Part shown: piece by piece, positions 1 to 64,000 of the stretch
Layout of the letters: each line of letters begins with the position of its first letter
Numbering within the stretch: position 1 is the first letter of the stretch
Origin: Thioalkalivibrio sp. AKL19
Lineage (GTDB): Bacteria > Pseudomonadota > Gammaproteobacteria > Ectothiorhodospirales > Ectothiorhodospiraceae
Assembly (NCBI RefSeq): GCF_000420165.1
Contig: NZ_ATUK01000002.1
Location: 1-64,000, forward strand
DNA: 64,000 bases
Reading direction: 5' to 3'
Position numbers and translations under genes: made by a program
The notes under the pieces: model-generated
Seen by the model: only the letters and a program-made list of their open reading frames with translations
Databases searched by the model: none
What the model was told of the DNA's origin: nothing

Positions 1-8
1 TCCAGCAT
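1..8 (-). CDS. Possible start of a truncated gene
   Basis: On the minus strand an ATG lies at positions 8-6, preceded six bases upstream by a strong Shine-Dalgarno-like GGGAGGG. Only two complete codons fall inside the window, so nothing can be said about the product. It would be co-directional with the mrp operon, about 146 bases downstream of mrpG. This is an inference from a ribosome-binding site and a start codon only. Confidence 0.3.
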
Positions 9-154
9 CGCTCCCTCCCGTGTCCTTCCTGGCTCCACGCGAGACTACGATGCCCTTCAGCGGTCGAACACCTCCCCGGTATCCTTCGATGAACTTTTTT
101 TGTGGGCTCCGGTTCCGCCCTGGATGCGGCGCGAGCGCAGACCCCGGCACCGCC

Positions 155-550
155 TCAGGAGCGCGGTGCGTCGTCCTCGGAGCGCTCCCGCATCTCGGGA
201 GGCGACTCCAGGGTGTGGGTCTTCTCGTCATAGCGGCCCTTCAGTTCGTCGGTCTTGCTGTGCTCCCACAGCGGCACGCCGACGAAGTATCCGGCGCGGC
301 CGATCGCGTGCGCGGCCACCGGCGCGGTCAGCAACAGGAAGCCGATGACCGCCACCGCGCGGGTGGTCACCCCACCATCGCCGAAGTACACGGCCACCCC
401 GACCATCATCAGACCGGCCCCCAGTACCCCCGCCTTGGTCGTGGCATGCAGGCGCATCGGCAGGTCGGGCATGCGCACCAGGCCCAGCGCCGCGACCACC
501 ATGAACGCGGCACCCACCACCAGAAACAGGCCAGTAAAGAACTCAGTCAT
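155..550 (-). CDS. mrpG: Na+/H+ antiporter subunit MrpG/MnhG
   Basis: This 131-residue protein has three predicted membrane helices and is the last subunit of the multisubunit Mrp cation/proton antiporter in the inner membrane. The family motif LVRMPDLPMRLHATTKAG follows the first helix, and a hydrophilic acidic tail of about 40 residues closes the protein. An in-frame ATG 36 bases upstream exists, but the start at 550 matches the family N-terminus and overlaps the mrpF stop by 8 bases, as expected for translational coupling. It ends the mrpABCDEFG operon. Confidence 0.93.
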   Translation of the reverse strand: MTEFFTGLFLVVGAAFMVVAALGLVRMPDLPMRLHATTKAGVLGAGLMMVGVAVYFGDGGVTTRAVAVIGFLLLTAPVAAHAIGRAGYFVGVPLWEHSKTDELKGRYDEKTHTLESPPEMRERSEDDAPRS

Positions 551-824
551 CGTCGCGGTGCCCCCCTTTCTCCAGATAGCGGGCAAAGCCGACCGCAGCG
601 AGGAACGCGGTCAGCGCCAGCACCATGGCCACATCAATAAACGGCGTCCGCCCGCTGGACACTACATACACCGCGATGAAGCCGATGGTCAGCGACGCGA
701 TCAACTCCAGCGCGACCACGCGATCCGGCAGCGTCGGCCCCAGATACAGCCGCCAGAAGCCCAGCAGCAGTGCGATACTCAGCAGCACGTTGGCAGCAAT
801 GATGGCGATATCGAACATCTGCAT
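543..824 (-). CDS. mrpF: Na+/H+ antiporter subunit MrpF/MnhF
   Basis: This 93-residue protein has three transmembrane helices and the family motif GPTLPDRVVALELI between helices one and two. It is a small subunit required for assembly of the Mrp complex. It sits 9 bases after mrpE and overlaps mrpG. Length and motif match the MrpF/PhaF family. Confidence 0.93.
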   Translation of the reverse strand: MQMFDIAIIAANVLLSIALLLGFWRLYLGPTLPDRVVALELIASLTIGFIAVYVVSSGRTPFIDVAMVLALTAFLAAVGFARYLEKGGHRDDD

Positions 825-833
825 CCCCTGCGG

Positions 834-1307
834 CTAGCGCAGGACCTCCAGGGCACGGTGTTCCAGGTACTTGATCGAGCGAATCACCTCGTCCCGGTCC
901 TCGATGTACATCACGTGGATGTACAGCACTTTCTTGTCCGTGGACACGTCCAGGCTCAGCGTCCCCGGGGTCAGCGAGATCAGGTTGGCGACAATGGTGA
1001 TCTCGCCATCGGTCTCGGCATCCAGCGGGAACGCGATTACGCCTGGCACCATGTGGTGGGTCGGCGTCATCACGTCATACGCCACCTTCAGATTGGACAG
1101 GAACAGCTCCCACAGGAAGTAGCCAATGAACGCAATGAACTTCGGCACCCGCCGCGCGTAACTGGAAAAACCCGGTTTGTCACGCAGCGCAAAGGCCAGC
1201 AGCACATAGCCGAGGAAGAACCCCACCAGCAGATTGCCGGTGGTGAAGGTTCCGGTCAGGAAGACCCAGATCAGGGCCAGCGCGATATTCCAGGTCAAGG
1301 CGATCAT
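834..1307 (-). CDS. mrpE: Na+/H+ antiporter subunit MrpE/MnhE
   Basis: This 157-residue membrane protein has N-terminal helices (ALIWVFLTGTF) and a C-terminal hydrophilic domain with SLTPGTLSLDV, a hallmark of MrpE. The chosen ATG at 1307 overlaps the mrpD stop by four bases, whereas a longer in-frame reading would run into mrpD without family similarity. MrpE is an accessory subunit of the Mrp antiporter. Confidence 0.93.
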   Translation of the reverse strand: MIALTWNIALALIWVFLTGTFTTGNLLVGFFLGYVLLAFALRDKPGFSSYARRVPKFIAFIGYFLWELFLSNLKVAYDVMTPTHHMVPGVIAFPLDAETDGEITIVANLISLTPGTLSLDVSTDKKVLYIHVMYIEDRDEVIRSIKYLEHRALEVLR

Positions 1308-2803
1308 TGCCGCGTCTCTCCCAGCACGGCCTCGATGTACTGCGACGGATCCAGCAGCTGCTCGGCCGACATCAAAGCCATCTGGTAGATCGGCTCGCCG
1401 TACAGACCGATAGCGACGGTCATCAGGGCCAGCATGATGACCGGGATCCACATCCAGATCATCGGGCCGGAAGTCACGTCATCCGTCTCCACCCCTTCCG
1501 GTTGCGCCTTCCAGAACACCTCGGCCCAGATCTTGATCATCGAGTACAGCGTCAGCAGGCCCACCACCAGCGCGACCGCCACCGCCCAGTACGCCTCCGC
1601 CTCGATACCGGCGCGGATGATGATGAACTTGGCGAAGAACCCGGACAGCGGCGGCAACCCGGCCAGCGACAGCGCCGGAATCAGGAACAGCACACCCAGC
1701 ATCGGATGCGTGCGGTAGATGCCCCCCATCTGCTTCAGCTCGTGGGTGCCCTTCATCACGAAGGTGATCCCGCTGATCAGGAACAGATTCGCCTTCACGA
1801 TGATGTGGTGCATGATGTAGAACACCCCGCCGACCAGCGCCAGCGGCGTGAACAGCGCCAGCCCCATGATCATGTAGCCGATCTGGCTGATGATGTGGAA
1901 CGACAGGATGCGCCGGAATTCGTAGTGCGCCGCCGCCCCGAGCACGCCGGTCAGCATGGTCGCGGCCGCGACCCACAGCAGGATCTCGTGGGTATAGTCC
2001 ACGTCCTGATTGAAGATCAGCGTGAACACGCGATACAGCGCGTACACACCGACCTTGGTCAGCAGGCCCGCGAACAGCGCGGAGACGGCGACCTTGGGCG
2101 TGTGATAGGAGGCCGGCAGCCAGAAAAAGAACGGAAACGCCGCCGCCTTCACCCCGAATGCGACCAGGTACAGCATCGCAATCACGGTGATCAGACCGGT
2201 GTCCTCCACCGTAGACAACTTGTCGCCGATGTCCGCCATGTTCAGCGTACCGGTCAGACCATAGGTCAGGCCGATCGCGGTCAGGAAGATCATCGACGAC
2301 AGCAGGTTCAGGGTGACGTACTTGATCGCCCCCTCCATCTGCGCGCGCTCCCCGCCCAGGATCAGCAGCGCGAAGGAGGCGACCAGCATCACCTCGAACC
2401 ACACGTAGAGGTTGAAGATATCGCCGGTCAGGAAGGCGCCGTTCACACCGGCCAGCAGCAGGTGCAGCAACGGGTAGTAGCCGAACTTCTCCGACATCTT
2501 GCCGATGCCGGAGAGCGAATAGAGCGCGGTGGCAAAGCCGATGATGCCGGTCAGCACGACCATGATCGCGGCCAGCATGTCCGAGACCAGCACGATGCCG
2601 AACGGAGCGGGCCAGGAGCCCATCTCCATCACCACGTGCCCGTGCTCCCAGGTATCGGCCAGCAACCAGACGCTGACGGCCAGCATCGCACCGGTGCCCA
2701 GCACGCCGAGCGAGCGCTGCGCGAAATGCGAGCGCCAGAACATCACCGACAGCGCGCCGAACAGCAGCGGCAGCACGACCGGAAGGGCCACCGACATCAT
2801 CAT
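1304..2803 (-). CDS. mrpD: Na+/H+ antiporter subunit MrpD/MnhD
   Basis: This 499-residue polytopic protein is homologous to the NuoN/NuoM proton-pumping subunits of complex I. The central region carries the family segment [19 protein letters not shown] with its conserved lysine, followed by a second conserved region around [13 protein letters not shown]. MrpD and MrpA are the presumed ion-translocating subunits. It overlaps mrpC and mrpE by four bases each. Confidence 0.95.
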
Positions 2804-3147
2804 CGATCGGTATCCTTCATCTGGTCCATGTCATCCGCCTGCACCACCTCATAGGCGCGGTGGATCAGCACCACGGCGAACGCCAGCACCCCGAAGCCAA
2901 TGACGATCGCGGTCAGCACCACGGCCTGCGCCAGGGGGTCGGCCGCGATCCCCTCGGGCACCGTGTCCCCGGGCGAGATCAGTGGCGGCGCGCCCGACAT
3001 CATGCCGGCCACGGTGAAGATCAGCAGGTTGGCAGCATTCGACAGCAGCACCAGCCCGATCACCAGCTTCACGATCGAGCGGCGCAGCATCATGTAGATG
3101 GCCGCGGCGTAGAGGCCGCCGACCACGAAGGCCATGACGACTTCCAT
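2800..3147 (-). CDS. mrpC: Na+/H+ antiporter subunit MrpC/MnhC
   Basis: This 115-residue, three-helix protein is homologous to NuoK. The motif [14 protein letters not shown] and the segment [17 protein letters not shown] are typical of the NuoK/MrpC fold. The start at 3147 shares one base with the mrpB stop (TAATG arrangement). A longer in-frame reading upstream is a shadow of mrpB. Confidence 0.94.
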
Positions 3148-3572
3148 TATTCCTCCGCCTCCGCGAGGTTCAGCATGATGGTCAGCACCGAGCCGATCAC
3201 CACCAGATACACGCCGATGTCGAAGATCAGCACGGTGGAGAGCTTCATCTCGCCGAACAGGGGCGCGGTGAACTCCCACCACTGGGCGGTAAAGAAGGCC
3301 TGACCGCGGAAAACCCCGGGAATGGCGCTGATCACGGCCAGCACCATGCCGGTGCCGAGCACGTCGCGCGGATCCACCCGCAGCACCTTGCGCGCCGACT
3401 GGATGTCCATCGAAAACAGGTACAGCACGATGGCCGCGGCCGCGACCAGCCCGCCGATGAACCCGCCGCCCGGCTCGTCATGGCCGCGCAGCAGCAGGAA
3501 CACGGAAAACAGCAGCAGCAGCGGCAGCAGGAAATGCCCCGCCGTGCGCAGGATCAGGGAGTGCATGTTCAT
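3147..3572 (-). CDS. mrpB: Na+/H+ antiporter subunit MrpB/MnhB
   Basis: This 141-residue protein has four predicted helices and the signature [12 protein letters not shown] near residue 31, diagnostic of the MrpB domain. The start at 3572 overlaps the mrpA stop by four bases (ATGA). The short length shows that the remaining MrpB-like region is fused to the C-terminus of MrpA, as in the canonical seven-gene Mrp layout. Confidence 0.94.
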
Positions 3573-5869
3573 CGGCGGTCCTCCGCGCGGAAACGCAGCA
3601 TCGCGTACACCCCGATCGCCGCCAGCGCGAGCACGAAGATCTCGCCCAGGGTATCCAGCGCGCGGAAGTCCACCAGCACCACGTTGACGATATTGCGGCC
3701 ATAACCGGAGGGCACCGACTCGTCGATGAAGTACTGCGAGATCGAGGGGAACAAGCGCGCATCCAGAGTGCTCAGGATCAGCAGTGTGATCATCCCGCCC
3801 ATCACCAGCGCGATACCGGCATCGCGCACGCGCAGCGCCTTGGATGACAGGTTCAGGAAGCCCGGCAGGCGGAACAGCACCAGCACCAACAGGATCACGG
3901 TCAGGGTCTCGACCAGCACCTGGGTAATGCCGACATCGGCGGCGCTGTAGAGCACGTAGACCAGCGCCACGGTAAAGCCCATTGAACCGAGGGCCACCAC
4001 CGCCCCCAGGCGCGAGCGGGTCAGCACCGCGAACAGCATGGAGGCGACCAGGATCGCCAGGATCGCGATCTCGTGGATCTGCAGCGCGGCCCAGTCGACC
4101 TGCCCGACACCCACGTCGAACAACTGCGCCGTCACGCCGACCAGGCCCGCGGTCATCGCGACGATCACGATCACGTAGTAGCGCAGGTAGCCGTTCTGCA
4201 ACACGCGAGTCTGCCATTCGGACAGTGCCACCAGGCCGTCCATCATCTTGAAGTAGCCCTTCTCCGGCCCGTATTCGGCGGCGCGGTCCACCCATGCCAG
4301 CGCGCGGCGCGCCTGTTCCCAGCGCCAGTACAGGACACCACCGGCCACCAGGCTGAACGCGGAGATCGCCAGCGGCCAGTTAAGCCCGTGCCACAACGCC
4401 AGATAGCCGTCCACCGGCGTGCCCTGCACACTGGCCGCCGCGGCGTTGATCAGGCCCTCGTCCGCCAACCCCGGCCCGAGACCGAAGATCAGGCCCAGGC
4501 TCGCGAGCACCGCCGGACCGGCGAGCATCGCCACCGGGGCGTCATGGTGCGGCGTCTTCGGCGTATCCACCTTCGCCCCAAACCAGGGGCGGATACCGAC
4601 GATCGCGGCCACCGCGACCCCGAGGATCGCGGTCAGCACCGCCAGCAGGGCGAGGATGCCGCCCAGGCTTGGTGCGTCAAGCACCGCCTCCAGCATCAGT
4701 TCCTTCGCAACAAAACCGAACAACGGGATGACCCCGCCCAGCGACAGTGCCGCGAGGATCGCGAACGCCGCCGTCACCGGGAGCGCGCTGCGCAGCCCCC
4801 CGGTCTGCAGGAAGTCCTTCGCCCCGGCCTCGTGGTCGAGGATGCCGGCGACCAGGAACAGCGCGCCCTTGTACAGCGAATGCGCCAGGAGGAAGGCCAT
4901 CGCCGCCATCAATGCGGTCTCGGTGCCGATCCCGATCAGCATGGTCAGCGTGCCCAGTGCCATCACGGTGGAGTACGCCAGCACCTTCTTCACGCCGGTC
5001 GAGCGGAAGGCCAGGAAGACCCCGGTGAACATGGTCACCGCGCCGAACAGTGCCAGCGTGGTGAACCAGATATCGGTCCCCCCCAGCGAGGGATTCAGGC
5101 GCGCCATCAGGTACACGCCTGCTTTCACCATGGTGGCCGAGTGGAGGTAGGCGGAGACCGGCGTCGGCGCGGCCATCGCGCGCGGCAGCCAGAAGTGGAA
5201 CGGGACCTGGGCCGACTTGGTGAATGCCCCGAGCAGAATCAGGATCAGCAATGGCAGGTAAAGCGCGTGCTCGCGCACCACGTCGCCATTGTTGAGGATC
5301 TCGGACAGCTCCCAGGAACCACCGGCCATCGCCAGCATGATGATCCCGGCCAGCAGCGCCAGGCCGCCGCCCACGGTGACGAACAGGCCCTGCAACGCGT
5401 ATTTCCGCGCGTCCAAGTTCTCGTGGTTGTAGCCGATCAGCAGGTAGGACGTGATGCTGGTCAGCTCCCAGAACACGAACATCGCGACCAGGTTGTCCGC
5501 CAGCACCAGCCCCAGCATGGAGCCCATGAAGGCGAGGATGATCACGTAGAAACGCCCGAGGTCGCGATCGCCCTCGAGGTAGCGCCCGGCATAGGTGACG
5601 ATGAAGAAGCCGATGCCCGAGATCAGCAGCGCGAACAGCAGCGAAAGGCCATCCACCAGGAACGAGAGCTGGATATCCAGCCCGGGCAGCCACGGCCAGG
5701 CCAGCACGATGGACTCGCCGCTGGAGACCGCCGGCAGGAAGCTGAGGAAATAGACGAACAGCGCCGCCGGCAGCAGACCCAGCACCCAGCCACTGGTACG
5801 GCCGCTCAGGCGGTGGACCGCGGGGGCAAACGCCGCGACCAGGAACGTTGACAGAATCGCGTAGAGCAT
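3569..5869 (-). CDS. mrpA: Na+/H+ antiporter subunit MrpA/MnhA
   Basis: This 766-residue protein is the large antiporter subunit. Residues 1 to about 500 form a NuoL-like proton-channel module with the segments [16 protein letters not shown] and [18 protein letters not shown] (conserved Glu and Lys). Residues of about 580-766 are the fused MrpB-like module, including the segment [16 protein letters not shown]. It is the first gene of mrpABCDEFG. The length is close to the usual 770-800 residues. The complex exports Na+ in exchange for protons, a central function for life at high pH and salt. About 200 bases upstream to the next gene hold no clear promoter match. Confidence 0.96.
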
Positions 5870-6068
5870 CCGGCCAGCTCAGTCCTTTTGGTTCCGGGCC
5901 ATATACGCGACCGGTCGCCGCGCGTGTAGGGTTCTACTAGCCCCGCTCGAGTTGGATCGGCACATCTTGGTGCAACCCCGGATCGAACGGTCGCGGAAGC
6001 CTACCGACTCGGGTGGGACCGCGCAAGAAACACGATGTTCCTCGGAACGATCCTTGGCGAAATGTCGG

Positions 6069-6770
6069 TCAGACCCAGTCGCTGCGGCGTCGGCGCGTCG
6101 GGATACGAGTCAGGATGATGCCCAGGATCACGGAACCCACCGTCACCAGCGCCCCGGTCATGAACCACTTGCGCTGGCTGTCTGCCTGCATCACCTCGAC
6201 CTGGCGACGGTACTCGTCGGCGGAGTCACGCGCCTCGATCAGCTCCTGCTCCAGGCGCCGGTTCTCGCGCTGGATCTCCTGCGGGCGCTCGGCAATGTCA
6301 CGCAATTCTTCCAGCTCCGCCTCCATGTCCGTGATCTGTGCCTGGAGCTCATCGCGCTCGGTGGTCAGTTCGTTGCGCCGATCCAGCAGTTCCGCGATCC
6401 GACCCTCCTGGTCATCCGCGCCGGAGCGGATCTCGGCAAGTTCGGCCTCGACCTCCGCCAGGCGTTCGCGGGAATGCGGCTCGTCCTGCAGGTAGCGCGT
6501 CAGGATCCAGGCCTCGTTGCCGCTGGGCAGACGCACCCGGCTCCAGCCGTCACCGGACTGCTCCATCACCGTGACCGGCTGCCCCGCACGCACCGCACTC
6601 ACGATACGGTTCTGATTCGACGGACCACCGCGAACCCCGACCTCGAGTTCCTCGCTGACGTATCGTGTCTGCTGCGCGGCCGCACCCGTCCAGGCCACCA
6701 TCAGCAACCCGCCCAGGATCAGCACCACCGCACGCATCGGCCACCCATTCATCGTCATGTCTGCTGCCAT
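6069..6770 (-). CDS. SH3-domain, coiled-coil membrane-anchored protein (YgiM/TIGR04211-like)
   Basis: This protein of about 233 residues has an N-terminal signal sequence, a bacterial SH3 domain (from RYVSEELEVGVRGGPS to AWILTRYLQDEP), a long charged coiled coil of about 100 residues, one C-terminal transmembrane helix and a basic tail (RRRRSDWV). This architecture matches the SH3-and-anchor family that includes E. coli YgiM. The role is unknown; SH3b domains often bind cell-wall material. Several in-frame ATGs occur (6803, 6770, 6758, 6752), so the start is uncertain. It stands alone, co-directional with mrp. Confidence 0.75.
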   Translation of the reverse strand: MAADMTMNGWPMRAVVLILGGLLMVAWTGAAAQQTRYVSEELEVGVRGGPSNQNRIVSAVRAGQPVTVMEQSGDGWSRVRLPSGNEAWILTRYLQDEPHSRERLAEVEAELAEIRSGADDQEGRIAELLDRRNELTTERDELQAQITDMEAELEELRDIAERPQEIQRENRRLEQELIEARDSADEYRRQVEVMQADSQRKWFMTGALVTVGSVILGIILTRIPTRRRRSDWV

Positions 6771-6880
6771 CTCTTGATTCGTCCGGGAACAACGGCGCTG
6801 CATTCTACAGCGGTACAGGCCGGGCGCGCGCCGGGCCGCGCCAGGGGTTGATGCAGTTCACATAACGCCCGGCGGATACC

Positions 6881-8233
6881 TCACATGAACTGCTCGCGCA
6901 CCGCGCGCGCCGGGAACGTGACCAGGTCAAAGGCCACCGGCAACAACCGCCGGATCTGGACCGCGGTCACCGCCAGCAGGTACAGGGTTCCGGCCAGCAC
7001 CGCGAGGAACAGGCTGACAAGCCCGCCCAGCATCACGCGGGTCGCCTGCAGCACACCCACCAGCCAGATCGGGGCCAGCGCTACGATCAGGGGGATGACC
7101 AGCCCGAGAACCGCGCCCACCGACTGTTCGAACAGATCCAGCGTCGCCGGGGGCGCGGCATCCCCGCCGGCCAGCAGGGTATCCACCAGCTCCCGCCGGT
7201 ACGCCACCCATTCCAGATGATACCCGCCAAAACCCGACACCAGTGCGACCATGGCCAGTGCGACCGCGGCCACTACCACGAGGCCACGGCGCACACCCTC
7301 GCTCCCGTCCATCAGGGCCTGTGGCAGGAGCCGCGAGACCCCCCGGGCCTCGGCCAGCAACCAGCCGCAGACCGCCGCGACCCCGAGCAGGAGTGCGATC
7401 ACCAGGTCCGGAAAGGCCACGCCGCCGGTCTCCATCGACCCCGGCAACTGCGCCCCCAGGGCCGGGTCGAACAACCCCTGGTACACGATCACCGCGACCC
7501 CGGTCAGGACCAGCCCGGCCGCGCCCAGCAGCCACTGGCTGCCGGCCTGGGCATACGCCGGCAACTGACGCCGGGCCGGATGGTCGCGGCTCTCGCAACG
7601 GGCCAGGCCGTTGTCCAGGCGCTCGCCCTGGCGCTGCAGGTCCGCCAGCCGCCGGTGCACCTGCTCCAGCCGCCCGGTGAGTTCGTGCAGCGGAGCCTCC
7701 AGACGACGACGGGCCGACAACAAGCCGCGCGCCATCTGCCGATGCTCCTCCATGCCCAGCCGGGCGATCCGCAGGACCGTCTCCTGCATGTCCTGCGCCA
7801 GGCGCTGCCCCTGCGGGCTATCGCTGACCGGTGTACGAACCAGGGCCTCAAGTCGGCTGACCCAGCCCGGCTCGGCGGAAAGCCGCCCCTCGTCGCGGCC
7901 GTAGGCGTCCTCCAGCTGCCGCAACGTCTCTTGGACCTGCTGGCGCAAATCGGGGATCTCGGCCAGGTCGTGGCCGACCAGGCGGGCATAGCGACGTTCC
8001 AGGGCATGGACCGCGACATGGACGCGTTCGGCCTCCAGCCGCGCCAGATGCGCATGGTGCCAGCGCAGGGTCGCATCGCGCAGATGCAGGACCTGGCGGC
8101 GCAGGGCACAGACCAGGCGGGTCAGCCCGCCCGTCACGCCCACCAGCAACCGGCGCAATGGCCGTCGCGCCAGGTCCAGCACCACGATCGCGACACCAAC
8201 CCCCAGTACCCACAGCAATACAGTGACGGCCAC
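6881..8233 (-). CDS. Uncharacterised coiled-coil polytopic membrane protein
   Basis: I do not recognise a named family. This 450-residue protein starts with one membrane helix, followed by about 190 Arg/Leu/Glu-rich residues predicted to be helical or coiled coil, then about five hydrophobic helices between residues 230 and 430. The layout superficially resembles large mechanosensitive or adhesion-type membrane proteins, but no diagnostic motif is seen. The start codon is GTG with an AAGGGG ribosome-binding site. It is a single-gene unit on the minus strand. Confidence 0.7.
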   Translation of the reverse strand: MAVTVLLWVLGVGVAIVVLDLARRPLRRLLVGVTGGLTRLVCALRRQVLHLRDATLRWHHAHLARLEAERVHVAVHALERRYARLVGHDLAEIPDLRQQVQETLRQLEDAYGRDEGRLSAEPGWVSRLEALVRTPVSDSPQGQRLAQDMQETVLRIARLGMEEHRQMARGLLSARRRLEAPLHELTGRLEQVHRRLADLQRQGERLDNGLARCESRDHPARRQLPAYAQAGSQWLLGAAGLVLTGVAVIVYQGLFDPALGAQLPGSMETGGVAFPDLVIALLLGVAAVCGWLLAEARGVSRLLPQALMDGSEGVRRGLVVVAAVALAMVALVSGFGGYHLEWVAYRRELVDTLLAGGDAAPPATLDLFEQSVGAVLGLVIPLIVALAPIWLVGVLQATRVMLGGLVSLFLAVLAGTLYLLAVTAVQIRRLLPVAFDLVTFPARAVREQFM

Positions 8234-8421
8234 GACTACCCCTTGCTTGTTGTTCTTTGAGGCATGGTCCGTGCCCGCCGCGTCCGGCGCAACTCCGGGC
8301 GCGAGAAACCCGCTGCACCATTATGTCGAATCGTTCCGGTTTCTGCCGCTGGACGCAGGGACCGCTCTCAAGTTTGACCGGCCCACGCCGATACCCCGGT
8401 TAAATCCCCGGAGACCTCGCG

Positions 8422-8736
8422 ATGCTCAGCCTCGACCTCCTGCCGACCCCCACGCCGGCCCGCACCGAGAACCCCGCCTGGCTGGACGCCGGCTTTACCG
8501 CCGGCTGGCTTCCGGCCTTCCGCCACCGTCGCACCGGCGAAGTCCATGCCAGCCACCTGGAAGACGGCCGCCTGGCCTGCACCCACATCCTGGACACGGT
8601 CCCCGCGCCCTGGGTCGCCGAGCGTGACGGTCAGGGGCGCCCCGGTGCCCTGATCGCCGACATTCAGGCCGGCTACCTGCGCGGCGATCGCTTCTTCACC
8701 CTCGCGGAACTGCTACGGTATCCGTCCGACGCCTGA
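8422..8736 (+). CDS. Hypothetical 104-residue protein
   Basis: This is a small soluble, acidic-to-neutral protein with no signal peptide and no motif I recognise. An upstream CCCCGGAG at about 8408 can serve as ribosome-binding site. Codon use is like its neighbours (strong GC3), and no longer competing frame covers the span. It lies just upstream of fabA in the same orientation, 92 bases away, but with a candidate promoter between them. Confidence 0.6.
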
Positions 8737-8771
8737 CGACCGGCCGGTCAGCGTCACCACGCCCGCCGCAA

Positions 8772-8800
8772 TTGCTTTTGCGCGCGGGTTTCGGTCCAAT
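8772..8800 (+). promoter_or_regulatory. Candidate sigma-70 promoter for fabA
   Basis: A -35-like TTGCTT (8772-8777) and a -10-like TCCAAT (8795-8800) are separated by exactly 17 bases, and transcription would begin about 20 bases before the fabA start codon. Each hexamer matches four of six consensus positions, so this is only a plausible site. Confidence 0.35.
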
Positions 8801-8828
8801 ACCGGCCTTTTCCCCGAGCGGCGCTCCC

Positions 8829-9341
8829 ATGCAGAAGAACCAGTACGATCGCGACGAACTCCTGGCCTGTGGCTACGGCAACATGTTCGGCCCGGGCAAC
8901 GCCCAGTTGCCGGTCCCCAACATGCTGATGATGGACCGCGTCCTGGAGATCAACAGCGACGGCGGCCAGTACGGCAAGGGCGAGATGATCGCCGAACTGG
9001 ATATCAACCCCGACCTCTGGTTCTTCGCCTGCCACTTTCCCGGTGACCCGGTCATGCCCGGCTGCCTCGGCCTCGACGCGATGTGGCAGCTGGTTGGCTT
9101 CTACCTGGCCTGGCTCGGCAACCCGGGCCGCGGTCGCGCCCTGGGCGTGGGCGAGGTCAAGTTTACCGGCCAGGTTCTGCCCACCGCGAAGAAGGTCACC
9201 TACCACATCGACATGAAACGGGTGATCTCGCGCAAGCTGGTCCTCGGCATCGGCGACGGCATCGTCAAGGTCGACGGCCGCCCGATCTACGAGGCCCATG
9301 ACCTCCGCGTCGGCCTGTTCACCTCCACCGAAAACTTCTAG
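8829..9341 (+). CDS. fabA: 3-hydroxydecanoyl-ACP dehydratase/isomerase FabA
   Basis: This 170-residue cytoplasmic enzyme dehydrates 3-hydroxydecanoyl-ACP and isomerises trans-2- to cis-3-decenoyl-ACP, the branch point of unsaturated fatty acid synthesis. The active site is visible: His69 in [20 protein letters not shown], with Asp83 in the same segment. The start at 8829 gives the usual family N-terminus; upstream in-frame codons have no family similarity. No fabB lies next to it, unlike the common fabA-fabB arrangement. A gene-free repeat region follows. Confidence 0.96.
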
Positions 9342-9479
9342 ACCCACCGGCTTCCGCCATCGCCTGCCTGGTAGAGGCTGGTCCTGGATCGTCGTTCGAT
9401 GTTTACGGTGGCTCCGGTCCGCCGCCTGCCGGTTGCTGGCTGGCCCTGGTTCGGCGCTCGGTGTTTACGTGCCTTCGTC

Positions 9480-9652
9480 CGGCCGCCTGCCACGCGCTCT
9501 CTCGCGAGCGCACCGCGAGGTACTTTCTTGCTTGCCCAAGAAAGTGCCCAAAGAAGGGCACCCGGATTCCGCCCGGGAACCTTGCTCCAGGGCCCTCGGG
9601 CCGGCGGCGCTGAACTCGCTGCGCCTGCGGCTCCGCTCAGACATCCAGCGCC
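9480..9652 (+). repeat. Left arm of large inverted repeat
   Basis: Two blocks of this arm recur in inverted orientation downstream. Block 9480-9525 matches the complement of 10095-10140 at 45 of 46 positions, and block 9606-9652 matches the complement of 9946-9992 at all 47 positions. Between the blocks lie 80 bases that are not obviously shared. A short hairpin (CTTTCTTG...CAAGAAAG, about 9523-9544) sits after the first block. Confidence 0.85.
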
Positions 9653-9945
9653 CCGAATTTGTAGAAAACGGGCCGGCCCGAGAACCCTTCCGCAAGGGGC
9701 TCCATACGGGAGGGGAAGGTCAAAACCGACCGTATCCCACGCTTCCGCCTGACCAAAGGCACAGCCATCCGAAAGCCCCAGCGCCCGCTCCGCGGGCGCG
9801 GCACGCAACGGCCGCAGGCCGAGCGTGCCGAAGATGCTCGAAGACCTAGCCATCATCCACTGGCAAGAACATGGGGATAGCCGTTGTTTGGACCTGCCTC
9901 CCCGTTGTCGTCGCGCCGAGTGGAGAGGCTTTTCGCGGGATTCAA

Positions 9946-10140
9946 GGCGCTGGATGTCTGAGCGGAGCCGCAGGCGCAGCGAGTTCAGCGCCGCCCGCGA
10001 AAAGCCTCGGAGCGAGGGAAACCCCGGCCCGCACAGCGGGCCGGGGTCGCGGCAGTCGGGCGTGTTTCTTGGGTACTTCTTTGCACGAGCAAAGAAGTAC
10101 CTCGCGGTGCGCTCGCGAGAGAGCGCCTGGCAGGCGGCCG
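9946..10140 (-). repeat. Right arm of large inverted repeat
   Basis: This is the inverted partner of 9480-9652. It contains the perfect 47-base block 9946-9992 and the 46-base block 10095-10140 with one mismatch. It also carries its own internal hairpin (GTACTTCTTTG...CAAAGAAGTAC, about 10073-10100), analogous to the left arm hairpin but with different stem sequence, which suggests compensatory change or a family of related elements. Confidence 0.85.
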
Positions 10141-10219
10141 GACAGAAGCCACCGTAAACACCAGACGATTAACCAGGCCCGGCCATTCGGCTCGAGAAAC
10201 CGCGACAGTCACCACTCGA

Positions 10220-11815
10220 TCAGTCCTTTCCGGGCGCCCCGCCAAATGCATCGCGCAGCCAGCCACGCAGGGCATCGAAGCCATGTTCCGCCTGCTCCGA
10301 AGGCGGCTGCATCCCCGGCACGAAGCCGCGCGCCCGGAACGGCTCCAGTAATTCCGGATCGCCCGAGATCACGTGAACCGGTACCGCCCAGCTCGCGTCC
10401 TGACCGGTAATCAGCGCGGCCGCCGGGTGATCGCCCAGCATGAAGAACAGCGTTTCCTCGTCGGCAAACCGGGCGGCGTAGGCCCCGGTGACCTCAAGCG
10501 AGTAGCGCACCGACTCCGCGTAGTACTCGCGCACGCGACCAAAGTCCCGCCACAGCGTCTCCGGCGCGGGCCCCTGGTCGGCCCACTGGTCAAAGATCGC
10601 GCCATCCCCGATCGCATCCCAGTCCTCCAGCACCGGCAGGATCGGCGTCCAGGGCGCATGCGAACTGACCAGCGCCAGCATCGCGAAGACCGGGTCTTCC
10701 GACCTAGCGCGCACCTCGCGCTCGAAGAACGACCAGGTGTACTGATCCGGCATGGTCACCCAGAAAAACGGCGGGCCGGCGTAGTCGAAGTCGTGCTTGT
10801 CCACGATCCGGTCCCAGCCGAACCACCGGCCCTCCGGCCAGTCGAGCTGGATCGCCGGCGCGAGCATGGCCGTGCGGTGCCCGGTCGTCTGGAAATCCTG
10901 CACCAGGGTATCGCGGGGCTCGGCCTGCAACGCGTCGTAGTGCCCGGCGTAGCGGACCTGCAGACCCGACAGCAGCGAGGCCTGCGCCAGCCACGACTGG
11001 CCGCCGGCAATCGGCGCCTCCAGCACCCCAGTCACCACGTGCAGGCCAGCGGCGTCGAGATCCTCGCCGATCGACTCGAGTCCCGGCACGATCACGGGCG
11101 CATAGCGCTCGTCGAAAACAGTGGAGACGCCATAGGACTCCACCAGGCCCAGAATCACGTCGACCCCGGCGAGCCCCGGCAGCGGCTGTGCCCCGGCCTG
11201 CTCGCGGCTTTGCTGCAGCCGCGCACGAAAGGCCCGGTTCTCCGCGATGGCCGCCTGCCCCGCCGTGATCTGCTGCTGCACCATGCCGGCCGCCGGCGCG
11301 ACCGTTCCGGCGGGCGCCACGTCGCGCATGCCGGCGGCCGTACCCACCAGGCCAAACGCCAGGAGCCCAACGGCAAGGGGCAGCGGCACCCGCCGCGCGC
11401 CTGCGGCACGGCTGCCCAGTGCATACAGGCCCCGAGCCGCCCCCCAGATCACCACGATCAGCCCGGCGATCAGGACGATGGCCAGCAACACCGTGGCCAG
11501 CAAGTCGAGATTCCCGGTCACCAACTGGTACACCGCATCCAGCAGTATCCAGTCCTGGATCAGGTTGAGCGGCCGGGTCAGACTGGCCCGGGTCAGGGCA
11601 TCGAACAACGCCAGCACCACCAGCGCCAGCAGGAGCCCGCCCGCCAGCCATGCCAACCCCCGCGCAAGCCGGCCCGCCGGCAGAAGCACGAACAGGCCCA
11701 CCAGCAGCACGGCCTCCCAGGCCAGCCAGTACGGTGCGAGCCCCGCGTAGCGCGGGGTTTCCAGACCCAGCAGCACCGCATTCAGCGCAACAAGGGTCAG
11801 CAGCAATCGCAGCAT
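10220..11815 (-). CDS. Membrane protein with sulfatase/alkaline-phosphatase-fold domain
   Basis: This 531-residue protein has about five N-terminal membrane helices (residues 1-165) followed by a large extracytoplasmic domain. The domain contains LVESYGVS (metal-site glutamate region), a Ser-rich segment GGQSWLAQASLLSG where the nucleophile would lie, and MLGDHPAA (metal-binding Asp-His). This matches the LTA synthase/phosphoethanolamine-transferase-like branch of the alkaline phosphatase superfamily. The substrate is unknown; transfer of a head group to an envelope glycan or lipid is a plausible role. It lies 13 bases after the cytochrome b561 gene, probably in one operon. Confidence 0.65.
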   Translation of the reverse strand: MLRLLLTLVALNAVLLGLETPRYAGLAPYWLAWEAVLLVGLFVLLPAGRLARGLAWLAGGLLLALVVLALFDALTRASLTRPLNLIQDWILLDAVYQLVTGNLDLLATVLLAIVLIAGLIVVIWGAARGLYALGSRAAGARRVPLPLAVGLLAFGLVGTAAGMRDVAPAGTVAPAAGMVQQQITAGQAAIAENRAFRARLQQSREQAGAQPLPGLAGVDVILGLVESYGVSTVFDERYAPVIVPGLESIGEDLDAAGLHVVTGVLEAPIAGGQSWLAQASLLSGLQVRYAGHYDALQAEPRDTLVQDFQTTGHRTAMLAPAIQLDWPEGRWFGWDRIVDKHDFDYAGPPFFWVTMPDQYTWSFFEREVRARSEDPVFAMLALVSSHAPWTPILPVLEDWDAIGDGAIFDQWADQGPAPETLWRDFGRVREYYAESVRYSLEVTGAYAARFADEETLFFMLGDHPAAALITGQDASWAVPVHVISGDPELLEPFRARGFVPGMQPPSEQAEHGFDALRGWLRDAFGGAPGKD

Positions 11816-11828
11816 CGGCGCCCCGGAA

Positions 11829-12413
11829 TCAGCGCCGAGCCGAACCGAAGGTCATTCGCTGCATCACGCCATCCCGACGCACGCGCCAGTGGTAGAACGC
11901 CGCCGCGATATGCCCGAGCGCCAGGAACAAGATGGCCATCCCCAGCGCCTGGTGCCAGCCGAACAAGATCTCCGAGAGGGCTTCGTTGTCCGGGAAAAAG
12001 CCCGGCAGGATTAACGGCCCCAGTTGGACCGGATAGCCACCGGCCGCGGTCGCCCACCACCCGATCACGGGCATCACGATCAGCAGGACATACAGCAGTC
12101 CGTGCACCACCTCCGAGCCGATCCGCTGCCACCTGGCGATTGCCACCGCGTAGGGCGGCTTCCCGTGGCGCAGCCGCAGCCCGATGCGCACCAGCATCAG
12201 TGCCAGAATCAGCACCCCGAAGCTCTTGTGCCAGGTGTAAAGGGTGTTGGTCGCATCCTCGCCGAAGCGCGCCTGCAACCCCTCGAAACCGAACCAGCCA
12301 ATCGTCCCGCCGAGACTCAGCGCGCCCAGCACCAATACCGCCACCAGCCAGTGCACCACCCGCTGGCCCCGGCTGTAACGCGGCCAGACACCGGAATCGT
12401 TGGTTGTTTGCAT
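11829..12413 (-). CDS. Cytochrome b561 family protein
   Basis: This 194-residue protein has four transmembrane helices. Each contributes histidines suitable for two b-type hemes: RVVHWLVA (helix 1), YTWHKSFGV (helix 2), SEVVHGLLY (helix 3), and FGWHQALGM with GHIAAAFYHW (helix 4). It is a membrane electron carrier of the bacterial b561/YodB type. The start at 12413 gives the typical short N-terminus; upstream codons overlap the divergent HAD gene. It is upstream of and probably co-transcribed with the sulfatase-fold gene. Confidence 0.88.
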   Translation of the reverse strand: MQTTNDSGVWPRYSRGQRVVHWLVAVLVLGALSLGGTIGWFGFEGLQARFGEDATNTLYTWHKSFGVLILALMLVRIGLRLRHGKPPYAVAIARWQRIGSEVVHGLLYVLLIVMPVIGWWATAAGGYPVQLGPLILPGFFPDNEALSEILFGWHQALGMAILFLALGHIAAAFYHWRVRRDGVMQRMTFGSARR

Positions 12414-12540
12414 GTCGAAGACCTCCTCGTCGCTTCCTTCCCAGCGTAGCAGTCCACTCCGACGGCCGAACGCCGTGAGTACCCCCAAAGGTGTTATCCG
12501 AATGGTCGCGCCGTCGCAGTTCCACGCTACCCTTGTACGG

Positions 12541-13287
12541 ATGAACCACGCACCCCGTCGCGAGCCTGTTCGACCTCGAGCGTTCGAACCCGGCCGTATC
12601 CGCTGTCTGACCTTCGACCTGGACGATACGCTGTGGCCGGTGATGCCGGTCATCCATCACGCCGAGGCGCGCTTCTACGCCTGGCTGCGCGAGCATGCCC
12701 CTGCGGTCTGCGAACGCTTTGATGCCGACTCCCTGATCCAGGCGCGCATGACCTTCATGCGCGCCGCCCCCGACCACGAGCGCCACGACCTGACCCGCCT
12801 GCGCAAGCGCTGGCTGCGCGAGTTGGCCGAGACCTGTGGCTGCTGCCCGGACCACCTTTCGAGCGAAGGCTTCCAGGTGTTCTGGGAGGCACGCAACGAG
12901 GTCACGCCCTATCCCGAAGCCGAAAGTGTGCTGACGACGCTGTCGCGTCACTTCCGCCTGGGCGCGATCAGTAACGGTAACGCGGATGTCTTTCGCACGC
13001 CCCTCGGGCAGTACTTCGACTTCGCCGTCGCCGCCGGCGAAGCGGGTGCGGCCAAGCCCGATCCGCATATCTTCGATCAGGCCCGCAAGCATGCGGGGAT
13101 GGAGCCCGACGCCATCCTGCACGTCGGGGACGACAGCACGGCGGACGTCCTGGGCGCGCTGCAGGCCGGCTTCCGGGCCGCCTGGTTCAACCCGCAATCC
13201 CTCCCCTGGGAACACGGTCACCCCCGCCCCTGCCTGACCCTCGGCCGCCTCGGCCAGCTGCCCCGGCAACTCGGCATCGAAACCTGA
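12541..13287 (+). CDS. HAD-family phosphatase, YigB-like
   Basis: This 248-residue cytoplasmic HAD hydrolase has motif I DLDDT (Asp26, Asp28), motif II Ser in AISNGN, the motif III lysine in KPDPHIFDQA, and motif IV VGDDSTADVLGA. The pattern matches YigB, which in E. coli dephosphorylates the riboflavin intermediate 5-amino-6-(5-phosphoribitylamino)uracil. The substrate is an inference from similarity; several HAD enzymes share this layout. The start lacks a strong ribosome-binding site. Divergent from the cytochrome b561 gene; a REP-like hairpin follows. Confidence 0.8.
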   Translation: MNHAPRREPVRPRAFEPGRIRCLTFDLDDTLWPVMPVIHHAEARFYAWLREHAPAVCERFDADSLIQARMTFMRAAPDHERHDLTRLRKRWLRELAETCGCCPDHLSSEGFQVFWEARNEVTPYPEAESVLTTLSRHFRLGAISNGNADVFRTPLGQYFDFAVAAGEAGAAKPDPHIFDQARKHAGMEPDAILHVGDDSTADVLGALQAGFRAAWFNPQSLPWEHGHPRPCLTLGRLGQLPRQLGIET

Positions 13288-13301
13288 CCCGGCGCCGCCT
13301 T

Positions 13302-13375
13302 CTGTAGGAGGCCAGCCCTCTAGCCGATGGGGCGCTGGTAAGCCCCGCATCGGCCAGAGGGCTGGCCTCCTACAG
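13302..13375. repeat. REP-like hairpin with 28-base arms
   Basis: The left arm 13302-13329 begins CTGTAGGAGGCCAGCCCTCT, and the right arm 13348-13375 is its complement with one mismatch. The loop can extend the stem through GGGGC/GCCCC. No uridine tract follows, so it is better read as a REP/BIME-type extragenic palindrome than as an intrinsic terminator, though it could protect the 3' end of the upstream mRNA. Confidence 0.8.
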
Positions 13376-13476
13376 GGGATACCCATTGGATGCGGGTCCA
13401 TCCCATGCTCCGGGATTGGCTTTAGTCCGCGATTCTTCCAAACTGCGCCCATGATCCCGACCGCCTCCCCGCGTCC

Positions 13477-14757
13477 ATGAAGCTCCTGTGCGTGGGCGAC
13501 ATCCATCTGGGCCGACAGCCGTCGCGCATCCCGCCCGCGGTGGACGAGGCGCTCGGCATCGTAAACCTCGGCCCGGCCGCTGCGTGGCGTCGCAGTGTCG
13601 ACTACGCCGTGGAACAGGGCATCGACGCGGTGCTGCTGGCCGGCGACGTAGTCGAACAGGAGGACGACTTCTACGAGGCCTACCGTGACCTGAGGGCGGG
13701 CGTCGAGCGCCTGACCGAGGCGGGCATCCGGGTACTCGGCGTCGCCGGCAACCATGACGTCCAGGTCCTGCCACGGCTGGCCGAATCCCTGCCGGCCTTC
13801 GAGCTGCTGGGGGCCGGCGGGCAGTGGGAAACCCGCGAGCTGCGCGGCCATGATGATCAGCGTCTACGGATTGCGGGCTGGTCGTTCCCCGAAGCGCGCG
13901 TAACCACCAATCCGCTGGAAGGCGATTTCCCCGCCCCCACAGACTGCCCCACCGTCGGGCTGCTGCACTGTGATCGTGACCAGTCCCGCAGCCCGCACGC
14001 CCCCGTACGCAGCAGCGATCTGGACGCCGCCCCGGTCGAGGCCTGGCTGCTGGGCCATATCCACCGCCCCGATCCACTCGCCGCGCCCCGGCCGATGGGC
14101 TATCTGGGCTCCCTGAGCGGCATGGATCCGGGCGAGCCCGGCCGCCATGGCCCCTGGTGTCTCGAGATCACCCCGGGCGGCGACCTCGCGATCGAGCAGA
14201 TTCCATTGGCACCGCTGTACTGGCATACCCTCGAGATCGCCGTGGATGGCCTGCAGCAAGCGGCCGATATCCACCGGCGGGTGACCGAGGCCCTGGAAGC
14301 CCTCCATACCGAGCTGGAGACCTGGAGCCACAGACCTGCGGCCGTCGGCTGCCGCCTGCGCTTTACCGGGCGCAGCGATCAGCGCCACGCGCTGGAGCGC
14401 AGCCTGCACGCCGACGACCCGCGCACCACACCGCAGGACCTCGGCGGCCGTTTGTATTTCGTCCACGACTGGCGCCTGGAGGCCCTGCCCGCCCTGGATC
14501 TGGCGGAACTCGCCGCGGGCAGCGATCCCGCCGCATTGCTGGCCCGCAAGCTGCAGTTGCTGCAAGGCCCGGATAACGCGGCCCGCAGCGAACTCCTGGA
14601 GAAGGCCCGCGACCCGCTCGCCCAAGTGATTCATGACCCGCGCTATCGCGCCCTCGCCCCCGACGTCCCGGATGACGAGGCGATCGCCCGCCACCTGGAA
14701 GCGGCCGCCCTGCACGCCCTTGACCGGCTGCTGCTCCAGCGCGAGAGCGAAGCGTGA
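13477..14757 (+). CDS. SbcD/Mre11-like DNA repair exonuclease (YhaO-like)
   Basis: This 426-residue protein has a calcineurin-like metallophosphoesterase domain with all Mre11 motifs: GDIHLG (Asp8, His10), LLAGDVV (Asp57), VAGNHD (Asn92, His93), LLHCD and LLGHIHRP. It would provide the Mn-dependent nuclease of an Mre11-Rad50-type complex. The partner ATPase gene starts 7 bases downstream. Of the two known bacterial versions, SbcCD and YhaON, the partner's hydrophobic insert favours the YhaO type. Confidence 0.88.
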   Translation: MKLLCVGDIHLGRQPSRIPPAVDEALGIVNLGPAAAWRRSVDYAVEQGIDAVLLAGDVVEQEDDFYEAYRDLRAGVERLTEAGIRVLGVAGNHDVQVLPRLAESLPAFELLGAGGQWETRELRGHDDQRLRIAGWSFPEARVTTNPLEGDFPAPTDCPTVGLLHCDRDQSRSPHAPVRSSDLDAAPVEAWLLGHIHRPDPLAAPRPMGYLGSLSGMDPGEPGRHGPWCLEITPGGDLAIEQIPLAPLYWHTLEIAVDGLQQAADIHRRVTEALEALHTELETWSHRPAAVGCRLRFTGRSDQRHALERSLHADDPRTTPQDLGGRLYFVHDWRLEALPALDLAELAAGSDPAALLARKLQLLQGPDNAARSELLEKARDPLAQVIHDPRYRALAPDVPDDEAIARHLEAAALHALDRLLLQRESEA

Positions 14758-14764
14758 GGGCCGC

Positions 14765-17700
14765 ATGAGACTGGACTCACTGGATATCGTCCGTCTGCCG
14801 GGCATCCATCCGGGGTTCCGCCTGGACGCCCTGGGGCCGGGCGTGAACGTGGCCATCGGGCCCAACGCGTCCGGAAAATCGAGCCTGGTGCGCGCCTTGC
14901 GAGCCGCCCTGTATACCCAGGAACTGCGCCAGACCGGAGTCCACATCGAGGCGACCTTCGTCGATGCCCAGGGCCCGTTACAGGCCCATCGGCTGGGGAC
15001 CGACTTGTCCTGGTCCCGCAACGGCGAACGCGTCGAAGCGCCCCCGCTGCCGGATCATCGCTTCATCGACTGCTACACCCTGCGCATCGAGGACCTGCTG
15101 AACGCCGACCACGGCACCGAGCAGGAGATCGGCCTGCGTCTGGCCCGCGAACTGGCCGGCGGCTACGACCTGCCCGCCCTGCGCGACGATCCCGCACTGA
15201 GCCTGAAGACGACCCATGCCCGCAGCGAGTCTCAGGCGCTGACGGCCACGGAACAGGAACTGCGCGAGCGCCGTCAGCAGCAACGCGGCCTGCAGCACGA
15301 CGAACAGCGCCTGACCGACCTGAAAGCGCAACGCCAGCAGACCCAGCGCGCCGCCCACGAGGCCGATCAGTACGCACGCGCCCTGGACCTGCTGGGGGCC
15401 CGCCGCGAACACCGGGATCTGGAGACCCGGATGGCGGCCTTGCCTCCCGGCCTGGAGGCACTCCGTGGCGACGAACTGCAACGCCTCGCCCCGCTCCAGG
15501 ACGAGTTGCGGCGCCTGGAACACGAACAACAACAGGCCCGTGAACGCCTGGAGGACGCCCGTCAGCGCCGCGAGGAAGCTGGCCTGGCGGACTCCGAGCT
15601 GCATACGGATTCCGTGGACGATCAACGCCCCGTGGCACGCAGGCTGCTGGAGCTGGAGAGGGGGCTGGAACAGGCGACGAGCGAGCTGCACGCGGCGCAG
15701 GCAACACTGCGCCAGGCAACCGAAGAACTGGGGGGCACGCCAGAGGCGGCTCCAGCCCTGGACCCCGCCACGCTCCACGGGGTGGAACAGTCCCTGGAGA
15801 CCCTGCGCGGGCTGCAGGCCGGCATCACGCAACGGGAAGACGAACTCGCCTCCCTGCCTCCGACCGAGGACGCCCTGCCCACCCCCGACACACTGCGCCG
15901 CGGCCGCGACGAGCTGCTGCACTGGCTGGGGTCTCCGCTCCCCGCCCCCTGGACCGGCCTGCGCCGGTTCGCCGCCGGGATCGCCCTGCTCGCGGCGAGC
16001 GGCGCCATTGGCACCGCGGCGGTGCTGGTACACCCCGCCTTCGCCGTACTCGCGCTCCCGGTCGCCTGGGGCGCCTACATCGCCGCTCGTCCGGCGACCG
16101 ACCGCATACCCCGCGAGGCGGCCAAGGCACGCTTCCGCGATACCGGTCTGGAGCCGCCCACGGACTGGGAGACCGACGCGGTCCGCGAGCGCCTGGCCCA
16201 CCTGGAGCGCGACCTGGAAGCTGCGGAGGCCGCGCGACGAACGGCGGAGCGCCGCGCTCGACTCGGACGCGAACTGCAAGAGCGGCGCGCCGCCCGCGAC
16301 CGGGAAGAGGCGCGCCTGAGTGACATTGCCAAGCAGGTCGGCTTCGACCCCGCCTGCATGGATGCCTCGCTGCAACGCTGGATCCACCTGACCGCGAACC
16401 ATGACCGGGCCCGCCAGGCCGTGAACACCGCACGGGCAGAGCAGGAACGCCTGACAGCCGAGCTGGAGGCGACCCGGGCACCCGTCATGGCCTTTCTCGC
16501 CCGGTATGCCGCGGCCCCTCCGGACCCCGCCCCTTCGGCGGATACCCTGGCTCAGCGCCTGGACCGTCTCGCCGCCCGGCTGCAGACGCGGGACACCGCG
16601 CAGCGCGAGGAAAAGGCCGCCCAGCGCGAACTCGAACGCCTGCAAGCGGACACGAACCGCACGCGAGAGCAGATCGCCGCGCTGTACGCAGCGGCCGGCC
16701 TGGAGAACGACGATGAATCGACCCTGCGCGAGAGGCTGCGCCTATGGCCCGACTGGCAGGAACTGAGCGTGCAACTGGGTAATGTGCGCGAACGCGAGCG
16801 CGAACGCCGCCGCCACCTCGAGGACCGCCCGGACTTGCTGGAGGCGGTCGAGGCCGATGCCACGGAGCCCCTGGAATCGCAACTTCAGACCCTGCGCGAC
16901 CAGGCGGCGGACCGCGACCGACTGAGCGAGGAGATCGCCCGCATCGAAGCGGCCATCGACCGCGCCGGCCATGAACGCCAGCTGGAATCCGCCCGCGCCC
17001 GCCGCGAACTCGCCCGCGACGCCCTGAGCGAGCGCCTCGACCAGGCCCTGTTTGCCACGGCCGGAAACTTTCTGCTGGACCAGGTCGAGATGGAACACGA
17101 ACAGGCGGTGCAGCCTGCGGCCCTGCGTCAGGCCCGGGAGTGGTTCCAGCGCTTCACTCGCCATCAATACGAACTTCAGTTCTCGCCCCATGCCACGGCC
17201 CGATTCAGCGCCCGCGAGACCGCCAGCGGGGCGACCCGCGCGCTCACCGAACTCTCCAGCGGGACGCGGATGCAGCTTCTGCTCGCCGTACGCATCGCCT
17301 TTGCGCTGGAGGCCGAGCGCGGCCGCAGCGCGCTCCCGCTCATCCTCGACGAGGCGCTGGGCACGGCGGACCCGGACCGCTTCCGGGCGGTGGCCGAAAG
17401 CCTGCAGGCACTGGCCCACGAGGCCGGCCGACAGGTCTTCTACCTGACCGCCCAGCCCGAAGATGCCCGTTACTGGCAGGCACAGGACTCCAGCGTCGAG
17501 ATCATCGACCTGGCCGCACGCCGCTGGGGACAGCAAACGCTGGGGAGCCCCGAACAGCTGACCCTTCCGGAAACCGAACCGGTACCCGCCCCCGGCAACG
17601 ATTCGCCCGAGGACTACGCCCAGCGGATCGGAGGCGTCCCGCTGATCGCCCCCTGGCAGGACCCGGCCGGCATCCATCTGTTTCACCTGCTGCGCGACCG

Positions 17701-18217
17701 TCTGGAGCTGTTGCAGCGCCTGCTGGAGCTGAGAGTGGATCGCCTGGGCGCGCTGGAGTCCCTGCTGCAAGGCCCCGCCGACTCCCTGCTGGACCACGCG
17801 GAACGCCAGATGCTTCAGGCCCGTAGCGAGGCCGCCCGCGCCTGGATTCGCGCCTGGCGCCAGGGTCGCGGCCGCCCGGTGGACCGCGCGGCCCTGGAGG
17901 CCTCCGAGGCGGTCAGTGCGACCTTCATCGACGCCGTCTCCGACCTGGCGAGCCAGCTGAATGGCGACGGCCAACAGCTCCTTGGCGAACTGGAGAACGG
18001 TACGGTCAAGCGCTTCCAGACCAGCGCCCGCGAACGGCTGTCCGAATGGCTCACCGACAACGGCTATATCGACCCGAACCCGGTCTTGACCGAAACCGAA
18101 CTCGAACACCGCGCCATCGCGACCCTGAAACCACACCACACCACACCGGAGCGGGCCGTCACCGAAGGCCAGGCCCTGGCCCGCGCCCTGCAAGCCGGCT
18201 TGCACCCGCCCGCCTGA
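14765..18217 (+). CDS. SMC/Rad50-like ATPase with hydrophobic insert (YhaN-like)
   Basis: This 1150-residue protein has a Walker A GPNASGKSS at residues 32-40, extended Gln/Arg/Glu-rich coiled coil, a hydrophobic stretch at about 401-440 that could form two membrane helices, more coiled coil, an ABC signature LSSGT at about 830, and Walker B LPLILDEALG at about 858. The hydrophobic hairpin replaces the CxxC zinc hook of SbcC, as in YhaN. An additional C-terminal region of about 220 residues (930-1150) has no motif I recognise. It presumably complexes with the upstream nuclease. The start at 14765 follows the upstream stop by 7 bases. Confidence 0.82.
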   Translation: MRLDSLDIVRLPGIHPGFRLDALGPGVNVAIGPNASGKSSLVRALRAALYTQELRQTGVHIEATFVDAQGPLQAHRLGTDLSWSRNGERVEAPPLPDHRFIDCYTLRIEDLLNADHGTEQEIGLRLARELAGGYDLPALRDDPALSLKTTHARSESQALTATEQELRERRQQQRGLQHDEQRLTDLKAQRQQTQRAAHEADQYARALDLLGARREHRDLETRMAALPPGLEALRGDELQRLAPLQDELRRLEHEQQQARERLEDARQRREEAGLADSELHTDSVDDQRPVARRLLELERGLEQATSELHAAQATLRQATEELGGTPEAAPALDPATLHGVEQSLETLRGLQAGITQREDELASLPPTEDALPTPDTLRRGRDELLHWLGSPLPAPWTGLRRFAAGIALLAASGAIGTAAVLVHPAFAVLALPVAWGAYIAARPATDRIPREAAKARFRDTGLEPPTDWETDAVRERLAHLERDLEAAEAARRTAERRARLGRELQERRAARDREEARLSDIAKQVGFDPACMDASLQRWIHLTANHDRARQAVNTARAEQERLTAELEATRAPVMAFLARYAAAPPDPAPSADTLAQRLDRLAARLQTRDTAQREEKAAQRELERLQADTNRTREQIAALYAAAGLENDDESTLRERLRLWPDWQELSVQLGNVRERERERRRHLEDRPDLLEAVEADATEPLESQLQTLRDQAADRDRLSEEIARIEAAIDRAGHERQLESARARRELARDALSERLDQALFATAGNFLLDQVEMEHEQAVQPAALRQAREWFQRFTRHQYELQFSPHATARFSARETASGATRALTELSSGTRMQLLLAVRIAFALEAERGRSALPLILDEALGTADPDRFRAVAESLQALAHEAGRQVFYLTAQPEDARYWQAQDSSVEIIDLAARRWGQQTLGSPEQLTLPETEPVPAPGNDSPEDYAQRIGGVPLIAPWQDPAGIHLFHLLRDRLELLQRLLELRVDRLGALESLLQGPADSLLDHAERQMLQARSEAARAWIRAWRQGRGRPVDRAALEASEAVSATFIDAVSDLASQLNGDGQQLLGELENGTVKRFQTSARERLSEWLTDNGYIDPNPVLTETELEHRAIATLKPHHTTPERAVTEGQALARALQAGLHPPA

Positions 18218-18362
18218 ACGGCACGGAGACGAAAACTCCGGGCGCCGCCTTGCGCTGCTGCGTGCGCTCCCCCCTGCGGCGATGTTTCGGTGCTATTGTG
18301 GAGAGACAACGCTTCGTGACCCCGCCTCGCTGGCGACACCCCGATGGAGACCCTGCTGCCCT

Positions 18363-18518
18363 ATGGCCAAACCGAACTACCAATACGAAAAGCGCCAGCG
18401 CGAGCTGAAGAAAGCCGCCAAGCAGGAAGAAAAACGCCAGCAGAAACGGGCACGCAATCAGTCGGATGACCCGTCCGGCGCCCCAGAGGACCCACCCCAT
18501 GAAGACCATGGATCGTAA
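18363..18518 (+). CDS. Small basic protein, 51 residues
   Basis: The protein starts MAKPNYQYEKRQREL and continues with Lys/Arg/Gln-rich sequence, ending in an acidic Asp/Pro/Glu tail. Small proteins beginning MAKPNY(Q)(F/Y)EKRQREL are widespread in gammaproteobacteria and usually left as hypothetical; this is from memory of the family. The highly charged sequence suggests an RNA- or ribosome-associated peptide, but nothing is known. The ORF overlaps the next small ORF by 20 bases. Confidence 0.72.
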   Translation: MAKPNYQYEKRQRELKKAAKQEEKRQQKRARNQSDDPSGAPEDPPHEDHGS

Positions 18519-18609
18519 GCGCGACAGCAAGAAGAAGGCCGAAAAGACACTGATGGAGAAACGCGCCGCCAAGGCGGAGAAGCGCAAGCCCAAGGTCTTT
18601 CTGCCCTGA
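18499..18609 (+). CDS. Tiny lysine-rich ORF, 36 residues
   Basis: This ORF reads MKTMDRKRDSKKKAEKTL and continues Lys/Arg/Ala-rich, ending KPKVFLP. It starts inside the 3' end of the preceding small gene in another frame and stops 21 bases before a strong intrinsic terminator, so it would sit on the same transcript. The second Met (18508) is an alternative start. The extreme Lys content is not explained by the overlapping frame, since most of the ORF lies beyond it. No function can be assigned. Confidence 0.5.
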   Translation: MKTMDRKRDSKKKAEKTLMEKRAAKAEKRKPKVFLP

Positions 18610-18630
18610 CCCAACCATTTCGGAACGCAC

Positions 18631-18676
18631 GACGCCGGCCTCCGGGGTTCTCCCCAGGTCGGCGTCTTTCGTTTCG
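18631..18676 (+). terminator. Intrinsic terminator
   Basis: GACGCCGGCCT (18631-18641) pairs with AGGTCGGCGTC (18656-18666) with a single G-T pair, and the loop can extend with CCGGGG/CCCC. A T-rich tract TTTCGTTTCG follows directly. It would end the transcript of the two small basic ORFs before the RIO kinase gene. Confidence 0.7.
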
Positions 18677-18694
18677 CCAACCCCGTACGCGCTC

Positions 18695-19555
18695 ATGAAA
18701 ATCCCCAAGATGCTCCAGCCGCTGGTCGAAGACGGCGTCATTGATACCGTCCTCGGGCAGCTGCAAAGCGGCAAGGAGGCGAACATCTACCTCGTCCGCA
18801 GCGGGGGTGCGACACGCTGTGCCAAGGCGTACAAGGAAGCCAAGCATCGCGGCTTCCACAAACTGGCCGAGTATCAGGAAGGCCGCAAGGTCCGCGGCAG
18901 CCGCGATGCGCGGGCCATGGCCCGACGTGGGCGTCACGGCCGCGAGGTCGAGGAGACCCAGTGGAAGAACGCGGAAGTCGAGGCGCTCTACCGCCTTGCC
19001 GACGCGGGCGTTCGAGTGCCCGTCCCCTACGGCGTATTCGACCGCGTCCTGTTGATGGAACTGGTGCTGGACGCCGAAGGCAACACCGCACCCCAGCTGC
19101 ACGAAGTCGAACTGGACCTCGAGACGGCTCGCACCTGGTTCGCATTCATGATCCGCCAGATCCAGCGCATGCTGTGCGCCGGCCTGATCCATGGGGACCT
19201 GTCCGAGTACAACGTGCTGGTGGACGCGCACGGGCCCGTCATCATCGACCTCCCCCAGGCCGTCAACGCCGCCGGCAACAACAACGCATTCCGCATGCTG
19301 CAGCGGGACGTGAACAACATGCGCGCAACCTTCGGCCGCGTGGACCCCACGCTGCTGGAGACGCAGTACGCCCACGAGATGTGGGACCTGTTCGCCAACG
19401 GTGACCTGACGCCGGAAACACCCCTGACGGGGCACTTCGAGCACAGCGAAGAGACCCCCGACGTGGACGGGGTGCTCGACGAGATCGAGGATGCGCGACT
19501 GGAGCACGAGGCCTTGCTGGCCGCCCTCGACCCGACCCACCCCGACAACCAATAG
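18695..19555 (+). CDS. RIO1-family atypical serine kinase
   Basis: This 286-residue cytoplasmic protein belongs to the RIO family. The nucleotide-binding segment is SGKEANIYLVRS (about residues 25-36), the catalytic loop LIHGDLSEYNVLV contains His166, Asp168 and Asn173, and the metal-binding motif IIDLPQAV corresponds to the RIO1 IDxxQ. Bacterial RIO kinases are poorly characterised; the eukaryotic and archaeal relatives act in small ribosomal subunit maturation. An acidic C-terminal tail follows. It is preceded by small basic ORFs and a terminator, so it is likely transcribed separately. Confidence 0.88.
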   Translation: MKIPKMLQPLVEDGVIDTVLGQLQSGKEANIYLVRSGGATRCAKAYKEAKHRGFHKLAEYQEGRKVRGSRDARAMARRGRHGREVEETQWKNAEVEALYRLADAGVRVPVPYGVFDRVLLMELVLDAEGNTAPQLHEVELDLETARTWFAFMIRQIQRMLCAGLIHGDLSEYNVLVDAHGPVIIDLPQAVNAAGNNNAFRMLQRDVNNMRATFGRVDPTLLETQYAHEMWDLFANGDLTPETPLTGHFEHSEETPDVDGVLDEIEDARLEHEALLAALDPTHPDNQ

Positions 19556-19670
19556 GCGACTGGGTGCGTGATCCCCGAACCCGGTCCTGACGGAACCGGA
19601 ATCTCCGCAACGATCCCTTCACCTGCGAGCTGGCGTCCGCGCAGGCGAGCGGTAGAGGCCCGATTGCGCG

Positions 19671-20438
19671 TTACACGCGGGCCGTGCCCGAAAGAAAGGC
19701 GTCCACGCGGTCCAGGTCCTCGGGGGTATCGACGCCGGGCGGATGGGCCTCGGGGCGGCGCCCGACCTGGATCCAGGCACCCATGTCCAGGGCGCGTAAT
19801 TGTTCCAGTTGTTCCAGCCGCTCCAGCGCCGACGGCGGCTCGGCACTCATGCGCCGCAGGAAACCGGCCCGGTAGGCATACAGCCCCAGGTGACGGGTGG
19901 CCTGCTCCAGCGCCGGCGCCTGCCCGGCACGCCGGGCCTCGCGGTCCCAGGGAATGGGCGCACGGGAGAAGTACAGGGCCCGCCCGTTGCGGTCCGTCAC
20001 CAGCTTGACCTGGTTGGGGTCCGCCAGGTCCTGCGCGCAGCGGATCGGGACACCCAGCGTGGCCATGTCCGCCTGCAGGTTCTGTTCCAGCAGGGCCGCC
20101 AGGTCGTTCAGCAGCGGCCCCGGGGTTAGCGGCTCGTCGCCCTGCAGGTTGACCACGATAGACTCGTCGCCCCAGCCCTCGGACGCGGCGACTGCGGCAA
20201 TGCGGTCGGTACCCGAGGGCAGCGCAGGGTCGGTAAGGAAGGCATCGGCCCCGCACTGGCGCGCCACGTCGAGGATGCGCTCGTCATCCCCGGCCACGAT
20301 CACACGCCGCGCGGCGCTCTCCTGGGCACGACTGATTACGTGCGCGATCAACGGGCGCCCGGCCACCGCGGCCAGCGGCTTGTCCGGCAGCCGGCTGGAG
20401 GCCATGCGGGCCGGGATCACCACGACAAAGCCCGTCAT
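19671..20438 (-). CDS. kdsB: 3-deoxy-manno-octulosonate cytidylyltransferase KdsB
   Basis: This 255-residue enzyme activates Kdo with CTP to form CMP-Kdo for lipid A inner-core synthesis. The N-terminal nucleotide-binding sequence VVIPARMASSRLPDKPL and the later NLQGDEPL motif are typical. It is the last gene of the long minus-strand LPS transcription unit, 8 bases after ycaR. Confidence 0.96.
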   Translation of the reverse strand: MTGFVVVIPARMASSRLPDKPLAAVAGRPLIAHVISRAQESAARRVIVAGDDERILDVARQCGADAFLTDPALPSGTDRIAAVAASEGWGDESIVVNLQGDEPLTPGPLLNDLAALLEQNLQADMATLGVPIRCAQDLADPNQVKLVTDRNGRALYFSRAPIPWDREARRAGQAPALEQATRHLGLYAYRAGFLRRMSAEPPSALERLEQLEQLRALDMGAWIQVGRRPEAHPPGVDTPEDLDRVDAFLSGTARV

Positions 20439-20446
20439 GTGGACGC

Positions 20447-20641
20447 TCAGACCTCGCGCCAGCGTTCCTTCTCGTCCTCGGAGAGGACCCGCGCCTCATC
20501 CTCGAGCATCACCGGGATGTCATCGCGGATCGGGTAGGCGAGGCCGGCGGAGACCGAGATCAACTCCTGATTCTCGCGATCGTACTTGAGCGGACCCTTG
20601 GTGACCGGGCAGACCAGAATATCGAGCAGACGCTTGTCCAT
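20447..20641 (-). CDS. Trm112/YcaR-family small protein
   Basis: This 64-residue protein begins [18 protein letters not shown] and contains [17 protein letters not shown], the conserved halves of the YcaR/UPF0434 family. The family usually has a CPxC pair for metal; here only one cysteine (Cys11) is left, so metal binding is doubtful. It lies between lpxK and kdsB, the same context as E. coli ycaR. The role is unknown. Confidence 0.88.
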
Positions 20642-20644
20642 GCA

Positions 20645-21667
20645 TTACCCCAGGTGTTTGAGCCGGCTGACGGTTTCCAGACGCGCGAGCAGTGCCGGCT
20701 CGAAAGTGGTTGGCAACCGGGCCGCGATCGGCCAGTACCAATGATTATCCTGCGCAAACGACCGGCATTTTACGGCATCCTTCTCCGTCATCAGAACCGG
20801 CAATTCGTCGTCGAACCGGATCTGGTGCGGCAGGAAGCGGTGATGGTCCGGAAACGGATGCCGGATGATACCGATCTTCGCCTCCTCCAGGGTACGGAAA
20901 AAGCGCTCCGGGTCGGCGATTCCGGCAATGGCGTGGGCGTCGCGCCGGGCAAAGCGGTGGGGCTTGCGCGCCTCCTCGGCCCCGTCGACCCGCTGCAGGC
21001 GGCTCGCCGGGACCAGTTCCATCGGAATCTCGCCGGGTTCCGGCTCGCCACCGGTCACGATGACGAAGTCGGCCCGCTCGCGGGCCCGCCTGGGCTCCCG
21101 CAGCGGGCCCGCCGGCAGGCAAAGCCCGTTCCCGAACCGGCGTCTCCCGTCGACCATCAGGATGGTGATGTCGCGTGGCAGCCGGTGGTGCTGCATGCCG
21201 TCGTCGGCGATCACCACATCGACACCCTGATCGGTCAGGGCTCGCGCGCCGCGCACCCGGTCACGGTCCACCTGCACCGGCACGCCTGTACGCCGCGCGA
21301 TCAGCAACGGCTCATCACCCACCACGACCGGGTCCGAATCGGCCGTCACCGCAATCCCGGCGACGTCCCCGCGTCCCCCGTAGCCGCGGCTGACGATCCC
21401 CGGCCGATAGCCGGCCGCGCGCAGACGCTTCGCCAGCCAGACCGTCATCGGGGTCTTCCCGCTACCGCCCAGTGTCAGGTTGCCCACCACGATTACGGCC
21501 TTCGCCGGAATGGCGATCTCGCGCCGCAACTGCTCCTGGCGCTGGCGATTCCACTCGGCCAGACCGGCATAGATCAGCGACAGGGGAAACATCGCGGCCG
21601 CGAACGGTCCGCGATGGTTCCACTGGTCCCAGAACCGGGCACTGAGCCATGCCTGTAGCGAGCCCAT
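20645..21667 (-). CDS. lpxK: Tetraacyldisaccharide 4'-kinase LpxK
   Basis: This 340-residue inner-membrane-associated kinase phosphorylates the 4' position of the lipid A disaccharide. It has an N-terminal membrane-associating helix, a P-loop GNLTLGGSGKTP at residues 62-73, and the family motif DDGMQHHRLPRD with the catalytic acidic pair. The start at 21667 lies 2 bases after the upstream glycosyltransferase stop; longer in-frame sequence upstream overlaps that gene and is Gly/Arg-rich junk. Confidence 0.95.
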   Translation of the reverse strand: MGSLQAWLSARFWDQWNHRGPFAAAMFPLSLIYAGLAEWNRQRQEQLRREIAIPAKAVIVVGNLTLGGSGKTPMTVWLAKRLRAAGYRPGIVSRGYGGRGDVAGIAVTADSDPVVVGDEPLLIARRTGVPVQVDRDRVRGARALTDQGVDVVIADDGMQHHRLPRDITILMVDGRRRFGNGLCLPAGPLREPRRARERADFVIVTGGEPEPGEIPMELVPASRLQRVDGAEEARKPHRFARRDAHAIAGIADPERFFRTLEEAKIGIIRHPFPDHHRFLPHQIRFDDELPVLMTEKDAVKCRSFAQDNHWYWPIAARLPTTFEPALLARLETVSRLKHLG

Positions 21668-21669
21668 GG

Positions 21670-22806
21670 CTACCAGTCCCAGACCTGCTGCAGAACGGAA
21701 TCGAAGTTCGCGTCCACCTGCCGCCGCTCCTCCCAGAAACGCCGGCGTGCCGCATCGCCCTGCTGGCGCCGAGCCGCCGGATCGTCGCGCAGACCCTGCC
21801 AGGCCTCCAGCACCGCGGCGGGTTCGTCCAGCACCGGACAGGGCACCGCGGCGGCCGGCGTCTCGCCCAGGCTCACCGCGGCCCCGCCGGCCAGGCCCTG
21901 CCACAGGGCCTGGCGATCCGGCGCAGCCAGATGCACCGCGTGGGCCGCGCTGGCCGCGGCGGCAAACCAGCGCCGGTCATCCAGATGCAGGATCGTCCCT
22001 GGTTCCAGTGCCGAGCGATCCCAGCTCGAGACCGCGAGATCCGCGTCCGGCAGTTCGGCCGCCCCCGCATCCTCGCGCAGGCTCGCCAGCAGGATGTCAC
22101 TGCGCCCGAATCCGGAGGCCTCCCAGGCCGCACGCCATGCGGGCCACTGCCCCGTCGTGCCATGCCACCACCACAGGCGCTCCACCTCGCCACCGACCAG
22201 CGAACGCAGGACCACATCGGCCTGGGCCTCGACGAAGCGCGCCTGTGGATCGGCCGGCAACAGCCCCTGCGCGAACGCCCCTTCCGGCCACAGCGCCGCG
22301 GCCGGCGGATCAACCGGCCAGTGGCGCACCACGGGGCGCACGGCCCGCGTCGGCGGCGCCGAGTTGACCGCAATCACCGGGACTTCGGCCGCCTGCAGCA
22401 GGTTCGCGGGCGCGCGGCCACCGGCGAGCAGGATGCCGTGGGGCTGGAAACGCCGGAGCACCCGGCGCACCACGCGCGGCCGGTCGCAGGGGCCATAGCC
22501 CACGCCCACCTTGCGGAACGCCTGCATGTGGCGCTCGAAGAGTTCCGGGTAATCCTGCTCGAAGGTCAGGACGATACGCACGTCGTGGCGCTTGTCGCGC
22601 ACCGCGCCAAGCAGCTCGATCCCCAGGCGCACGTCCTCGGGGCTGCCGCCGGCCTTGATCCAGATCAGCCGCCCGCGATCATCAGGCGGCGTGAGAAAGC
22701 CCCGGCGAGCCCGCGCCCGACTCCCGTTCCCGTGGCGGTAGTCCCGCCAGGTCGCGCGCCAGACCGGGAGCGGACGATCCCCGTAGCCCCGGGCATCAAC
22801 CGCCAT
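21670..22806 (-). CDS. Kdo-transferase-like (WaaA/KdtA N-terminal fold) glycosyltransferase
   Basis: This 378-residue protein resembles the N-terminal Kdo-transferase domain: LIWIKAGGSPEDVRLGIELL retains a glutamate near the position of the WaaA catalytic base, followed by VRIVLTFEQDYPELFERH. The N-terminal membrane anchor of WaaA is absent and the C-terminal half is divergent. Position between msbA and lpxK supports a role in lipid A or core assembly. It may be a second, specialised Kdo- or sugar transferase rather than the housekeeping WaaA. The start at 22806 overlaps the msbA end by 11 bases. Confidence 0.65.
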   Translation of the reverse strand: MAVDARGYGDRPLPVWRATWRDYRHGNGSRARARRGFLTPPDDRGRLIWIKAGGSPEDVRLGIELLGAVRDKRHDVRIVLTFEQDYPELFERHMQAFRKVGVGYGPCDRPRVVRRVLRRFQPHGILLAGGRAPANLLQAAEVPVIAVNSAPPTRAVRPVVRHWPVDPPAAALWPEGAFAQGLLPADPQARFVEAQADVVLRSLVGGEVERLWWWHGTTGQWPAWRAAWEASGFGRSDILLASLREDAGAAELPDADLAVSSWDRSALEPGTILHLDDRRWFAAAASAAHAVHLAAPDRQALWQGLAGGAAVSLGETPAAAVPCPVLDEPAAVLEAWQGLRDDPAARRQQGDAARRRFWEERRQVDANFDSVLQQVWDW

Positions 22807-24577
22807 CCCCCACCTCCTCGCGGAACTGGAGACGGTGCAGATGCGTGTAGACCCCGCTGCGGGCAATCAACTCGTCGTGGCGCCCGCTCTCGACAATACG
22901 TCCATTGTCCATCACCAGGATGCGGTCGGCGCCTTCGACCGTGGACAGGCGGTGAGCGATCACCAGGGTCGTTCGGGTACTCACCAGCGCATCCAGGGCC
23001 GCCTGCACCTGACGTTCGGACTCGTTGTCCAGCGCGGAGGTCGCCTCGTCGAGGATCAGGATCGGGGCATCACGGAGCAGCGCACGGGCGATCGCCAGGC
23101 GCTGGCGCTGCCCGCCGGACAGCCGGGTTCCGTTTTCTCCCACCAGCGTCCCCATGCCCTGCGGGAGCCGGTCGATGAATTCCAGTGCATGCGCCGCCCG
23201 CGCCGCCTCGCGGATCTCGGCCTCGGTCGCCTCGGGCCGCCCGTAGGCGATATTGGCCGCGACGGTATCCGCGAACAGGGTAACGTTCTGGCCCACGTAG
23301 GCGATCTGCCGCCTCAAATCGCGCAAGCGGATGGTCTCGAGGTCGTGGCCATCCAGCAGGATCCGCCCCTCGGTGGGGTGATAGAACCGCGGCAGCAGAT
23401 TGACCAGTGTAGTCTTGCCACTGCCCGAGCGGCCCACCAGGGCCACGTTCTCGCCCGGCTTCACCTCGAAGGAGATGGACTTCAGCACGTCCGGGCCCTC
23501 CGGACTGTAGCGGAACGCCACCTTCTCGAAGACCAGCTGACCCTCGGCACGGTGCAGCGGTACGTGACCCATATCGCGCTCCGGGGTCTCGTCCAGAACC
23601 GCGAAGATGTTCTGCCCCGCCGCGATCCCGCGCTGCAGGGTCGCGTTGATCATCGACAGCCGGCGGATTGGGCTCAGCAGCAGCAACATCGCGGTCAGGA
23701 AAGAGACGAAGGTCCCGGCTGTCACGGTGTCATCGCCGAAATCCGAGGTCGCCACCCAGATCACGAAGGCCAGCACCGCCGCCACCAGGAACTGGATGGT
23801 CGGGGTATAGGCGGCCTTGATGCCCTCCATGCGCATGTGCAGCCGTCGGTTACGCTCGTTGATGTCCTCGAAGCGCCCGCGCTCGTAGGTCTCGCCGCCG
23901 AAGATGCGCACCACCCGGTGCCCCTCGATCACCTCCTGGGTCACATGGGTCACGTCGCCCATGTTGTACTGCAGGCGATGCGAGATGCGCCGGAAATGCT
24001 TGGTCACCACCCGCACCAGGATGGCCATGACCGGCGCGATAACCAGGATGGTGAGCGTGAGACTCGGCGTCAGCCAGAACATCCACGCCAGCAGCGCGAT
24101 GATGGTGAGGGTGTCCCGCACCAGCGTACTGAACCCGTCCGTGGCGGCCGTCGCCACCTGCTCGACGTTGTAGGTCACCCGCGAGATCAGTTCCCCACTG
24201 CTCTGTTCCTGAAAGCGCTGCACCGGCATGTGCAGCAGCCGGTCGAACAACTCCTCGCGCAGACGCTTGACCACCTGCCGGCCCACGTAACGCATCGCGT
24301 AGACGGAGCCGAACTCGGCCACGCCCCGGATCAGGAACAGCCCGATCAGCGCGACCGGAATCCACGGCACCAGCGGATGCCCCTCGCCTTCGGCGAAGGA
24401 CTCGTCCATCAACGGCTTCATCAGCGCGGCGAAGCCGGCCTCGGTCGCCGCCATACCGAGCATCGCGACCGTAGCGATTGCCAGCAGCGGCCAATAGACA
24501 AAGGCGTAGCTCAGGAGGCGGCGATAGACCGTCCAGCCGGAGTCGAAGTGCTGCGGGTGCTGGGCCTCAGTCGTCAT
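22796..24577 (-). CDS. msbA: Lipid A export ABC transporter MsbA
   Basis: This 593-residue half-transporter has six membrane helices in the N-terminal half and an ABC ATPase in the C-terminal half. Walker A GRSGSGKTT, signature LSGGQRQRLAIARA, Walker B ILILDEATSAL and the H-loop VIAHRLST are intact. It flips lipid A-core across the inner membrane. It overlaps exbD upstream by 11 bases and lies with lpxK and kdsB, the standard MsbA context. Confidence 0.95.
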   Translation of the reverse strand: MTTEAQHPQHFDSGWTVYRRLLSYAFVYWPLLAIATVAMLGMAATEAGFAALMKPLMDESFAEGEGHPLVPWIPVALIGLFLIRGVAEFGSVYAMRYVGRQVVKRLREELFDRLLHMPVQRFQEQSSGELISRVTYNVEQVATAATDGFSTLVRDTLTIIALLAWMFWLTPSLTLTILVIAPVMAILVRVVTKHFRRISHRLQYNMGDVTHVTQEVIEGHRVVRIFGGETYERGRFEDINERNRRLHMRMEGIKAAYTPTIQFLVAAVLAFVIWVATSDFGDDTVTAGTFVSFLTAMLLLLSPIRRLSMINATLQRGIAAGQNIFAVLDETPERDMGHVPLHRAEGQLVFEKVAFRYSPEGPDVLKSISFEVKPGENVALVGRSGSGKTTLVNLLPRFYHPTEGRILLDGHDLETIRLRDLRRQIAYVGQNVTLFADTVAANIAYGRPEATEAEIREAARAAHALEFIDRLPQGMGTLVGENGTRLSGGQRQRLAIARALLRDAPILILDEATSALDNESERQVQAALDALVSTRTTLVIAHRLSTVEGADRILVMDNGRIVESGRHDELIARSGVYTHLHRLQFREEVGDGG

Positions 24578-24995
24578 CGGCGCCGTCACCCAGGGTGGCG
24601 ATGGAGACCGACGTGATCCCGAGGCGGCCGACCACGTCCAGCGCGCGCACCACGGACTGGTGGCTGGCATTGGCGTCGGCGCGGATCAGGACCGGGTCGT
24701 CCTCGCGGCCCTCGCGGGCCTCGGACAGTACCCGCTCCAGGGTCTCGGCGCGGCGGTTGATCAGCTCCTGGCCATTGATGAAGTAGTTGCCGTTGGCGTC
24801 CACGACGATGTCGATCCAGGCACGCTCCACCGCCTCGGCCTCGCGGTCGGCCGAGGGCAGGGTCAGTTCGATGTCCGCGTGCTGGTCGAAGGTGGTAGAC
24901 ACCATGAAGAAGATCAGCAGCAGGAACACCACATCGATCAGCGGCGTCAGGTTGACGCCCGGCTCTTCCTGGCGGCGCGGCGTACGGAAGTTCAC
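24567..24995 (-). CDS. exbD: ExbD/TolR-family biopolymer transport protein
   Basis: This 142-residue protein has one N-terminal membrane helix (VVFLLLIFFMVS) with the conserved Asp in VNLTPLIDVVFLLLI, followed by a periplasmic domain. With ExbB it forms a proton-driven motor. Its place directly before msbA matches the arrangement in many gammaproteobacteria; it overlaps exbB by four bases. A tolR assignment is less likely because the rest of the tol-pal cluster is absent. Confidence 0.9.
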   Translation of the reverse strand: MNFRTPRRQEEPGVNLTPLIDVVFLLLIFFMVSTTFDQHADIELTLPSADREAEAVERAWIDIVVDANGNYFINGQELINRRAETLERVLSEAREGREDDPVLIRADANASHQSVVRALDVVGRLGITSVSIATLGDGADDD

Positions 24996-25630
24996 GCCTT
25001 CGCCCCGCCCTCGGTCGCACCGGCCTCGCGCTCGCCATGGATCACCTCGACCAGCTTGGTGGCCTCCTGCTCCATCTCCAGCACCAGTTCGTCGATATGC
25101 CCGCGGAAGTAGCGATGAAAGGCCAGCGCGGGAATCGCCACGCCAATACCGGCGGCCGTGGTAATCAGCGCCTGGGAGATGCCGCCGGCGAGGTCGCGCG
25201 GGCTGCCAACGCCGATCTCGGTGATCACGGTGAACACCTCGATCATGCCGACCACGGTCCCCAGCAGGCCAAGCAGCGGGGTAATCATCGCGATCGTGCC
25301 CAGGGTGTTCATGTAGCGCTCGAGTTCATGGGCCACGCGGCGGCCCGCCTCCTCGATACTCTCCTGGGTGATCTGGCGGGCGCGGTCATGGGTCGCCAGG
25401 CCCGCGGCCAGGATCGCCCCCAGCGGGGAACCGGCACGCAGACGCTGGATGTCGTCCAGTTTGAGCCCCTGCGTACGCATCTGCTCCCACACCGAGGTCA
25501 GCAGGCGCGGCGGCACCACGCGCGACCGGCGAAGCGTCCACAGCCGCTCCAGCACGATGGCCACGGCCAGTACGGAACACAGCAGGATCGGCAGCATCAG
25601 CCACCCGCCCGCTTGTACGATCTCCAGCAT
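24992..25630 (-). CDS. exbB: ExbB/TolQ/MotA-family proton channel
   Basis: This 212-residue protein has three membrane helices with the conserved region LGTIAMITPLLGLLGTVVGMIE and a second one around AGGISQALITTAAGIGVAIPAL. These are the proton-channel helices of the family. It starts the exbB-exbD-msbA stretch, 27 bases after rlmD in the same orientation. Confidence 0.92.
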   Translation of the reverse strand: MLEIVQAGGWLMLPILLCSVLAVAIVLERLWTLRRSRVVPPRLLTSVWEQMRTQGLKLDDIQRLRAGSPLGAILAAGLATHDRARQITQESIEEAGRRVAHELERYMNTLGTIAMITPLLGLLGTVVGMIEVFTVITEIGVGSPRDLAGGISQALITTAAGIGVAIPALAFHRYFRGHIDELVLEMEQEATKLVEVIHGEREAGATEGGAKA

Positions 25631-25657
25631 GCAATTCCCCCTCAGGTACGGTGCGCG

Positions 25658-26986
25658 TCAGGCGCGCCGGAACACGGCCATGGATTCCACGTGGGCGGTA
25701 TGCGGGAACATGTCCATGATCCCCGCCCGCTCCAGGCGATAGCCATGATGATGCACCAGGCGCTCGGCGTCACGGGCGAGCGTGGCCGGGTTGCAGGACA
25801 CATAGACCAGGCGTTCGATGCGCTGCGGCGCGAGTGCCTCGATCACCGCGGCCGCGCCGGTGCGCGGCGGGTCCAGCAACACGCGGTCGAAGTCCTCGCT
25901 TAGCCACGCGGCGTTCTTCAGCGCCTCCACGTCGTCCAGATCGGCGCGCTCGTAGCGGGTGTTGACGATACCCTGGTCACGAGCGTTCGCTCGTGCCCGC
26001 GCCAGCATCGCGTCGTCCACCTCGACACCGACCACCTCGCCCTCGGAGACCGTCCTCGCCAGCGGCAACGTAAAGTTGCCCAGCCCGCAGAACAGGTCCA
26101 GCACCCGCTGGCCCGGCTGCGGGTCCAGGGCTTCCAGCGCCTGCGGGACCATTTTCCGGTTAATCTGCGCATGCACCTGGATGAAATCGGTCGGCATGAA
26201 GGGCACCGACACGCCATAGTCCGGATGGCGGTAGACCAGTGGCTCGATCGGCCCGGCCAGCGGCTCCACCGTGTCCGCCCCGCCCGGCTGCAGATACACC
26301 TGGATGCCCTCGGCCTCGGCCCAGTCGGACAGGCGCTGGGTATCCGCCTCCGACAGCGGATCAAGGTTGCGAAAGATCAACGCCACACGTTCGTCGTCAT
26401 CCACCGCGACCTCGATCTGCGGCAGGCGATCGCGCGCCTCGAGCCCGTCCATCAATTCGCGCAGCGCCTGGATACGCCCACCCACTGCCGGGTGCAGCAC
26501 CTCGCAGTGGGTCATCTGGGCGAGATACGGGCTGCCGCGCTCGCGAAAGCCGACCAGCACCCCGCCCTTCTTCGGCACGTACTTCGCCCCCAGCCGCGCG
26601 GTGCGGCGATAACCCAGGGTGTCGGCGGTCAGCGGCTCGAAGCGCGCCTCCGGCGTCACGTGGCCGATGCGTTCCAGCGCGTCGAACAGGGCCTGTTCCT
26701 TGATTTCACGCTGGGTCTCAACCGAGGCGTGCTGCAGCTTGCAGCCCCCGCACAGGCCGAAGAACTCGCAGGGCGGCTCGACCCGGCCCGAGGCCGGCTC
26801 CAGCAACTCGACCACCTCGGCCGTATCAAAACGGCGCTTGCGCCCGGTCTGCACCGCCATCACGCGCTCGCCCTTCAGCACGCCGTGGATGAAGCAGGCC
26901 TTGCCCTCGCGACGGATCACGCCCTGGCCGTCCAGGGTGACCTCCTCGATCCGGGCCTCGAACGGGGTCTTGTCGATCCGTGCCAT
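25658..26986 (-). CDS. rlmD: 23S rRNA (uracil-1939-C5)-methyltransferase RlmD
   Basis: This 442-residue enzyme has an N-terminal TRAM domain, a 4Fe-4S site formed by Cys73, Cys79, Cys82 and Cys160 (in PPCEFFGLCGGCKLQH and MTHCEV), a SAM-binding LDLFCGLGNFTLPLA and the catalytic cysteine in YVSCNPATLARD. These features define RlmD rather than TrmA. The start codon shares one base with the stop of the upstream exonuclease gene. Confidence 0.95.
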   Translation of the reverse strand: MARIDKTPFEARIEEVTLDGQGVIRREGKACFIHGVLKGERVMAVQTGRKRRFDTAEVVELLEPASGRVEPPCEFFGLCGGCKLQHASVETQREIKEQALFDALERIGHVTPEARFEPLTADTLGYRRTARLGAKYVPKKGGVLVGFRERGSPYLAQMTHCEVLHPAVGGRIQALRELMDGLEARDRLPQIEVAVDDDERVALIFRNLDPLSEADTQRLSDWAEAEGIQVYLQPGGADTVEPLAGPIEPLVYRHPDYGVSVPFMPTDFIQVHAQINRKMVPQALEALDPQPGQRVLDLFCGLGNFTLPLARTVSEGEVVGVEVDDAMLARARANARDQGIVNTRYERADLDDVEALKNAAWLSEDFDRVLLDPPRTGAAAVIEALAPQRIERLVYVSCNPATLARDAERLVHHHGYRLERAGIMDMFPHTAHVESMAVFRRA

Positions 26987-27792
26987 CAGATGTCGGTCCC
27001 GGCAGGCTGCCAGGCGTCGAGGAACTCACGGTGGTGCGCCGCACCACTGCCCTCCAGATACTCGGCCAGCTGCTGCTGCCGGTTCTGCAGCGCCTGGTCG
27101 GTCAGGTTGCCGCGCATGTACTCGAAGCGCAGCCAGACTAGATAGGTATTCAGCACATCGTGCTCGACGTAGTCGTGGATCTCGGCCTGACGCCCGTCGC
27201 GCCAGGCCGGCCAGACCTTCGAGCCATCCATGCCCAGCTTGCCGGGGAAGCCGAGCAGGCTGGCCATCATGTCGAGGCTGGTGACCGCGCGGCCCTGGAA
27301 GCCCGCCAGCACGTCCATCAGGTCCACATGGCGCCAGTGGAAGCGCGACAGGTAGTTGTTATAGCGAAACTCGCGGTCGTCGTTGCCCTGCTCCCAGTAG
27401 CGCGGGGCCTGCACGCCGTTGATCAGCGCTCGGTAGTGCAACACCGGCAGGTCGAAGCCGCCGCCGTTCCAGCTCACGAGCTGCGGCGTGCGCTTGTCGA
27501 TCACGTCAAAGAACTGCCGCAGCAGTTCGGCCTCGGAGGGCGTCTGGCCGTCCTCGCCCTCGCGGCCGAAGGCGGAGAGCTTCAGCGCATCGCCGCCCTG
27601 ATAGAGCACGCCGATCGACACGATGCGATGCAGCGGATGCTTGAGGAACTCGGAACCGGTCTGGGCACGGCGCAGCGCGAACATCGCCTCGGCGACCTCG
27701 TGATCGCTCAGCCCCTCGAAGTCGTGCAGGCGGCGCGCACCCTCGATGTCCGGGACCGTCTCGAGATCGAAAATCAGGACCGGGGCACTCAT
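26986..27792 (-). CDS. Predicted 3'-5' exonuclease, PolB exonuclease-like
   Basis: This 268-residue DEDDy-type nuclease has motif I FDLETVPD (Asp9, Glu11), motif II SWNGGGFDLPVL and motif III YVEHDVLNTY. It matches the family of stand-alone proteins related to the exonuclease domain of DNA polymerase B. It overlaps cysM by four bases and rlmD by one, a gene order recurring in gammaproteobacteria. Its substrate is not known. Confidence 0.85.
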   Translation of the reverse strand: MSAPVLIFDLETVPDIEGARRLHDFEGLSDHEVAEAMFALRRAQTGSEFLKHPLHRIVSIGVLYQGGDALKLSAFGREGEDGQTPSEAELLRQFFDVIDKRTPQLVSWNGGGFDLPVLHYRALINGVQAPRYWEQGNDDREFRYNNYLSRFHWRHVDLMDVLAGFQGRAVTSLDMMASLLGFPGKLGMDGSKVWPAWRDGRQAEIHDYVEHDVLNTYLVWLRFEYMRGNLTDQALQNRQQQLAEYLEGSGAAHHREFLDAWQPAGTDI

Positions 27793-28700
27793 GCGGGGAA
27801 CACGCCGGTGGAGATGTAGCGGTCGCCGCGGTCACAGATGATCGCGACGAAGGTGCCACCCTCGGTCTGCGCCGCCAGCTTCAACGCCGCGGCCACCGAA
27901 CCACCGGAAGAGACCCCGGCGAAGATGCCTTCTTCACTCGCCAGCCGATGCATGGTCTCCTCTGCCTCCTCCTGGGTCACGTCCACGGTCTGGTCCACCC
28001 GCGAGGCCTCGAAGATGGTCGGCAGATAGGCCTCCGGCCAGCGCCGGATGCCGGGGATGGACGCCCCCTCGGCCGGCTGCACGCCGACGATCTGCACCTC
28101 CGGATCGCGCTCCTTGAGATAGCGCGACACGCCCATGATGGTGCCGGTAGTCCCCATCGCGGAGACGAAGTGGGTCACCGTGCCCTCGGTATCGCGCCAG
28201 ATCTCCGGCCCGGTGCCGATGTAATGCGCATCCGGATTGTCCGGGTTGCCGAACTGGTTCAGCACCCGGCCCTTGCCCTCGGCCTCTAGGCGATCCGCCA
28301 GGTCACGCGCGCCCTCCATGCTCTCCTCGCGCGAGACCAGCACCAGCTCGGCCCCAAATGCCTTCATCGAGGCGCGGCGCTCGGCCGACATGTTGTCCGG
28401 CATCACCAGGATCATGCGATAGCCCTTCATCGCCGCGACCATCGCCAGCGCGATGCCGGTATTGCCACTGGTCGCCTCGATCAGGGTATCGCCGGGCTGG
28501 ATGTCGCCGCGGCGCTCGGCTGCCTGGATCATGTTCAGCGCGGGCCGGTCCTTGACCGAACCGGCGGGGTTGTTGCCCTCGAGCTTGACCAGCACGGTGG
28601 ACGGCAGATCCGCCGGCATGCGCTGCAGGCGCACCAGCGGCGTGTTGCCGACGAAGTGCTCGAGCGTCGGGAAGGATTCCGGATGCAGTCGTTTCTTCAT
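27789..28700 (-). CDS. cysM: Cysteine synthase B CysM
   Basis: This 303-residue PLP enzyme makes cysteine from O-acetylserine and sulfide or thiosulfate. The PLP lysine is Lys50 in NNPAGSVKDRP; the substrate loop EATSGNTG and phosphate loop GVSSGGS are intact. The start at 28700 is the first in-frame ATG compatible with the family; there is no Shine-Dalgarno sequence before it. It heads a long minus-strand unit that runs to kdsB. Confidence 0.93.
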   Translation of the reverse strand: MKKRLHPESFPTLEHFVGNTPLVRLQRMPADLPSTVLVKLEGNNPAGSVKDRPALNMIQAAERRGDIQPGDTLIEATSGNTGIALAMVAAMKGYRMILVMPDNMSAERRASMKAFGAELVLVSREESMEGARDLADRLEAEGKGRVLNQFGNPDNPDAHYIGTGPEIWRDTEGTVTHFVSAMGTTGTIMGVSRYLKERDPEVQIVGVQPAEGASIPGIRRWPEAYLPTIFEASRVDQTVDVTQEEAEETMHRLASEEGIFAGVSSGGSVAAALKLAAQTEGGTFVAIICDRGDRYISTGVFPA

Positions 28701-28708
28701 GCGCGCAG

Positions 28709-28714
28709 AGTATA
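28709..28714 (-). promoter_or_regulatory. Candidate -10 element very close to cysM start
   Basis: On the minus strand TATACT (28714-28709) lies only eight bases before the cysM ATG, with a weak -35-like TGGGCA (28738-28733) at 18 bases. Transcription from it would begin at or within a base or two of the start codon, which would fit the absence of a ribosome-binding site. Confidence 0.4.
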
Positions 28715-28846
28715 ACGACCGGGCCCCGTCCCTGCCCACGCGCCTCTCACTGTCGCAGGCGGCCTCCCGGCACTGTGATCCGTCCATACACCGCCATGGC
28801 ACCCATGCCGCTGGCAACGAAACACGTTCCGGCCTAAGCTCGGGCC

Positions 28847-29554
28847 ATGCTCGTGCTACTGGAATACCTCGTCGTCGCCTTCCTCGCGGTGTTCGTGATC
28901 GTGAACCCGCTGACCACGGCCTTCATCTTCATGGCGATGCTGCCGCGCGCCTCGGAGGAGAAGCGCCGGGCAATCGCCCTGCGCTCGGTGAAGGTGGCCA
29001 CCTCGCTGCTGTTCGCCTTCGCCCTGCTGGGCGGGGTGATCTTCCAGCTGTTCGGGATCACGCTGGCGGCGTTTCGCATCGCGGGCGGCATCATCCTGTT
29101 CGGCATCGCCATCGGCATGATCCGGCAGAAGGGCTCCACCGAAAAGGAAACGGCGGAGGAAGTGAAGGCCGACAAGGGACACGTGACCGAGGATATCTCG
29201 GTCATCCCGCTGGCCATCCCGTTCATGAGCGGCCCGGGCGCGATCGCCACGGTGATGATCCTGACCAGCGAGGCGCCGACGGTCTATCACACGGGGCTGG
29301 TGTTCCTTGCCGTACTGGCCTGCATGGTCGCCTGCTACTACGCGATGGTCTACTCGCGCTACATCGTGAAATACCTCGGGGACACCGGGAAGGACATCCT
29401 GACCAAGGTGTTCGGCCTGATCCTCGCGGTGCTGGCAGTGCAGTTCGTGATCAATGGCGTCAGTGATGCCGCCGTCGGCTTCATGCTGGACACCCAGATG
29501 CTCGACGAGACCGAGGTCGAGGACCCGCGCGTTCCTCCGCGCGACCTCGACTGA
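28847..29554 (+). CDS. MarC-family integral membrane protein
   Basis: This 235-residue protein has about six membrane helices and the MarC signature elements FVIVNPLTTAFIFMAML near the N-terminus and IPLAIPFMSGPGAIATVMIL in the middle. The family is widespread and of unknown function; the old link to multidrug resistance has not held up. It is divergent from cysM and stands alone. Confidence 0.88.
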   Translation: MLVLLEYLVVAFLAVFVIVNPLTTAFIFMAMLPRASEEKRRAIALRSVKVATSLLFAFALLGGVIFQLFGITLAAFRIAGGIILFGIAIGMIRQKGSTEKETAEEVKADKGHVTEDISVIPLAIPFMSGPGAIATVMILTSEAPTVYHTGLVFLAVLACMVACYYAMVYSRYIVKYLGDTGKDILTKVFGLILAVLAVQFVINGVSDAAVGFMLDTQMLDETEVEDPRVPPRDLD

Positions 29555-29571
29555 ACCGGCACGTTGCCGGA

Positions 29572-30342
29572 CTACCTCCCGCCCCCGGCGAACCAGGCGC
29601 GCAGCGTGGCCACGTCCACCGCCGGGCCCCGCAGCTCGGGCCCGGCCAGCACGGTCGCCGGGTCATCCTGCTCGCCAAACCCGTCGAGCACGGCCAGGGC
29701 GCCATCGAAATCCTGGTCGCGGGTGTAGTCGTTGGTGGTCACGACGACCTCCAGGCCCGCGCCGCGCGCCGCGCGCACCCCGTTGTCGGAATCCTCCAGC
29801 GCCAGGCAGGCCTCCGCGGGCAGGTTCATCGCCTCCAGGGCATGGGTGAAGATGTCCGGCGCCGGCTTCTTGGCCGGCACCACGTCACCGGCGGAGATCA
29901 CCTCGAAGCGGTACGGCCCTTCGCTGCCCAGCGTGGCCTCCAGCAGGGCGGTGACGTTCTCCGGGGTCGTGGTGGTTGCGATCGCCAGACGCAGGCCCTC
30001 GGCCTCGGCCTCGTCCAGCAGGCGGCGAACCCCCGGGCGCAGCGGGATCGAACCGGTCTCCAGCAACGCCACGTAGTGACGCGTCTTGGCCGCGTGCAGC
30101 TCGCGGATGCGCGCGTCGATCCCCGGTTCCTCGAGGATCTCGGGGTGATCCTCGGACAAGTACTGGCGAATGCGCTCCTTGCCGCCGGTCACCCGCAGCA
30201 ATTCGCCGTAGCGGGCCACACTCCAGTCCCAGTCGAGGCCCGCCTCCGCGAACGCCTGGTTGAACGCGACACGGTGACCGTCGCGTTCGGTGTCCGCCAG
30301 CGTGCCGTCCACGTCAAAGATCAGCCCCTGCAATTGCGTCAT
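29572..30342 (-). CDS. CbbY-like HAD phosphatase
   Basis: This 256-residue HAD hydrolase has motif I FDVDGTLADTE (Asp10, Asp12), a helical cap, motif II Thr in IATTTT, the lysine in PAKKPAPDIF and motif IV LEDSDNGVRAA. The cap and motifs match CbbY/beta-phosphoglucomutase-like enzymes. CbbY removes the Rubisco inhibitor xylulose-1,5-bisphosphate, which would suit an autotroph, but no cbb genes are nearby, so the substrate is an inference. It is convergent with marC. Confidence 0.8.
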   Translation of the reverse strand: MTQLQGLIFDVDGTLADTERDGHRVAFNQAFAEAGLDWDWSVARYGELLRVTGGKERIRQYLSEDHPEILEEPGIDARIRELHAAKTRHYVALLETGSIPLRPGVRRLLDEAEAEGLRLAIATTTTPENVTALLEATLGSEGPYRFEVISAGDVVPAKKPAPDIFTHALEAMNLPAEACLALEDSDNGVRAARGAGLEVVVTTNDYTRDQDFDGALAVLDGFGEQDDPATVLAGPELRGPAVDVATLRAWFAGGGR

Positions 30343-30448
30343 GCCGTTTTCCCCGTCCTGTCCTGTATCTCGCTGATATCGCCCGCTGCCCTCCCGGATT
30401 CCCTGCCCGGGCAAGCGCGCACGGGCGCAAGCTGTCATGGCACGGGAC

Positions 30449-30477
30449 TTGCCCGACCCGTCCGACTCTGGTACTAA
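30449..30477 (+). promoter_or_regulatory. Weak candidate promoter for dksA
   Basis: TTGCCC (30449-30454) and TACTAA (30472-30477) are spaced by 17 bases, 35 bases before the dksA start. The -10 matches only three of six consensus positions, so the support is spacing and placement. Confidence 0.25.
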
Positions 30478-30511
30478 GTGCGCCTCATTTTTCCAGCCGG
30501 AGAAACCCCGC

Positions 30512-30964
30512 ATGGCTGCAGACGAAAAGACCGACAAGCCCTCCACCCAGCACATGGTCGCCGGGGGCATTGCACCCTACGTGCCAAAGCCGGACGAAGA
30601 GTACATGAATCCGGATCAGCTGGACCATTTCCGCAGCCTGCTGCAGGCATGGCGCCAGGAACTGGCCGAGGAAGTCGATCGCACCGTGGGCCACATGCGT
30701 CAGGATGCGGCCAATTTTGCCGATCCGGCCGACCGCGCCACGCAGGAAGAGGAGTTCGGGCTGGAACTGCGCGCCCGGGATCGCGAACGCAAGCTGTCAA
30801 AGAAGATCGACGAGGCCCTGCGCAAGATCGAGACCCACGACTACGGCTACTGCGAAACCTGCGGCGTGGAGATCGGCATTCGGCGCCTGGAGGCCCGCCC
30901 GACGGCCACCATGTGCATCGACTGCAAGCAGCTCGACGAGATCAAGGAAAAGCAGCGCGCCTGA
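30512..30964 (+). CDS. dksA: RNA polymerase-binding transcription factor DksA
   Basis: This 150-residue protein binds the RNA polymerase secondary channel and works with ppGpp in the stringent response. It has a coiled coil with the tip segment FADPADRATQEEEFG and a C-terminal zinc finger formed by Cys114, Cys117, Cys135 and Cys138. The start at 30512 gives the usual family length. gluQ follows after 13 bases, the canonical dksA-gluQ pair. Confidence 0.96.
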   Translation: MAADEKTDKPSTQHMVAGGIAPYVPKPDEEYMNPDQLDHFRSLLQAWRQELAEEVDRTVGHMRQDAANFADPADRATQEEEFGLELRARDRERKLSKKIDEALRKIETHDYGYCETCGVEIGIRRLEARPTATMCIDCKQLDEIKEKQRA

Positions 30965-30977
30965 TCGCCACCGGGCC

Positions 30978-31928
30978 GTGACTGCCACGCCCGCACGGAC
31001 TGCCCCCCCGGCCGACGGCTATGTCGGCCGGTTTGCCCCCACCCCTTCGGGCCCGCTCCATGCGGGCTCCCTGCTGGCCGCCGTCATCTCCTGGCTGGAC
31101 GCCCGGAGCGCCGATGGCGACTGGCACTTGCGTATCGACGACATCGACGCCCCCCGGGTTCGCCCGGGGGCGGCCGATGCCATTCTCCGCACGCTCGAGG
31201 CCTTCAGCCTCGGCTGGGATGGCCCGGTAACCTGGCAAGGCCGGCATGGGCCCGCCTACCAGCGCGCCCTGGACACCCTGATGGAAACCGGGCAGGCCTT
31301 TCCCTGCGGCTGTACCCGCAAGGACCTGGCCATGCACGGCCGGATCGGCTGGGAAGGCCCCGTCTATCCGGGCACCTGCCGCCACGGCCTGCCACCCGGC
31401 CGCGAAGCCCGGGCCCTGCGCGCCCGCGCCACGACCCGCTACTGGACAGTCGAGGACCGCTTTCTCGGCCCGGTCGCCTTCGACCTGGAAGCCCTTGGGA
31501 GCGACTTTGTCATCCGTCGGGCGGACGGCATAGTGGCCTACCAGCTCGCCACGGTAGCGGACGATCTCGACCTCGGCGTGACCCGCGTCGTCCGCGGGGT
31601 CGACCTGCTCGGCTCCACGCCGCGCCAGATGCAGCTCTACCAGGCCCTGGGCGCCGCGCCGCCGGCCTATGCCCATCACCCGGTGCTGGTGGCACCCGGT
31701 GGCGACAAGCTCGCGAAGGCAACCGGGGCCACCGCCGTCCGCGTGGATGCCGTCCGCCGCGAACTGGCTCGTACCCTCGCGCTGGTGGGCCTGGCGCCCA
31801 GCGACTCGCAAACACCCGACGCACCGGCCACCCAGCTGGCCGAGGCCCTGGAACACCTGGAGCGGCTCAGCCTCGCGGATTGCCTGCCGGTACGCTCGGC
31901 ACTGCCGGGAGACCTGCACGCGGTGTAG
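30978..31928 (+). CDS. gluQ: Glutamyl-Q tRNA(Asp) synthetase GluQ
   Basis: This truncated glutamyl-tRNA synthetase-like enzyme of about 316 residues attaches glutamate to queuosine in tRNA-Asp. It has the HIGH-like RFAPTPSGPLHAGSL, a zinc site formed by Cys110, Cys112, Tyr130 and Cys134, and a degenerate KMSKS (KLAKA). It lacks an anticodon-binding domain. I chose a GTG start at 30978, the only good start codon between the dksA stop and the catalytic domain; no ATG is available there. Confidence 0.92.
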   Translation: MTATPARTAPPADGYVGRFAPTPSGPLHAGSLLAAVISWLDARSADGDWHLRIDDIDAPRVRPGAADAILRTLEAFSLGWDGPVTWQGRHGPAYQRALDTLMETGQAFPCGCTRKDLAMHGRIGWEGPVYPGTCRHGLPPGREARALRARATTRYWTVEDRFLGPVAFDLEALGSDFVIRRADGIVAYQLATVADDLDLGVTRVVRGVDLLGSTPRQMQLYQALGAAPPAYAHHPVLVAPGGDKLAKATGATAVRVDAVRRELARTLALVGLAPSDSQTPDAPATQLAEALEHLERLSLADCLPVRSALPGDLHAV

Positions 31929-32020
31929 ACTCGCCGCATGCCCCTCCTTCGCGCGCCAACCCGGACGGCCCCGCAGGCATGCCCGTCTGTCCGCCCGCCA
32001 GTGGCGACGGGCACCGGATC

Positions 32021-32194
32021 ATGAACGCCCAGCGCGCCATCCTGGTCGCCCTGCTGGGGGCGCTGCTGTTCCTGAGCCCCCTGGTCATCTGGGTCGCCCA
32101 CTTGAGCCCGGCCTGGTGGTGGCCGTTCGCGGCCTGGGTCCTGTTCATCGTGACCATCGCGGCGCTGACCCGGAGGGAGCGCCGTGACCCTTAG
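32021..32194 (+). CDS. Small membrane protein, CbrX-like
   Basis: This 57-residue protein has two hydrophobic helices (AILVALLGALLFLSPLVIW and a second with WWWPFAAWVLFIV) and a basic C-terminus. It overlaps the following sensor kinase gene by 11 bases. In Pseudomonas a small ORF, cbrX, sits just upstream of cbrA and couples its translation; position and size match, though sequence identity cannot be judged here. An upstream in-frame ATG at 31979 is possible. Confidence 0.65.
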   Translation: MNAQRAILVALLGALLFLSPLVIWVAHLSPAWWWPFAAWVLFIVTIAALTRRERRDP

Positions 32195-35111
32195 CCTGGG
32201 GCTGCTGTATGCCGTCGGGGTGGCCTACCTCGCCCTGCTGTTCGGGATTGCGTTCCTGGCCGACCGGGTACCCCGTGTGGGGCGGCTGGCGGCCAATGGC
32301 TGGGTGTTCAGCCTGTCGCTGGGTGTGTACGCAACGTCCTGGACGTTCTACGGAAATCTCGGTTTCCTCGCCGACCAGGGCTACCTGTACCTGACCATCT
32401 ACCTGGGCGTGACCCTCGCCTTTGCCGCCACGCCCTGGCTTCTGCGCCCCATCCTGCGCCTGACCCGCGAGCAGCAGCTGACCTCGCTGGCCGACCTGTT
32501 CGCCTTTCGCTACCGCAGCCGCTTCACCGGACCAGTGGTGGCGCTGTTCATGCTGGCCGGGGTGCTCCCGTACATCGCCCTGCAGATCAAGGCCGTCGCC
32601 GAGTCCGCCGCCGTGCTGACCGCGGAGACCCCGCCGCATCTGCTGGCCCTGACCTTCAGCGCCACCATCGCGCTGTTCGCGATCCTGTTCGGTGCCCGTC
32701 ACATCGCCCCGCGCGAGAAACACGCCGGCCTGGTCCTGGCCATCGCCTTCGAATCCATCGTCAAGCTGATCGCCATTCTCGGCATCGCCGCCGTGGCCCT
32801 GTATGCCGTCTTCGGTGGCTTCAGTGGTCTGAATGACTGGCTGGTCGAGCATCCCGAGGCGGTCGATGCGCTGTATGCCCCGGTGCGCGAGGGCGGCTGG
32901 TTCGCGATGATGATCCTGGCATTTGCCGCGGCCTTCCTGCTCCCGCGCCAGTTCCACATGCTGTTTACCGAGAACATCAACCCACAGGCCCTGAACACCG
33001 CCGCCTGGGCCTTCCCGGCGTTCCTGCTCCTGCTGAATCTGCCGATGCCGGTGCTCTACTGGGCCGGGGAGGCCGCCGGGCTCGGCATCTCGCCCAACTA
33101 CTACGCCATCGGCATTGCGGGGCTGCTGGAGTCCCCCAGCCTGGCCCTGCTGGTCTTCATCGGCGGGTTGTCCGCCGCCAGTGCGATGATGATCGTGACC
33201 ACCCTCGCGCTCGCCCACATGGGCACCAACTACCTGTCGCCGCTGACCCGACTGCACGAGGAGGAGCGCAGCGCCAACCTCTATACCCGCCTGCTGTGGG
33301 GCCGGCGCATCTGGATCGTGTTCATCATCGGGCTGGGCTATGCCTTCTACGGCCTGCTGCAGGTGGTGGAGGGCCTGGCGCAGCTGGGGCTGATCTCCTT
33401 CGCCGCCGTAGCCCAGCTCCTGCCGGGCCTGATCGGCCTGATGCTGTGGAAGCAGGCGACCCGCGTCGGCTTCCTGGTGGGACTGGCGGCGGGGATCGCC
33501 GGCTGGACCTTCACCCTCGTCATGCCCCTGCTGTCGGATGCCGGGATCGCCACCGGCCTTCCCGACCCGCAACGCCTGCTGCGTGCCGAGATGCTGGACC
33601 CGTGGACCTTCGCCCTGATGCTGAGCCTGGGCATCAATGCACTGCTATTCGTGCTCGGCTCACTCCTGACCCGCCCCAATCGCGAGGAGGCCGAGGCCGG
33701 CCGGGCCTGCTGCCCCAATGAATCCACCGGTGCCGGCAGCGGCCTGCCCCTGGCCGGCGACGTCACCGAGATGGAAACCGCGCTGGCCGCCACCCTGGGT
33801 CCGGGCGCCGCGCGCCACGAGGTCCAGCGCGCGCTGGACGACCTTGGCCTGCCACGGCACACACGCTCGCGGGGCGACCTGCGCCACCTGCGCGAGCGGA
33901 TCGAGCGCAACCTCTCCGGCCTGCTCGGGCCGGTCCTGGCGCGCATGATCGTCGACCAGCACCTGCGCCTGGACGCTGCCGGGCGCCATACCCTTAGTGA
34001 GAGCCTTCGGCGTATCGAGGAACAGCTGGAGACCCGCTCCCTCCCGTTGTCCGGTCTGGCGGCCGAGCTGGATGCCCTGCGCCGTTTTCATCGCCAGATC
34101 CTGCACGAACTCCCGCTGGGGGTGGCCAGCCTCACCAATACCGGCGAGATCACCGGGTGGAACCAGGCCCTGGCGCAGCTCACGCAGGTCCCCACGGAAC
34201 AAGCCGTGGGCCAGAGCATCCATCAGCTCAACAGTCCCTGGAGCGGCCTTCTGACCGCCTTCCTGGAGAGCCCGGACCGCCAGTGGTACAAGCTGAACGT
34301 GGATCTGCCCACCGGCAACCGCCGCCTGAACCTGCACCGTTCGGAGCTGCAGGATGCCCACGGTGAAGTGGAAGGCCGCGTGGTCCTGATCGAGGACGTA
34401 ACCGAACGCGCCCAGCTGGAATCCGAGATCGCCCACGGCGATCGCCTCGCCTCCATCGGCCGCTTCGCCGCCGGAGTCGCCCACGAGATCGGCAATCCGC
34501 TGACCGGGATCGCCTCGCTGGCCCAGACCCTGCCCCTGGAGAACGATCCGGACGAGATCCGCGGCATCGCCGACGACATCCTGGCCCAGACCCGGCGCAT
34601 CAACGCCATCGTCCAGTCGCTGATCACCTTTGCCCATGCCGACGAGGGCCCCTCGGCCGGGCATTTCGAGACCATCGCCCTGGACGAGCTCGTGGCCGAG
34701 GCCATCCGCCTGACGCGCCTGGCCGGGCGCAAGGACCTGCAATTCGCCACAACGGGCCTGGAGGGGCTGCATGTCCGCGGATCGCATGCCACGCTCCTGC
34801 AGGTCTTCATCAACCTGCTGACCAACGCCGAGCAGGCCTCGCCCGAGGCCTCCACGGTCAGCATTGCGGCCCGGCTCCACGGTCGTCACATCCAGGTCAC
34901 CATCGACGACGCCGGCCCCGGGATCGACGAATCCAGCCTGGAGCGCCTGTTCGAGCCGTTCTTCACCACCAAGCCGGCCGGCCAGGGCACCGGTCTCGGC
35001 CTGCCGGTGGCCTACAGCATCGTGCGCGACCACGGTGGTACCCTGATGGCCGCCAACCGCCCCGAGGGCGGCGCCCGATTCCTGCTGACACTGCCACGCC
35101 AAGACTCATGA
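32184..35111 (+). CDS. CbrA-like sensor histidine kinase with Na+/solute symporter domain
   Basis: This 975-residue protein begins with about 13 membrane helices of the SSF family (residues 1-500, for example [23 protein letters not shown] in part), then a linker, a PAS-like domain (about 635-740), a HisKA domain with phosphoacceptor His767 in [11 protein letters not shown], and a HATPase domain with DAGPGIDES and GTGLGLPV. Start is GTG with the ribosome-binding site GGAGGG. Fused symporter-kinases of this kind (CbrA) control carbon/nitrogen balance in Pseudomonas. It overlaps the response regulator gene by four bases. Confidence 0.88.
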
Positions 35112-36466
35112 CCCGCATCCTGCTCGTTGACGACGAAGCCCCGATCCGCCGCGCCGTGCGGCGGTTCCTGGAGCATCACGGCTTCGAGGTCGGCGTGGCC
35201 GAAAACCTGGCCGAGGCGCGGGCCCTCGCAGCCGCCGATCCCTACGATCTGCAACTGGTGGATCTGCGTCTGCCGGATGGCGAAGGGATCGAGCTGCTGC
35301 CGGAATTCGCCCACACGCCCACGGTCATCATGACCAGCTATGCGTCGGTACCCTCCGCGGTCAACGCGATGAAGGAAGGCGCCGCCGACTACATCGCCAA
35401 GCCTTTCGACCACGACGCCCTGCTGCTGACCCTGCGCGCCGCCCTGCGCGAGCGCGACCGCCCCAACACCGACGAACCCGACGACGAGGGAGCCGATCCC
35501 GCTCCGCGCCCCGGACTGGGCCTCATCGGCGAGAGCCAGGCCATGCAGCAATTGCGTGATCAGATCCGGCGCGTGGCCATGACCCATTCCACCGTACTGT
35601 TGCGCGGCGAGTCCGGCACTGGCAAGGAGCTGGCCGCGCGCGCCCTGCACGAGTTGAGCCCGCGCGCCTGCGGCCCGTTTGTCGCGGTCAACTGCGCCAC
35701 CATCCCCGAGGGTCTGGTCGAGGCCGAACTGTTCGGCCACGCCCAGGGGGCCTACACCGGCGCGGTCAAGGCGCGCACCGGCCTGATCCAGAGCGCGCAC
35801 GGCGGTACGCTGTTCCTGGACGAGATCGGCGAGCTCGCGCCGGCGGCCCAGGCCCGCCTGTTGCGCGTCCTGCAGGACGGCGAGATCCGCCCGGTCGGGG
35901 CCAACGAGAACCTGAAGGTCGACGTGCGCCTGCTCGCGGCCACCCATCGCGACCTCGAGGCCATGATCGAGGAACAGGCCTTCCGCGCCGACCTGTACTA
36001 CCGCCTGCGGGTGCTGGAGCTGGCCATTCCGCCCTTGCGCGATCGGCGCGAGGACATCCTGCCGCTGGCGCAGCACTTCCTTGAAGAGCTTGCCGGATCG
36101 GGTCCGATGCCCCGCCTGACCCAGGCCGCGCGGGACACACTGGAATCCCAGGACTGGCCGGGGAACGTGCGCGAACTGGCCAACGCCCTGGAACGCGGCT
36201 GGGTGCTCAGCCCCAACGGCCACATCGGGCCGGAACACATGGGCCTGGAAACCCGGGATGCCGACAATGCCGACGACATCCCCAACCCGGCCTTTCCCAC
36301 CCGGCGCAAGGGCGCGGGCGCGAGCCTGAACGAATATTTCCGCCAGTTCGTGCAGGAGAACCAGGACCGCATGACCGAGACGGAACTCGCCCGGGCACTG
36401 GGGATCAGCCGCAAGACGCTGTGGGAACGCCGGCAGCGCGAGAACCTGCCCCGCCCGCGCACCTGA
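35108..36466 (+). CDS. CbrB/NtrC-family sigma-54 response regulator
   Basis: This 452-residue protein has a receiver domain with Asp52 (in LVDLRLPDGEG), an AAA+ domain with Walker A GESGTGKE at 167-174 and the sigma-54 contact loop GAYTGA at 214-219 (Tyr in place of the usual Phe), and a C-terminal Fis-type helix-turn-helix ending ALGISRKTLWERRQR. It is the cognate regulator of the upstream kinase and would activate sigma-54 promoters. No obvious target gene is adjacent. Confidence 0.92.
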   Translation: MTRILLVDDEAPIRRAVRRFLEHHGFEVGVAENLAEARALAAADPYDLQLVDLRLPDGEGIELLPEFAHTPTVIMTSYASVPSAVNAMKEGAADYIAKPFDHDALLLTLRAALRERDRPNTDEPDDEGADPAPRPGLGLIGESQAMQQLRDQIRRVAMTHSTVLLRGESGTGKELAARALHELSPRACGPFVAVNCATIPEGLVEAELFGHAQGAYTGAVKARTGLIQSAHGGTLFLDEIGELAPAAQARLLRVLQDGEIRPVGANENLKVDVRLLAATHRDLEAMIEEQAFRADLYYRLRVLELAIPPLRDRREDILPLAQHFLEELAGSGPMPRLTQAARDTLESQDWPGNVRELANALERGWVLSPNGHIGPEHMGLETRDADNADDIPNPAFPTRRKGAGASLNEYFRQFVQENQDRMTETELARALGISRKTLWERRQRENLPRPRT

Positions 36467-36476
36467 AATCAGCGCC

Positions 36477-37013
36477 GTGGTGGAACAGCCCGAAGCCCGG
36501 CGTGTGTTCCTGGCCCTGTGGCCCGACGAGGGCACGCGCGAGGCCTTGCATCGACTGGGGCGCTCGCTGGGCGGTGACGGACGACCGGTCCCGCGCGATC
36601 ACCTGCACCTGACGCTGGCCTTCGCCGGGACGGTCCCGGCCAGACAGGCCGACTGCCTGGCCAGTCGCATCCCGGAACTCGCCTGCGCCCCGCTCGAGCT
36701 GGCCCTGGATCGCCTGGGCCACTTCGCGAGGCCACGCATCACCTGGATCGGGCCCGGCGAACCGCCGGCGGACCTGCTGGCCCTCGCCGATCGCGCGCAT
36801 GCCCTGTGCCGCGAATGCGGGATCGACACCGGCCCGCCACGCCCGTTCCGGCCCCATGTATCCCTGCGGCGCCACGCGGCACCCCCCGCCCGCGAACGCA
36901 TCGAACAACCGCTGCGCTGGCGGGCCGACACGATTGTGCTGATCGAATCGGGCCGCAACGGGCATCCCGGACCCTACCGGATTCTCGCCCGCACTCCGGT
37001 AACCGCGGGTTAA
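36477..37013 (+). CDS. thpR: RNA 2',3'-cyclic phosphodiesterase ThpR
   Basis: This 178-residue member of the 2H phosphoesterase superfamily has the two HxTx motifs HLTL (44-47) and HVSL (127-130). It hydrolyses 2',3'-cyclic phosphates in RNA and was formerly called 2'-5' RNA ligase. The start is a GTG, 10 bases after the regulator stop. Its stop codon overlaps the stop of the convergent low-complexity gene within a shared TTAA. Confidence 0.9.
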   Translation: MVEQPEARRVFLALWPDEGTREALHRLGRSLGGDGRPVPRDHLHLTLAFAGTVPARQADCLASRIPELACAPLELALDRLGHFARPRITWIGPGEPPADLLALADRAHALCRECGIDTGPPRPFRPHVSLRRHAAPPARERIEQPLRWRADTIVLIESGRNGHPGPYRILARTPVTAG

Positions 37014-37570
37014 TCGAGCGGCGGCAGGTTATCCGTCGCCGAAGGGTCCGCCGGCTCGGCGGGATCTGCGGGCTCGGCCGGCCGTGTTCCGGTGTCCGGT
37101 TGCGTCGGGGTCCCGTCGCCCAGCGGCGGGGCATCCTCGCCCCGAGGCTGACGCTGCTGCCCCAGTGGCGGGGCATCCTGGGGCTGACCCTGTCCTTGCG
37201 GCTGGCCCTGGCCTCCCGGTGGCTGGCCCTGCCCCTGGGGCGCGGTGGGCGCGCCGCCCTGACCCGGCGCCGGCTGGCCGCCGCGCTCCATCTGGCCGGG
37301 GGGGTGCTGCCCCTGCGGCTGGCCGGGGGCCTCCTGGGGCTGCCCCGGGGGCATGCCCTGCCCACGCTCCTGGCCCTGGCCGCGTGGCATACCGCCCTGC
37401 CCCGGCACGTCCTGCCCGCCCGCCGGCGGGGCACCCCGCTCGGCGGGCGGCGTGCCCTGCCCCATGCCACCATGATGGTCGTCATGTTGCGGGGCCTGCG
37501 CATGGGCTGCGCCAACGGCGAAGAGGGCACCGAGGGCGATGGTCAATGCCGTACTGCGAAATCTCGTCAT
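37010..37570 (-). CDS. Secreted Gln/Gly/Pro-rich low-complexity protein
   Basis: This 186-residue protein has a clear signal peptide (MTRFRSTALTIALGALFAVG, cleavage after AHA) followed by about 110 residues made almost only of Gln, Gly, Pro and Met (repeats like GQPQGQ, PPGQ, GQGQP), then an acidic Asp/Pro/Ala tail with PADPAEPADP. There is no cysteine and no recognisable domain, and it should be intrinsically disordered in the periplasm or outside. It is downstream of sbtA and a PII-like gene in the same orientation, after a 141-base gap that holds its own candidate promoter. Ribosome-binding site AAGGAG is present. Confidence 0.75.
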   Translation of the reverse strand: MTRFRSTALTIALGALFAVGAAHAQAPQHDDHHGGMGQGTPPAERGAPPAGGQDVPGQGGMPRGQGQERGQGMPPGQPQEAPGQPQGQHPPGQMERGGQPAPGQGGAPTAPQGQGQPPGGQGQPQGQGQPQDAPPLGQQRQPRGEDAPPLGDGTPTQPDTGTRPAEPADPAEPADPSATDNLPPLD

Positions 37571-37612
37571 GGAAAAACTCCTTGCGGGCGTTAAGCCATT
37601 CGTTCAGGGCCC

Positions 37613-37642
37613 GTAATAGCAGCCACCCACCGCAGCCCCCAA
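37613..37642 (-). promoter_or_regulatory. Candidate extended -10 promoter of the low-complexity gene
   Basis: On the minus strand TTGGGG (37642-37637) and TATTAC (37618-37613) are 18 bases apart, and the -10 is preceded by TGC, giving an extended -10 (TGCTATTAC). Transcription would start about 35 bases before the start codon at 37570. Confidence 0.4.
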
Positions 37643-37670
37643 GGACCACACTCGAGTTCCCCGGCGTTTC

Positions 37671-37684
37671 GTGAAGCACTTCAC
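37671..37684. promoter_or_regulatory. 14-base inverted repeat upstream of the low-complexity gene
   Basis: GTGAAGCACTTCAC is a 6-2-6 palindrome centred about 30 bases upstream of the candidate -35 of the low-complexity gene and 27 bases beyond the end of the PII-like gene. It could be an operator or a small hairpin; no T tract follows. Confidence 0.3.
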
Positions 37685-37711
37685 TTCATGAGAGACGCCT
37701 GCGCGGCCGGA

Positions 37712-38002
37712 TCAGTTCTTCAGCGCGACCGGAATGGTGAACATCAGCAGTCCATAGTCGGTCTCGTACTGTTCCTTGAACCGGGCCGCGATACGGTCGC
37801 ACAGATCGGCCGAGGCCACGACCTCCAGCTTGATGTTGCCCCCGGCCCGCCAGTTGCCCCGGCGCTTGCCGTGCCGTCCCCAGCCACGTGCATCGGTGAC
37901 GGTGTAGCCGGCCGCCCCCATGGCGCGCACCTCGTCGATCAGCATCTCTTCGAGGATCGCCTCGGCCACCACCGTCAGCAGGTGCATGTCATCGGATTGC
38001 AT
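37712..38002 (-). CDS. SbtB-like PII-family regulator
   Basis: This 96-residue protein has the ferredoxin-like PII fold: an N-terminal strand HLLTVVAEAILEEMLIDEV, a T-loop-like segment around TDARGWGRHGKRRGNWRAG and a C-terminal strand LLMFTIPVAL. It lies 4 bases after the bicarbonate transporter gene, exactly as SbtB with SbtA in cyanobacteria, where SbtB binds adenine nucleotides and gates transport. The T-loop is short and Arg/Gly-rich, and the uridylylation tyrosine of GlnB is absent. Confidence 0.85.
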   Translation of the reverse strand: MQSDDMHLLTVVAEAILEEMLIDEVRAMGAAGYTVTDARGWGRHGKRRGNWRAGGNIKLEVVASADLCDRIAARFKEQYETDYGLLMFTIPVALKN

Positions 38003-38006
38003 CGAG

Positions 38007-38954
38007 CTAGCCTCCCAGCGAATAGAGGGTCTGGGCCATCCAGAAATACAGCGGCACGCCCACGAAGATATTGAACGGGAATGTCACCCCCAGCGAGGCG
38101 CCGATCGACAGCGCGGGATTGGCCTTGGGGACCGCGATACGCATGGCGGCCGGTGCCGCGATATACGACGCACTGGCGTACAGCGTGGCGAGCAACAGCG
38201 TCCCGCCGATCGACATCCCCAGCGCATAGCCCAGCAGCGTCCCCAGCACCGCCGATACGATCGGCATCAGAATCGCGAAGACGACCAGGAACAGCCCGTA
38301 CTGGCGCACGTCCGCGATACGGCTGGAGGCCACCAGCCCCATCTCCAGAAGGAACAGCGCCAGTACCCCCTTGAACAGGTCAAAGAACATCGGCTCCAGC
38401 GGCTCGATGTGCACCGGGCCGGCGATGAAGCCAATCACCAGGCCGCCGGCCAGCAGGAAGATGCTCTTGCCGAAGAAGACCTCGTGCAGGGTCTGGCCCC
38501 AGCGGGCAGGACCCTTGCTGCCCATGCGCGCCAGCAGGATCCCGATAATCAGCGCCGGCATCTCCAGCAGCACGAGGAACACCACCATGTGGCCCTCGTA
38601 ATCGAGATCGCGGGACGCCAGGAAGGCCACCGCCACGGAGAAGGTCACCACCGAGACCGAGCCGTAATGCGCGGCGATGGAGGCGGAGTCGGCCCGCGGC
38701 ATGCGGCCCAGCCAGCGAAGGACGGGAAACGCGATCAGCGGGATCAGCGAACCCACGGCAAGCACCGCGAGGCCGGGCAGCAGGAGTGGAAGCAGCTCGC
38801 TTTCCGCCAGCTTCACCCCGCCCATCAGGCCAATCGCCAGCAACAGGTAGATCGACAGCGCCTCGTAGATCGCCATCGGGATCTTCAGATCCGACTTGGC
38901 GAGCCCGGCAATCGCGCCCAGCAGGAAGAACAGTACGACCGGATCGAATGCCAT
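38007..38954 (-). CDS. SbtA-type sodium-dependent bicarbonate transporter
   Basis: This 315-residue protein has about ten membrane helices and matches the DUF897/SbtA family: FFLLGAIAGLAKSDLKIP at the N-terminus, the central EMPALIIGILLARMG, and the repeat-end segments SASYIAAPAAMR and GASLGVTFPFN. It would import bicarbonate with Na+, using the gradient kept by Mrp. Start 38954 is preceded by a good ribosome-binding site GGAGG; an in-frame ATG five codons upstream is less well placed. Confidence 0.88.
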   Translation of the reverse strand: MAFDPVVLFFLLGAIAGLAKSDLKIPMAIYEALSIYLLLAIGLMGGVKLAESELLPLLLPGLAVLAVGSLIPLIAFPVLRWLGRMPRADSASIAAHYGSVSVVTFSVAVAFLASRDLDYEGHMVVFLVLLEMPALIIGILLARMGSKGPARWGQTLHEVFFGKSIFLLAGGLVIGFIAGPVHIEPLEPMFFDLFKGVLALFLLEMGLVASSRIADVRQYGLFLVVFAILMPIVSAVLGTLLGYALGMSIGGTLLLATLYASASYIAAPAAMRIAVPKANPALSIGASLGVTFPFNIFVGVPLYFWMAQTLYSLGG

Positions 38955-39153
38955 TGCGCCTCCGTCCACGTTGCAGGCACGACATTTCCTGCGGTTTGCC
39001 TTGGTATCGTAGGCGAGACCGGGGCCGGAGGAAACCGCCGAACCACCCCGCCCGCGCCCGGCAGGCCCGGATCACGGCCACCTCGCCGGACCGTCATCTG
39101 CGCGATCCACTGAGCTACGCTCGGGAGAAGGGGCTCTTCAAGAGGACAACCGC

Positions 39154-39732
39154 ATGACCCGAATCCTGATCCTGCAGGGCCACCCGGACCCGGCCGGGGG
39201 TCATCTCGACCACGCCCTGGCCGACGCCTACCGCGAGGGGGCCGAACAAGGCGGCCTCGCGGTGGACACCTACACCATCGCCCACCGCGACTTCCCGCTG
39301 CTCAAGAGCCAGGCCGAATTCCTCGACGAGACGATTCCGCCCGCCATCCTGGAGGCCCAGGAGCTGATCGAGACCGCCCACCACATCGTCCTGGTCTACC
39401 CGCTCTGGCTGGGCGACATGCCGGCCGTGGTGAAGGGATTCCTCGAGCAGACTCTGCGGCCATCCTTTGTCGCCGATGGCGACATGAACCGCCTGCGCCA
39501 CACGCGGCTCAAGGGCCGGTCGGTTCGCATCGTCGTGACCATGGGCATGCCGGCCCTCGCCTACCGCTGGTGGTTCGGCGCCCACAGCCTGAAGAGCCTC
39601 GAGCGCAACGTCCTGCGCTTCTGCGGTTTCGGCCCCGTCCGCCACACCCTGATCGGTCTAAATGGCGGTGACGCCGCCGCCCGCGAGCGCTGGCTGAATC
39701 GCCTGCGCGAACTCGGCCGCCAGGGGCAGTAA
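39154..39732 (+). CDS. Flavodoxin-fold NAD(P)H-quinone oxidoreductase-like protein
   Basis: This 192-residue protein has the flavodoxin-like start ILILQGHPDPAGGHL (FMN phosphate region), the segment HIVLVYPLWLGDMPAVVKGFLEQTL typical of NQO1/KefF/MdaB-type enzymes, and a glycine-rich C-terminal half. It likely transfers two electrons from NAD(P)H to quinones. It is divergent from sbtA, with which no functional link is evident. Confidence 0.8.
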   Translation: MTRILILQGHPDPAGGHLDHALADAYREGAEQGGLAVDTYTIAHRDFPLLKSQAEFLDETIPPAILEAQELIETAHHIVLVYPLWLGDMPAVVKGFLEQTLRPSFVADGDMNRLRHTRLKGRSVRIVVTMGMPALAYRWWFGAHSLKSLERNVLRFCGFGPVRHTLIGLNGGDAAARERWLNRLRELGRQGQ

Positions 39733-39819
39733 TCCCCCGCGTCAGGCCGGTAGATCCGGCGGCGGCGGGGTGGCCGGCTCGGGGCAATCGGACGGGGCCG
39801 GCATCGTGCAGTGCTCCCC

Positions 39820-40341
39820 CTACGCCTCGACCACCAGCTGCTGGAACAGTCCGCCCAGGATCACCAGGGCAAAGCCCGCGTACAGGCCGGCGACCACGTC
39901 GTCCATCATGATGCCGTGGCCGTCCTGCCACTTGTGGTCGAAGTAGTTCGCGGGCCAGGGCTTGAGGATGTCGAACACCCGGAACAGCAGGAAGCCGACA
40001 ACCACCCACATGAGTCCCGCCGGCGCGAAGGCCAGCGTGATCAGCATGCCCGCCCATTCATCCCAGACGATGCCGGGATGATCGTGCACCCCCAGCTTGC
40101 GCGCGCTCTCGCCGCAGATGTGGAACCCGGCCATCACCACGATCACGGTGATCGCGATATAGGCCCATTCGGGGAAATTCATGATCGCGAAGTACAGCAC
40201 CAGCGCGCCCAGCGAACCGGTGGTCCCCGGGGCCCAGCGCGACAGACCACTGCCGAAACCGAACGCCAGCAGGTGGATCGGATCGCCGAAAACGGTCTTC
40301 GCCGACGGCATCTGCGGTTTGCGGATCTTCTGCTCCGACAT
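39820..40341 (-). CDS. pgpA: Phosphatidylglycerophosphatase A PgpA
   Basis: This 173-residue inner-membrane enzyme dephosphorylates phosphatidylglycerol phosphate. Family elements are ATGFGSGLSRWAPGTTGSLG-like sequence near residue 25 (here FGFGSGLSRWAPGTTGS) and the metal-binding DEWAGMLI and MDDVVAGLYAG segments. It is last in the ribH-nusB-thiL-pgpA series, 13 bases after thiL. Confidence 0.93.
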   Translation of the reverse strand: MSEQKIRKPQMPSAKTVFGDPIHLLAFGFGSGLSRWAPGTTGSLGALVLYFAIMNFPEWAYIAITVIVVMAGFHICGESARKLGVHDHPGIVWDEWAGMLITLAFAPAGLMWVVVGFLLFRVFDILKPWPANYFDHKWQDGHGIMMDDVVAGLYAGFALVILGGLFQQLVVEA

Positions 40342-40354
40342 GGCTCCCCTGTCC

Positions 40355-41365
40355 CTAGTGTTTTTCGGTGTCCGCGAAATGATCGTGGCCCGCCCGCGCC
40401 ACGTCCAGTCGCTGCCCGTCCGTGTCCTCGACGACCACCTCGTCGCCGGTGGTGCATTCCCCGATCACCGTCAGCGGTACATCGACGCTGAACGCCAGCA
40501 GATCGAGTGACTCTCCCGCCGGGAGGGCGAACAGCAGTTCGTAATCCTCGCCACCGCCGAGCGCGTGGTCGCGCGCCTGCGCATCGGGCACCTCTGCCAG
40601 CAACGGATCGCGGGGGATCGCCGGCCAGTCGATCCGCGCCCCACAACCCGAGGCCGCACACAGATGCCCCAGGTCCGCCAGCAGGCCGTCGGAGATGTCG
40701 ATCGCCGCGCGGGCCCGGTTGCGCAGGCCGCGCCCCAGTGCCAACCGTGCCCGGGGCCAGAACAGCCGCTCGCAGGCCGGATCACCGGCATCGGCGGGCG
40801 GCATGTCACCTGCGACGCCCCGCGCCCGCCGGGCGGTCTCGTGGGTCAGCCCGAAGGCCGCCCCACCCAGCGCACCGGAGACCACAAGACGATCCCCGGG
40901 CCGGGCGCCGTCACGCCGCAGGGCCTGGCCCGCGGGCACGGCCCCCAGCACGGTCACGCTGATCGCCAGCGGGCCGCGGTTGGTATCCCCGCCGACCAGC
41001 GGAATCCCGGCCTCCCCGGCCAGGGCCAGGAAGCCCTCGCTGAAGCCCGCGAGCCAGCCATGATCCACCCGTGGCAGGGTCAGCGACAGCACGGCGCCCA
41101 GCGGGTCGGCGCCCATCGCCGCCAGGTCGCTGAGGTTGGAAGCCAGGGCCTTGTGGCCGACGCTCGCCGGGGGGTGATCGGGAAAGAAGTGGGTGCCCTC
41201 GACCAGGGTATCGACGGTGACGACCAGTTCGTGGCCGCCCGGAATGCCCAGCAGGGCGGCGTCGTCGCCGATACCAAGCCGGACGCCTTCGGCAGACGCT
41301 GCGGCCGCCGCAGGCGCGCCGAAATAGCGCCGGATCAGCTCGAACTCGGAATCGGGGCCGGTCAT
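40355..41365 (-). CDS. thiL: Thiamine-monophosphate kinase ThiL
   Basis: This 336-residue enzyme phosphorylates thiamine phosphate to the diphosphate cofactor. Motifs include GIGDDAAL, VTVDTLVEGTHFF, the metal/nucleotide loop GGDTNRGP and the C-terminal DISDGLLADLGH. Start 41365 lies 26 bases after the nusB stop; longer in-frame sequence upstream is a shadow of nusB. Confidence 0.95.
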   Translation of the reverse strand: MTGPDSEFELIRRYFGAPAAAAASAEGVRLGIGDDAALLGIPGGHELVVTVDTLVEGTHFFPDHPPASVGHKALASNLSDLAAMGADPLGAVLSLTLPRVDHGWLAGFSEGFLALAGEAGIPLVGGDTNRGPLAISVTVLGAVPAGQALRRDGARPGDRLVVSGALGGAAFGLTHETARRARGVAGDMPPADAGDPACERLFWPRARLALGRGLRNRARAAIDISDGLLADLGHLCAASGCGARIDWPAIPRDPLLAEVPDAQARDHALGGGEDYELLFALPAGESLDLLAFSVDVPLTVIGECTTGDEVVVEDTDGQRLDVARAGHDHFADTEKH

Positions 41366-41391
41366 GGCCGTGGTGCTGATCCCGCCCGAGG

Positions 41392-41919
41392 TCAGCGCGG
41401 CGCGGAGCGCTCGGGACCGCGCAAGTCGGCGGAGAGCCGGTCCAGCACGCCGTTGATGTAGCGATGCGACTGCTCGGCGCCGTAGCGCTTGGCGAGATCG
41501 ACGGCCTCGTTGATCACCACGCGGTAAGGCACCTCGAAGCGCTCGGCCAGCTCCCACTGCCCCAGCCACAGCAGGGCATGCTCCACCGGATCGAGCTGAT
41601 CCAGCGGGCGACCCAGATACGGCTCCATACGGGCATCCAGCGCCTCGCGGTCGCGGGTCACGCCGATCAGGAGTTCGCGGAAGTACTCGGCATCGGCCTT
41701 GGCGTGTTCCTCGTCGTCGCGGAACTCGGCCAGGATGTCCTTGGGGTGAGCCCCGGTCATCTGCCAGGAATACAGCGCCTGCATGGCCCGACGCCGCGCG
41801 AACGAGCGCGCATGCCGCGCCCGCTGCTCGGGCGTGCTGCGCGGACGCTTGCCGCGCGAAGCGCCCGCGCCCTTGGCTGCCGGACGATCGGATTGGGAGG
41901 GATTGCCGGGTTCGGTCAC
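41392..41919 (-). CDS. nusB: Transcription antitermination factor NusB
   Basis: This 175-residue all-helical protein acts in rRNA antitermination with NusE. Core elements are ARRRAMQALYSWQMTG, LDPVEHALLWLGQWEL and YRVVINEAVDLAKRYGAEQSH (family C-terminal helices). A GTG at 41919 is taken as start, since it is the only in-frame start between the ribH stop and the core; it gives a basic N-terminal extension of about 40 residues. Confidence 0.93.
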   Translation of the reverse strand: MTEPGNPSQSDRPAAKGAGASRGKRPRSTPEQRARHARSFARRRAMQALYSWQMTGAHPKDILAEFRDDEEHAKADAEYFRELLIGVTRDREALDARMEPYLGRPLDQLDPVEHALLWLGQWELAERFEVPYRVVINEAVDLAKRYGAEQSHRYINGVLDRLSADLRGPERSAPR

Positions 41920-41942
41920 GTCGGATTCGCGCTCGTGTTCGC

Positions 41943-42428
41943 TCAGGAACCGCCGCGCAGCTTGCGCATCAGGCTGACCATCTCGATCGCGCCCATCGCG
42001 GCATCCGCGCCCTTGTTGCCGGCCTTGGTCCCGGCGCGTTCGATCGCCTGCTCGATGGAGTCGGTCGTCAGCACGCCAAAGCTGATCGGCAGGTCCTCGG
42101 CCATCTGCACCTGCGCCAGGCCCTTGGCCGCCTCGCCGGCGACGTAGTCGAAATGCGGTGTGGAGCCGCGAATCACGCAGCCCAGGGCAATCACGCCATC
42201 GTACTGCCCGGAGCGCGCCATGGCCTGCGCCGCCAGCGGCAATTCGTAGGCACCCGGCACGCGGGCGATGGTCAGGTTCTTTTCCTGCGCCCCGTGGCGC
42301 TTCAGGGTATCCACCGCGCCTTCCAGCAGGCGCTCGACGATCAGGCTGTTGAAGCGCGCCAGCAGCAGGCCATAACGGTGATCGGCAACGTCGATGAAGT
42401 CGCCTTCCAGGGTCTTGATCTCGGACAT
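41943..42428 (-). CDS. ribH: 6,7-dimethyl-8-ribityllumazine synthase RibH
   Basis: This 161-residue enzyme makes lumazine, the direct precursor of riboflavin. The catalytic His92 lies in GSTPHFDYV, and [10 protein letters not shown] is the substrate region. It is separated from the other rib genes (ribD, ribE, ribBA) by the 5.9-kb DAB cluster, although all are on the same strand. No FMN riboswitch is seen in the 209 bases upstream. Confidence 0.95.
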
Positions 42429-42637
42429 GGTGTAATTCCGGTTGGGACAAGGCCGGGCCGCACGCCCGGGATGGTGGATACAGGAAGCCCAGAACGAATC
42501 GCGCGTTCGCGGGGATCCCTCCATGTTTCAACGCGCGACATCGGCTCGGGCGTGATCGTGCGATGGGTTCAGAACCGCCCTAGTGTAGCGCACCCGGAGC
42601 AGGCATCGTAGGACCCGGGCGAGACAAGCCGGCGCGA

Positions 42638-42964
42638 TCACCCCTTGAACTTCACCAGCCGGCTGACCTGGATATCCGAGATAAACACGACGCCGCTGTG
42701 CTTGTTGAAGAACGGGGTAAAGCCCTCGAGGATCGGCTCCACCAATTCCTCGGGCACGGCGGCGATGATCATGATCAGTACCTCGTCCTCGTTGAACATC
42801 AGGTGCCCCTCGTGGAACCCCTGGCTCCCCTTTCCGGAGAGGTTGCCGATGATCGTGTAGCCCTTGACGCCGGCCCGGTCGAGCAGATCGGTGGCAAAGG
42901 CCTGGTGCTCACCCTCGAGGATGATCTCGAGCTTTTTCAGTGGATTGAGATTCAGGTCATTCAT
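42638..42964 (-). CDS. PII-like protein of the DAB inorganic-carbon cluster
   Basis: This 108-residue protein has the PII fold: strand KKLEIILEGEHQAFATDLL, then GVKGYTIIGNLSGKGSQGF where the T-loop begins, and the C-terminal segment SGVVFISDIQVSRLV. It overlaps dabA by four bases and is thus probably co-translated. PII-like proteins next to DUF2309 genes are known as carboxysome/transport-associated CPII proteins; regulation of DAB by nucleotides or bicarbonate is an inference. It is clearly different from the SbtB-like protein at 37.7 kb. Confidence 0.85.
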   Translation of the reverse strand: MNDLNLNPLKKLEIILEGEHQAFATDLLDRAGVKGYTIIGNLSGKGSQGFHEGHLMFNEDEVLIMIIAAVPEELVEPILEGFTPFFNKHSGVVFISDIQVSRLVKFKG

Positions 42965-45900
42965 GAAGGGGCCCCCTCCGCAGCAGATTCGTCAGTTGCA
43001 TCGCGCCCGGCATCCGGCAGGGCTTCCTCGCGCCACTCGCCCTCCACGAACCGGTATAACCGATCCGTCGCGGGATCCAGGATCATGACCAGAATCCAGC
43101 CATTGACGACCAGGCTCCTGACCTTGGCGACACCCTCGATCGCCGCACGGGCATGTTCGAAAGGGGCCTCGACCAGGGTCAGCAGGCGCACCGGGTCATG
43201 GTAGGGCCAACCATCCTGCAACACCGTTTGCGAGGGGAGTCCGGTACGCAGGTCACTGAGGTTCCCGGTGATGACGCCCAGGCGGCAGGCCACGTTGTGG
43301 TACACCTTGCTGCCGCTGCCGTAGCGTTCGTTGTCGACCGCCGAAAAGTAGTGCTCCATGTTGATCCACTGGGCGACCACCAGCGGGCCGGTCAGGATGC
43401 TCTCGAGCAGGCGTCCCCGGGGGTCGAGCCGGTAGTCGTAGGAATGCAGGAAGGCTCGGCCCTCGAGGTCCGAGGCCTCGGTCAGGTGGCGACGCCCGAT
43501 AATGAAACCGGCGTTGCGCGCCAGTCCCCATTCGGGGCGCACCTGCGCCCAGTCCACGGTGTTGCGCTCGGCGATGCGCGCGGCCCGGATCGGGTCGGGT
43601 TCGGGTGCGCCTTCTGGCAGCAGCGTCGGCACACGCTCGGCCGCACACCGGCGCTTCGCCGCATGCAGCCCGTTGCGCAGACGTTCCAGGTAGACGAGGT
43701 GGCTGGCCGGCAGCAGGTCCAGGTCGTGTAGCTGGATCTGGTCGGAGGTGGTGTTGTGAAACGCCGGCAGGAACCAGGCATCGTCCGGGATGTGGATGCC
43801 CTGCTGTCGTATGCGGCGGCGCACCGCCGGCTTGTTGGCCATGTGCGCGAGGACCCGGGCGCTGACAAGCCCGTGGCTGCCGCCGCACGCACCGCAGTCG
43901 AGTGCCGACTCGTAGGGATTGTTGTGCGAATGGCTGCCGTGGCCCGTGAGGATGACGAAGCGCGAGAACCCTTCGGTCAGGCCGATCGAGCGCAGCGCCT
44001 GGGCCACGAAGTAGGTCTGTTCCTCGAGCGAGAAGCCAATCCGGCCCAGGCGCTCGAGCTGCATCTGGGCGTAGGAACGGTTGATACGATAGTCGCCCTG
44101 CAGCGTCCTGATGAACCTGGATTCCGCGCTCTCGCTCAGGGCGAAGTCACGCGCGAACTGGGTCTGCCCCGCGTGGTTCTCCATCGCCGCCTCACGCAGT
44201 TCGCGAATCATCGCATCGGTGATCGACTCTCGTTCGATACCGAATTCCTTGTGAATCGCCTCGACGATAATCACCCGCTGGAGGGCACGAACGACCGAGT
44301 CCGCCTGCTCGCGGGTGAGCTTGTCGACCAGCAGCCGCGTCGAGGGCTTGTCGGTCTCGATCTTGTGGCGCCAGCGATTGTAGGCGCGCGGGGCGATGGT
44401 CTTGCCGACCAGGTCGAACCCGAACAACAGACCGATCGCCTCCACCGTGAAGTAGGGCGAGAGCACCGAGTGCTTGAGGTCGTGCAGTAGATGCTCGGCC
44501 GACGAGTACAGATCGGTATCCAGCTTTTCGGCGCCCGTGCTCACCTCGAGCACGAGGTTTTTCGGCGTGACCACCACGGGGCATAGATGGTCCTCGCTCC
44601 CCTTGCCGAGCGCGATGAAACTGACCGGCACGCCGAAGAAGCCGGCAATGCCGTAGGTCTGATAATCGCCGATGGTCTCGAGCTGGCGGCGGATCCGTTC
44701 GGAGCGTACATCGATACAGAACAGCAGTTGCGCGAACGGCCGCTTGGCACGCGGCGCGGGCGGCTCCCAACGCAGCCTGGCGAGCAGTGAATGGCGATAC
44801 CCCGCCTCCATGGCCTCCAGCCAGATCATGCCCTCGCGCTTCTCGAACGCGGCCAGTTCGTCGAGCACCCGGCCCAGATGATCCCGGTCAAGCTGGCGGA
44901 AGGCCTCCGGCATGCCGGCGAGTTCCGCCAGATCGTCGAGTGCCCGGGCCTGACGCTCGCTCTCGACGCGGCGCCGGGCCGGCACATACCGGCCGAGCAG
45001 CGTGGCGACCTCGGCCGGGCGGCCGCGGGCGACGACATCCTCGACGCGCTCGGCCAGCGGCGGGAGCACCACACCGGTAAACAACTCGTGGCGCAGGTAG
45101 CACTCGGCCGGGCGCTCGGTGATCAGGGTATCGAGCTCGGTTCGGTTGCCGGGCATCCGCCAGCGCGACGCGTGCTCGCGGACGAGCGCCAGCGCCAGAA
45201 CCAGGCGAATGGCCAGAAAGTCCACCAGATCGGCGGGATACTCCCGGGCCCAGTAGTAGTGGCTGGTCGTCGCACGCCAGCGGATGAAGCCGGCCCAGCC
45301 ATGCAGGTGGGTCAGTTCGCGCGCAATCAGGTCCGGCCAGGCCTCCTCGGGGATGCCCAGTTCGTCGAGGATGAAGGCGATGACCCCCTCGGGCGAATCG
45401 GCCTGCCCCACGATCCTGTGCACGTGCAGCCCGCGCAGGAACAACCGCAGATTGCGCCGTGCCAGGCGGCTCCAGGCGGTAAACAGCCCCTTCTCCCGGC
45501 CCGGCATCTGCCAGGCAGACTGGCCCTCGTCGAAGAAATCCAGGCAGGTCTTGATCAGGAGCTCGTCGAGCGTCTCGCCGGTCCGGGTACCGAACAGCGC
45601 GTCCAGCACCTCGTAAAACGGTCGTTCGGGCGGAAAGGCTCCGCGCAGCTGGTCGGCGAGTGCCTCGACATTCACGCCATGCGGCGCCTGCGGTGCCTCG
45701 CCCGCCAGTGTTGCCGCGACGTCATCGAGACTCGCGAATGCGCGTTGACAGGTTACCGGATCACGGCGGCGGGTCAGCAGGGCATGGATCAGCGCGTTGC
45801 CGTCGATCGATTGCAGGGCCGGATACTCGCCAACGGTCGCGTGAATGCTGGCCTCCAGCGAATCGCGATCGACCCGCCCAAGGGCGAGCCACTGCTGATA

Positions 45901-46098
45901 GTCGGCACGCTTCAGGAAGCCGCGCCCGTGGAACAGCGCCTCGCCCTGCGCGACCGCTTCGGGGAACGGCAGATCCTCCAGCCCGTGCAGCGGGTTGTGG
46001 TGGATGAAGGTACGCATGGGCCAGAGGTTCGGGATCGGCTCGGCGGCCATGTGCACCATCGACCGGATCTTCAGTCGGCGTCCAAGGGAAAGGTTCAC
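42961..46098 (-). CDS. dabA: DabA, carbonic-anhydrase-like subunit of DAB inorganic-carbon transporter
   Basis: This 1045-residue DUF2309 protein is the long form of DabA. The zinc site of the beta-carbonic-anhydrase-like core is present: Cys461 and Asp463 in LFCIDVRSER, His720 in LTGHGSHSHNNP and Cys735 in SALDCGACGG, the same spacing as the site defined in Halothiobacillus DabA2. It would hydrate CO2 vectorially, driven by proton flow through the NuoL-like DabB. It overlaps the gene before and after it by four bases each. Confidence 0.93.
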   Translation of the reverse strand: MNLSLGRRLKIRSMVHMAAEPIPNLWPMRTFIHHNPLHGLEDLPFPEAVAQGEALFHGRGFLKRADYQQWLALGRVDRDSLEASIHATVGEYPALQSIDGNALIHALLTRRRDPVTCQRAFASLDDVAATLAGEAPQAPHGVNVEALADQLRGAFPPERPFYEVLDALFGTRTGETLDELLIKTCLDFFDEGQSAWQMPGREKGLFTAWSRLARRNLRLFLRGLHVHRIVGQADSPEGVIAFILDELGIPEEAWPDLIARELTHLHGWAGFIRWRATTSHYYWAREYPADLVDFLAIRLVLALALVREHASRWRMPGNRTELDTLITERPAECYLRHELFTGVVLPPLAERVEDVVARGRPAEVATLLGRYVPARRRVESERQARALDDLAELAGMPEAFRQLDRDHLGRVLDELAAFEKREGMIWLEAMEAGYRHSLLARLRWEPPAPRAKRPFAQLLFCIDVRSERIRRQLETIGDYQTYGIAGFFGVPVSFIALGKGSEDHLCPVVVTPKNLVLEVSTGAEKLDTDLYSSAEHLLHDLKHSVLSPYFTVEAIGLLFGFDLVGKTIAPRAYNRWRHKIETDKPSTRLLVDKLTREQADSVVRALQRVIIVEAIHKEFGIERESITDAMIRELREAAMENHAGQTQFARDFALSESAESRFIRTLQGDYRINRSYAQMQLERLGRIGFSLEEQTYFVAQALRSIGLTEGFSRFVILTGHGSHSHNNPYESALDCGACGGSHGLVSARVLAHMANKPAVRRRIRQQGIHIPDDAWFLPAFHNTTSDQIQLHDLDLLPASHLVYLERLRNGLHAAKRRCAAERVPTLLPEGAPEPDPIRAARIAERNTVDWAQVRPEWGLARNAGFIIGRRHLTEASDLEGRAFLHSYDYRLDPRGRLLESILTGPLVVAQWINMEHYFSAVDNERYGSGSKVYHNVACRLGVITGNLSDLRTGLPSQTVLQDGWPYHDPVRLLTLVEAPFEHARAAIEGVAKVRSLVVNGWILVMILDPATDRLYRFVEGEWREEALPDAGRDATDESAAEGAPS

Positions 46099-46847
46099 AG
46101 GGCACCTCCGGTCCAGGCCAGGCCGCCGGCCACGATCACCCCGATCAGCAGGGAAAGCCCCCAGGCCGCAAGGACGGTCAGATCAGCCGCGATCGGGCCG
46201 CTGCGCGGACCGAACACCGTACCCTCCAGTAGTCGCACGCCCGCCCAGCTCCATAGCAGCCAGGTCAGCAGGATGCCGATCGCCATCCAGAGTGTCGCCC
46301 CGCCCAGCACAGCCAGAAGGGCGAAGAAGCCCGGGAACAGCGGCAGGGCCATGGCCGCAAGCGTGGTCACCACAATCACCCCGGACAGCCGCGGAAGATC
46401 CCGGGCAAGTCCACCGTGCAGGCCGGTGTAGGCGGCCTCGAGGCGAGTCGTAAGCGCCGCACACACCAGCAGCATCAGCACCGGAGCGACCGTCAGGGCC
46501 AGGGTGAAGGCAACGAGATTCGCCACACCCGGCGTCTGCAGGGCATACAGCCAGGCCAGCGGCCAGGCGGAACTGGCCAGCATGGCGCTCCAGCGGCCCA
46601 CTTCCCGCACGGTCAGCATCCGGAAGGCGTACAGGAGCGCGCTGAGCAGCGCCCAGGCCGCAATCAGCCCCGGCGCCACCGCAAGATCGCTCCACAGGAT
46701 CAGCAGCACCCCGATCTGGGGCCAGAGGACGAACAGGGCCAGCCGCACCCCAAGGTGGTCATTGGCGGCTGCCAGCCTGTTGAACACGACACTGGCCGGA
46801 AACAGGGGAAGAAAGAATGCCGCGAGGACCAGCAGGAGAATGGACAT
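46095..46847 (-). CDS. Membrane protein between dabB and dabA, NuoM/NuoN C-terminal-like
   Basis: This 250-residue, very hydrophobic protein has about eight membrane helices. The last third, with PLFPGFFALLAVLGG and the ending GVRLLEGTVFGP, resembles the C-terminal part of NuoM/MrpD-type antiporter subunits, including the conserved FFGP-like end. The two-gene DAB system described experimentally contains only DabA and DabB, so this looks like an additional subunit. It starts one base after the dabB stop and overlaps dabA by four bases, which implies coupled expression. Confidence 0.75.
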   Translation of the reverse strand: MSILLLVLAAFFLPLFPASVVFNRLAAANDHLGVRLALFVLWPQIGVLLILWSDLAVAPGLIAAWALLSALLYAFRMLTVREVGRWSAMLASSAWPLAWLYALQTPGVANLVAFTLALTVAPVLMLLVCAALTTRLEAAYTGLHGGLARDLPRLSGVIVVTTLAAMALPLFPGFFALLAVLGGATLWMAIGILLTWLLWSWAGVRLLEGTVFGPRSGPIAADLTVLAAWGLSLLIGVIVAGGLAWTGGAL

Positions 46848-46848
46848 G

Positions 46849-48531
46849 TCAGCTCCACCTCAACCAGACATTCAGGCGCTTCGAGAGATCCAGCAGCCGG
46901 GCCGTCACGCGCTCGCAAACGTCGGCGACATACAGTTCGCGCGAGAACAGCGAGTACAGGATCAGCCAGGTGCTGCCGTTGCCCTCGTCGGCGGGCGGGC
47001 GACGCACCCGGGTGAAGTAGGCGCCCATCCAGCCAAGCACCATGATGATGGCCAGCAGGACCACCAGCATGTTGAAGGTGAGCTCATGGATGCTGGCGGC
47101 CGAGTAGAGCGCGGCGCGGAACGCCGCATCGGGGTACAAAAAGGCTTCGAAGGTATGCCCGACAACCACGTAGCCCACCACGACCACCGTGAACGACAAG
47201 ATGATCAGCGCCATCATGCGCAGCGGGTTTTCGGTGTCCAGACGATAGGCCGAGAACAGGACCTGGACACCGGCCACCCAGCCGAAGAACAACAGGACAA
47301 TGGCGCCCTGCTGCTGGAAGAAGTCCTGCGCGGCCCAGGCGTGGACCATCACCAGAATGGCCAGCGGCACAATCAGCGTAACCGCCGCAATCATCAGCCA
47401 CGGCAGGCGGGTTGGAGCGGACTTGCGCTCGACCAGGAAGTCGTAGAGCGGCTCGTTGGGAACGCCGTCGTGCCGGCGCGCGGCATTGATGACATTCCCC
47501 GCGTTGAGAAACAGCGTCCCCTTGAACACCCCGTGGGCGATGAGATGAAAGATCGCCAGGGCAAAGGCCCCGGCGCCGGCCTCCATCACCATGAAGCCCA
47601 TCTGCCCCATGGTGGAGTAGCCCAGCGCCTTCTTGATGTCGTTCTGGGTGAGCATCAGCACCGATCCGATCAGCGCCGTCAACAGCCCCACCACGAACAA
47701 CAGATGCAGGATCTCGCTGCTGTGGACAAAGACCGGGGCAAACCGATTGATGATGATGCCGCCGGCATTCACGATGCCCGCATGCATCAGGGCCGAAACC
47801 GGTGTCGGGCCCTCCATGGTGTAAGGCAGCCAGACATGCAGCGGGAACTGGGCCGACTTGGCGAAGGCGGCCAGGGCCACCAGAAAGGCCACGCTGCCGG
47901 TAACCGGGAGATCCATGAACGTGCGGGCGTCCGGCATCGCGGCGATGCGCTCGAACAGGGTGGGGAAATCCAGCACGCCATAGGTCTGAAACAGGATCAC
48001 CGCCGCCAGGACCAGCGGCAGATCCCCCAGCCGGTAGGCAATGAATGTCCAGAATGCGTACCGCTGCGTGCGAGGAGGCTCGGTGTTGTGCCCGAGCAGG
48101 AAGTAGAGCATCACCCCGATCAGGTGCCAGGCCACCAGCAATGTAATCAGGTCACCGGCCACGACCATGAGCAGGATCGACCCGGTCATCAGGTCGAGCA
48201 GCATGAAGAAGCGCCCGTACCCGGGCTCCTCGACCATGTAGCGGACCGAGTAGATGTGCACGACCAGGCTGATGCCCGAGACCACCAGCGCCATGATCGC
48301 GCTCAGCGGATCGATCTGAAGGCTGACCCAGCCGCCCGCCAGGGCCGCCCACTGGGGCCCGGTGTCCGCCGCGATGTAGTGAAACAGCTGGTAGGCCGCG
48401 AGGATCACGACGACCAGGTTGAGCGCCACGCTGAGGCGTGCGACCTGCTGACCCGGCCGACCCGAAAGGAGGTGCACCAGCAGCGCTGCGACAAAGGGCA
48501 GCAGGGGTATCAGCCACTGGAGCTCGATCAT
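46849..48531 (-). CDS. dabB: DabB, NuoL-like proton-channel subunit of DAB transporter
   Basis: This 560-residue polytopic protein is homologous to NuoL/MrpA. It has the proton-channel segments HLIGVMLYFLLGHN, AFAKSAQFPLHVWLPYTM (conserved Lys) and PTPVSALMHAGIVNAGG. With DabA it forms the energy-coupled CO2-to-bicarbonate trap. First gene of the four-gene cluster; 288 bases separate it from ribBA upstream, without a clear promoter match. Confidence 0.92.
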   Translation of the reverse strand: MIELQWLIPLLPFVAALLVHLLSGRPGQQVARLSVALNLVVVILAAYQLFHYIAADTGPQWAALAGGWVSLQIDPLSAIMALVVSGISLVVHIYSVRYMVEEPGYGRFFMLLDLMTGSILLMVVAGDLITLLVAWHLIGVMLYFLLGHNTEPPRTQRYAFWTFIAYRLGDLPLVLAAVILFQTYGVLDFPTLFERIAAMPDARTFMDLPVTGSVAFLVALAAFAKSAQFPLHVWLPYTMEGPTPVSALMHAGIVNAGGIIINRFAPVFVHSSEILHLLFVVGLLTALIGSVLMLTQNDIKKALGYSTMGQMGFMVMEAGAGAFALAIFHLIAHGVFKGTLFLNAGNVINAARRHDGVPNEPLYDFLVERKSAPTRLPWLMIAAVTLIVPLAILVMVHAWAAQDFFQQQGAIVLLFFGWVAGVQVLFSAYRLDTENPLRMMALIILSFTVVVVGYVVVGHTFEAFLYPDAAFRAALYSAASIHELTFNMLVVLLAIIMVLGWMGAYFTRVRRPPADEGNGSTWLILYSLFSRELYVADVCERVTARLLDLSKRLNVWLRWS

Positions 48532-48819
48532 CGATTCACCATTGTCGGCTCACCTCCCGCTCATCGAGCTTAGCAGGAAGATTCCTACATAGTGGATGAC
48601 CTTTTCGACCGGGAACACGCCGCGTCAAACCCCCGGCAGGATTCCCCCTCCGGTCGTGGCCGTCCGCCGGTCACGCCGGCGGCCGCAGCGCCTTGCGGAC
48701 TTCGTGGGGATTTGCCGCCCGGACGGCGGGCGGACACTGCGCCGCGGGGGCCGCAGCAACCAGCCCTCATCCGCGTCGTCCCGCCAGTCGCAGTGCCCGG
48801 CACCCGCGACCGGGAGCGA

Positions 48820-49926
48820 CTACTCGTGAACGTAGTCGACCACCTCGAGGCCGAAGCCCCCGAGGCCGTGGAAGCGCTTGGGCGCGGACATCAGCTGCAT
48901 GCGACCCACGCCGCAGTCGGCCAGGATCTGCGCGCCAATGCCGTACATGCGCCATTCGGCCGAGTTCTCGCGACCGCTGCTCTCCTCCGGCGCGGGCTGT
49001 CCGATATGCTCCAGACGCTGGGCCAGGGCCTCCGCGCTCTCGTGCTTGCGCAGAACCACCACGACGCCCTCGCCCGCCTCGTCGATCCGGCGCAAGGCAT
49101 CATCCAACGGCCAGCCACGATCCGGGCCGGCATAGCCGAGCGTGTCGTACAGGGTGCTCTCCAGATGCACCCGCACCAGGGTGTCCTTGTCCGGTTTCGG
49201 CTCGCCACGCACCAGGGCGAAATGCAGTTCGTGGTCCACCTCGTCCTCGAAGGCCAGCAGACGAAACTCGCCATGCTCGGTCGGGAAGGGACGCTCGGAC
49301 ACCCGCCGGACCGTCTTCTCGTTCTCGATGCGGTAGCGGATGAGGTCCTCGATCGTTCCCATTTTCAGGTCGTGCTCGGCGCAGAACCGTTCGAGATCGG
49401 ATCGCCGCGCCATGCTGCCATCCTCGTTCAGGATCTCGACGATCACCGCAGCCGGCTCGGCCCCGGCCAGGCGCGCGAGATCACAGCCGGCCTCGGTATG
49501 CCCGGCGCGCACGATCACCCCGCCCGGCTGCGCCATCAGCGGGAACACGTGGCCCGGCTGGACGATGTCCTCGGGCTTCGCATTGGGCGCCACGGCGGTG
49601 CGAATGGTGTGCGCGCGATCGTAGGCGGAGATGCCGGTGGTCACGCCCTCGGCCGCCTCGATCGACAGCGTGAAGTTGGTGCCGTGCACATCGTTGGTAT
49701 CGGTCACCATCAATGGCAGCGCCAGCTGCTTGCAGCGTTCGCGGGTCAGCGTCAGGCAGATCAGTCCGCGGCCGTACTTGGCCATGAAGTTGATGTCCTC
49801 GGGCCGCGCGTGCGAGGCCAGCATCAGCAGATCGCCCTCGTTCTCGCGGTCTTCGTCATCGACGATGACCACCATGCGTCCGGCCTGAAGCTCTTCCAGG
49901 ATGGTTTCGGTATCGGAAAATTCCAT
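48820..49926 (-). CDS. ribB: RibB with degenerate GTP cyclohydrolase II-like domain (RibBX type)
   Basis: This 368-residue protein has an N-terminal 3,4-dihydroxy-2-butanone 4-phosphate synthase domain (residues 1-205) with intact DDEDRENEGDL and RAGHTEAGCDLARL motifs. The C-terminal domain has the GTP cyclohydrolase II fold but lacks the three zinc cysteines (the RCDCG motif is replaced by STLYDTLGYAGPDRG), so it should be inactive in GTP hydrolysis. Such RibBX hybrids are known in proteobacteria. A real ribA must lie elsewhere. It is 24 bases after ribE. Confidence 0.9.
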   Translation of the reverse strand: MEFSDTETILEELQAGRMVVIVDDEDRENEGDLLMLASHARPEDINFMAKYGRGLICLTLTRERCKQLALPLMVTDTNDVHGTNFTLSIEAAEGVTTGISAYDRAHTIRTAVAPNAKPEDIVQPGHVFPLMAQPGGVIVRAGHTEAGCDLARLAGAEPAAVIVEILNEDGSMARRSDLERFCAEHDLKMGTIEDLIRYRIENEKTVRRVSERPFPTEHGEFRLLAFEDEVDHELHFALVRGEPKPDKDTLVRVHLESTLYDTLGYAGPDRGWPLDDALRRIDEAGEGVVVVLRKHESAEALAQRLEHIGQPAPEESSGRENSAEWRMYGIGAQILADCGVGRMQLMSAPKRFHGLGGFGLEVVDYVHE

Positions 49927-49950
49927 AGATTCCTGCTTTCGGCCGCGCGA

Positions 49951-50637
49951 CTAGTCGCGCGAACCGGAGTGATTGGGAAAACCCTGTTCGGCCAGCCAGG
50001 CCTCAGACAGATCGCCCGCCTGCCCGCCCGGCTCGGCCGCGCGATCGCCCAGCATCAGGCGTTCCAGATAGCGAGCGATCAGGTCCACCTCGAGGTTGAC
50101 CGGCGTGCCCACCGCGTACACGGCAAACCGGGTCAGGGACCAGGTGTGCGGGATAATGTTGACCTCGAACTCGGCGCCATCCACCCGGTTCACGGTCAGG
50201 CTGGTGCCGTCGATGGTAATCGAGCCCTTGGCCGCGATGTAGCGGGACAGGGCCGCCGGCGCCCGGAAGCGCACGCGGGTGGAGCGCGCGTCGGGTTCCA
50301 TCGCCACCACCTCGCCCACGCCATCGACATGTCCGGACACCATGTGCCCTCCCAGGCGGTCACCCAGGGCGAGCGCGCGTTCCAGGTTCACCCGGTCACC
50401 CGGACCGAGACGGCCCAGCGTGGTGACTTCCAGCGACTCGCGCGAGACGTCGGCGGCAAAAAAGCCATTGCCCGGTAGATCGGTCACCGTCAGGCAGACC
50501 CCATTGACCGCGATGGAATCCCCCAGTCGGGTATCCGAGAGGTCCATCCCGCTCGCATTGACGTCCAGCCGCACATCGCCCCCGCTGGGGGTGAGGCGCT
50601 CCAGGCTGCCAAGGGTCTCGATGATTCCGGTAAACAT
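49951..50637 (-). CDS. ribE: Riboflavin synthase alpha subunit RibE
   Basis: This 228-residue protein dismutates two lumazines to riboflavin. It has two tandem lumazine-binding barrels, starting MFTGIIETLG and again after the HMVSGHVDGVG segment, with the paired motifs SIAVNGVCLTV and SITIDGTSLTV. The start at 50637 is the family start. It is followed closely by ribBA. A candidate promoter lies about 100 bases upstream. Confidence 0.96.
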   Translation of the reverse strand: MFTGIIETLGSLERLTPSGGDVRLDVNASGMDLSDTRLGDSIAVNGVCLTVTDLPGNGFFAADVSRESLEVTTLGRLGPGDRVNLERALALGDRLGGHMVSGHVDGVGEVVAMEPDARSTRVRFRAPAALSRYIAAKGSITIDGTSLTVNRVDGAEFEVNIIPHTWSLTRFAVYAVGTPVNLEVDLIARYLERLMLGDRAAEPGGQAGDLSEAWLAEQGFPNHSGSRD

Positions 50638-50989
50638 GGATGTCCACTCGTTCGGGCACGCCCGCGATCGCAACGCCGGGCTACAGGCCGCCCATCATAG
50701 GGAAACGCTAATCAATTCGCACCACGACCCGGGCGTTTATAGTGGCAACGCCGGTCCTCGCAAGTCCTTCAAGGGCCATCACGAAGCCACGAAGCAGGTC
50801 AATGGCGATTACAGATCGGAAGGCCTTGGAACGAAGCCGAACAGGGGGCCCTATGGTTTATCCAGAGCCGAGGCGTTGGATTGCCGCGCCTCGAGCTCCA
50901 TCATCCTCCCCGTCTTCCTGTCGATCGCTCTTGCTACTTGCCCTGCCCGCTCTTCCTGTCGTCGTGCGCTTCGTGATGCAAACAAGCCC
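50638..50989. other. 352-base intergenic region between ribD and ribE
   Basis: I find no credible gene here; short frames on either strand have no family features. It holds a promoter candidate for ribE and a short degenerate repeat ACGAAGCCACGAAG (about 50780-50793). The conserved core sequences of the FMN riboswitch are not present. Confidence 0.6.
50736..50763 (-). promoter_or_regulatory. Candidate sigma-70 promoter for ribE-ribBA
   Basis: On the minus strand TTGCGA (50763-50758) and TATAAA (50741-50736) are 16 bases apart. The -10 matches five of six consensus positions. The resulting leader would be about 90 bases. This explains expression of ribE separately from ribD despite the 352-base gap. 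Confidence 0.5.
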
Positions 50990-52165
50990 TTACGAACGCG
51001 GACGGGCACGCAGGCGCAGAGTGTCGCCGACCCAACGGCTGTCGACGACCTCGAGTTCGGCCCGATCCGCCATGCGCGCCAGCGGCCATTCCACCAGCGG
51101 GCGGGCACTGGAACCCAGCAGCAGAGGCGCCTGGTAGATCAGCCATTCGTCCACCCAGCCCCCGCGGGCCAGTGCCCCCGCCAGGCCGGGGCCGGATTCC
51201 ACGTGCAGCTCGTTGATCTCGGCGCGTCCCAGCTCATTCAGCACGGCGCCCAGATCCAGACCGCCCTCGGCCGATTCCTCCGCCAACGGCACGGCCCGCA
51301 CCTCGGCACCCTTGCCGCGCAGCGCGTCCGCCGCGGGCGAGCCCACGACGTCCGGGCCCGTAAGGATCCAGACCGTCCCCTCGCGCAGGATCTGCGATCC
51401 CGGCGGCGTACGCAGGCGGGCATCCACGATCACCCGCAAGGGCTGACGCCCGGGCAGGTCGTGATAGTGCGGGTCGTCGGGGAAGCCGGCGTGGACGGCC
51501 AGTTCGGGCGGCTTCATCCGCACGTTCAGGCGCGGGTCGTCGCCGACCACGGTACCGCTGCCGGTCAGGATCGCCCCAGCGCGTGCGCGCCACAGCTGCA
51601 CGTCACGGCGCGCCGCCTCGCCGGTAATCCACTGCGACTCGCCGGAGGCCATGGCCGTGCGCCCGTCGAGGCTTGCCGCCAGCTTGACCCGCACCCAGGG
51701 GCGGCCGTGGACCATGCGCTGGACGAAGCCGGGGTTCAGGGCCCGCGCCTCGGCCTCCAGCACCCCGCTGTCGACCTGGATGGCCGCCGCCTGTAGCGCC
51801 CCGACGCCGCTCCCGCAGACCTGCGGGTTAGGATCCTGCATCGCGATCACGACCCTCGCCACACCCGCCCGGATCAACGCATCGGTACAGGGCGGGGTAC
51901 GGCCGTGATGGCTGCAGGGCTCCAGGGTGACATAGGCGGTCGCGCCCCGGGCGGCCTCGCCGGCTGCCTGCAGGGCGTTCACCTCGGCATGCGGATCGCC
52001 GGCCTTCCAGTGCAGGCCGGCACCGACCTCGCGGCCATCGCGCACAATCACACAACCCACCCGCGGGTTCGGATCGGCGGTGAACCGGCCGTAGTCCGCC
52101 AGTTTCAGGGCGCGAGCCATGTGACGGCGGTCGGCGATCGCCTGCTCGGTCGTGGGCGTCTCCAT
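50990..52165 (-). CDS. ribD: Bifunctional riboflavin deaminase/reductase RibD
   Basis: This 391-residue enzyme deaminates and then reduces the pyrimidine intermediate of riboflavin synthesis. The N-terminal deaminase zinc site is His59, Glu61 (GDPHAEVNAL), Cys84 and Cys93 (LEPCSHHGRTPPC). The C-terminal reductase domain begins near RPWVRVKLAASLDGRTA. Its start shares one base with the nrdR stop (TAATG). Confidence 0.95.
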   Translation of the reverse strand: METPTTEQAIADRRHMARALKLADYGRFTADPNPRVGCVIVRDGREVGAGLHWKAGDPHAEVNALQAAGEAARGATAYVTLEPCSHHGRTPPCTDALIRAGVARVVIAMQDPNPQVCGSGVGALQAAAIQVDSGVLEAEARALNPGFVQRMVHGRPWVRVKLAASLDGRTAMASGESQWITGEAARRDVQLWRARAGAILTGSGTVVGDDPRLNVRMKPPELAVHAGFPDDPHYHDLPGRQPLRVIVDARLRTPPGSQILREGTVWILTGPDVVGSPAADALRGKGAEVRAVPLAEESAEGGLDLGAVLNELGRAEINELHVESGPGLAGALARGGWVDEWLIYQAPLLLGSSARPLVEWPLARMADRAELEVVDSRWVGDTLRLRARPRS

Positions 52166-52746
52166 TACTCCCCCTTCTCCGAGCCGCTCCCGGTCTCCGG
52201 GGTGGCCCGTCCATCCGCTGTCGGTTCCGGGGCGATGCCGGTCGCCTCCTCGTCGATCAGGCGCATCTGCGACCGGCGCATCTCCGGGCTGAGATCTTCC
52301 TCCAGCCGTTCGATCGCCTCGCGGAAGGACTGCACGCTGGCGAAGCTGAGATAGATGGAGGCAAACCGGATATAGGCCACATGGTCCAGCCCGTGCAAGG
52401 CCGCCAGCACCATTTCGCCGATCCGGTCGGACTTCACCTCGGGGGCGGTGAGCGCCGAGAGCTGGCGCTTGATATCGTCGATCACCCACTCGACATCGTC
52501 GGTCTTCACCGGGCGCTTGTGCAGTGCCCGGCGCAGACCGCTGCGCAGCTTTTCCTCGTCGAAAGCGACCCGTTCGCCGGAACGCTTGACCACCCGCGGC
52601 AGGCTGAACTCCGCCCGCTCGAAGGTGGTGAAGCGCGCGCCGCAGGCGCGGCACTGACGCCGGCGCCGGATCTGTTCCTGCTCCGGGCCGGCCACCCGCG
52701 AATCGACCACGCGGGTGTCCTGGTCATGACAGGACGGACAGCGCAT
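52165..52746 (-). CDS. nrdR: Transcriptional repressor NrdR
   Basis: This 193-residue protein represses ribonucleotide reductase genes in response to ATP/dATP. It has an N-terminal zinc ribbon with Cys3, Cys6, Cys32 and Cys35, followed by an ATP-cone starting near VVKRSGERVAFDEEKL. It is about 30-40 residues longer than typical NrdR because of an acidic, low-complexity C-terminal tail. Position between glyA and ribD is the usual one. Confidence 0.95.
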   Translation of the reverse strand: MRCPSCHDQDTRVVDSRVAGPEQEQIRRRRQCRACGARFTTFERAEFSLPRVVKRSGERVAFDEEKLRSGLRRALHKRPVKTDDVEWVIDDIKRQLSALTAPEVKSDRIGEMVLAALHGLDHVAYIRFASIYLSFASVQSFREAIERLEEDLSPEMRRSQMRLIDEEATGIAPEPTADGRATPETGSGSEKGE

Positions 52747-52777
52747 CGCAAACCGTCAGCCCGGCGCCCGGCCGGAA

Positions 52778-54037
52778 TTATTCGCCGGCGCCGTACACCG
52801 GGAAGCGACGGCAGATCTCCAGCACCTTTTCGCGCGTCGCGTCGATCACCTGCTCGTTCTCGACATCGTCCAGCACGTCGGCGATCCAGCCGGCCAGTTC
52901 GCGGGACTCGGACTCGGTGAAGCCACGGGTGGTCAGCGCGGCCGTACCAATGCGGATGCCAGAGGTGACGAACGGGGACTGCGGGTCGTTCGGGACCGCG
53001 TTCTTGTTGACCGTGATGTTGGCACGCCCGAGCGCGGCGTCCGCCGCCTTGCCCGTGATGCCCTTGGCAACCAGGCTCAGCAGGAACAGGTGGTTATCGG
53101 TACCACCGGAGACGATGTCGAAGCCGCGTTCGACCAGCACCTCGGCCATCGCGCGGGCATTGGCGATCACCTGCTTCTGGTAGGTCTTGAATTCCGGCTC
53201 CAGCGCCTCCTTGAACGCCACCGCCTTGCCAGCGATGACGTGCATCAGCGGGCCACCCTGGGTGCCCGGGAAGATCAGCGACTGGAACTTCTTGTTCAGT
53301 TCCGGCTGGCCCTTGGAGATGATGAAGCCGCCACGCGGCCCGCGCAGGGACTTGTGCGTGGTGGAGGTGACCACGTGGGCGTGGTCGATCGGGTTGGGGT
53401 ACTCGCCGGCGGCAATCAGGCCGGAGACGTGGGCCATGTCGACCATCAGGTAGGCACCCACGGAATCGGCGATCTCGCGGAAGCGCTTCCAGTCCACCAC
53501 GCGCGAATAGGCGGAGAAGCCGGCCACGATCATCTTCGGCTGGTTCTCGGTGGCCAGGCGCTGGACCTCGTCGTAGTCGATCAGGCCTTCGTCGGTGATG
53601 CCGTACTGCACGGCGTTGTAGATCTTGCCGGAGAAGTTCGGCTTGGCGCCGTGGGTCAGGTGGCCGCCCGCGTCCAGGCTCATGCCCAGCACGGTGTCAT
53701 GCGGCTGCAGCAGGGCCATGTAGACCGCGGCATTCGCCTGCGAGCCGGAATGCGGCTGCACGTTGGCATAGTCGGCACCATAGAGCTGCTTCAGGCGGTC
53801 GATCGCCAGCTGCTCGACCACATCGACATGCTCGCAGCCACCGTAGTAACGCTTGCCCGGGTAACCCTCGGCGTACTTGTTGGTCAGCACCGAGCCCTGC
53901 GCCTCCATCACGCGGGGGCTGGTGTAGTTCTCCGACGCGATCAGCTCGATGTGCTCTTCCTGGCGCTGCGCCTCGTTGCGGATCGCGTTCCAGAGTTCGT
54001 CATCGTAGCCGTTGATGCTCATGTCGATCGAAAACAT
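52778..54037 (-). CDS. glyA: Serine hydroxymethyltransferase GlyA
   Basis: This 419-residue PLP enzyme interconverts serine and glycine with tetrahydrofolate. The PLP lysine is Lys229 in [27 protein letters not shown] and [11 protein letters not shown] are the conserved substrate and PLP regions. The ATG at 54037 has a good ribosome-binding site (GGGAGA). In this organism it would also consume glycine from photorespiratory salvage, linking it to the aminotransferase at 62 kb. Confidence 0.97.
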
Positions 54038-54106
54038 TCGGGTCTCCCGTTCAAAGCTTCGGATTCAGCGGATTTCGGCGCGCCAACCGAGCGGAGCGCT
54101 GCCGTC

Positions 54107-54141
54107 AAAAAGGCCGCTTAGCATACGCCATCCGGCCCTTT
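54107..54141 (-). promoter_or_regulatory. Hairpin/promoter-like segment upstream of glyA
   Basis: On the minus strand AAAGGGCCG (54141-54133) can pair with CGGCC followed by TTTTT (54116-54107), which looks like a weak intrinsic terminator with a 16-base loop. The same stretch contains a -35-like CTGAAA (54148-54143) and a -10-like TATGCT (54125-54120) 17 bases apart. It may end the upstream transglutaminase transcript, start glyA, or attenuate it; the sequence alone does not decide. Confidence 0.4.
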
Positions 54142-54306
54142 ATTTCAGGCCGCCCCCGGCCCGACGGCGCGGCGAAGCTCTCTCCTGCGTGCGCCATTCC
54201 GCTGCGTTTCCGATGTTGAATCAGGGACTTCCGGACCCTCGGCCGGCCCTCCTGGCGGGCCGCGACGAATCCTCTTCCACTACCCGGGAATGCGGGCCCC
54301 GGGAGC

Positions 54307-55101
54307 TCAGTCGGGCATCTCGATACGGCGCACGGCGACCTCGTGGCGCGTGGGGTAGACCGGCAGCCCGAACTGGTTGTAGATCGCCACGTCGGCCGCA
54401 TCACGCCCGTAGCCCACCACCACATAGCCGCCACGCAATTCGGCCTGGGTCGGGTCGAAGGTATACCAGCGCCCCCCGACAAAGGCCTCGAACCACGCAT
54501 GCATGTCCATCGGCTGCAGGCCGTGCAGATACCCGACCACCATGCGCGCCGGGATGCTGAGACTGCGGCAAAGCGCGATGCCCAGGTGGGCCAGATCGCG
54601 GCACACCCCGCTGCCGCGCTGGTTCACCTCCACCGCCGAGATCGGGATGTCGCTGGTGCCCGGGAGATACTCGATGCGCTCGCGCAACCACTGCGTGATC
54701 GCGGCCACCTGGTCGTAGCCCAGCCACTGGCCGGCCGTGATCTCGGTTGCCATCAGGTTGAAGCGATCCGACTCGCAAAAACGGCTGGGCAGCAGATAGC
54801 CGAGCACGGCATCCGGCAGGGACTGCACCTCCACGAAGGGAGCGCCAGGGGTTTGTTCCAGCGCGTCGGCCGTTTGCACCTCGGCCGCCGTATGGATCGA
54901 GAAAGGCCCTGGCGGCGCCACCAGGCGCTGGCAGAGATTGCCGTAGACGTCCACGAACTCGGTCACCGGTGCGTTCGGCACCAGCCGGTATTCCTCGCGC
55001 CCGATCCACTGGATCGGCCCGCTGCGCGGGCGCAGCATCAGCACGAACGGCGTCGGGACCGGGATCTCGAATTCGAAGTCACAGCGGGTTTCAAGCCACA
55101 T
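54307..55101 (-). CDS. Transglutaminase-like cysteine protease/amidase family protein
   Basis: This 264-residue cytoplasmic protein has the catalytic triad of the transglutaminase core: Cys167 in [10 protein letters not shown], His201 in [10 protein letters not shown] and Asp216 in YTFDPT. An N-terminal beta domain precedes it. Such proteins often sit with alpha-E/circularly permuted ATP-grasp proteins, but none is present here, so its substrate is unknown. It is divergent from the TRAP genes. Confidence 0.85.
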
Positions 55102-55171
55102 GGAGCAATGCCTGCGTCGGGTGAAGCTTCCACACTACGCGCCGGCCCGCCATAGAACCAGCGAATTCGTG

Positions 55172-55194
55172 CGCCCGCGCGACTCGCGCGGGCG
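55172..55194. repeat. Perfect GC hairpin between divergent genes
   Basis: CGCCCGCGC (55172-55180) and GCGCGGGCG (55186-55194) form a perfect nine-base stem with the loop GACTC. It lies between the divergent transglutaminase and TAXI genes and has no T tract, so a regulatory or structural role is possible but not shown. Confidence 0.4.
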
Positions 55195-55251
55195 TGTACA
55201 TTGCGCTTCAATTCCCTACACTCCCGATACCGCCTGTTCCCCGGAGAACAC

Positions 55252-56250
55252 ATGCGAGGATCGCACGTGCGCTGCACCCCGACACGCCGCCTGACCGGTG
55301 GACTGCTGGCCCTGGGCCTGTTGCTCCTTGCGCCGCTGTCCGCGGCGGAACAACGCTTCATCAACATCGGCACCGGCGGCGTCACCGGCGTGTACTACCC
55401 CGCCGGCCAGCACCTGTGCCGGCTGTTCAACACCCGCCGCGACAGCCACGGGATGCGCTGCACCGCGGAGAGCACCGGGGGTTCGGTATTCAACCTGAAC
55501 ATGGTGCGTTCCGGCGACATGGACTTCGGCGTGGCCCAGTCGGATCTCCAGTACCACGCCTATCATGGCAGCGGCCGCTTCGAGGCCTTCGGACCCGGCG
55601 ACCACCTGCGGGCGATGTTCAGCCTGCACCCCGAGCCACTGACCCTGGTGGTGCGCCCGGATGCGGACATCCAGGGTCTCGATGACCTGCCGGGCAAACG
55701 GGTGAACATCGGCAACCCCGGCTCCGGACAGCGCACCCTGATGGAAGAGCTGATGGCGGAGCTCGGCTGGGACCACGACACCTTCCGCCGCGTCGGCGAA
55801 CTGCCCTCGCGCGAGCAGGCGCAGGCGCTGTGCGACAACCGGATCGACGCCTTCGTCTTCTCGGTCGGGCATCCGTCGGCGGCGATCCAGGAGCCGATCG
55901 CCACCTGCGACGCCCGCCTGGTGTCCATCGAGGGCCCGGCGATCGAGGAGCTGATCCGCTCGACGCCCTATTACCTCACGGCCGTGATCCCCGCCGATAC
56001 TTACCCGGGGCAGGACCAGGACATCCGCACCTACGGGGTCGGCGCCACCCTGGTCACCTCGGACCGCACCTCGAACACCGCTGCCTACGAGCTGACCCGC
56101 GCCGTATTCGACAACTTCGACACCTTCCGCGGCCTGCACCCGGCGTTCAGCGGTCTCGAACGCGAGGGCATGGTGGACGAGGGCCTGTCCGCCCCCATGC
56201 ACCCCGGCGCACGGCGCTATTTCCGCGAGGCAGGACTGATCGATGACTGA
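55252..56250 (+). CDS. TAXI-family TRAP transporter solute-binding protein
   Basis: This 332-residue periplasmic protein has an N-terminal signal peptide (cleavage near PLSAAEQ) and the TAXI-family start INIGTGGVTGVYYPAG, followed by GVAQSDLQYHAYHG. It binds an unknown small anion and delivers it to the downstream permease, whose gene it overlaps by 8 bases. The start at 55252 has the ribosome-binding site CCGGAG. Confidence 0.9.
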   Translation: MRGSHVRCTPTRRLTGGLLALGLLLLAPLSAAEQRFINIGTGGVTGVYYPAGQHLCRLFNTRRDSHGMRCTAESTGGSVFNLNMVRSGDMDFGVAQSDLQYHAYHGSGRFEAFGPGDHLRAMFSLHPEPLTLVVRPDADIQGLDDLPGKRVNIGNPGSGQRTLMEELMAELGWDHDTFRRVGELPSREQAQALCDNRIDAFVFSVGHPSAAIQEPIATCDARLVSIEGPAIEELIRSTPYYLTAVIPADTYPGQDQDIRTYGVGATLVTSDRTSNTAAYELTRAVFDNFDTFRGLHPAFSGLEREGMVDEGLSAPMHPGARRYFREAGLIDD

Positions 56251-59026
56251 GACTCGACCCCAGGACCCAGCCGCCCCGGATGACCGCCAGGTCGCCGAAC
56301 TGGAGACCGGCGGCCGCCACCCGGGCCGCGCCACCCGCAGCCTGATCTGGCTCACCGCCGTGGCCTGGTCGCTGTTCCAGATCTGGATCGCCTCGCCGAT
56401 CGCCGACTGGGTGGACATCTTCGTCGTCTCCGAGACCGAGGCCCGCTCGATCCACCTGGCGTTCGCGATCTTCCTCGGCTATCTGCTATTCCCGGCGGTC
56501 CGCGCAACCGCCCGCGGCAAGGGCTGGCAGCACGCCATCGGCATCCTCTATGCCCTGGGTGGGCTGGCCCTGATCGCACTGGGGCTGTGGCAGTTCCTCG
56601 GCCTGGAACGCCTGGGCGAGGTCTACCTTGCGCTCGGCATCGCCCTGGTCGCCGTGGCCTGGCCGCTGCTGCGCGGGAACGACCCCGTGCATCGCGTGCC
56701 GCTGGGGGACTGGGTGTTCGCCGCGGTCGCGGCCTTCAGTGCCCTGTACCTGTACCTGTTCCACGAGGCCCTGGCGGCACGTCCCGGCGCCCCCACCGAA
56801 CTGGACCTGATCATAGCCGGGATCGGTCTGATCCTGCTGCTCGAGGCGACCCGCCGGGTGCTCGGCCCGGCGCTGACCATCATCGCCGCGATCTTCCTGT
56901 TCTATACCTTCGCCGGGCCGCTGATGCCGGACCTGATCGCCCATCGCGGCGCCAGCTACCCGCGCGCGATGGCCCAGCAATGGCTGTCCAACGAGGGGGT
57001 GTTCGGCATCGCGCTGGGGGTCTCCACCAGCTTCGTGTTCCTGTTCGTGCTGTTCGGGGCGCTGCTGGAACGCGCCGGGGCCGGTGACTACTTCATCCGC
57101 GTCGCCTTCGCCCTGCTCGGGCACCTGCGTGGCGGCCCGGCCAAGGCGGCGGTGCTGGCCTCCGGAATGACCGGCGTGGTCTCCGGCTCGTCGATCGCCA
57201 ACGTGGTCACCACCGGCACCTTCACGGTTCCGCTGATGAAGCGGGTGGGCTTCGCCCCGCACAAGGCCGGGGCCGTGGAGGTCGCCAGTTCGGTCAACGG
57301 GCAGCTGATGCCGCCGGTGATGGGCGCCGCCGCGTTCCTGATGGTCGAGTACGTCGGCATCCCCTATGTCGAGGTGCTCAAGCACGCCATCCTGCCGGCG
57401 CTGATCGCCTATATCGCGCTGATCTACATCGTCCACCTGGAGGCCTGCAAGAACGGCATGGAGGGCCTCCAGCGCGCCACCGTGACGACCTGGCGCGGAC
57501 GCCTGATCAGCTTCGCCCTGACCGTGGCCAGCCTGATCATCCTGGCGGGTGCGGTGTACTGGGGACTGGGCTGGATCAAGACCGTCGCCGGCGACGCCGC
57601 GGCCTGGATCATCGCCGGCCTGTTGTTCGCCACCTACCTGGTACTGGTCTGGATCGTCGCGCGCGAGCCGGACCCCGAGGCCCTGGATACCGAGCGCCCG
57701 CTGCCGCGGGTCGCCCCCACGGTCCTGAGCGGGCTGCACTACCTGCTGCCGCTGGTGGTGCTGGTCTGGGCGCTGGTGGTCGAACGCCTGTCGCCGGGGC
57801 TGGCGGCGTTCTGGGCGGTGGCGTTCATGATCTTCATCGTGCTGACCCAGCGCCCGCTGGTGGCCCTGTTCCGGCGCCAGGGGCGTCTCCTGCAAGCCGC
57901 GTGGGTCGGGGTCTGGGAACTGTTCCAGGGCTTCGAGACCGGCGCGCGCAACATGATCGGTATCGGCCTGGCCACCGCCGCGGCCGGGATCATCGTCGGC
58001 ACGGTGGCGATGACCGGCGTCGGGCTGGTGCTGACCGACCTGGTGGATACCCTGTCCGGCGGCAACCTGCTGCTGGTGCTGGTGCTGACCGCACTGATCA
58101 GCCTGGTCCTCGGACTGGGCCTGCCGACCACCGCGAACTACATCGTCGTGGCGACCCTGATGGCGCCGATCATCGTCGATCTGGGGGCGCAACACGACAT
58201 CCTGATCCCGCTGATCGCGGCCCACCTGTTCGTGTTCTATTTCGGCATCATGGCGGATGTGACGCCACCGGTGGGGTTGGCCTCTTTTGCCGGCGCGGCA
58301 ATCGCCAAGGCCGACCCGATCCGCACCGGGATCCAGGCCTTCGCCTACAGCCTGCGCACCATCGCGTTGCCGTTCTTCTTCATCTTCAACAGCCAGTTGC
58401 TGTTGATCGGGGTGGACAATGTGTTCCAGCTGGCCCTGGTGTTCTTCGGCTCGCTGGCCGGCATCCTCGCCTTTACCGCGGCCACCCAGGGCTGGTTCCT
58501 GACCCGCAGCCGCTACTGGGAGTCCGCCGCCCTGCTGGTGGTCGCCTTCGTGCTGCTGGTCCCGACGGTGCTGATGGATCGCATCGTGCCGCCTCACCAG
58601 CACCAACCGGCGGAGACCCTTTTCGAGGTCGTCGAGACCATCCCGGACCGCAACTCGCTGCGCCTGGAGGCCACCGGCATCGACCTCGAGGGGCGCGAGA
58701 TCACGCGCACCGTGATGTTCCCGCTGGGCGATCCCGACCTGGCGCCGCGCGAGCGCCTGGCCGACGCCGGGCTGGACGTGCGCTTCGACCCGGACGACCA
58801 GAAGGCACAGATCCAGACGGTTGCTTTCGGCAGCCCGGCCGGCCGAGTAGGGTTGGAGGGTGGCTGGTCGATCACCGGCGTACTGGTACCGACCGACCGC
58901 CCCAGCCCGTACTGGTTCTACTTGCCAGCCCTGGCGCTGGGTCTGCTGATAGCCTGGAACCAGCGCCGACGCTCGGAACCGCCGGGAAGCGGCCCGACCG
59001 CCGACGCCCCGGCGCTTTCGGCGTAG
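56243..59026 (+). CDS. Fused TRAP transporter permease (4TM-12TM) with DUF3394
   Basis: This 927-residue inner-membrane protein combines the small (DctQ-like) and large (DctM-like) TRAP subunits, as usual for TAXI systems. The DctM core shows VSGSSIANVVTTGTFTVPLMKR, in which the Ser/Thr ligands lie, and LGLGLPTTANYIV. After the last helices a hydrophilic C-terminal region (about residues 785-890) matches the DUF3394 extension found on these permeases. The substrate is unknown; neighbours suggest an organic acid. Confidence 0.9.
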   Translation: MTETRPQDPAAPDDRQVAELETGGRHPGRATRSLIWLTAVAWSLFQIWIASPIADWVDIFVVSETEARSIHLAFAIFLGYLLFPAVRATARGKGWQHAIGILYALGGLALIALGLWQFLGLERLGEVYLALGIALVAVAWPLLRGNDPVHRVPLGDWVFAAVAAFSALYLYLFHEALAARPGAPTELDLIIAGIGLILLLEATRRVLGPALTIIAAIFLFYTFAGPLMPDLIAHRGASYPRAMAQQWLSNEGVFGIALGVSTSFVFLFVLFGALLERAGAGDYFIRVAFALLGHLRGGPAKAAVLASGMTGVVSGSSIANVVTTGTFTVPLMKRVGFAPHKAGAVEVASSVNGQLMPPVMGAAAFLMVEYVGIPYVEVLKHAILPALIAYIALIYIVHLEACKNGMEGLQRATVTTWRGRLISFALTVASLIILAGAVYWGLGWIKTVAGDAAAWIIAGLLFATYLVLVWIVAREPDPEALDTERPLPRVAPTVLSGLHYLLPLVVLVWALVVERLSPGLAAFWAVAFMIFIVLTQRPLVALFRRQGRLLQAAWVGVWELFQGFETGARNMIGIGLATAAAGIIVGTVAMTGVGLVLTDLVDTLSGGNLLLVLVLTALISLVLGLGLPTTANYIVVATLMAPIIVDLGAQHDILIPLIAAHLFVFYFGIMADVTPPVGLASFAGAAIAKADPIRTGIQAFAYSLRTIALPFFFIFNSQLLLIGVDNVFQLALVFFGSLAGILAFTAATQGWFLTRSRYWESAALLVVAFVLLVPTVLMDRIVPPHQHQPAETLFEVVETIPDRNSLRLEATGIDLEGREITRTVMFPLGDPDLAPRERLADAGLDVRFDPDDQKAQIQTVAFGSPAGRVGLEGGWSITGVLVPTDRPSPYWFYLPALALGLLIAWNQRRRSEPPGSGPTADAPALSA

Positions 59027-59055
59027 CCACATCCATTGCCAACGGAGTACCCGCC

Positions 59056-59460
59056 ATGGAACAACCCAAGTACGGATTCAACGTGATCGTCCAGGGCGAT
59101 ATTGCCAGCGTGATCGAGCGCACCACGGCCGCCCTGGGCGAGGAAGGCTTCGGCATCCTCAGCGACATCGACGTGGCCGGGGCCTTCAAGAAGAAACTGG
59201 ACCTCGATTACCGGCCCTACCGCATCCTCGGCGCCTGCAACCCGAACCTCGCCCGGCAGGCTATCGAGGCCGATCCCAACATTGGCCTGCTGCTGCCCTG
59301 CAACGTGCTGGTACAGGACAACGAGAACGGCACCTGCACCGTCGGCTTCATGGATCCGGTCGCGGTGATGGGACTGGTTGACAAGCCCGGCGTCGAGGAC
59401 CTGGCCACGGATGTGCGTCATCGTCTGGAGCGCGTGCGCCTGGCCCTGGAGACGGGCTAG
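59056..59460 (+). CDS. DUF302-family protein
   Basis: This 134-residue protein matches DUF302: GILSDIDVAGAFKKKLDLD, then YRILGACNPNLARQAIEADP and the segment LLLPCNVLVQ. The single cysteines in GACNP and LPCNV are conserved in the family. The function is unknown; DUF302 proteins are frequent in sulfur-oxidising bacteria. It lies 29 bases after the permease and 22 before glcE, so it is likely in the same operon. Confidence 0.88.
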   Translation: MEQPKYGFNVIVQGDIASVIERTTAALGEEGFGILSDIDVAGAFKKKLDLDYRPYRILGACNPNLARQAIEADPNIGLLLPCNVLVQDNENGTCTVGFMDPVAVMGLVDKPGVEDLATDVRHRLERVRLALETG

Positions 59461-59482
59461 CGCCCGGTCGCGCCCGCGCTTG

Positions 59483-60592
59483 ATGGAGACCGGAACCGAC
59501 CAGTCCGCGATGCTGGCCGAGCGCATCCGCTCGGCCGGCGATGCCGGCCACCGCCTGGCCCTTGCCGGTGGCGGGAGTCAGCGCACGCTTGCCTTTCCCG
59601 CCGGCCTCGAGGCGGACGTCCGACCGCTGGAGGCCAGCGGTCACCAGGGCATCGTCAACCTGGCGCCCAGCGAGCTGGTGGTGACCGTGCGCGCCGGCAC
59701 ACCGGTGATGGAACTGCAGGCCGCGCTGGAGGAGGTCGGCATGATGCTGCCCTTCGAACCGGCCATGCCCACGCCCTCCAGCACCGTGGGCGGCATGGTG
59801 GCCCTGGGCCTGTCCGGCGCCCGGCGCCCCTGGACCGCCAGCCTGCGCGACGCCGTGCTTGGCACCCGTATCGTCAACGGTCGCGGCGAGATCCTGCGCT
59901 TCGGCGGCGAGGTCATGAAGAACGTCGCCGGCTTCGACGTCTCGCGGCTGATGGCCGGCAGCCTCGGCAGCCTGGGGCTGCTGCTGGAGATCAGCTTCAA
60001 GCTGCTGCCCGCCCCCGCGTACCAGGCCTGGCTGCGCCAGGAGAGCTCCGCCGCGGCCTTCATCGAGCAGGCGCGCGACTGGGGCCGCACCGCCCTGCCG
60101 TTCTCGGGTCTGGCCTGGGCCGACGGGGTCAGCCACATCCGCCTGGGCGGTGGCCAGGAGGCCGTACAGGAGGCCGCCGAGCGCCTCGGTGCCGAGCCGG
60201 ACGTTGACGGCCCGGCCTTCTGGACACGGCTGCGCGACCGCCACCTGCCTTTCCTCACTCGAGCGGTGACCGGCAGCGAACGCCTTTGGCGCCTGAGCCT
60301 GCCGCCGGCGACCCCGCCGCTGGATCTGCCGGGCGACTGGCTGCTCAACTGGGGCGGTGGCGAGCGCTGGCTGCGCTCCACCGCCAGCCCGGACACGGTC
60401 CGCGCAGCGGTCGAAGATGCGGGCGGGCATGCACGGCTGTGGTTCGGCGATCCGGCCGGCGCCGCCTGGCTGCAACCGCGGCCCGCGCCGCATGCACGGC
60501 TGGAGGGCGAGGTCCGCGCCGCCCTGGATCCGGACGGGATATTCTTCGCCCCGCTGCTCGCCCCCCATCCGCGTATCGCACGGGCAAGCTGA
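59483..60592 (+). CDS. glcE: Glycolate oxidase FAD-binding subunit GlcE
   Basis: This 369-residue subunit has the PCMH-type FAD-binding domain with LAPSELVVTVRAGTPV and TPSSTVGGMVALGLSG. With GlcD and GlcF it oxidises glycolate to glyoxylate. glcD is not next to it within the window. The start at 59483 lies 22 bases after the DUF302 stop and fits the family length. Confidence 0.93.
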   Translation: METGTDQSAMLAERIRSAGDAGHRLALAGGGSQRTLAFPAGLEADVRPLEASGHQGIVNLAPSELVVTVRAGTPVMELQAALEEVGMMLPFEPAMPTPSSTVGGMVALGLSGARRPWTASLRDAVLGTRIVNGRGEILRFGGEVMKNVAGFDVSRLMAGSLGSLGLLLEISFKLLPAPAYQAWLRQESSAAAFIEQARDWGRTALPFSGLAWADGVSHIRLGGGQEAVQEAAERLGAEPDVDGPAFWTRLRDRHLPFLTRAVTGSERLWRLSLPPATPPLDLPGDWLLNWGGGERWLRSTASPDTVRAAVEDAGGHARLWFGDPAGAAWLQPRPAPHARLEGEVRAALDPDGIFFAPLLAPHPRIARAS

Positions 60593-60596
60593 GACC

Positions 60597-61862
60597 ATGG
60601 AAACCCGCCTGCACCCCCGCTTCGAGCGCGACCCGGCCGCCCGCATCGCCGAACAGGCCCTGCGCAACTGCGTCCACTGCGGTTTCTGCAACGCGACCTG
60701 CCCTACCTACCAGGAGCAGGGCGACGAGCTGGACGGTCCGCGCGGACGCATCTACCAGATCAAGGAGGTCCTGGAGAGCGGCGAGGCAAATGCCACCACC
60801 CGCACCCACCTCGACCGCTGCCTGACCTGCCTCAACTGCATGACCACCTGCCCCTCCGGGGTCGATTACAACCACCTGGTCGCCTTTGGCCGGGAGGTGA
60901 TCGAGGAAGACCTCCCGCGCGGCTGGCGCGACCGGCTGCTGCGCACCCTGCTGGTCCGCGCGCTGCCGGCGCGCTGGCCGTTCCGTCTCGCCCTGGGGCT
61001 GGGCCGCCTGGCCCGCCCAGTGCTGCCCGCCACCCTGAAGCGCCGCGTGCCCGCACGCCACGGTGCCCGGGCCGGTGCAACCAACATTGGCGCGGTGACT
61101 CCGGCGGGCTTTCCCCACGGGCGCGTGCTGTTGCTCGGCGGCTGCGTGCACGATGCGATCGACGCCCGCATCAACGCCGCACTCCGGGGCCTGCTCGGGC
61201 GCCTTGGCATCGAGGTGGTCGAGGCCGGCGAGGCCCGCTGCTGCGGCGCGGTGGAACACCACCTGGCGTTCGCGGAGCGCACCCGCGAGCGGGTCCGGGC
61301 CAACCTCGACGCCTGGGAGTCGATTCTTGCGAACGGGGTGGACGCCGTCGTCAGCACCGCCAGCGGCTGCGGCGTGATGCTGCGCGACTACGCGCACATC
61401 CTCGCCGACGACCCGACGTATGCCGCACGCGCCGCCCGCTTCACGGCGCAGGTCCGCGACCCGGTCGAGCTGTTCGATATCCAGACCATCCGCAGCCTCG
61501 GCATCCGGGCGCCGGCAGATCACCCGCCCGTCGCCTGGCATGCCCCCTGCACCCTGCAACATGGCCAGGGCCTGGCCGGCCGCGTGGAACCGCTACTGCA
61601 GGCCGCCGGCTTCCACCTGGTGCCGGTCGCCGAGCCGCATCTGTGCTGCGGCTCGGCCGGAACCTATTCCATTCTCCAGCCGGCGATGGCGGGCCGTCTG
61701 CGCCAGCGCAAGCTGGACAACCTCGAGGCCAGCGGCCCCGCGCGCATCGTGACCGCCAACATCGGCTGCCAGACGCACCTGCAGTACGGGACCGATACGC
61801 CGGTCGAGCACTGGCTCACACTGCTCGAACGCCACTGCGGCGCAACTCCCGCCGGTGCGTAG
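60597..61862 (+). CDS. glcF: Glycolate oxidase iron-sulfur subunit GlcF
   Basis: This 421-residue subunit has two 4Fe-4S motifs, CVHCGFCNATCP and CLTCLNCMTTCP, and two C-terminal CCG domains (CCGAVEHH and CCGSAGTY) that bind a further cofactor. It passes electrons from glycolate to the quinone pool. It starts four bases after glcE. Confidence 0.95.
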   Translation: METRLHPRFERDPAARIAEQALRNCVHCGFCNATCPTYQEQGDELDGPRGRIYQIKEVLESGEANATTRTHLDRCLTCLNCMTTCPSGVDYNHLVAFGREVIEEDLPRGWRDRLLRTLLVRALPARWPFRLALGLGRLARPVLPATLKRRVPARHGARAGATNIGAVTPAGFPHGRVLLLGGCVHDAIDARINAALRGLLGRLGIEVVEAGEARCCGAVEHHLAFAERTRERVRANLDAWESILANGVDAVVSTASGCGVMLRDYAHILADDPTYAARAARFTAQVRDPVELFDIQTIRSLGIRAPADHPPVAWHAPCTLQHGQGLAGRVEPLLQAAGFHLVPVAEPHLCCGSAGTYSILQPAMAGRLRQRKLDNLEASGPARIVTANIGCQTHLQYGTDTPVEHWLTLLERHCGATPAGA

Positions 61863-61926
61863 GGGCGCTTGCCCAAGCCCCGACGGCACTCTAGATTCCC
61901 CCTTTTCCAATCCGGTAGACGCATCC

Positions 61927-63111
61927 ATGCAGGCAAAATCCTTTCTCCCCCCGCAGCGCACCCTGATGGGCCCCGGCCCCTCCGACGTGAATCCGCGCGT
62001 GCTCGCCGCGATGAGCCGCCCGATCATCGGCCATCTGGACCCGGTGTTTGTCGGCATGATGGAGGAGATGAAGGGCCTGCTGCAGTACGCCTTCCAGACC
62101 AACAACGCCCTGACCCTGCCGGTCTCCGCCCCCGGTTCCGCCGGCATGGAGACCTGCTTCGTGAACCTGGTCGAACCGGGTGACAAGGTCATCGTCTGCA
62201 TCAACGGCGTGTTCGGCACCCGGATGAAGGAGAACGTCGAGCGCTGCGGCGGTACCGCCGTCCTGGTCGAGGACGACTGGGGCGCCCCGGTCTCCCCCGA
62301 GAAGGTCGAGGACGCGCTGAAGGGCAACCCGGACGCGAAAATCCTGGCCTTCGTGCACGCCGAGACCTCCACCGGGGCGCGCTCGGATGTCGAGACGCTG
62401 TGCCGCCTGGCCCGCGAGCATGACTGCCTGAGCATCGTCGACTCGGTCACGGGCCTCGCCGGCAGCCCGCTGTACGTGGACGACTGGGGCGTGGACGCGA
62501 TCTACTCCGGCTCGCAGAAGTGCCTGTCCTGCACCCCGGGCCTGTCGCCGGTCAGCTTTAGCGAACGCGCGGTGGAACGCATCCAGGCACGCAGCCACAA
62601 GGTGCAGAGCTGGTTTCTCGACCTCAACCTGGTCATGGGCTACTGGGGCGGCGGCGGCAAGCGTGCCTACCACCACACCGCGCCGATCAACGCCCTGTAC
62701 GCCCTGCACGAATCGCTGGTGATCCTGGCCGAAGAGGGCCTGGAGAACAGTTGGTCGCGCCACAACCGTCATCACGACGCCCTGCGCGCCGGACTCGAGG
62801 CCATGGGCCTGAGCTTCCTGGTGGACGCCGAGCATCGCCTGCCGCAGCTGAATACCATCCACGTGCCGGAAGGCGTCGACGAGGCCGCGGTACGTGGCGA
62901 ACTACTGAACCGCTACGGCCTGGAGATCGGCGCGGGACTCGGCCCGTACGCGGGCAAGGTCTGGCGCATCGGCCTGATGGGCCATGGCGCCAACGAGAAG
63001 AACGTGCTGCTGTGCCTGTCCGCGCTGGAGGCCGTGCTGGCCGACATGGGCGCGGTCACCCCTGGCCGTGCGCTGTCCGCCGCCCGCGCCACCTACGCGC
63101 AGCAAGGCTGA
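61927..63111 (+). CDS. Serine-glyoxylate/alanine-glyoxylate aminotransferase family protein
   Basis: This 394-residue class V PLP enzyme has Lys198 in YSGSQKCLS and the active-site region VHAETSTGAR. It would convert glyoxylate, the product of GlcDEF, to glycine with serine or alanine as donor. It lies 64 bases after glcF. Serine versus alanine as donor cannot be decided by eye; the pathway context (with glyA) supports serine-glyoxylate transamination. Confidence 0.9.
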   Translation: MQAKSFLPPQRTLMGPGPSDVNPRVLAAMSRPIIGHLDPVFVGMMEEMKGLLQYAFQTNNALTLPVSAPGSAGMETCFVNLVEPGDKVIVCINGVFGTRMKENVERCGGTAVLVEDDWGAPVSPEKVEDALKGNPDAKILAFVHAETSTGARSDVETLCRLAREHDCLSIVDSVTGLAGSPLYVDDWGVDAIYSGSQKCLSCTPGLSPVSFSERAVERIQARSHKVQSWFLDLNLVMGYWGGGGKRAYHHTAPINALYALHESLVILAEEGLENSWSRHNRHHDALRAGLEAMGLSFLVDAEHRLPQLNTIHVPEGVDEAAVRGELLNRYGLEIGAGLGPYAGKVWRIGLMGHGANEKNVLLCLSALEAVLADMGAVTPGRALSAARATYAQQG

Positions 63112-63181
63112 ACCATTACCGGCCGCCGTCATCGCCTGCGAGCGATGACGGCGCTTCGAGACCCAACGGGAGACCTACACC

Positions 63182-63511
63182 ATGACGCTAAGTCAACTGC
63201 TGCAGTATCTGGACGAACACATGGACGGCGTGTTCCTGGACGGCGACCCCGCCGCGTCACTGGAAAAGGCGCGCAGCGGAGACCACCGCAACCCCATCGC
63301 GGCCGAGGTCCTGGTCGCCCTGATGGACGGCGCCGGTTCCGACAGCCCGGACGCCACCATGGAACGGGCCGAGGCGGTCAAGTCCATCGGCCCGACCCGC
63401 CTGAAGTACATGGGCGACGACGCCCCGGTCGAGGGCTTCCGCCTGGTGGAAAAGACCATCGTCACCATCGACGCCGCCTACAACGAGGAAGCGCTCGCCC
63501 TGCGCGGCTGA
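63182..63511 (+). CDS. Unknown 109-residue acidic protein
   Basis: The protein starts MTLSQLLQYLDEHMDGVFLD and is acidic, mostly helical, without cysteines or signal peptide. I do not recognise a family. A good ribosome-binding site (CGGGAG) precedes it. It is the last plus-strand gene of the glycolate region, 70 bases after the aminotransferase, and may belong to it. Confidence 0.7.
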   Translation: MTLSQLLQYLDEHMDGVFLDGDPAASLEKARSGDHRNPIAAEVLVALMDGAGSDSPDATMERAEAVKSIGPTRLKYMGDDAPVEGFRLVEKTIVTIDAAYNEEALALRG

Positions 63512-63587
63512 CGCCGCGCCCTGCCCCCGGACACAGCCGGCGGGGCATTCCGTGGGCCATCACCCCGGAAAGGCCTGAACGCCCCGC

Positions 63588-63702
63588 CATCCCGGCCGGA
63601 GTGAAGCCCTCCTCGTCATCCCGGCCGGAGCGAAGCTGTCACCGCCCCCCGGCCGGAGCAAACCTCTCCCCGTCATCCCGGCCGCAACGAAGCGGAGAGC
63701 CG
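63588..63702 (+). repeat. Four degenerate 29-bp tandem repeats
   Basis: The unit CATCCCGGCCGGAGCGAAGC recurs at 63588, 63617, about 63646 and 63674, with a period of 28-29 bases. The third and fourth copies are degenerate. No repeat-spacer regularity like a CRISPR is present, since the whole period is related only in its first 20 bases and spacers are 9 bases. Confidence 0.75.
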
Positions 63703-63772
63703 GGATCTCCGGGAACGCCCCGGGCCGTTCAACCAGATCCCGGATAACCGCTGCGCGGTTTCCGGGATTACA
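63699..63772. repeat. Imperfect inverted repeat following the tandem repeats
   Basis: CCGGGATCT (63700-63708) is repeated in inverse as AGATCCCGG (63735-63743), and the stretch ends with CCGGGATTAC (63762-63771), complementary to the tandem repeat core. This looks like a dispersed extragenic repeat of the GTCATCCCGG type common in proteobacterial genomes. Confidence 0.55.
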
Positions 63773-63796
63773 AAGTGGGTGACGCAGGTTCGGCTG

Positions 63797-64000
63797 TCAG
63801 AGCAGGCTGACCAGTCCAAGAACGGTCGCAGCCACCGTTGCACCGATCAAGGCGCCCATGGCGACATCGCTCGGGTAGTGCAGGGCCAGCACCAGCCGCG
63901 AGGCGGCCACCAGCACCGCGAACGGCACGACCAGCCACGCCCACACCGGGAGCCAAGCCACCAGGATCACCGCAAACCCCACCGCGTGCATGGTATGGCC
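63797..64000 (-). CDS. PAP2-family phosphatase, 3' part
   Basis: The frame is open to the window end, so the gene is partial at its 5' side. The visible C-terminal 67 residues contain GHTMHAVGF, matching PAP2 motif 2 (SGHT), and ASRLVLALHYPSDVAMGALIG, matching motif 3 with the catalytic His and Asp, followed by the final helix. It is an integral membrane lipid or pyrophosphate phosphatase; the substrate is unknown. Confidence 0.85.
   Translation of the reverse strand, partial: GHTMHAVGFAVILVAWLPVWAWLVVPFAVLVAASRLVLALHYPSDVAMGALIGATVAATVLGLVSLL

Follow-up and report, generated by a model that had tools for sequence, protein, structure and literature searches.

Two conserved families of very small proteins tend to occur with a PA4780-type RIO kinase in Thioalkalivibrio and other members of its class

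RIO kinases act in the maturation of small ribosomal subunits in archaea and eukaryotes. In a 64,000-nucleotide stretch of DNA from Thioalkalivibrio sp. AKL19 (here called the window; the genome containing it is 2.88 Mb), a RIO-family kinase gene is preceded by two very short open reading frames of 51 and 36 residues, which we designate P1 and P2. An initial annotation, made from the letters of the window, had suggested that both encode basic and possibly ribosome-associated peptides. This raises two questions: whether the frames are genes, and whether they have anything to do with the kinase.

Organization of the locus

P1, P2, a hairpin and the kinase gene follow one another on the + strand of the window. 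The features of the locus are as follows:

18286-18303, + strand: TTCGGTGCTATTGTGGAG, a sequence element 5' of P1
18363-18518, + strand: P1, small-protein gene of the MAKPNY...KRQR family (51 aa; basic helix and acidic, Pro-rich tail)
18499-18609, + strand: P2, basic protein gene of the M[SA]KGxDxKKExKKKPxKTxKEKRAxKK family (36 aa; overlaps P1 by 20 bases)
18631-18674, + strand: terminator-like hairpin with the short T tract TTTCGTTT (core, 18631-18666; T tract, 18667-18674)
18695-19555, + strand: PA4780-type RIO1-like protein kinase (NF041645, 440.7 bits; PF01163 RIO1, 134.1 bits)

The two small ORFs do overlap in different frames, as first described, and have positions 18499 to 18518 in common. 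The adjoining ORF, which starts at 18695, likewise proved to encode a RIO-family kinase. Its scores exceed the cut-offs of both models (350 bits for NF041645 and 22 bits for PF01163), and the match to NF041645 extends over residues 1 to 272, which makes it a member of the PA4780 family. The translation contains GKEANIY, HGDLSEYN, and IIDLPQAV, which we take to be the RIO1 P-loop, catalytic (HxDLSEYN), and metal-binding (IDxxQ) motifs. The closest named relatives among those found were Thioalkalivibrio sp. ALMg11 and T. versutus AL 2, with kinases 97% identical to that of the window. On the other side of P1 lie a metallophosphoesterase-like ORF (13477 to 14757; named by eye) and a large SMC/SbcC-like ATPase ORF (14633 to 18217; Pfam matches below threshold only), presumably an SbcD/SbcC- or YhaO/YhaN-like nuclease pair.

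RIO1-like proteins have long been known from Pseudomonas and other bacteria (PMC1262709). Our RIO searches of the open literature, which returned mostly eukaryotic or general titles, gave no link of small partner proteins to the bacterial kinase family, and the word "PA4780" was absent from the literature searched.

P1 and P2 as protein-coding genes

Single-sequence searches found relatives of P1 and P2 both within the genus and beyond it. Profiles were then made from 23 of 31 P1 sequences (A3) and 24 of 32 P2 sequences (A4), with near-duplicates and the most divergent or partial sequences omitted. Among 276 sampled genomes of the class, the P1 profile matched 29 at an E value of ≤0.01, and 28 once a weak match in G025 (E value, 0.009) was dropped; the P2 family was present in 49. 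The window copies matched their own profiles with E values of 6.1e-20 (P1) and 1.7e-10 (P2), each being itself among the aligned sequences. The P1 copy has all of the features of its family, namely, the MAKPNYxFxKRQR start, the K/E/R helix, and the acidic, Pro-rich tail; the P2 copy conforms to the family motif but departs from it at some positions (MKTMDRKRDSKKKAEKTLMEKRA). G237 has two P1-family genes (L081 and L103), and G038, G111, G132, and G174 each gave two P2-family matches.

The homologues of both proteins have a fixed start and specific motifs and, by eye, are often preceded by a Shine-Dalgarno-like sequence. The conservation of MAKPNY fixes the start position of P1, and AGGA was read directly in the window 8 bases 5' of the ATG of P2. 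Because homologues of both exist far outside the genus, the two frames go beyond what chance would produce.

The pattern of codon changes agrees with this. Among six near species, P1 changed mostly at synonymous sites, with dN/dS of 0.05 to 0.24 in 13 of 15 pairs, zero in one, and undefined in one. Between the Thioalkalivibrio genomes G013 and G017, P1 had 7 synonymous and 2 nonsynonymous differences by codon count (7.5 and 1.5 by path averaging). The comparisons of these two with G042 gave 9 synonymous-codon and 6 changed-codon differences in one case and 8 and 4 in the other, located in the tail, and P1 is under weaker constraint in these comparisons. The 36-residue frame, for which codon-level conservation had been proposed as the decisive check, passed it: G013 and G017 differ by 7 synonymous and 0 nonsynonymous changes, and the family extends across the class. 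Comparison of P2 with G042 gave 5 synonymous and 1 nonsynonymous difference for G017 and 8 and 1 for G013, and the close relative of the window, G002, differs by 3 changes (1 synonymous and 2 nonsynonymous), which are too few for a judgment. Judged by homology and codon pattern, which rule out chance ORFs in both cases, P1 and P2 are real genes. Where genes overlap, as here, automatic annotation may overlook one of them.

Both ORFs had initially been described as basic. This holds for P2, with a net charge of +9.5, but in P1 it holds only for residues 1 to 33 (net charge, +7.5); the tail is acidic and Pro rich, so that the whole protein carries only about +1.7. Structure prediction with AlphaFold, using alignments of 17 sequences each (A5 for P1 and A6 for P2), gave for P1 a helix at residues 6 to 35, with a mean pLDDT of 94 for residues 11 to 20 and 88 for residues 21 to 30; confidence is good to about residue 30, and the tail is poorly defined. 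For P2, helices were weakly predicted at residues 4 to 12 and 18 to 29. P1 thus would be a basic helix with an acidic tail and P2 a lysine-rich, weakly structured peptide.

Loss of P2 in close relatives

Six Thioalkalivibrio species have P1 beside the kinase gene. The reading frames of P1 and the kinase are open in all six, P1 of G022 beginning with GTG. The P2 frame is intact in G000, G002, and G009 but broken in G021, G022, and G024, all three of which keep P1 and the kinase. In G021 (strain ALE14), P2 is split by a palindromic element that is flanked by TA and whose 32-nt terminal repeats are perfect:

L040:3586-3617 and 3827-3858: arms of the palindromic element inside P2 of G021 (ALE14); element span, L040:3586-3858

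In G024 (ALJ7), only short repeat ends are present (L039:3850-3877), and P2 is likewise truncated; in G022 (ALJ16), the frame has decayed. By its structure, the element in P2 of ALE14 and ALJ7 resembles a MITE. A search with the element end of ALE14 found no copy within the window at up to 3 mismatches. P2 is more dispensable than P1.

Sequence signals around P1 and P2

The initial annotation had read the hairpin as a terminator shared by P1 and P2. A strong hairpin is present (fold of 18620 to 18680 in the window, -37.3 kcal/mol, versus -20.9 ± 2.9 for shuffled sequences; z, -5.6), but its T tract is weak and poorly conserved, and a consensus scan gave no terminator call. In the alignment of the six species, TTTCGTTT directly follows the stem in three (the window, G009, and G021), is shortened to TTTCGTCC in G024, and is absent after the stem in G002 and G022. 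The folds of G022 and G024 were no better than those of shuffled sequences (z, -1.15 and -0.64, respectively). The hairpin arms of G002 pair perfectly, with the T tract missing, and in strain ALMg11 (L036:3926-3986) the hairpin 3' of P2 is an almost perfect palindrome of 25 pairs that lacks a T tract. The hairpin may terminate P1-P2 transcription, and as a feature it is poorly conserved. From the end of its tail to the start of the kinase gene there are 20 bases.

On the 5' side of P1, TTCGGTGCTATTGTGGAG is identical in six Thioalkalivibrio sequences in the alignment and might belong to the P1 promoter. A scan of positions 18150 to 18800 gave no sigma-70-like promoter.

Linkage of P1, P2, and the kinase gene

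In three further Thioalkalivibrio genomes (G013, G017, and G042), the overlap of P1 and P2 is exactly 4 bases long (ATGA), and the kinase gene is on a contig other than that of the pair; these are drafts of 190 to 380 contigs. The pair of G013 and G017 has an ABC-transporter-like gene on one side and a small membrane-protein-like gene on the other (names by eye). Outside Thioalkalivibrio, P1 and P2 each stood alone, with larger ORFs on both sides, in the loci examined. Of the 16 class genomes that carry both, 15 have them on separate contigs or at least 78 kb apart.

Linkage to the kinase is similarly restricted. P1 is away from the kinase gene in 12 of 14 class genomes having both. When the flanks of 44 kinase loci (43 distinct; those of G013, G017, and G042 included) were scanned, P1 was present in one, that of G045, and P2 was found in none. 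G045 belongs to another genus of the family, and its P1 ends 37 bases 5' of the kinase start; P2 was not found within the 3.1 kb examined near this pair. A pentapeptide-like-repeat ORF (by eye) is located downstream of the pair, on the minus strand of L032.

The ATGA overlap of three species and the 20-base overlap in the lineage of the window recall translationally coupled pairs of overlapping small genes. Because of the former overlap in one lineage, and of the latter with its own AGGA in the other, we infer that translation of P2 in Thioalkalivibrio is probably coupled to that of P1. Unlike such pairs, P1 and P2 are apart in nearly all of the sampled class genomes that carry both (15 of 16), and this separation, together with the lack of a Pfam match over the cut-off, also led us to reject a toxin-antitoxin pair.

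Co-occurrence of the three genes

Among 30 Thioalkalivibrio genomes (seven of them, including G013, less than 90% complete), the set with P1 and the set with the kinase are the same 9. This count omits partial P1 matches in G044 (E value, 0.11) and in G021 at a further site (E value, 0.64). On an rpoB tree of 28 of the 30 genomes and an outgroup, the carriers form two groups, each with a support of 1.0, separated by lineages that have neither P1 nor the kinase. Two genomes without these genes, G004 and G041, fall within the second group; the pairing of G041 with G022 has a support of 0.997, and the placement of G004 is weak (0.592). On the kinase gene tree, the Thioalkalivibrio copies come together relative to those of G045 and G053, so that the distribution calls for more than one joint loss or for transfer within the genus. 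The cases of joint loss are not fully independent, because adjacent genes could go in one event; joint loss as a single deletion could have occurred in the six linked species and possibly also in the ancestor.

In the 276 class genomes, all three pairs occurred together more often than expected: P1 and the RIO kinase in 14 (4.9 expected; Fisher P = 2.5e-5), P2 and the kinase in 22 (8.5 expected; P = 3.9e-7), and P1 and P2 in 16 (5.0 expected; P = 6.2e-7). For these counts, 48 genomes had the kinase, after 11 of 59 were left out as below the family cut-off. Odds ratios adjusted for genome size (274 of the 276 genomes) were 4.8, 5.1, and 7.1, respectively. In the 150 genomes whose rpoB places were listed, and which make up the class tree, the counts were 8 versus 3.7 expected for P1 and the kinase, 12 versus 6.6 for P2 and the kinase, and 10 versus 4.3 for P1 and P2. 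Tree-based simulations of independent evolution on these 150 genomes gave P values of 0.003 to 0.015 across the three pairs, and Pagel tests gave 0.034 for P1 and P2, 0.046 for P1 and the kinase, and 0.10 for P2 and the kinase. The association of P1, P2, and the kinase is real in these data, yet partial: 14 of 28 P1 genomes and 27 of 49 P2 genomes are without the kinase, and 34 of 48 kinase genomes are without P1. The tie of the small genes to the RIO kinase is supported by statistics and by the second genus (G045) in which P1 adjoins the kinase gene.

Comparison with known families

No match to P1 or P2 over the cut-off was obtained in Pfam, NCBIfam, PHROGs, or PADLOC (best E value, 0.094), and the single PHROGs match had an E value of 0.45. 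A defense or toxin-antitoxin reading was set aside, PADLOC having given no match. Profile searches of the PDB matched no chain for P1 and one chain at noise level (E = 2) for P2. Curated ribosomal-protein profiles of Pfam and NCBIfam did not match the window copies or four further sequences at E values of up to 1. A tblastn search of plasmids found nothing, a result weakened by the low-complexity filter. Six fragments of each of the two sequences were absent from 5.39 million open papers, in searches that a mention under a locus tag could escape. Going by the libraries searched, which hold no model for either, P1 and P2 are two uncatalogued families of small proteins.

Examples of bacterial ribosomal or ribosome-associated proteins that are very small and basic are bTHX and S22/Sra. 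P1 and P2 are like them in size and in Lys/Arg richness; P1 is unlike them in its acidic, Pro-rich tail, and neither P1 nor P2 matches a Pfam or NCBIfam family over the cut-off.

Possible roles of P1 and P2

The charge pattern of P1 and P2 fits the binding of RNA or another polyanion. In view of this pattern and of the association with the kinase, our leading guess is that they have an accessory part in a process linked to RIO and probably ribosomal in nature. P1 and P2, genuine and usually separate genes that form a two-gene unit in Thioalkalivibrio, would encode RNA-binding accessory peptides that act in one process with the kinase, an explanation to which we give somewhat less than an even chance. 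The process most likely would be ribosome assembly or quality control, with P1 and P2 as substrates, adaptors, or RNA chaperones, and the ribosome association suggested at the outset is plausible. A stronger version appears unlikely to us, namely, that they are dedicated partners of the PA4780-type kinase, be it as substrates, adaptors, or RNA chaperones, in an unrecognized bacterial pathway of ribosome maturation or quality control, parallel to the archaeal and eukaryotic role of RIO kinases. Two conserved families of tiny proteins with a tendency to accompany a bacterial RIO kinase offer concrete and cheaply testable candidates for its partners.

The main rival, nearly as likely as the RIO-linked accessory role, is that P1 and P2 are real but have functions unrelated to the kinase, so that the adjacency in Thioalkalivibrio is incidental and the co-occurrence reflects a common lifestyle or gene content of free-living gammaproteobacteria. 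The usual lack of linkage of P1 and P2 to each other and to the kinase, the half of P1 genomes that are without it, the transporter-like and membrane-protein-like neighbors of the pair in G013 and G017, and the marginal Pagel tests are all consistent with this. It does not account well for the identity of the P1 and RIO sets across the 30 Thioalkalivibrio genomes despite separate contigs in one group, for the second genus with P1 directly 5' of the kinase, or for an association that survives genome-size and tree-based controls.

That P1 and P2 are DNA- or nucleoid-binding peptides, or polyelectrolyte peptides induced by stress or starvation, and not ribosome factors, we consider improbable. 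Such a role would suit short, Lys/Arg-rich proteins with one charged helix or weak structure that are encoded, in the loci examined outside Thioalkalivibrio, by single genes between larger ORFs; it leaves the tie to the kinase unexplained, and nothing specific beyond this speaks against it.

Far less probable still is a role of P1 and P2 as leader ORFs whose translation controls the downstream kinase gene via the hairpin. The close spacing, the overlapping ORFs, and a strong hairpin 20 bases 5' of the kinase start would suit a leader, but we rejected this reading because both small genes are found elsewhere than next to the kinase: three Thioalkalivibrio genomes (G013, G017, and G042) and 12 of the 14 class genomes that have P1 and the kinase show P1 apart from it. 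In addition, the amino acid sequence and not merely the ORF is conserved, and the hairpin is not conserved in G022 and G024. Finally, the breakage of P2 in three of six close relatives might suggest a chance ORF, a notion with next to no probability that is already contradicted by the family in 49 of 276 class genomes and by the absence of nonsynonymous differences among the 7 between G013 and G017.

Genes neighboring P1 and P2

The neighbors of 25 P1 and 29 P2 loci were compared by all-against-all BLAST of ORFs of at least 80 residues, and no consistently common gene was found; the matches given here extend beyond the genomes of one genus, and names were assigned by eye. Beside P2 there were three loosely similar methyltransferase-like proteins (G108, G109, and G148) and two apparently GGDEF-type proteins (G074 and G190). 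Further matching pairs were G216/G273 beside P1 and G160/G244 beside P2, and an antisense ORF lies over P2 itself in four genomes. Three matches in all joined a P1-side to a P2-side neighbor: G193-G028, G042-G172, and G215-G170. The last is an apparently RadA-like gene, near P1 in G215 and near P2 in G170 (loci L100 and L058). The sharing of this neighbor is possibly a coincidence; the two RadA-like proteins are 69% identical over 229 residues.

Follow-up and report, generated by a model that had tools for sequence, protein, structure and literature searches.

A half-length NuoM-like protein lacking proton-relay residues as the probable third membrane subunit of the DAB1-type complex in Thioalkalivibrio sp. 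AKL19

Introduction

The DAB2 complex of Halothiobacillus neapolitanus is a proton-driven vectorial carbonic anhydrase with a NuoL-like membrane subunit, DabB2. The periplasmic half-channel is formed in part by a finger of DabA2, whose residue Glu444 is contributed by DabA to the proton path of DabB (PMC13144422). DAB2 works without any further subunit, whereas DAB1 of the same organism was described as a three-subunit complex containing the small hypothetical transmembrane protein Hneap_0908 (PMC13144422). The DAB1 plasmid which rescued carbonic anhydrase-free Escherichia coli carried dabAB1 together with the interstitial gene, which was named as a member of the mrpA family, PF00361 (PMC7714395). 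The operons containing ybcC (dabA) were sorted into those with LysR, those with PII and those with NuoM or a sulfate permease, and it was proposed that the number of ions moved rises with the number of membrane subunits; the passage of that paper dealing with ybcC operons does not mention the small protein (PMC5700660). In the related respiratory complex I, a Glu-Lys ion pair is found at every interface between antiporter-like subunits, and proton release by the intact enzyme uses the interface of Nqo12 and Nqo13, the homologues of NuoL and NuoM (PMC11496545). Here we describe the counterpart of the small protein, designated X, in a 64,000-nucleotide stretch of Thioalkalivibrio sp. AKL19 (the window).

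Results

Gene arrangement and neighbouring subunits

The X gene (46095..46847, minus strand) starts with ATG and encodes 250 amino acids; the coordinates and gene junctions given in the first-pass annotation were correct. The order on the minus strand is dabB, X, dabA and a gene for a PII-like protein, with one 1-nt gap and two 4-nt overlaps. The dabB gene (46849..48531, minus strand) encodes a predicted NuoL-like proton-conducting membrane subunit of 560 amino acids (PF00361, E 2.5e-50; PF00662). It ends at 46849, and the single base 46848 separates it from the ATG of X. The TGA of X and the GTG start of dabA share four bases (GTGA, 46095-46098). The long-form DabA of 1045 amino acids (42961..46098, minus strand; PF10070, 857.6 bits) is overlapped by 4 nt by the last gene of the module, which encodes the PII-like protein of 108 amino acids (42638..42964, minus strand; PF00543, E 1.4e-21). 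Shine-Dalgarno-like stretches were read upstream of the ATG of X (GGAG) and of the GTG of dabA (GGAGGT).

This arrangement, dabB-X-dabA, is already known. DAB1 of H. neapolitanus (hneap_0907, 0908, 0909) has the same order of dabB, small membrane protein, long dabA and PII-like gene, and X is the ortholog (46% identical) of the gene between dabB1 and dabA1. The initial assumption that the described DAB complex consists of DabA and DabB only was therefore incomplete, as a three-subunit DAB1 is in print (PMC13144422). The two modules differ in their surroundings: in an H. neapolitanus metagenome-assembled genome (MAG), the DAB1 module lies beside carboxysome genes and a ParA-like and a VWA-domain (CbbO-like) gene, whereas the module in the window is embedded in a riboflavin gene cluster (39820-54037). 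According to inspection of the translations, glyA, nrdR, ribD, ribE and ribBA lie upstream of it and ribH, nusB, thiL and pgpA downstream. Such riboflavin-type neighbours were found at only one of 80 further loci described below, that of Thioalkalivibrio sp. ALE14. The closest named isolate relatives of the module are Thioalkalivibrio strains. A contig titled Halomonas sp. MAG encodes an X protein 95% identical to that of the window and is possibly misassigned or the result of transfer.

Both flanking subunits retain the residues assigned to function in DAB2. DabB of the window matches DabB2 (PDB 9rd0_B), and its channel residues H250, K300, S306, H329, H333 and K337, the same as those listed for DabB2, are invariant in 27 relatives. 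The position of the NuoL TM5 Glu, which forms the interface ion pair, is occupied by His in 21 of 27 DabB proteins from loci with X and by Ile in DabB2 (PMC13144422). In DabA, the zinc-site residues C461, D463, H720 and C735, aligned to DabA2 (PDB 9rd0), are invariant in 25 relatives, and Glu553 (codon 44440..44442, minus strand), the counterpart of the DabA2 finger Glu444 by alignment to 9rd0_A, is likewise invariant. The window thus combines a small membrane protein between DabB and DabA, as in DAB1, with the catalytic and finger residues of DabA. The differences from DAB2 are the two-subunit composition of the latter, its short DabA and the absence of X.

Distribution of X and its pairing with DabA

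By gene order, the DabA loci of the class fall into three kinds: 34 with a short DabA behind DabB, 42 with X (X-type, the window included) and 16 with DabA in front of DabB; 5 further loci were unassigned. X was present between DabB and DabA at 42/42 X-type loci, which represent one clade of long DabA, and at none of the 34 short DabB-DabA loci or the 16 loci with DabA before DabB. Although the X-type loci were defined by the presence of X, it holds independently of this definition that every long DabA behind DabB was accompanied by X, and the X-type DabA proteins formed one group on a tree built without X. The extra row in this group is a fragment at a contig edge, with its X on another contig beside the rest of dabA. 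A further 80 X loci came from a separate collection of gamma-, beta- and alphaproteobacteria; X is flanked by DabA and DabB at all of them except one, where the contig ends before DabB, and some of the genomes also belong to the first set.

The open reading frame between dabB and dabA noticed in the first-pass annotation is therefore a real gene, with orthologs in the same place at 122 loci, the window included. Strong matches to X (at least 220 bits) were found in 36 of 369 genomes, all adjacent to a DabA match, and the next best match among the 369 reached 33 bits. Matches of 33 bits or less were mostly full-length proteins of about 500 amino acids, and several of these were NuoM-like subunits from DAB loci of the third kind. 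The co-occurrence of X and DabA in the 369 genomes was significant (Fisher p 3e-27, shared ancestry being ignored). In the genus of the window, in which the module is patchy, DabA was found in 8 of 30 genomes and X in the same 8.

A search of the 122 loci for natural fusions between X and either DabB or DabA, which would have been indirect evidence of contact, found none. One open reading frame of 928 aa is apparently just a long extension that overlaps DabB in a different frame. At two Thiocystis loci and, similarly, at eight others, DabA is apparently split into one piece of, in the clearest cases, about 170-220 amino acids and another of about 920; at the two Thiocystis loci, the open reading frames overlap by about 4-9 nt, as would be expected of a true gene fission. 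Five loci have both kinds of module side by side, the X-type one being preceded by a short DabB-DabA pair at a distance of a few kb. In Nitrosomonas eutropha, two 1046-aa DabA open reading frames were found near one X and one DabB.

The PII-like gene adjoins DabA at 41/42 X-type loci, 0/32 short (DAB2-kind) loci and 0/16 NuoM-type loci (those with DabA before DabB) with room to see it. The long DabA proteins of X-type loci also have a stretch of their own following the finger (about residues 586-690; 44029..44343, minus strand, by column occupancy in each group). It is filled in all X-type DabA and mostly absent from short and NuoM-type DabA, and it is predicted to be helical and hydrophilic, with model pLDDT mostly about 60-86. 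The model of DabA is of low confidence (mean pLDDT 69.9, below 50 in the finger region), and no conclusion on contacts is drawn from it. The segments near residues 91-150 and 316-420 are common to both long kinds of DabA.

The third kind of locus corresponds to the NuoM-DabA-NuoL clusters, clade C of PMC5700660. They share with the window a long DabA having the segments in its first half and a NuoM-family protein adjoining DabA, and differ in that this protein is full-length with an intact relay, that DabA precedes DabB, that the post-finger segment is mostly missing and that there is no PII-like gene. At ten of these loci, a full-length NuoM-like protein with an intact relay is followed by a long DabA of about 1100 amino acids and then usually by a NuoL-like DabB, and one genome has further antiporter-like genes. 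One 950-aa DabA was found after a SulP-type permease and before Mrp E, F, G and MbhD/MbhE-like genes.

X corresponds to the C-terminal half of NuoM

The first-pass annotation likened X to the C-terminal part of NuoM/MrpD antiporter subunits, a likeness which is weak for a single sequence and clear for profiles and fold. The single sequence gave a weak family match (NCBIfam NuoM, E 0.003) and no match in Pfam; PF00361 was not found up to E 1 and the gathering score was not reached. The ortholog from the H. neapolitanus MAG gave no PF00361 match up to E 0.001, so that both proteins stay below the family label assigned to the interstitial gene in PMC7714395. Neither single-sequence nor profile searches against PDB sequences gave anything useful. 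In contrast, an X profile built from an alignment with 42 relatives matched a NuoM-like profile (hhalign, E 2.6e-6) over the last 120 residues of the NuoM-like proteins, whereas two DabB sets were not matched (E 0.07 and 0.41).

The AlphaFold2 model of X was confident (pLDDT 93.6, pTM 0.91), and all of it superposes on residues 223-487 of E. coli NuoM (Z 24.8, rmsd 2.5 A, 249 residues), i.e. from the broken helix TM7 to the C-terminus (TM14). The best VIA-align match was bovine chain M (Z 29.1, whole chain), and Foldseek pointed to the same family. Judged by the predicted fold, X represents a NuoM-type subunit reduced to its C-terminal half; the fold of antiporter-like subunits (Proton_antipo_M, NuoM/MrpD) is present for this half only. 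With complex I NuoM it shares the helix breaks in the places of TM7 and TM12, a conserved Arg, the PR motif and the terminal Asp, and it differs from NuoM in being half a subunit, in the loss of the relay Lys, His and Glu and in the missing PF00361 match. The NuoM proteins of NuoM-type DAB clusters scored highest as a group in similarity to X (up to 29.9 bits), and a 508-aa protein encoded on another contig of one genome gave 28.2 bits. X may descend either from the NuoM of these clusters or from complex I NuoM.

Loss of proton-relay residues

The relay residues K221, K252, H308, H334 and E393 do not vary among the NuoM-like subunits of other DAB clusters. Their counterparts were read from the columns of 109 distinct X sequences; the column mapping, based on weak profiles, is in places uncertain by a few residues, and no relay-type residue is conserved nearby. 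Residues 12-19 of X (FLPLFPAS; 46791..46814, minus strand) match the NuoM TM7 motif K-M-P-I-F-P-L-H in the profile alignment, the TM7 Lys (K221) being replaced by Phe12 (or Leu) and the His by Ser19. The counterpart of the TM8 Lys falls in positions 42-46, which are all non-ionisable; that of H308 is Ala91 (Ala94 in an alternative mapping), that of H334 is Leu, Phe or Met118 and that of the TM12 Glu, E393, is Met or Leu177. The last residue lies in the counterpart of the broken helix TM12 (residues 152-182; 46302..46394, minus strand; hhalign and columns), which keeps the PR...P..F motif and has a predicted helix break at 166-171.

Independently of the mapping onto NuoM, no Lys or His is conserved across the 109 sequences. 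The well-conserved ionisable columns are R35, R76, R81, E/D82, R135, R153, R205 and D222. Their positions are in loops and at, or close to, the ends of helices, except for R205 (Arg in 71/109), the sole interior one, five residues from a helix end. The only conserved acids, E/D82 and D222, are both outside helix interiors. The residues common to X and NuoM are structural: the P-x-F-P break, R76, the PR motif, P169 and D222.

Discussion

We propose, with a probability of about 0.6, that DAB1-type vectorial CO2-hydrating complexes contain X as an obligate third membrane subunit. In this reading, X is a reduced NuoM which has lost its relay, and the complex would have a single proton path. The genetic association of X with this DAB type appears obligate, which makes a subunit role likely, although adjacency and co-occurrence with DabA and DabB do not prove binding. 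The basic chemistry does not need X, since DAB2 works without such a subunit.

In complex I, NuoM packs with its C-terminal half on the N-terminal half of NuoL. By analogy, X would most likely be a structural or gating subunit docked beside DabB, packing on its N-terminal half in the same manner, and not a canonical second proton path. In this position, it may shield or tune the lateral face and the ion-pair region of DabB, and it could also assist in seating the long DabA, which has an extra helical segment; stabilisation of long DabA by X is possible. X accompanies one of two long DabA clades, and the other usually has a complete NuoM-like subunit. The protons driving CO2 hydration would pass via DabB and the DabA finger and not through X. 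More speculatively, X might be a gutted, non-conducting half-antiporter which acts as a gate or clamp on DabB, DAB1 then consisting of one working and one pseudo antiporter subunit tuned via the PII-like protein and the DabA segment; we put this version forward only tentatively.

The strict pairing of X with a single DabA clade having an extra helical segment could also reflect an assembly or stability factor for long DabA or DabB that is no permanent part of the working complex. Such a stabiliser would be useful, as the DAB2 heterodimer was reported to be highly unstable during purification (PMC13144422). However, the conserved residues at helix breaks and helix ends and the close junctions on both sides of the gene fit a stoichiometric subunit at least equally well, and we consider the assembly factor rather unlikely. 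The presence of the PII-like gene beside DabA at 41 of 42 X-type loci, against none of the 48 loci of the short or NuoM type where it could have been seen, would suit a membrane receptor linking the PII-like protein to the pump for regulation. This is an unlikely role for X: almost the whole of its model consists of membrane helices, a soluble domain is absent, and the PII-like protein could equally well target the extra segment of DabA.

The first-pass annotation suggested that X might add a second proton path, in which case more than one proton would be used per CO2 hydrated. The homology of X to NuoM, the complete NuoM-like subunit with all relay residues in other long-DabA clusters and the link between the number of membrane subunits and of ions proposed for ybcC operons (PMC5700660) are in line with this suggestion. 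The sequences of X count against it: the half comprising TM1-6 is missing, the relay counterparts are Phe, Ser, Ala, Leu/Phe/Met and Met/Leu, without a conserved Lys, His or Glu, and the conserved acids E/D82 and D222 lie outside helix interiors. A second path through X is thus very improbable. That X is a hitch-hiking operon gene with no part in DAB is hardly credible: DAB2 needs no such protein (PMC13144422), but X was found at 122/122 loci of this kind in three proteobacterial classes and never alone.

Neither the identity of X as half a NuoM with a lost relay nor its strict pairing was found in the literature searched, to which Desmarais 2019 and Schmid 2021 did not belong. In that literature, the third DAB1 protein has been named only as a small hypothetical transmembrane protein or appears as an unnamed mrpA-family gene. 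DAB pumps are candidate tools for introducing CO2 concentration into other organisms, and the reconstitution of a CO2-concentrating mechanism in E. coli made use of DAB1. Identification of X as half a NuoM without the relay gives this protein a concrete, testable role, and X would represent a natural experiment on the effect of a non-conducting half of an antiporter subunit on its neighbour.
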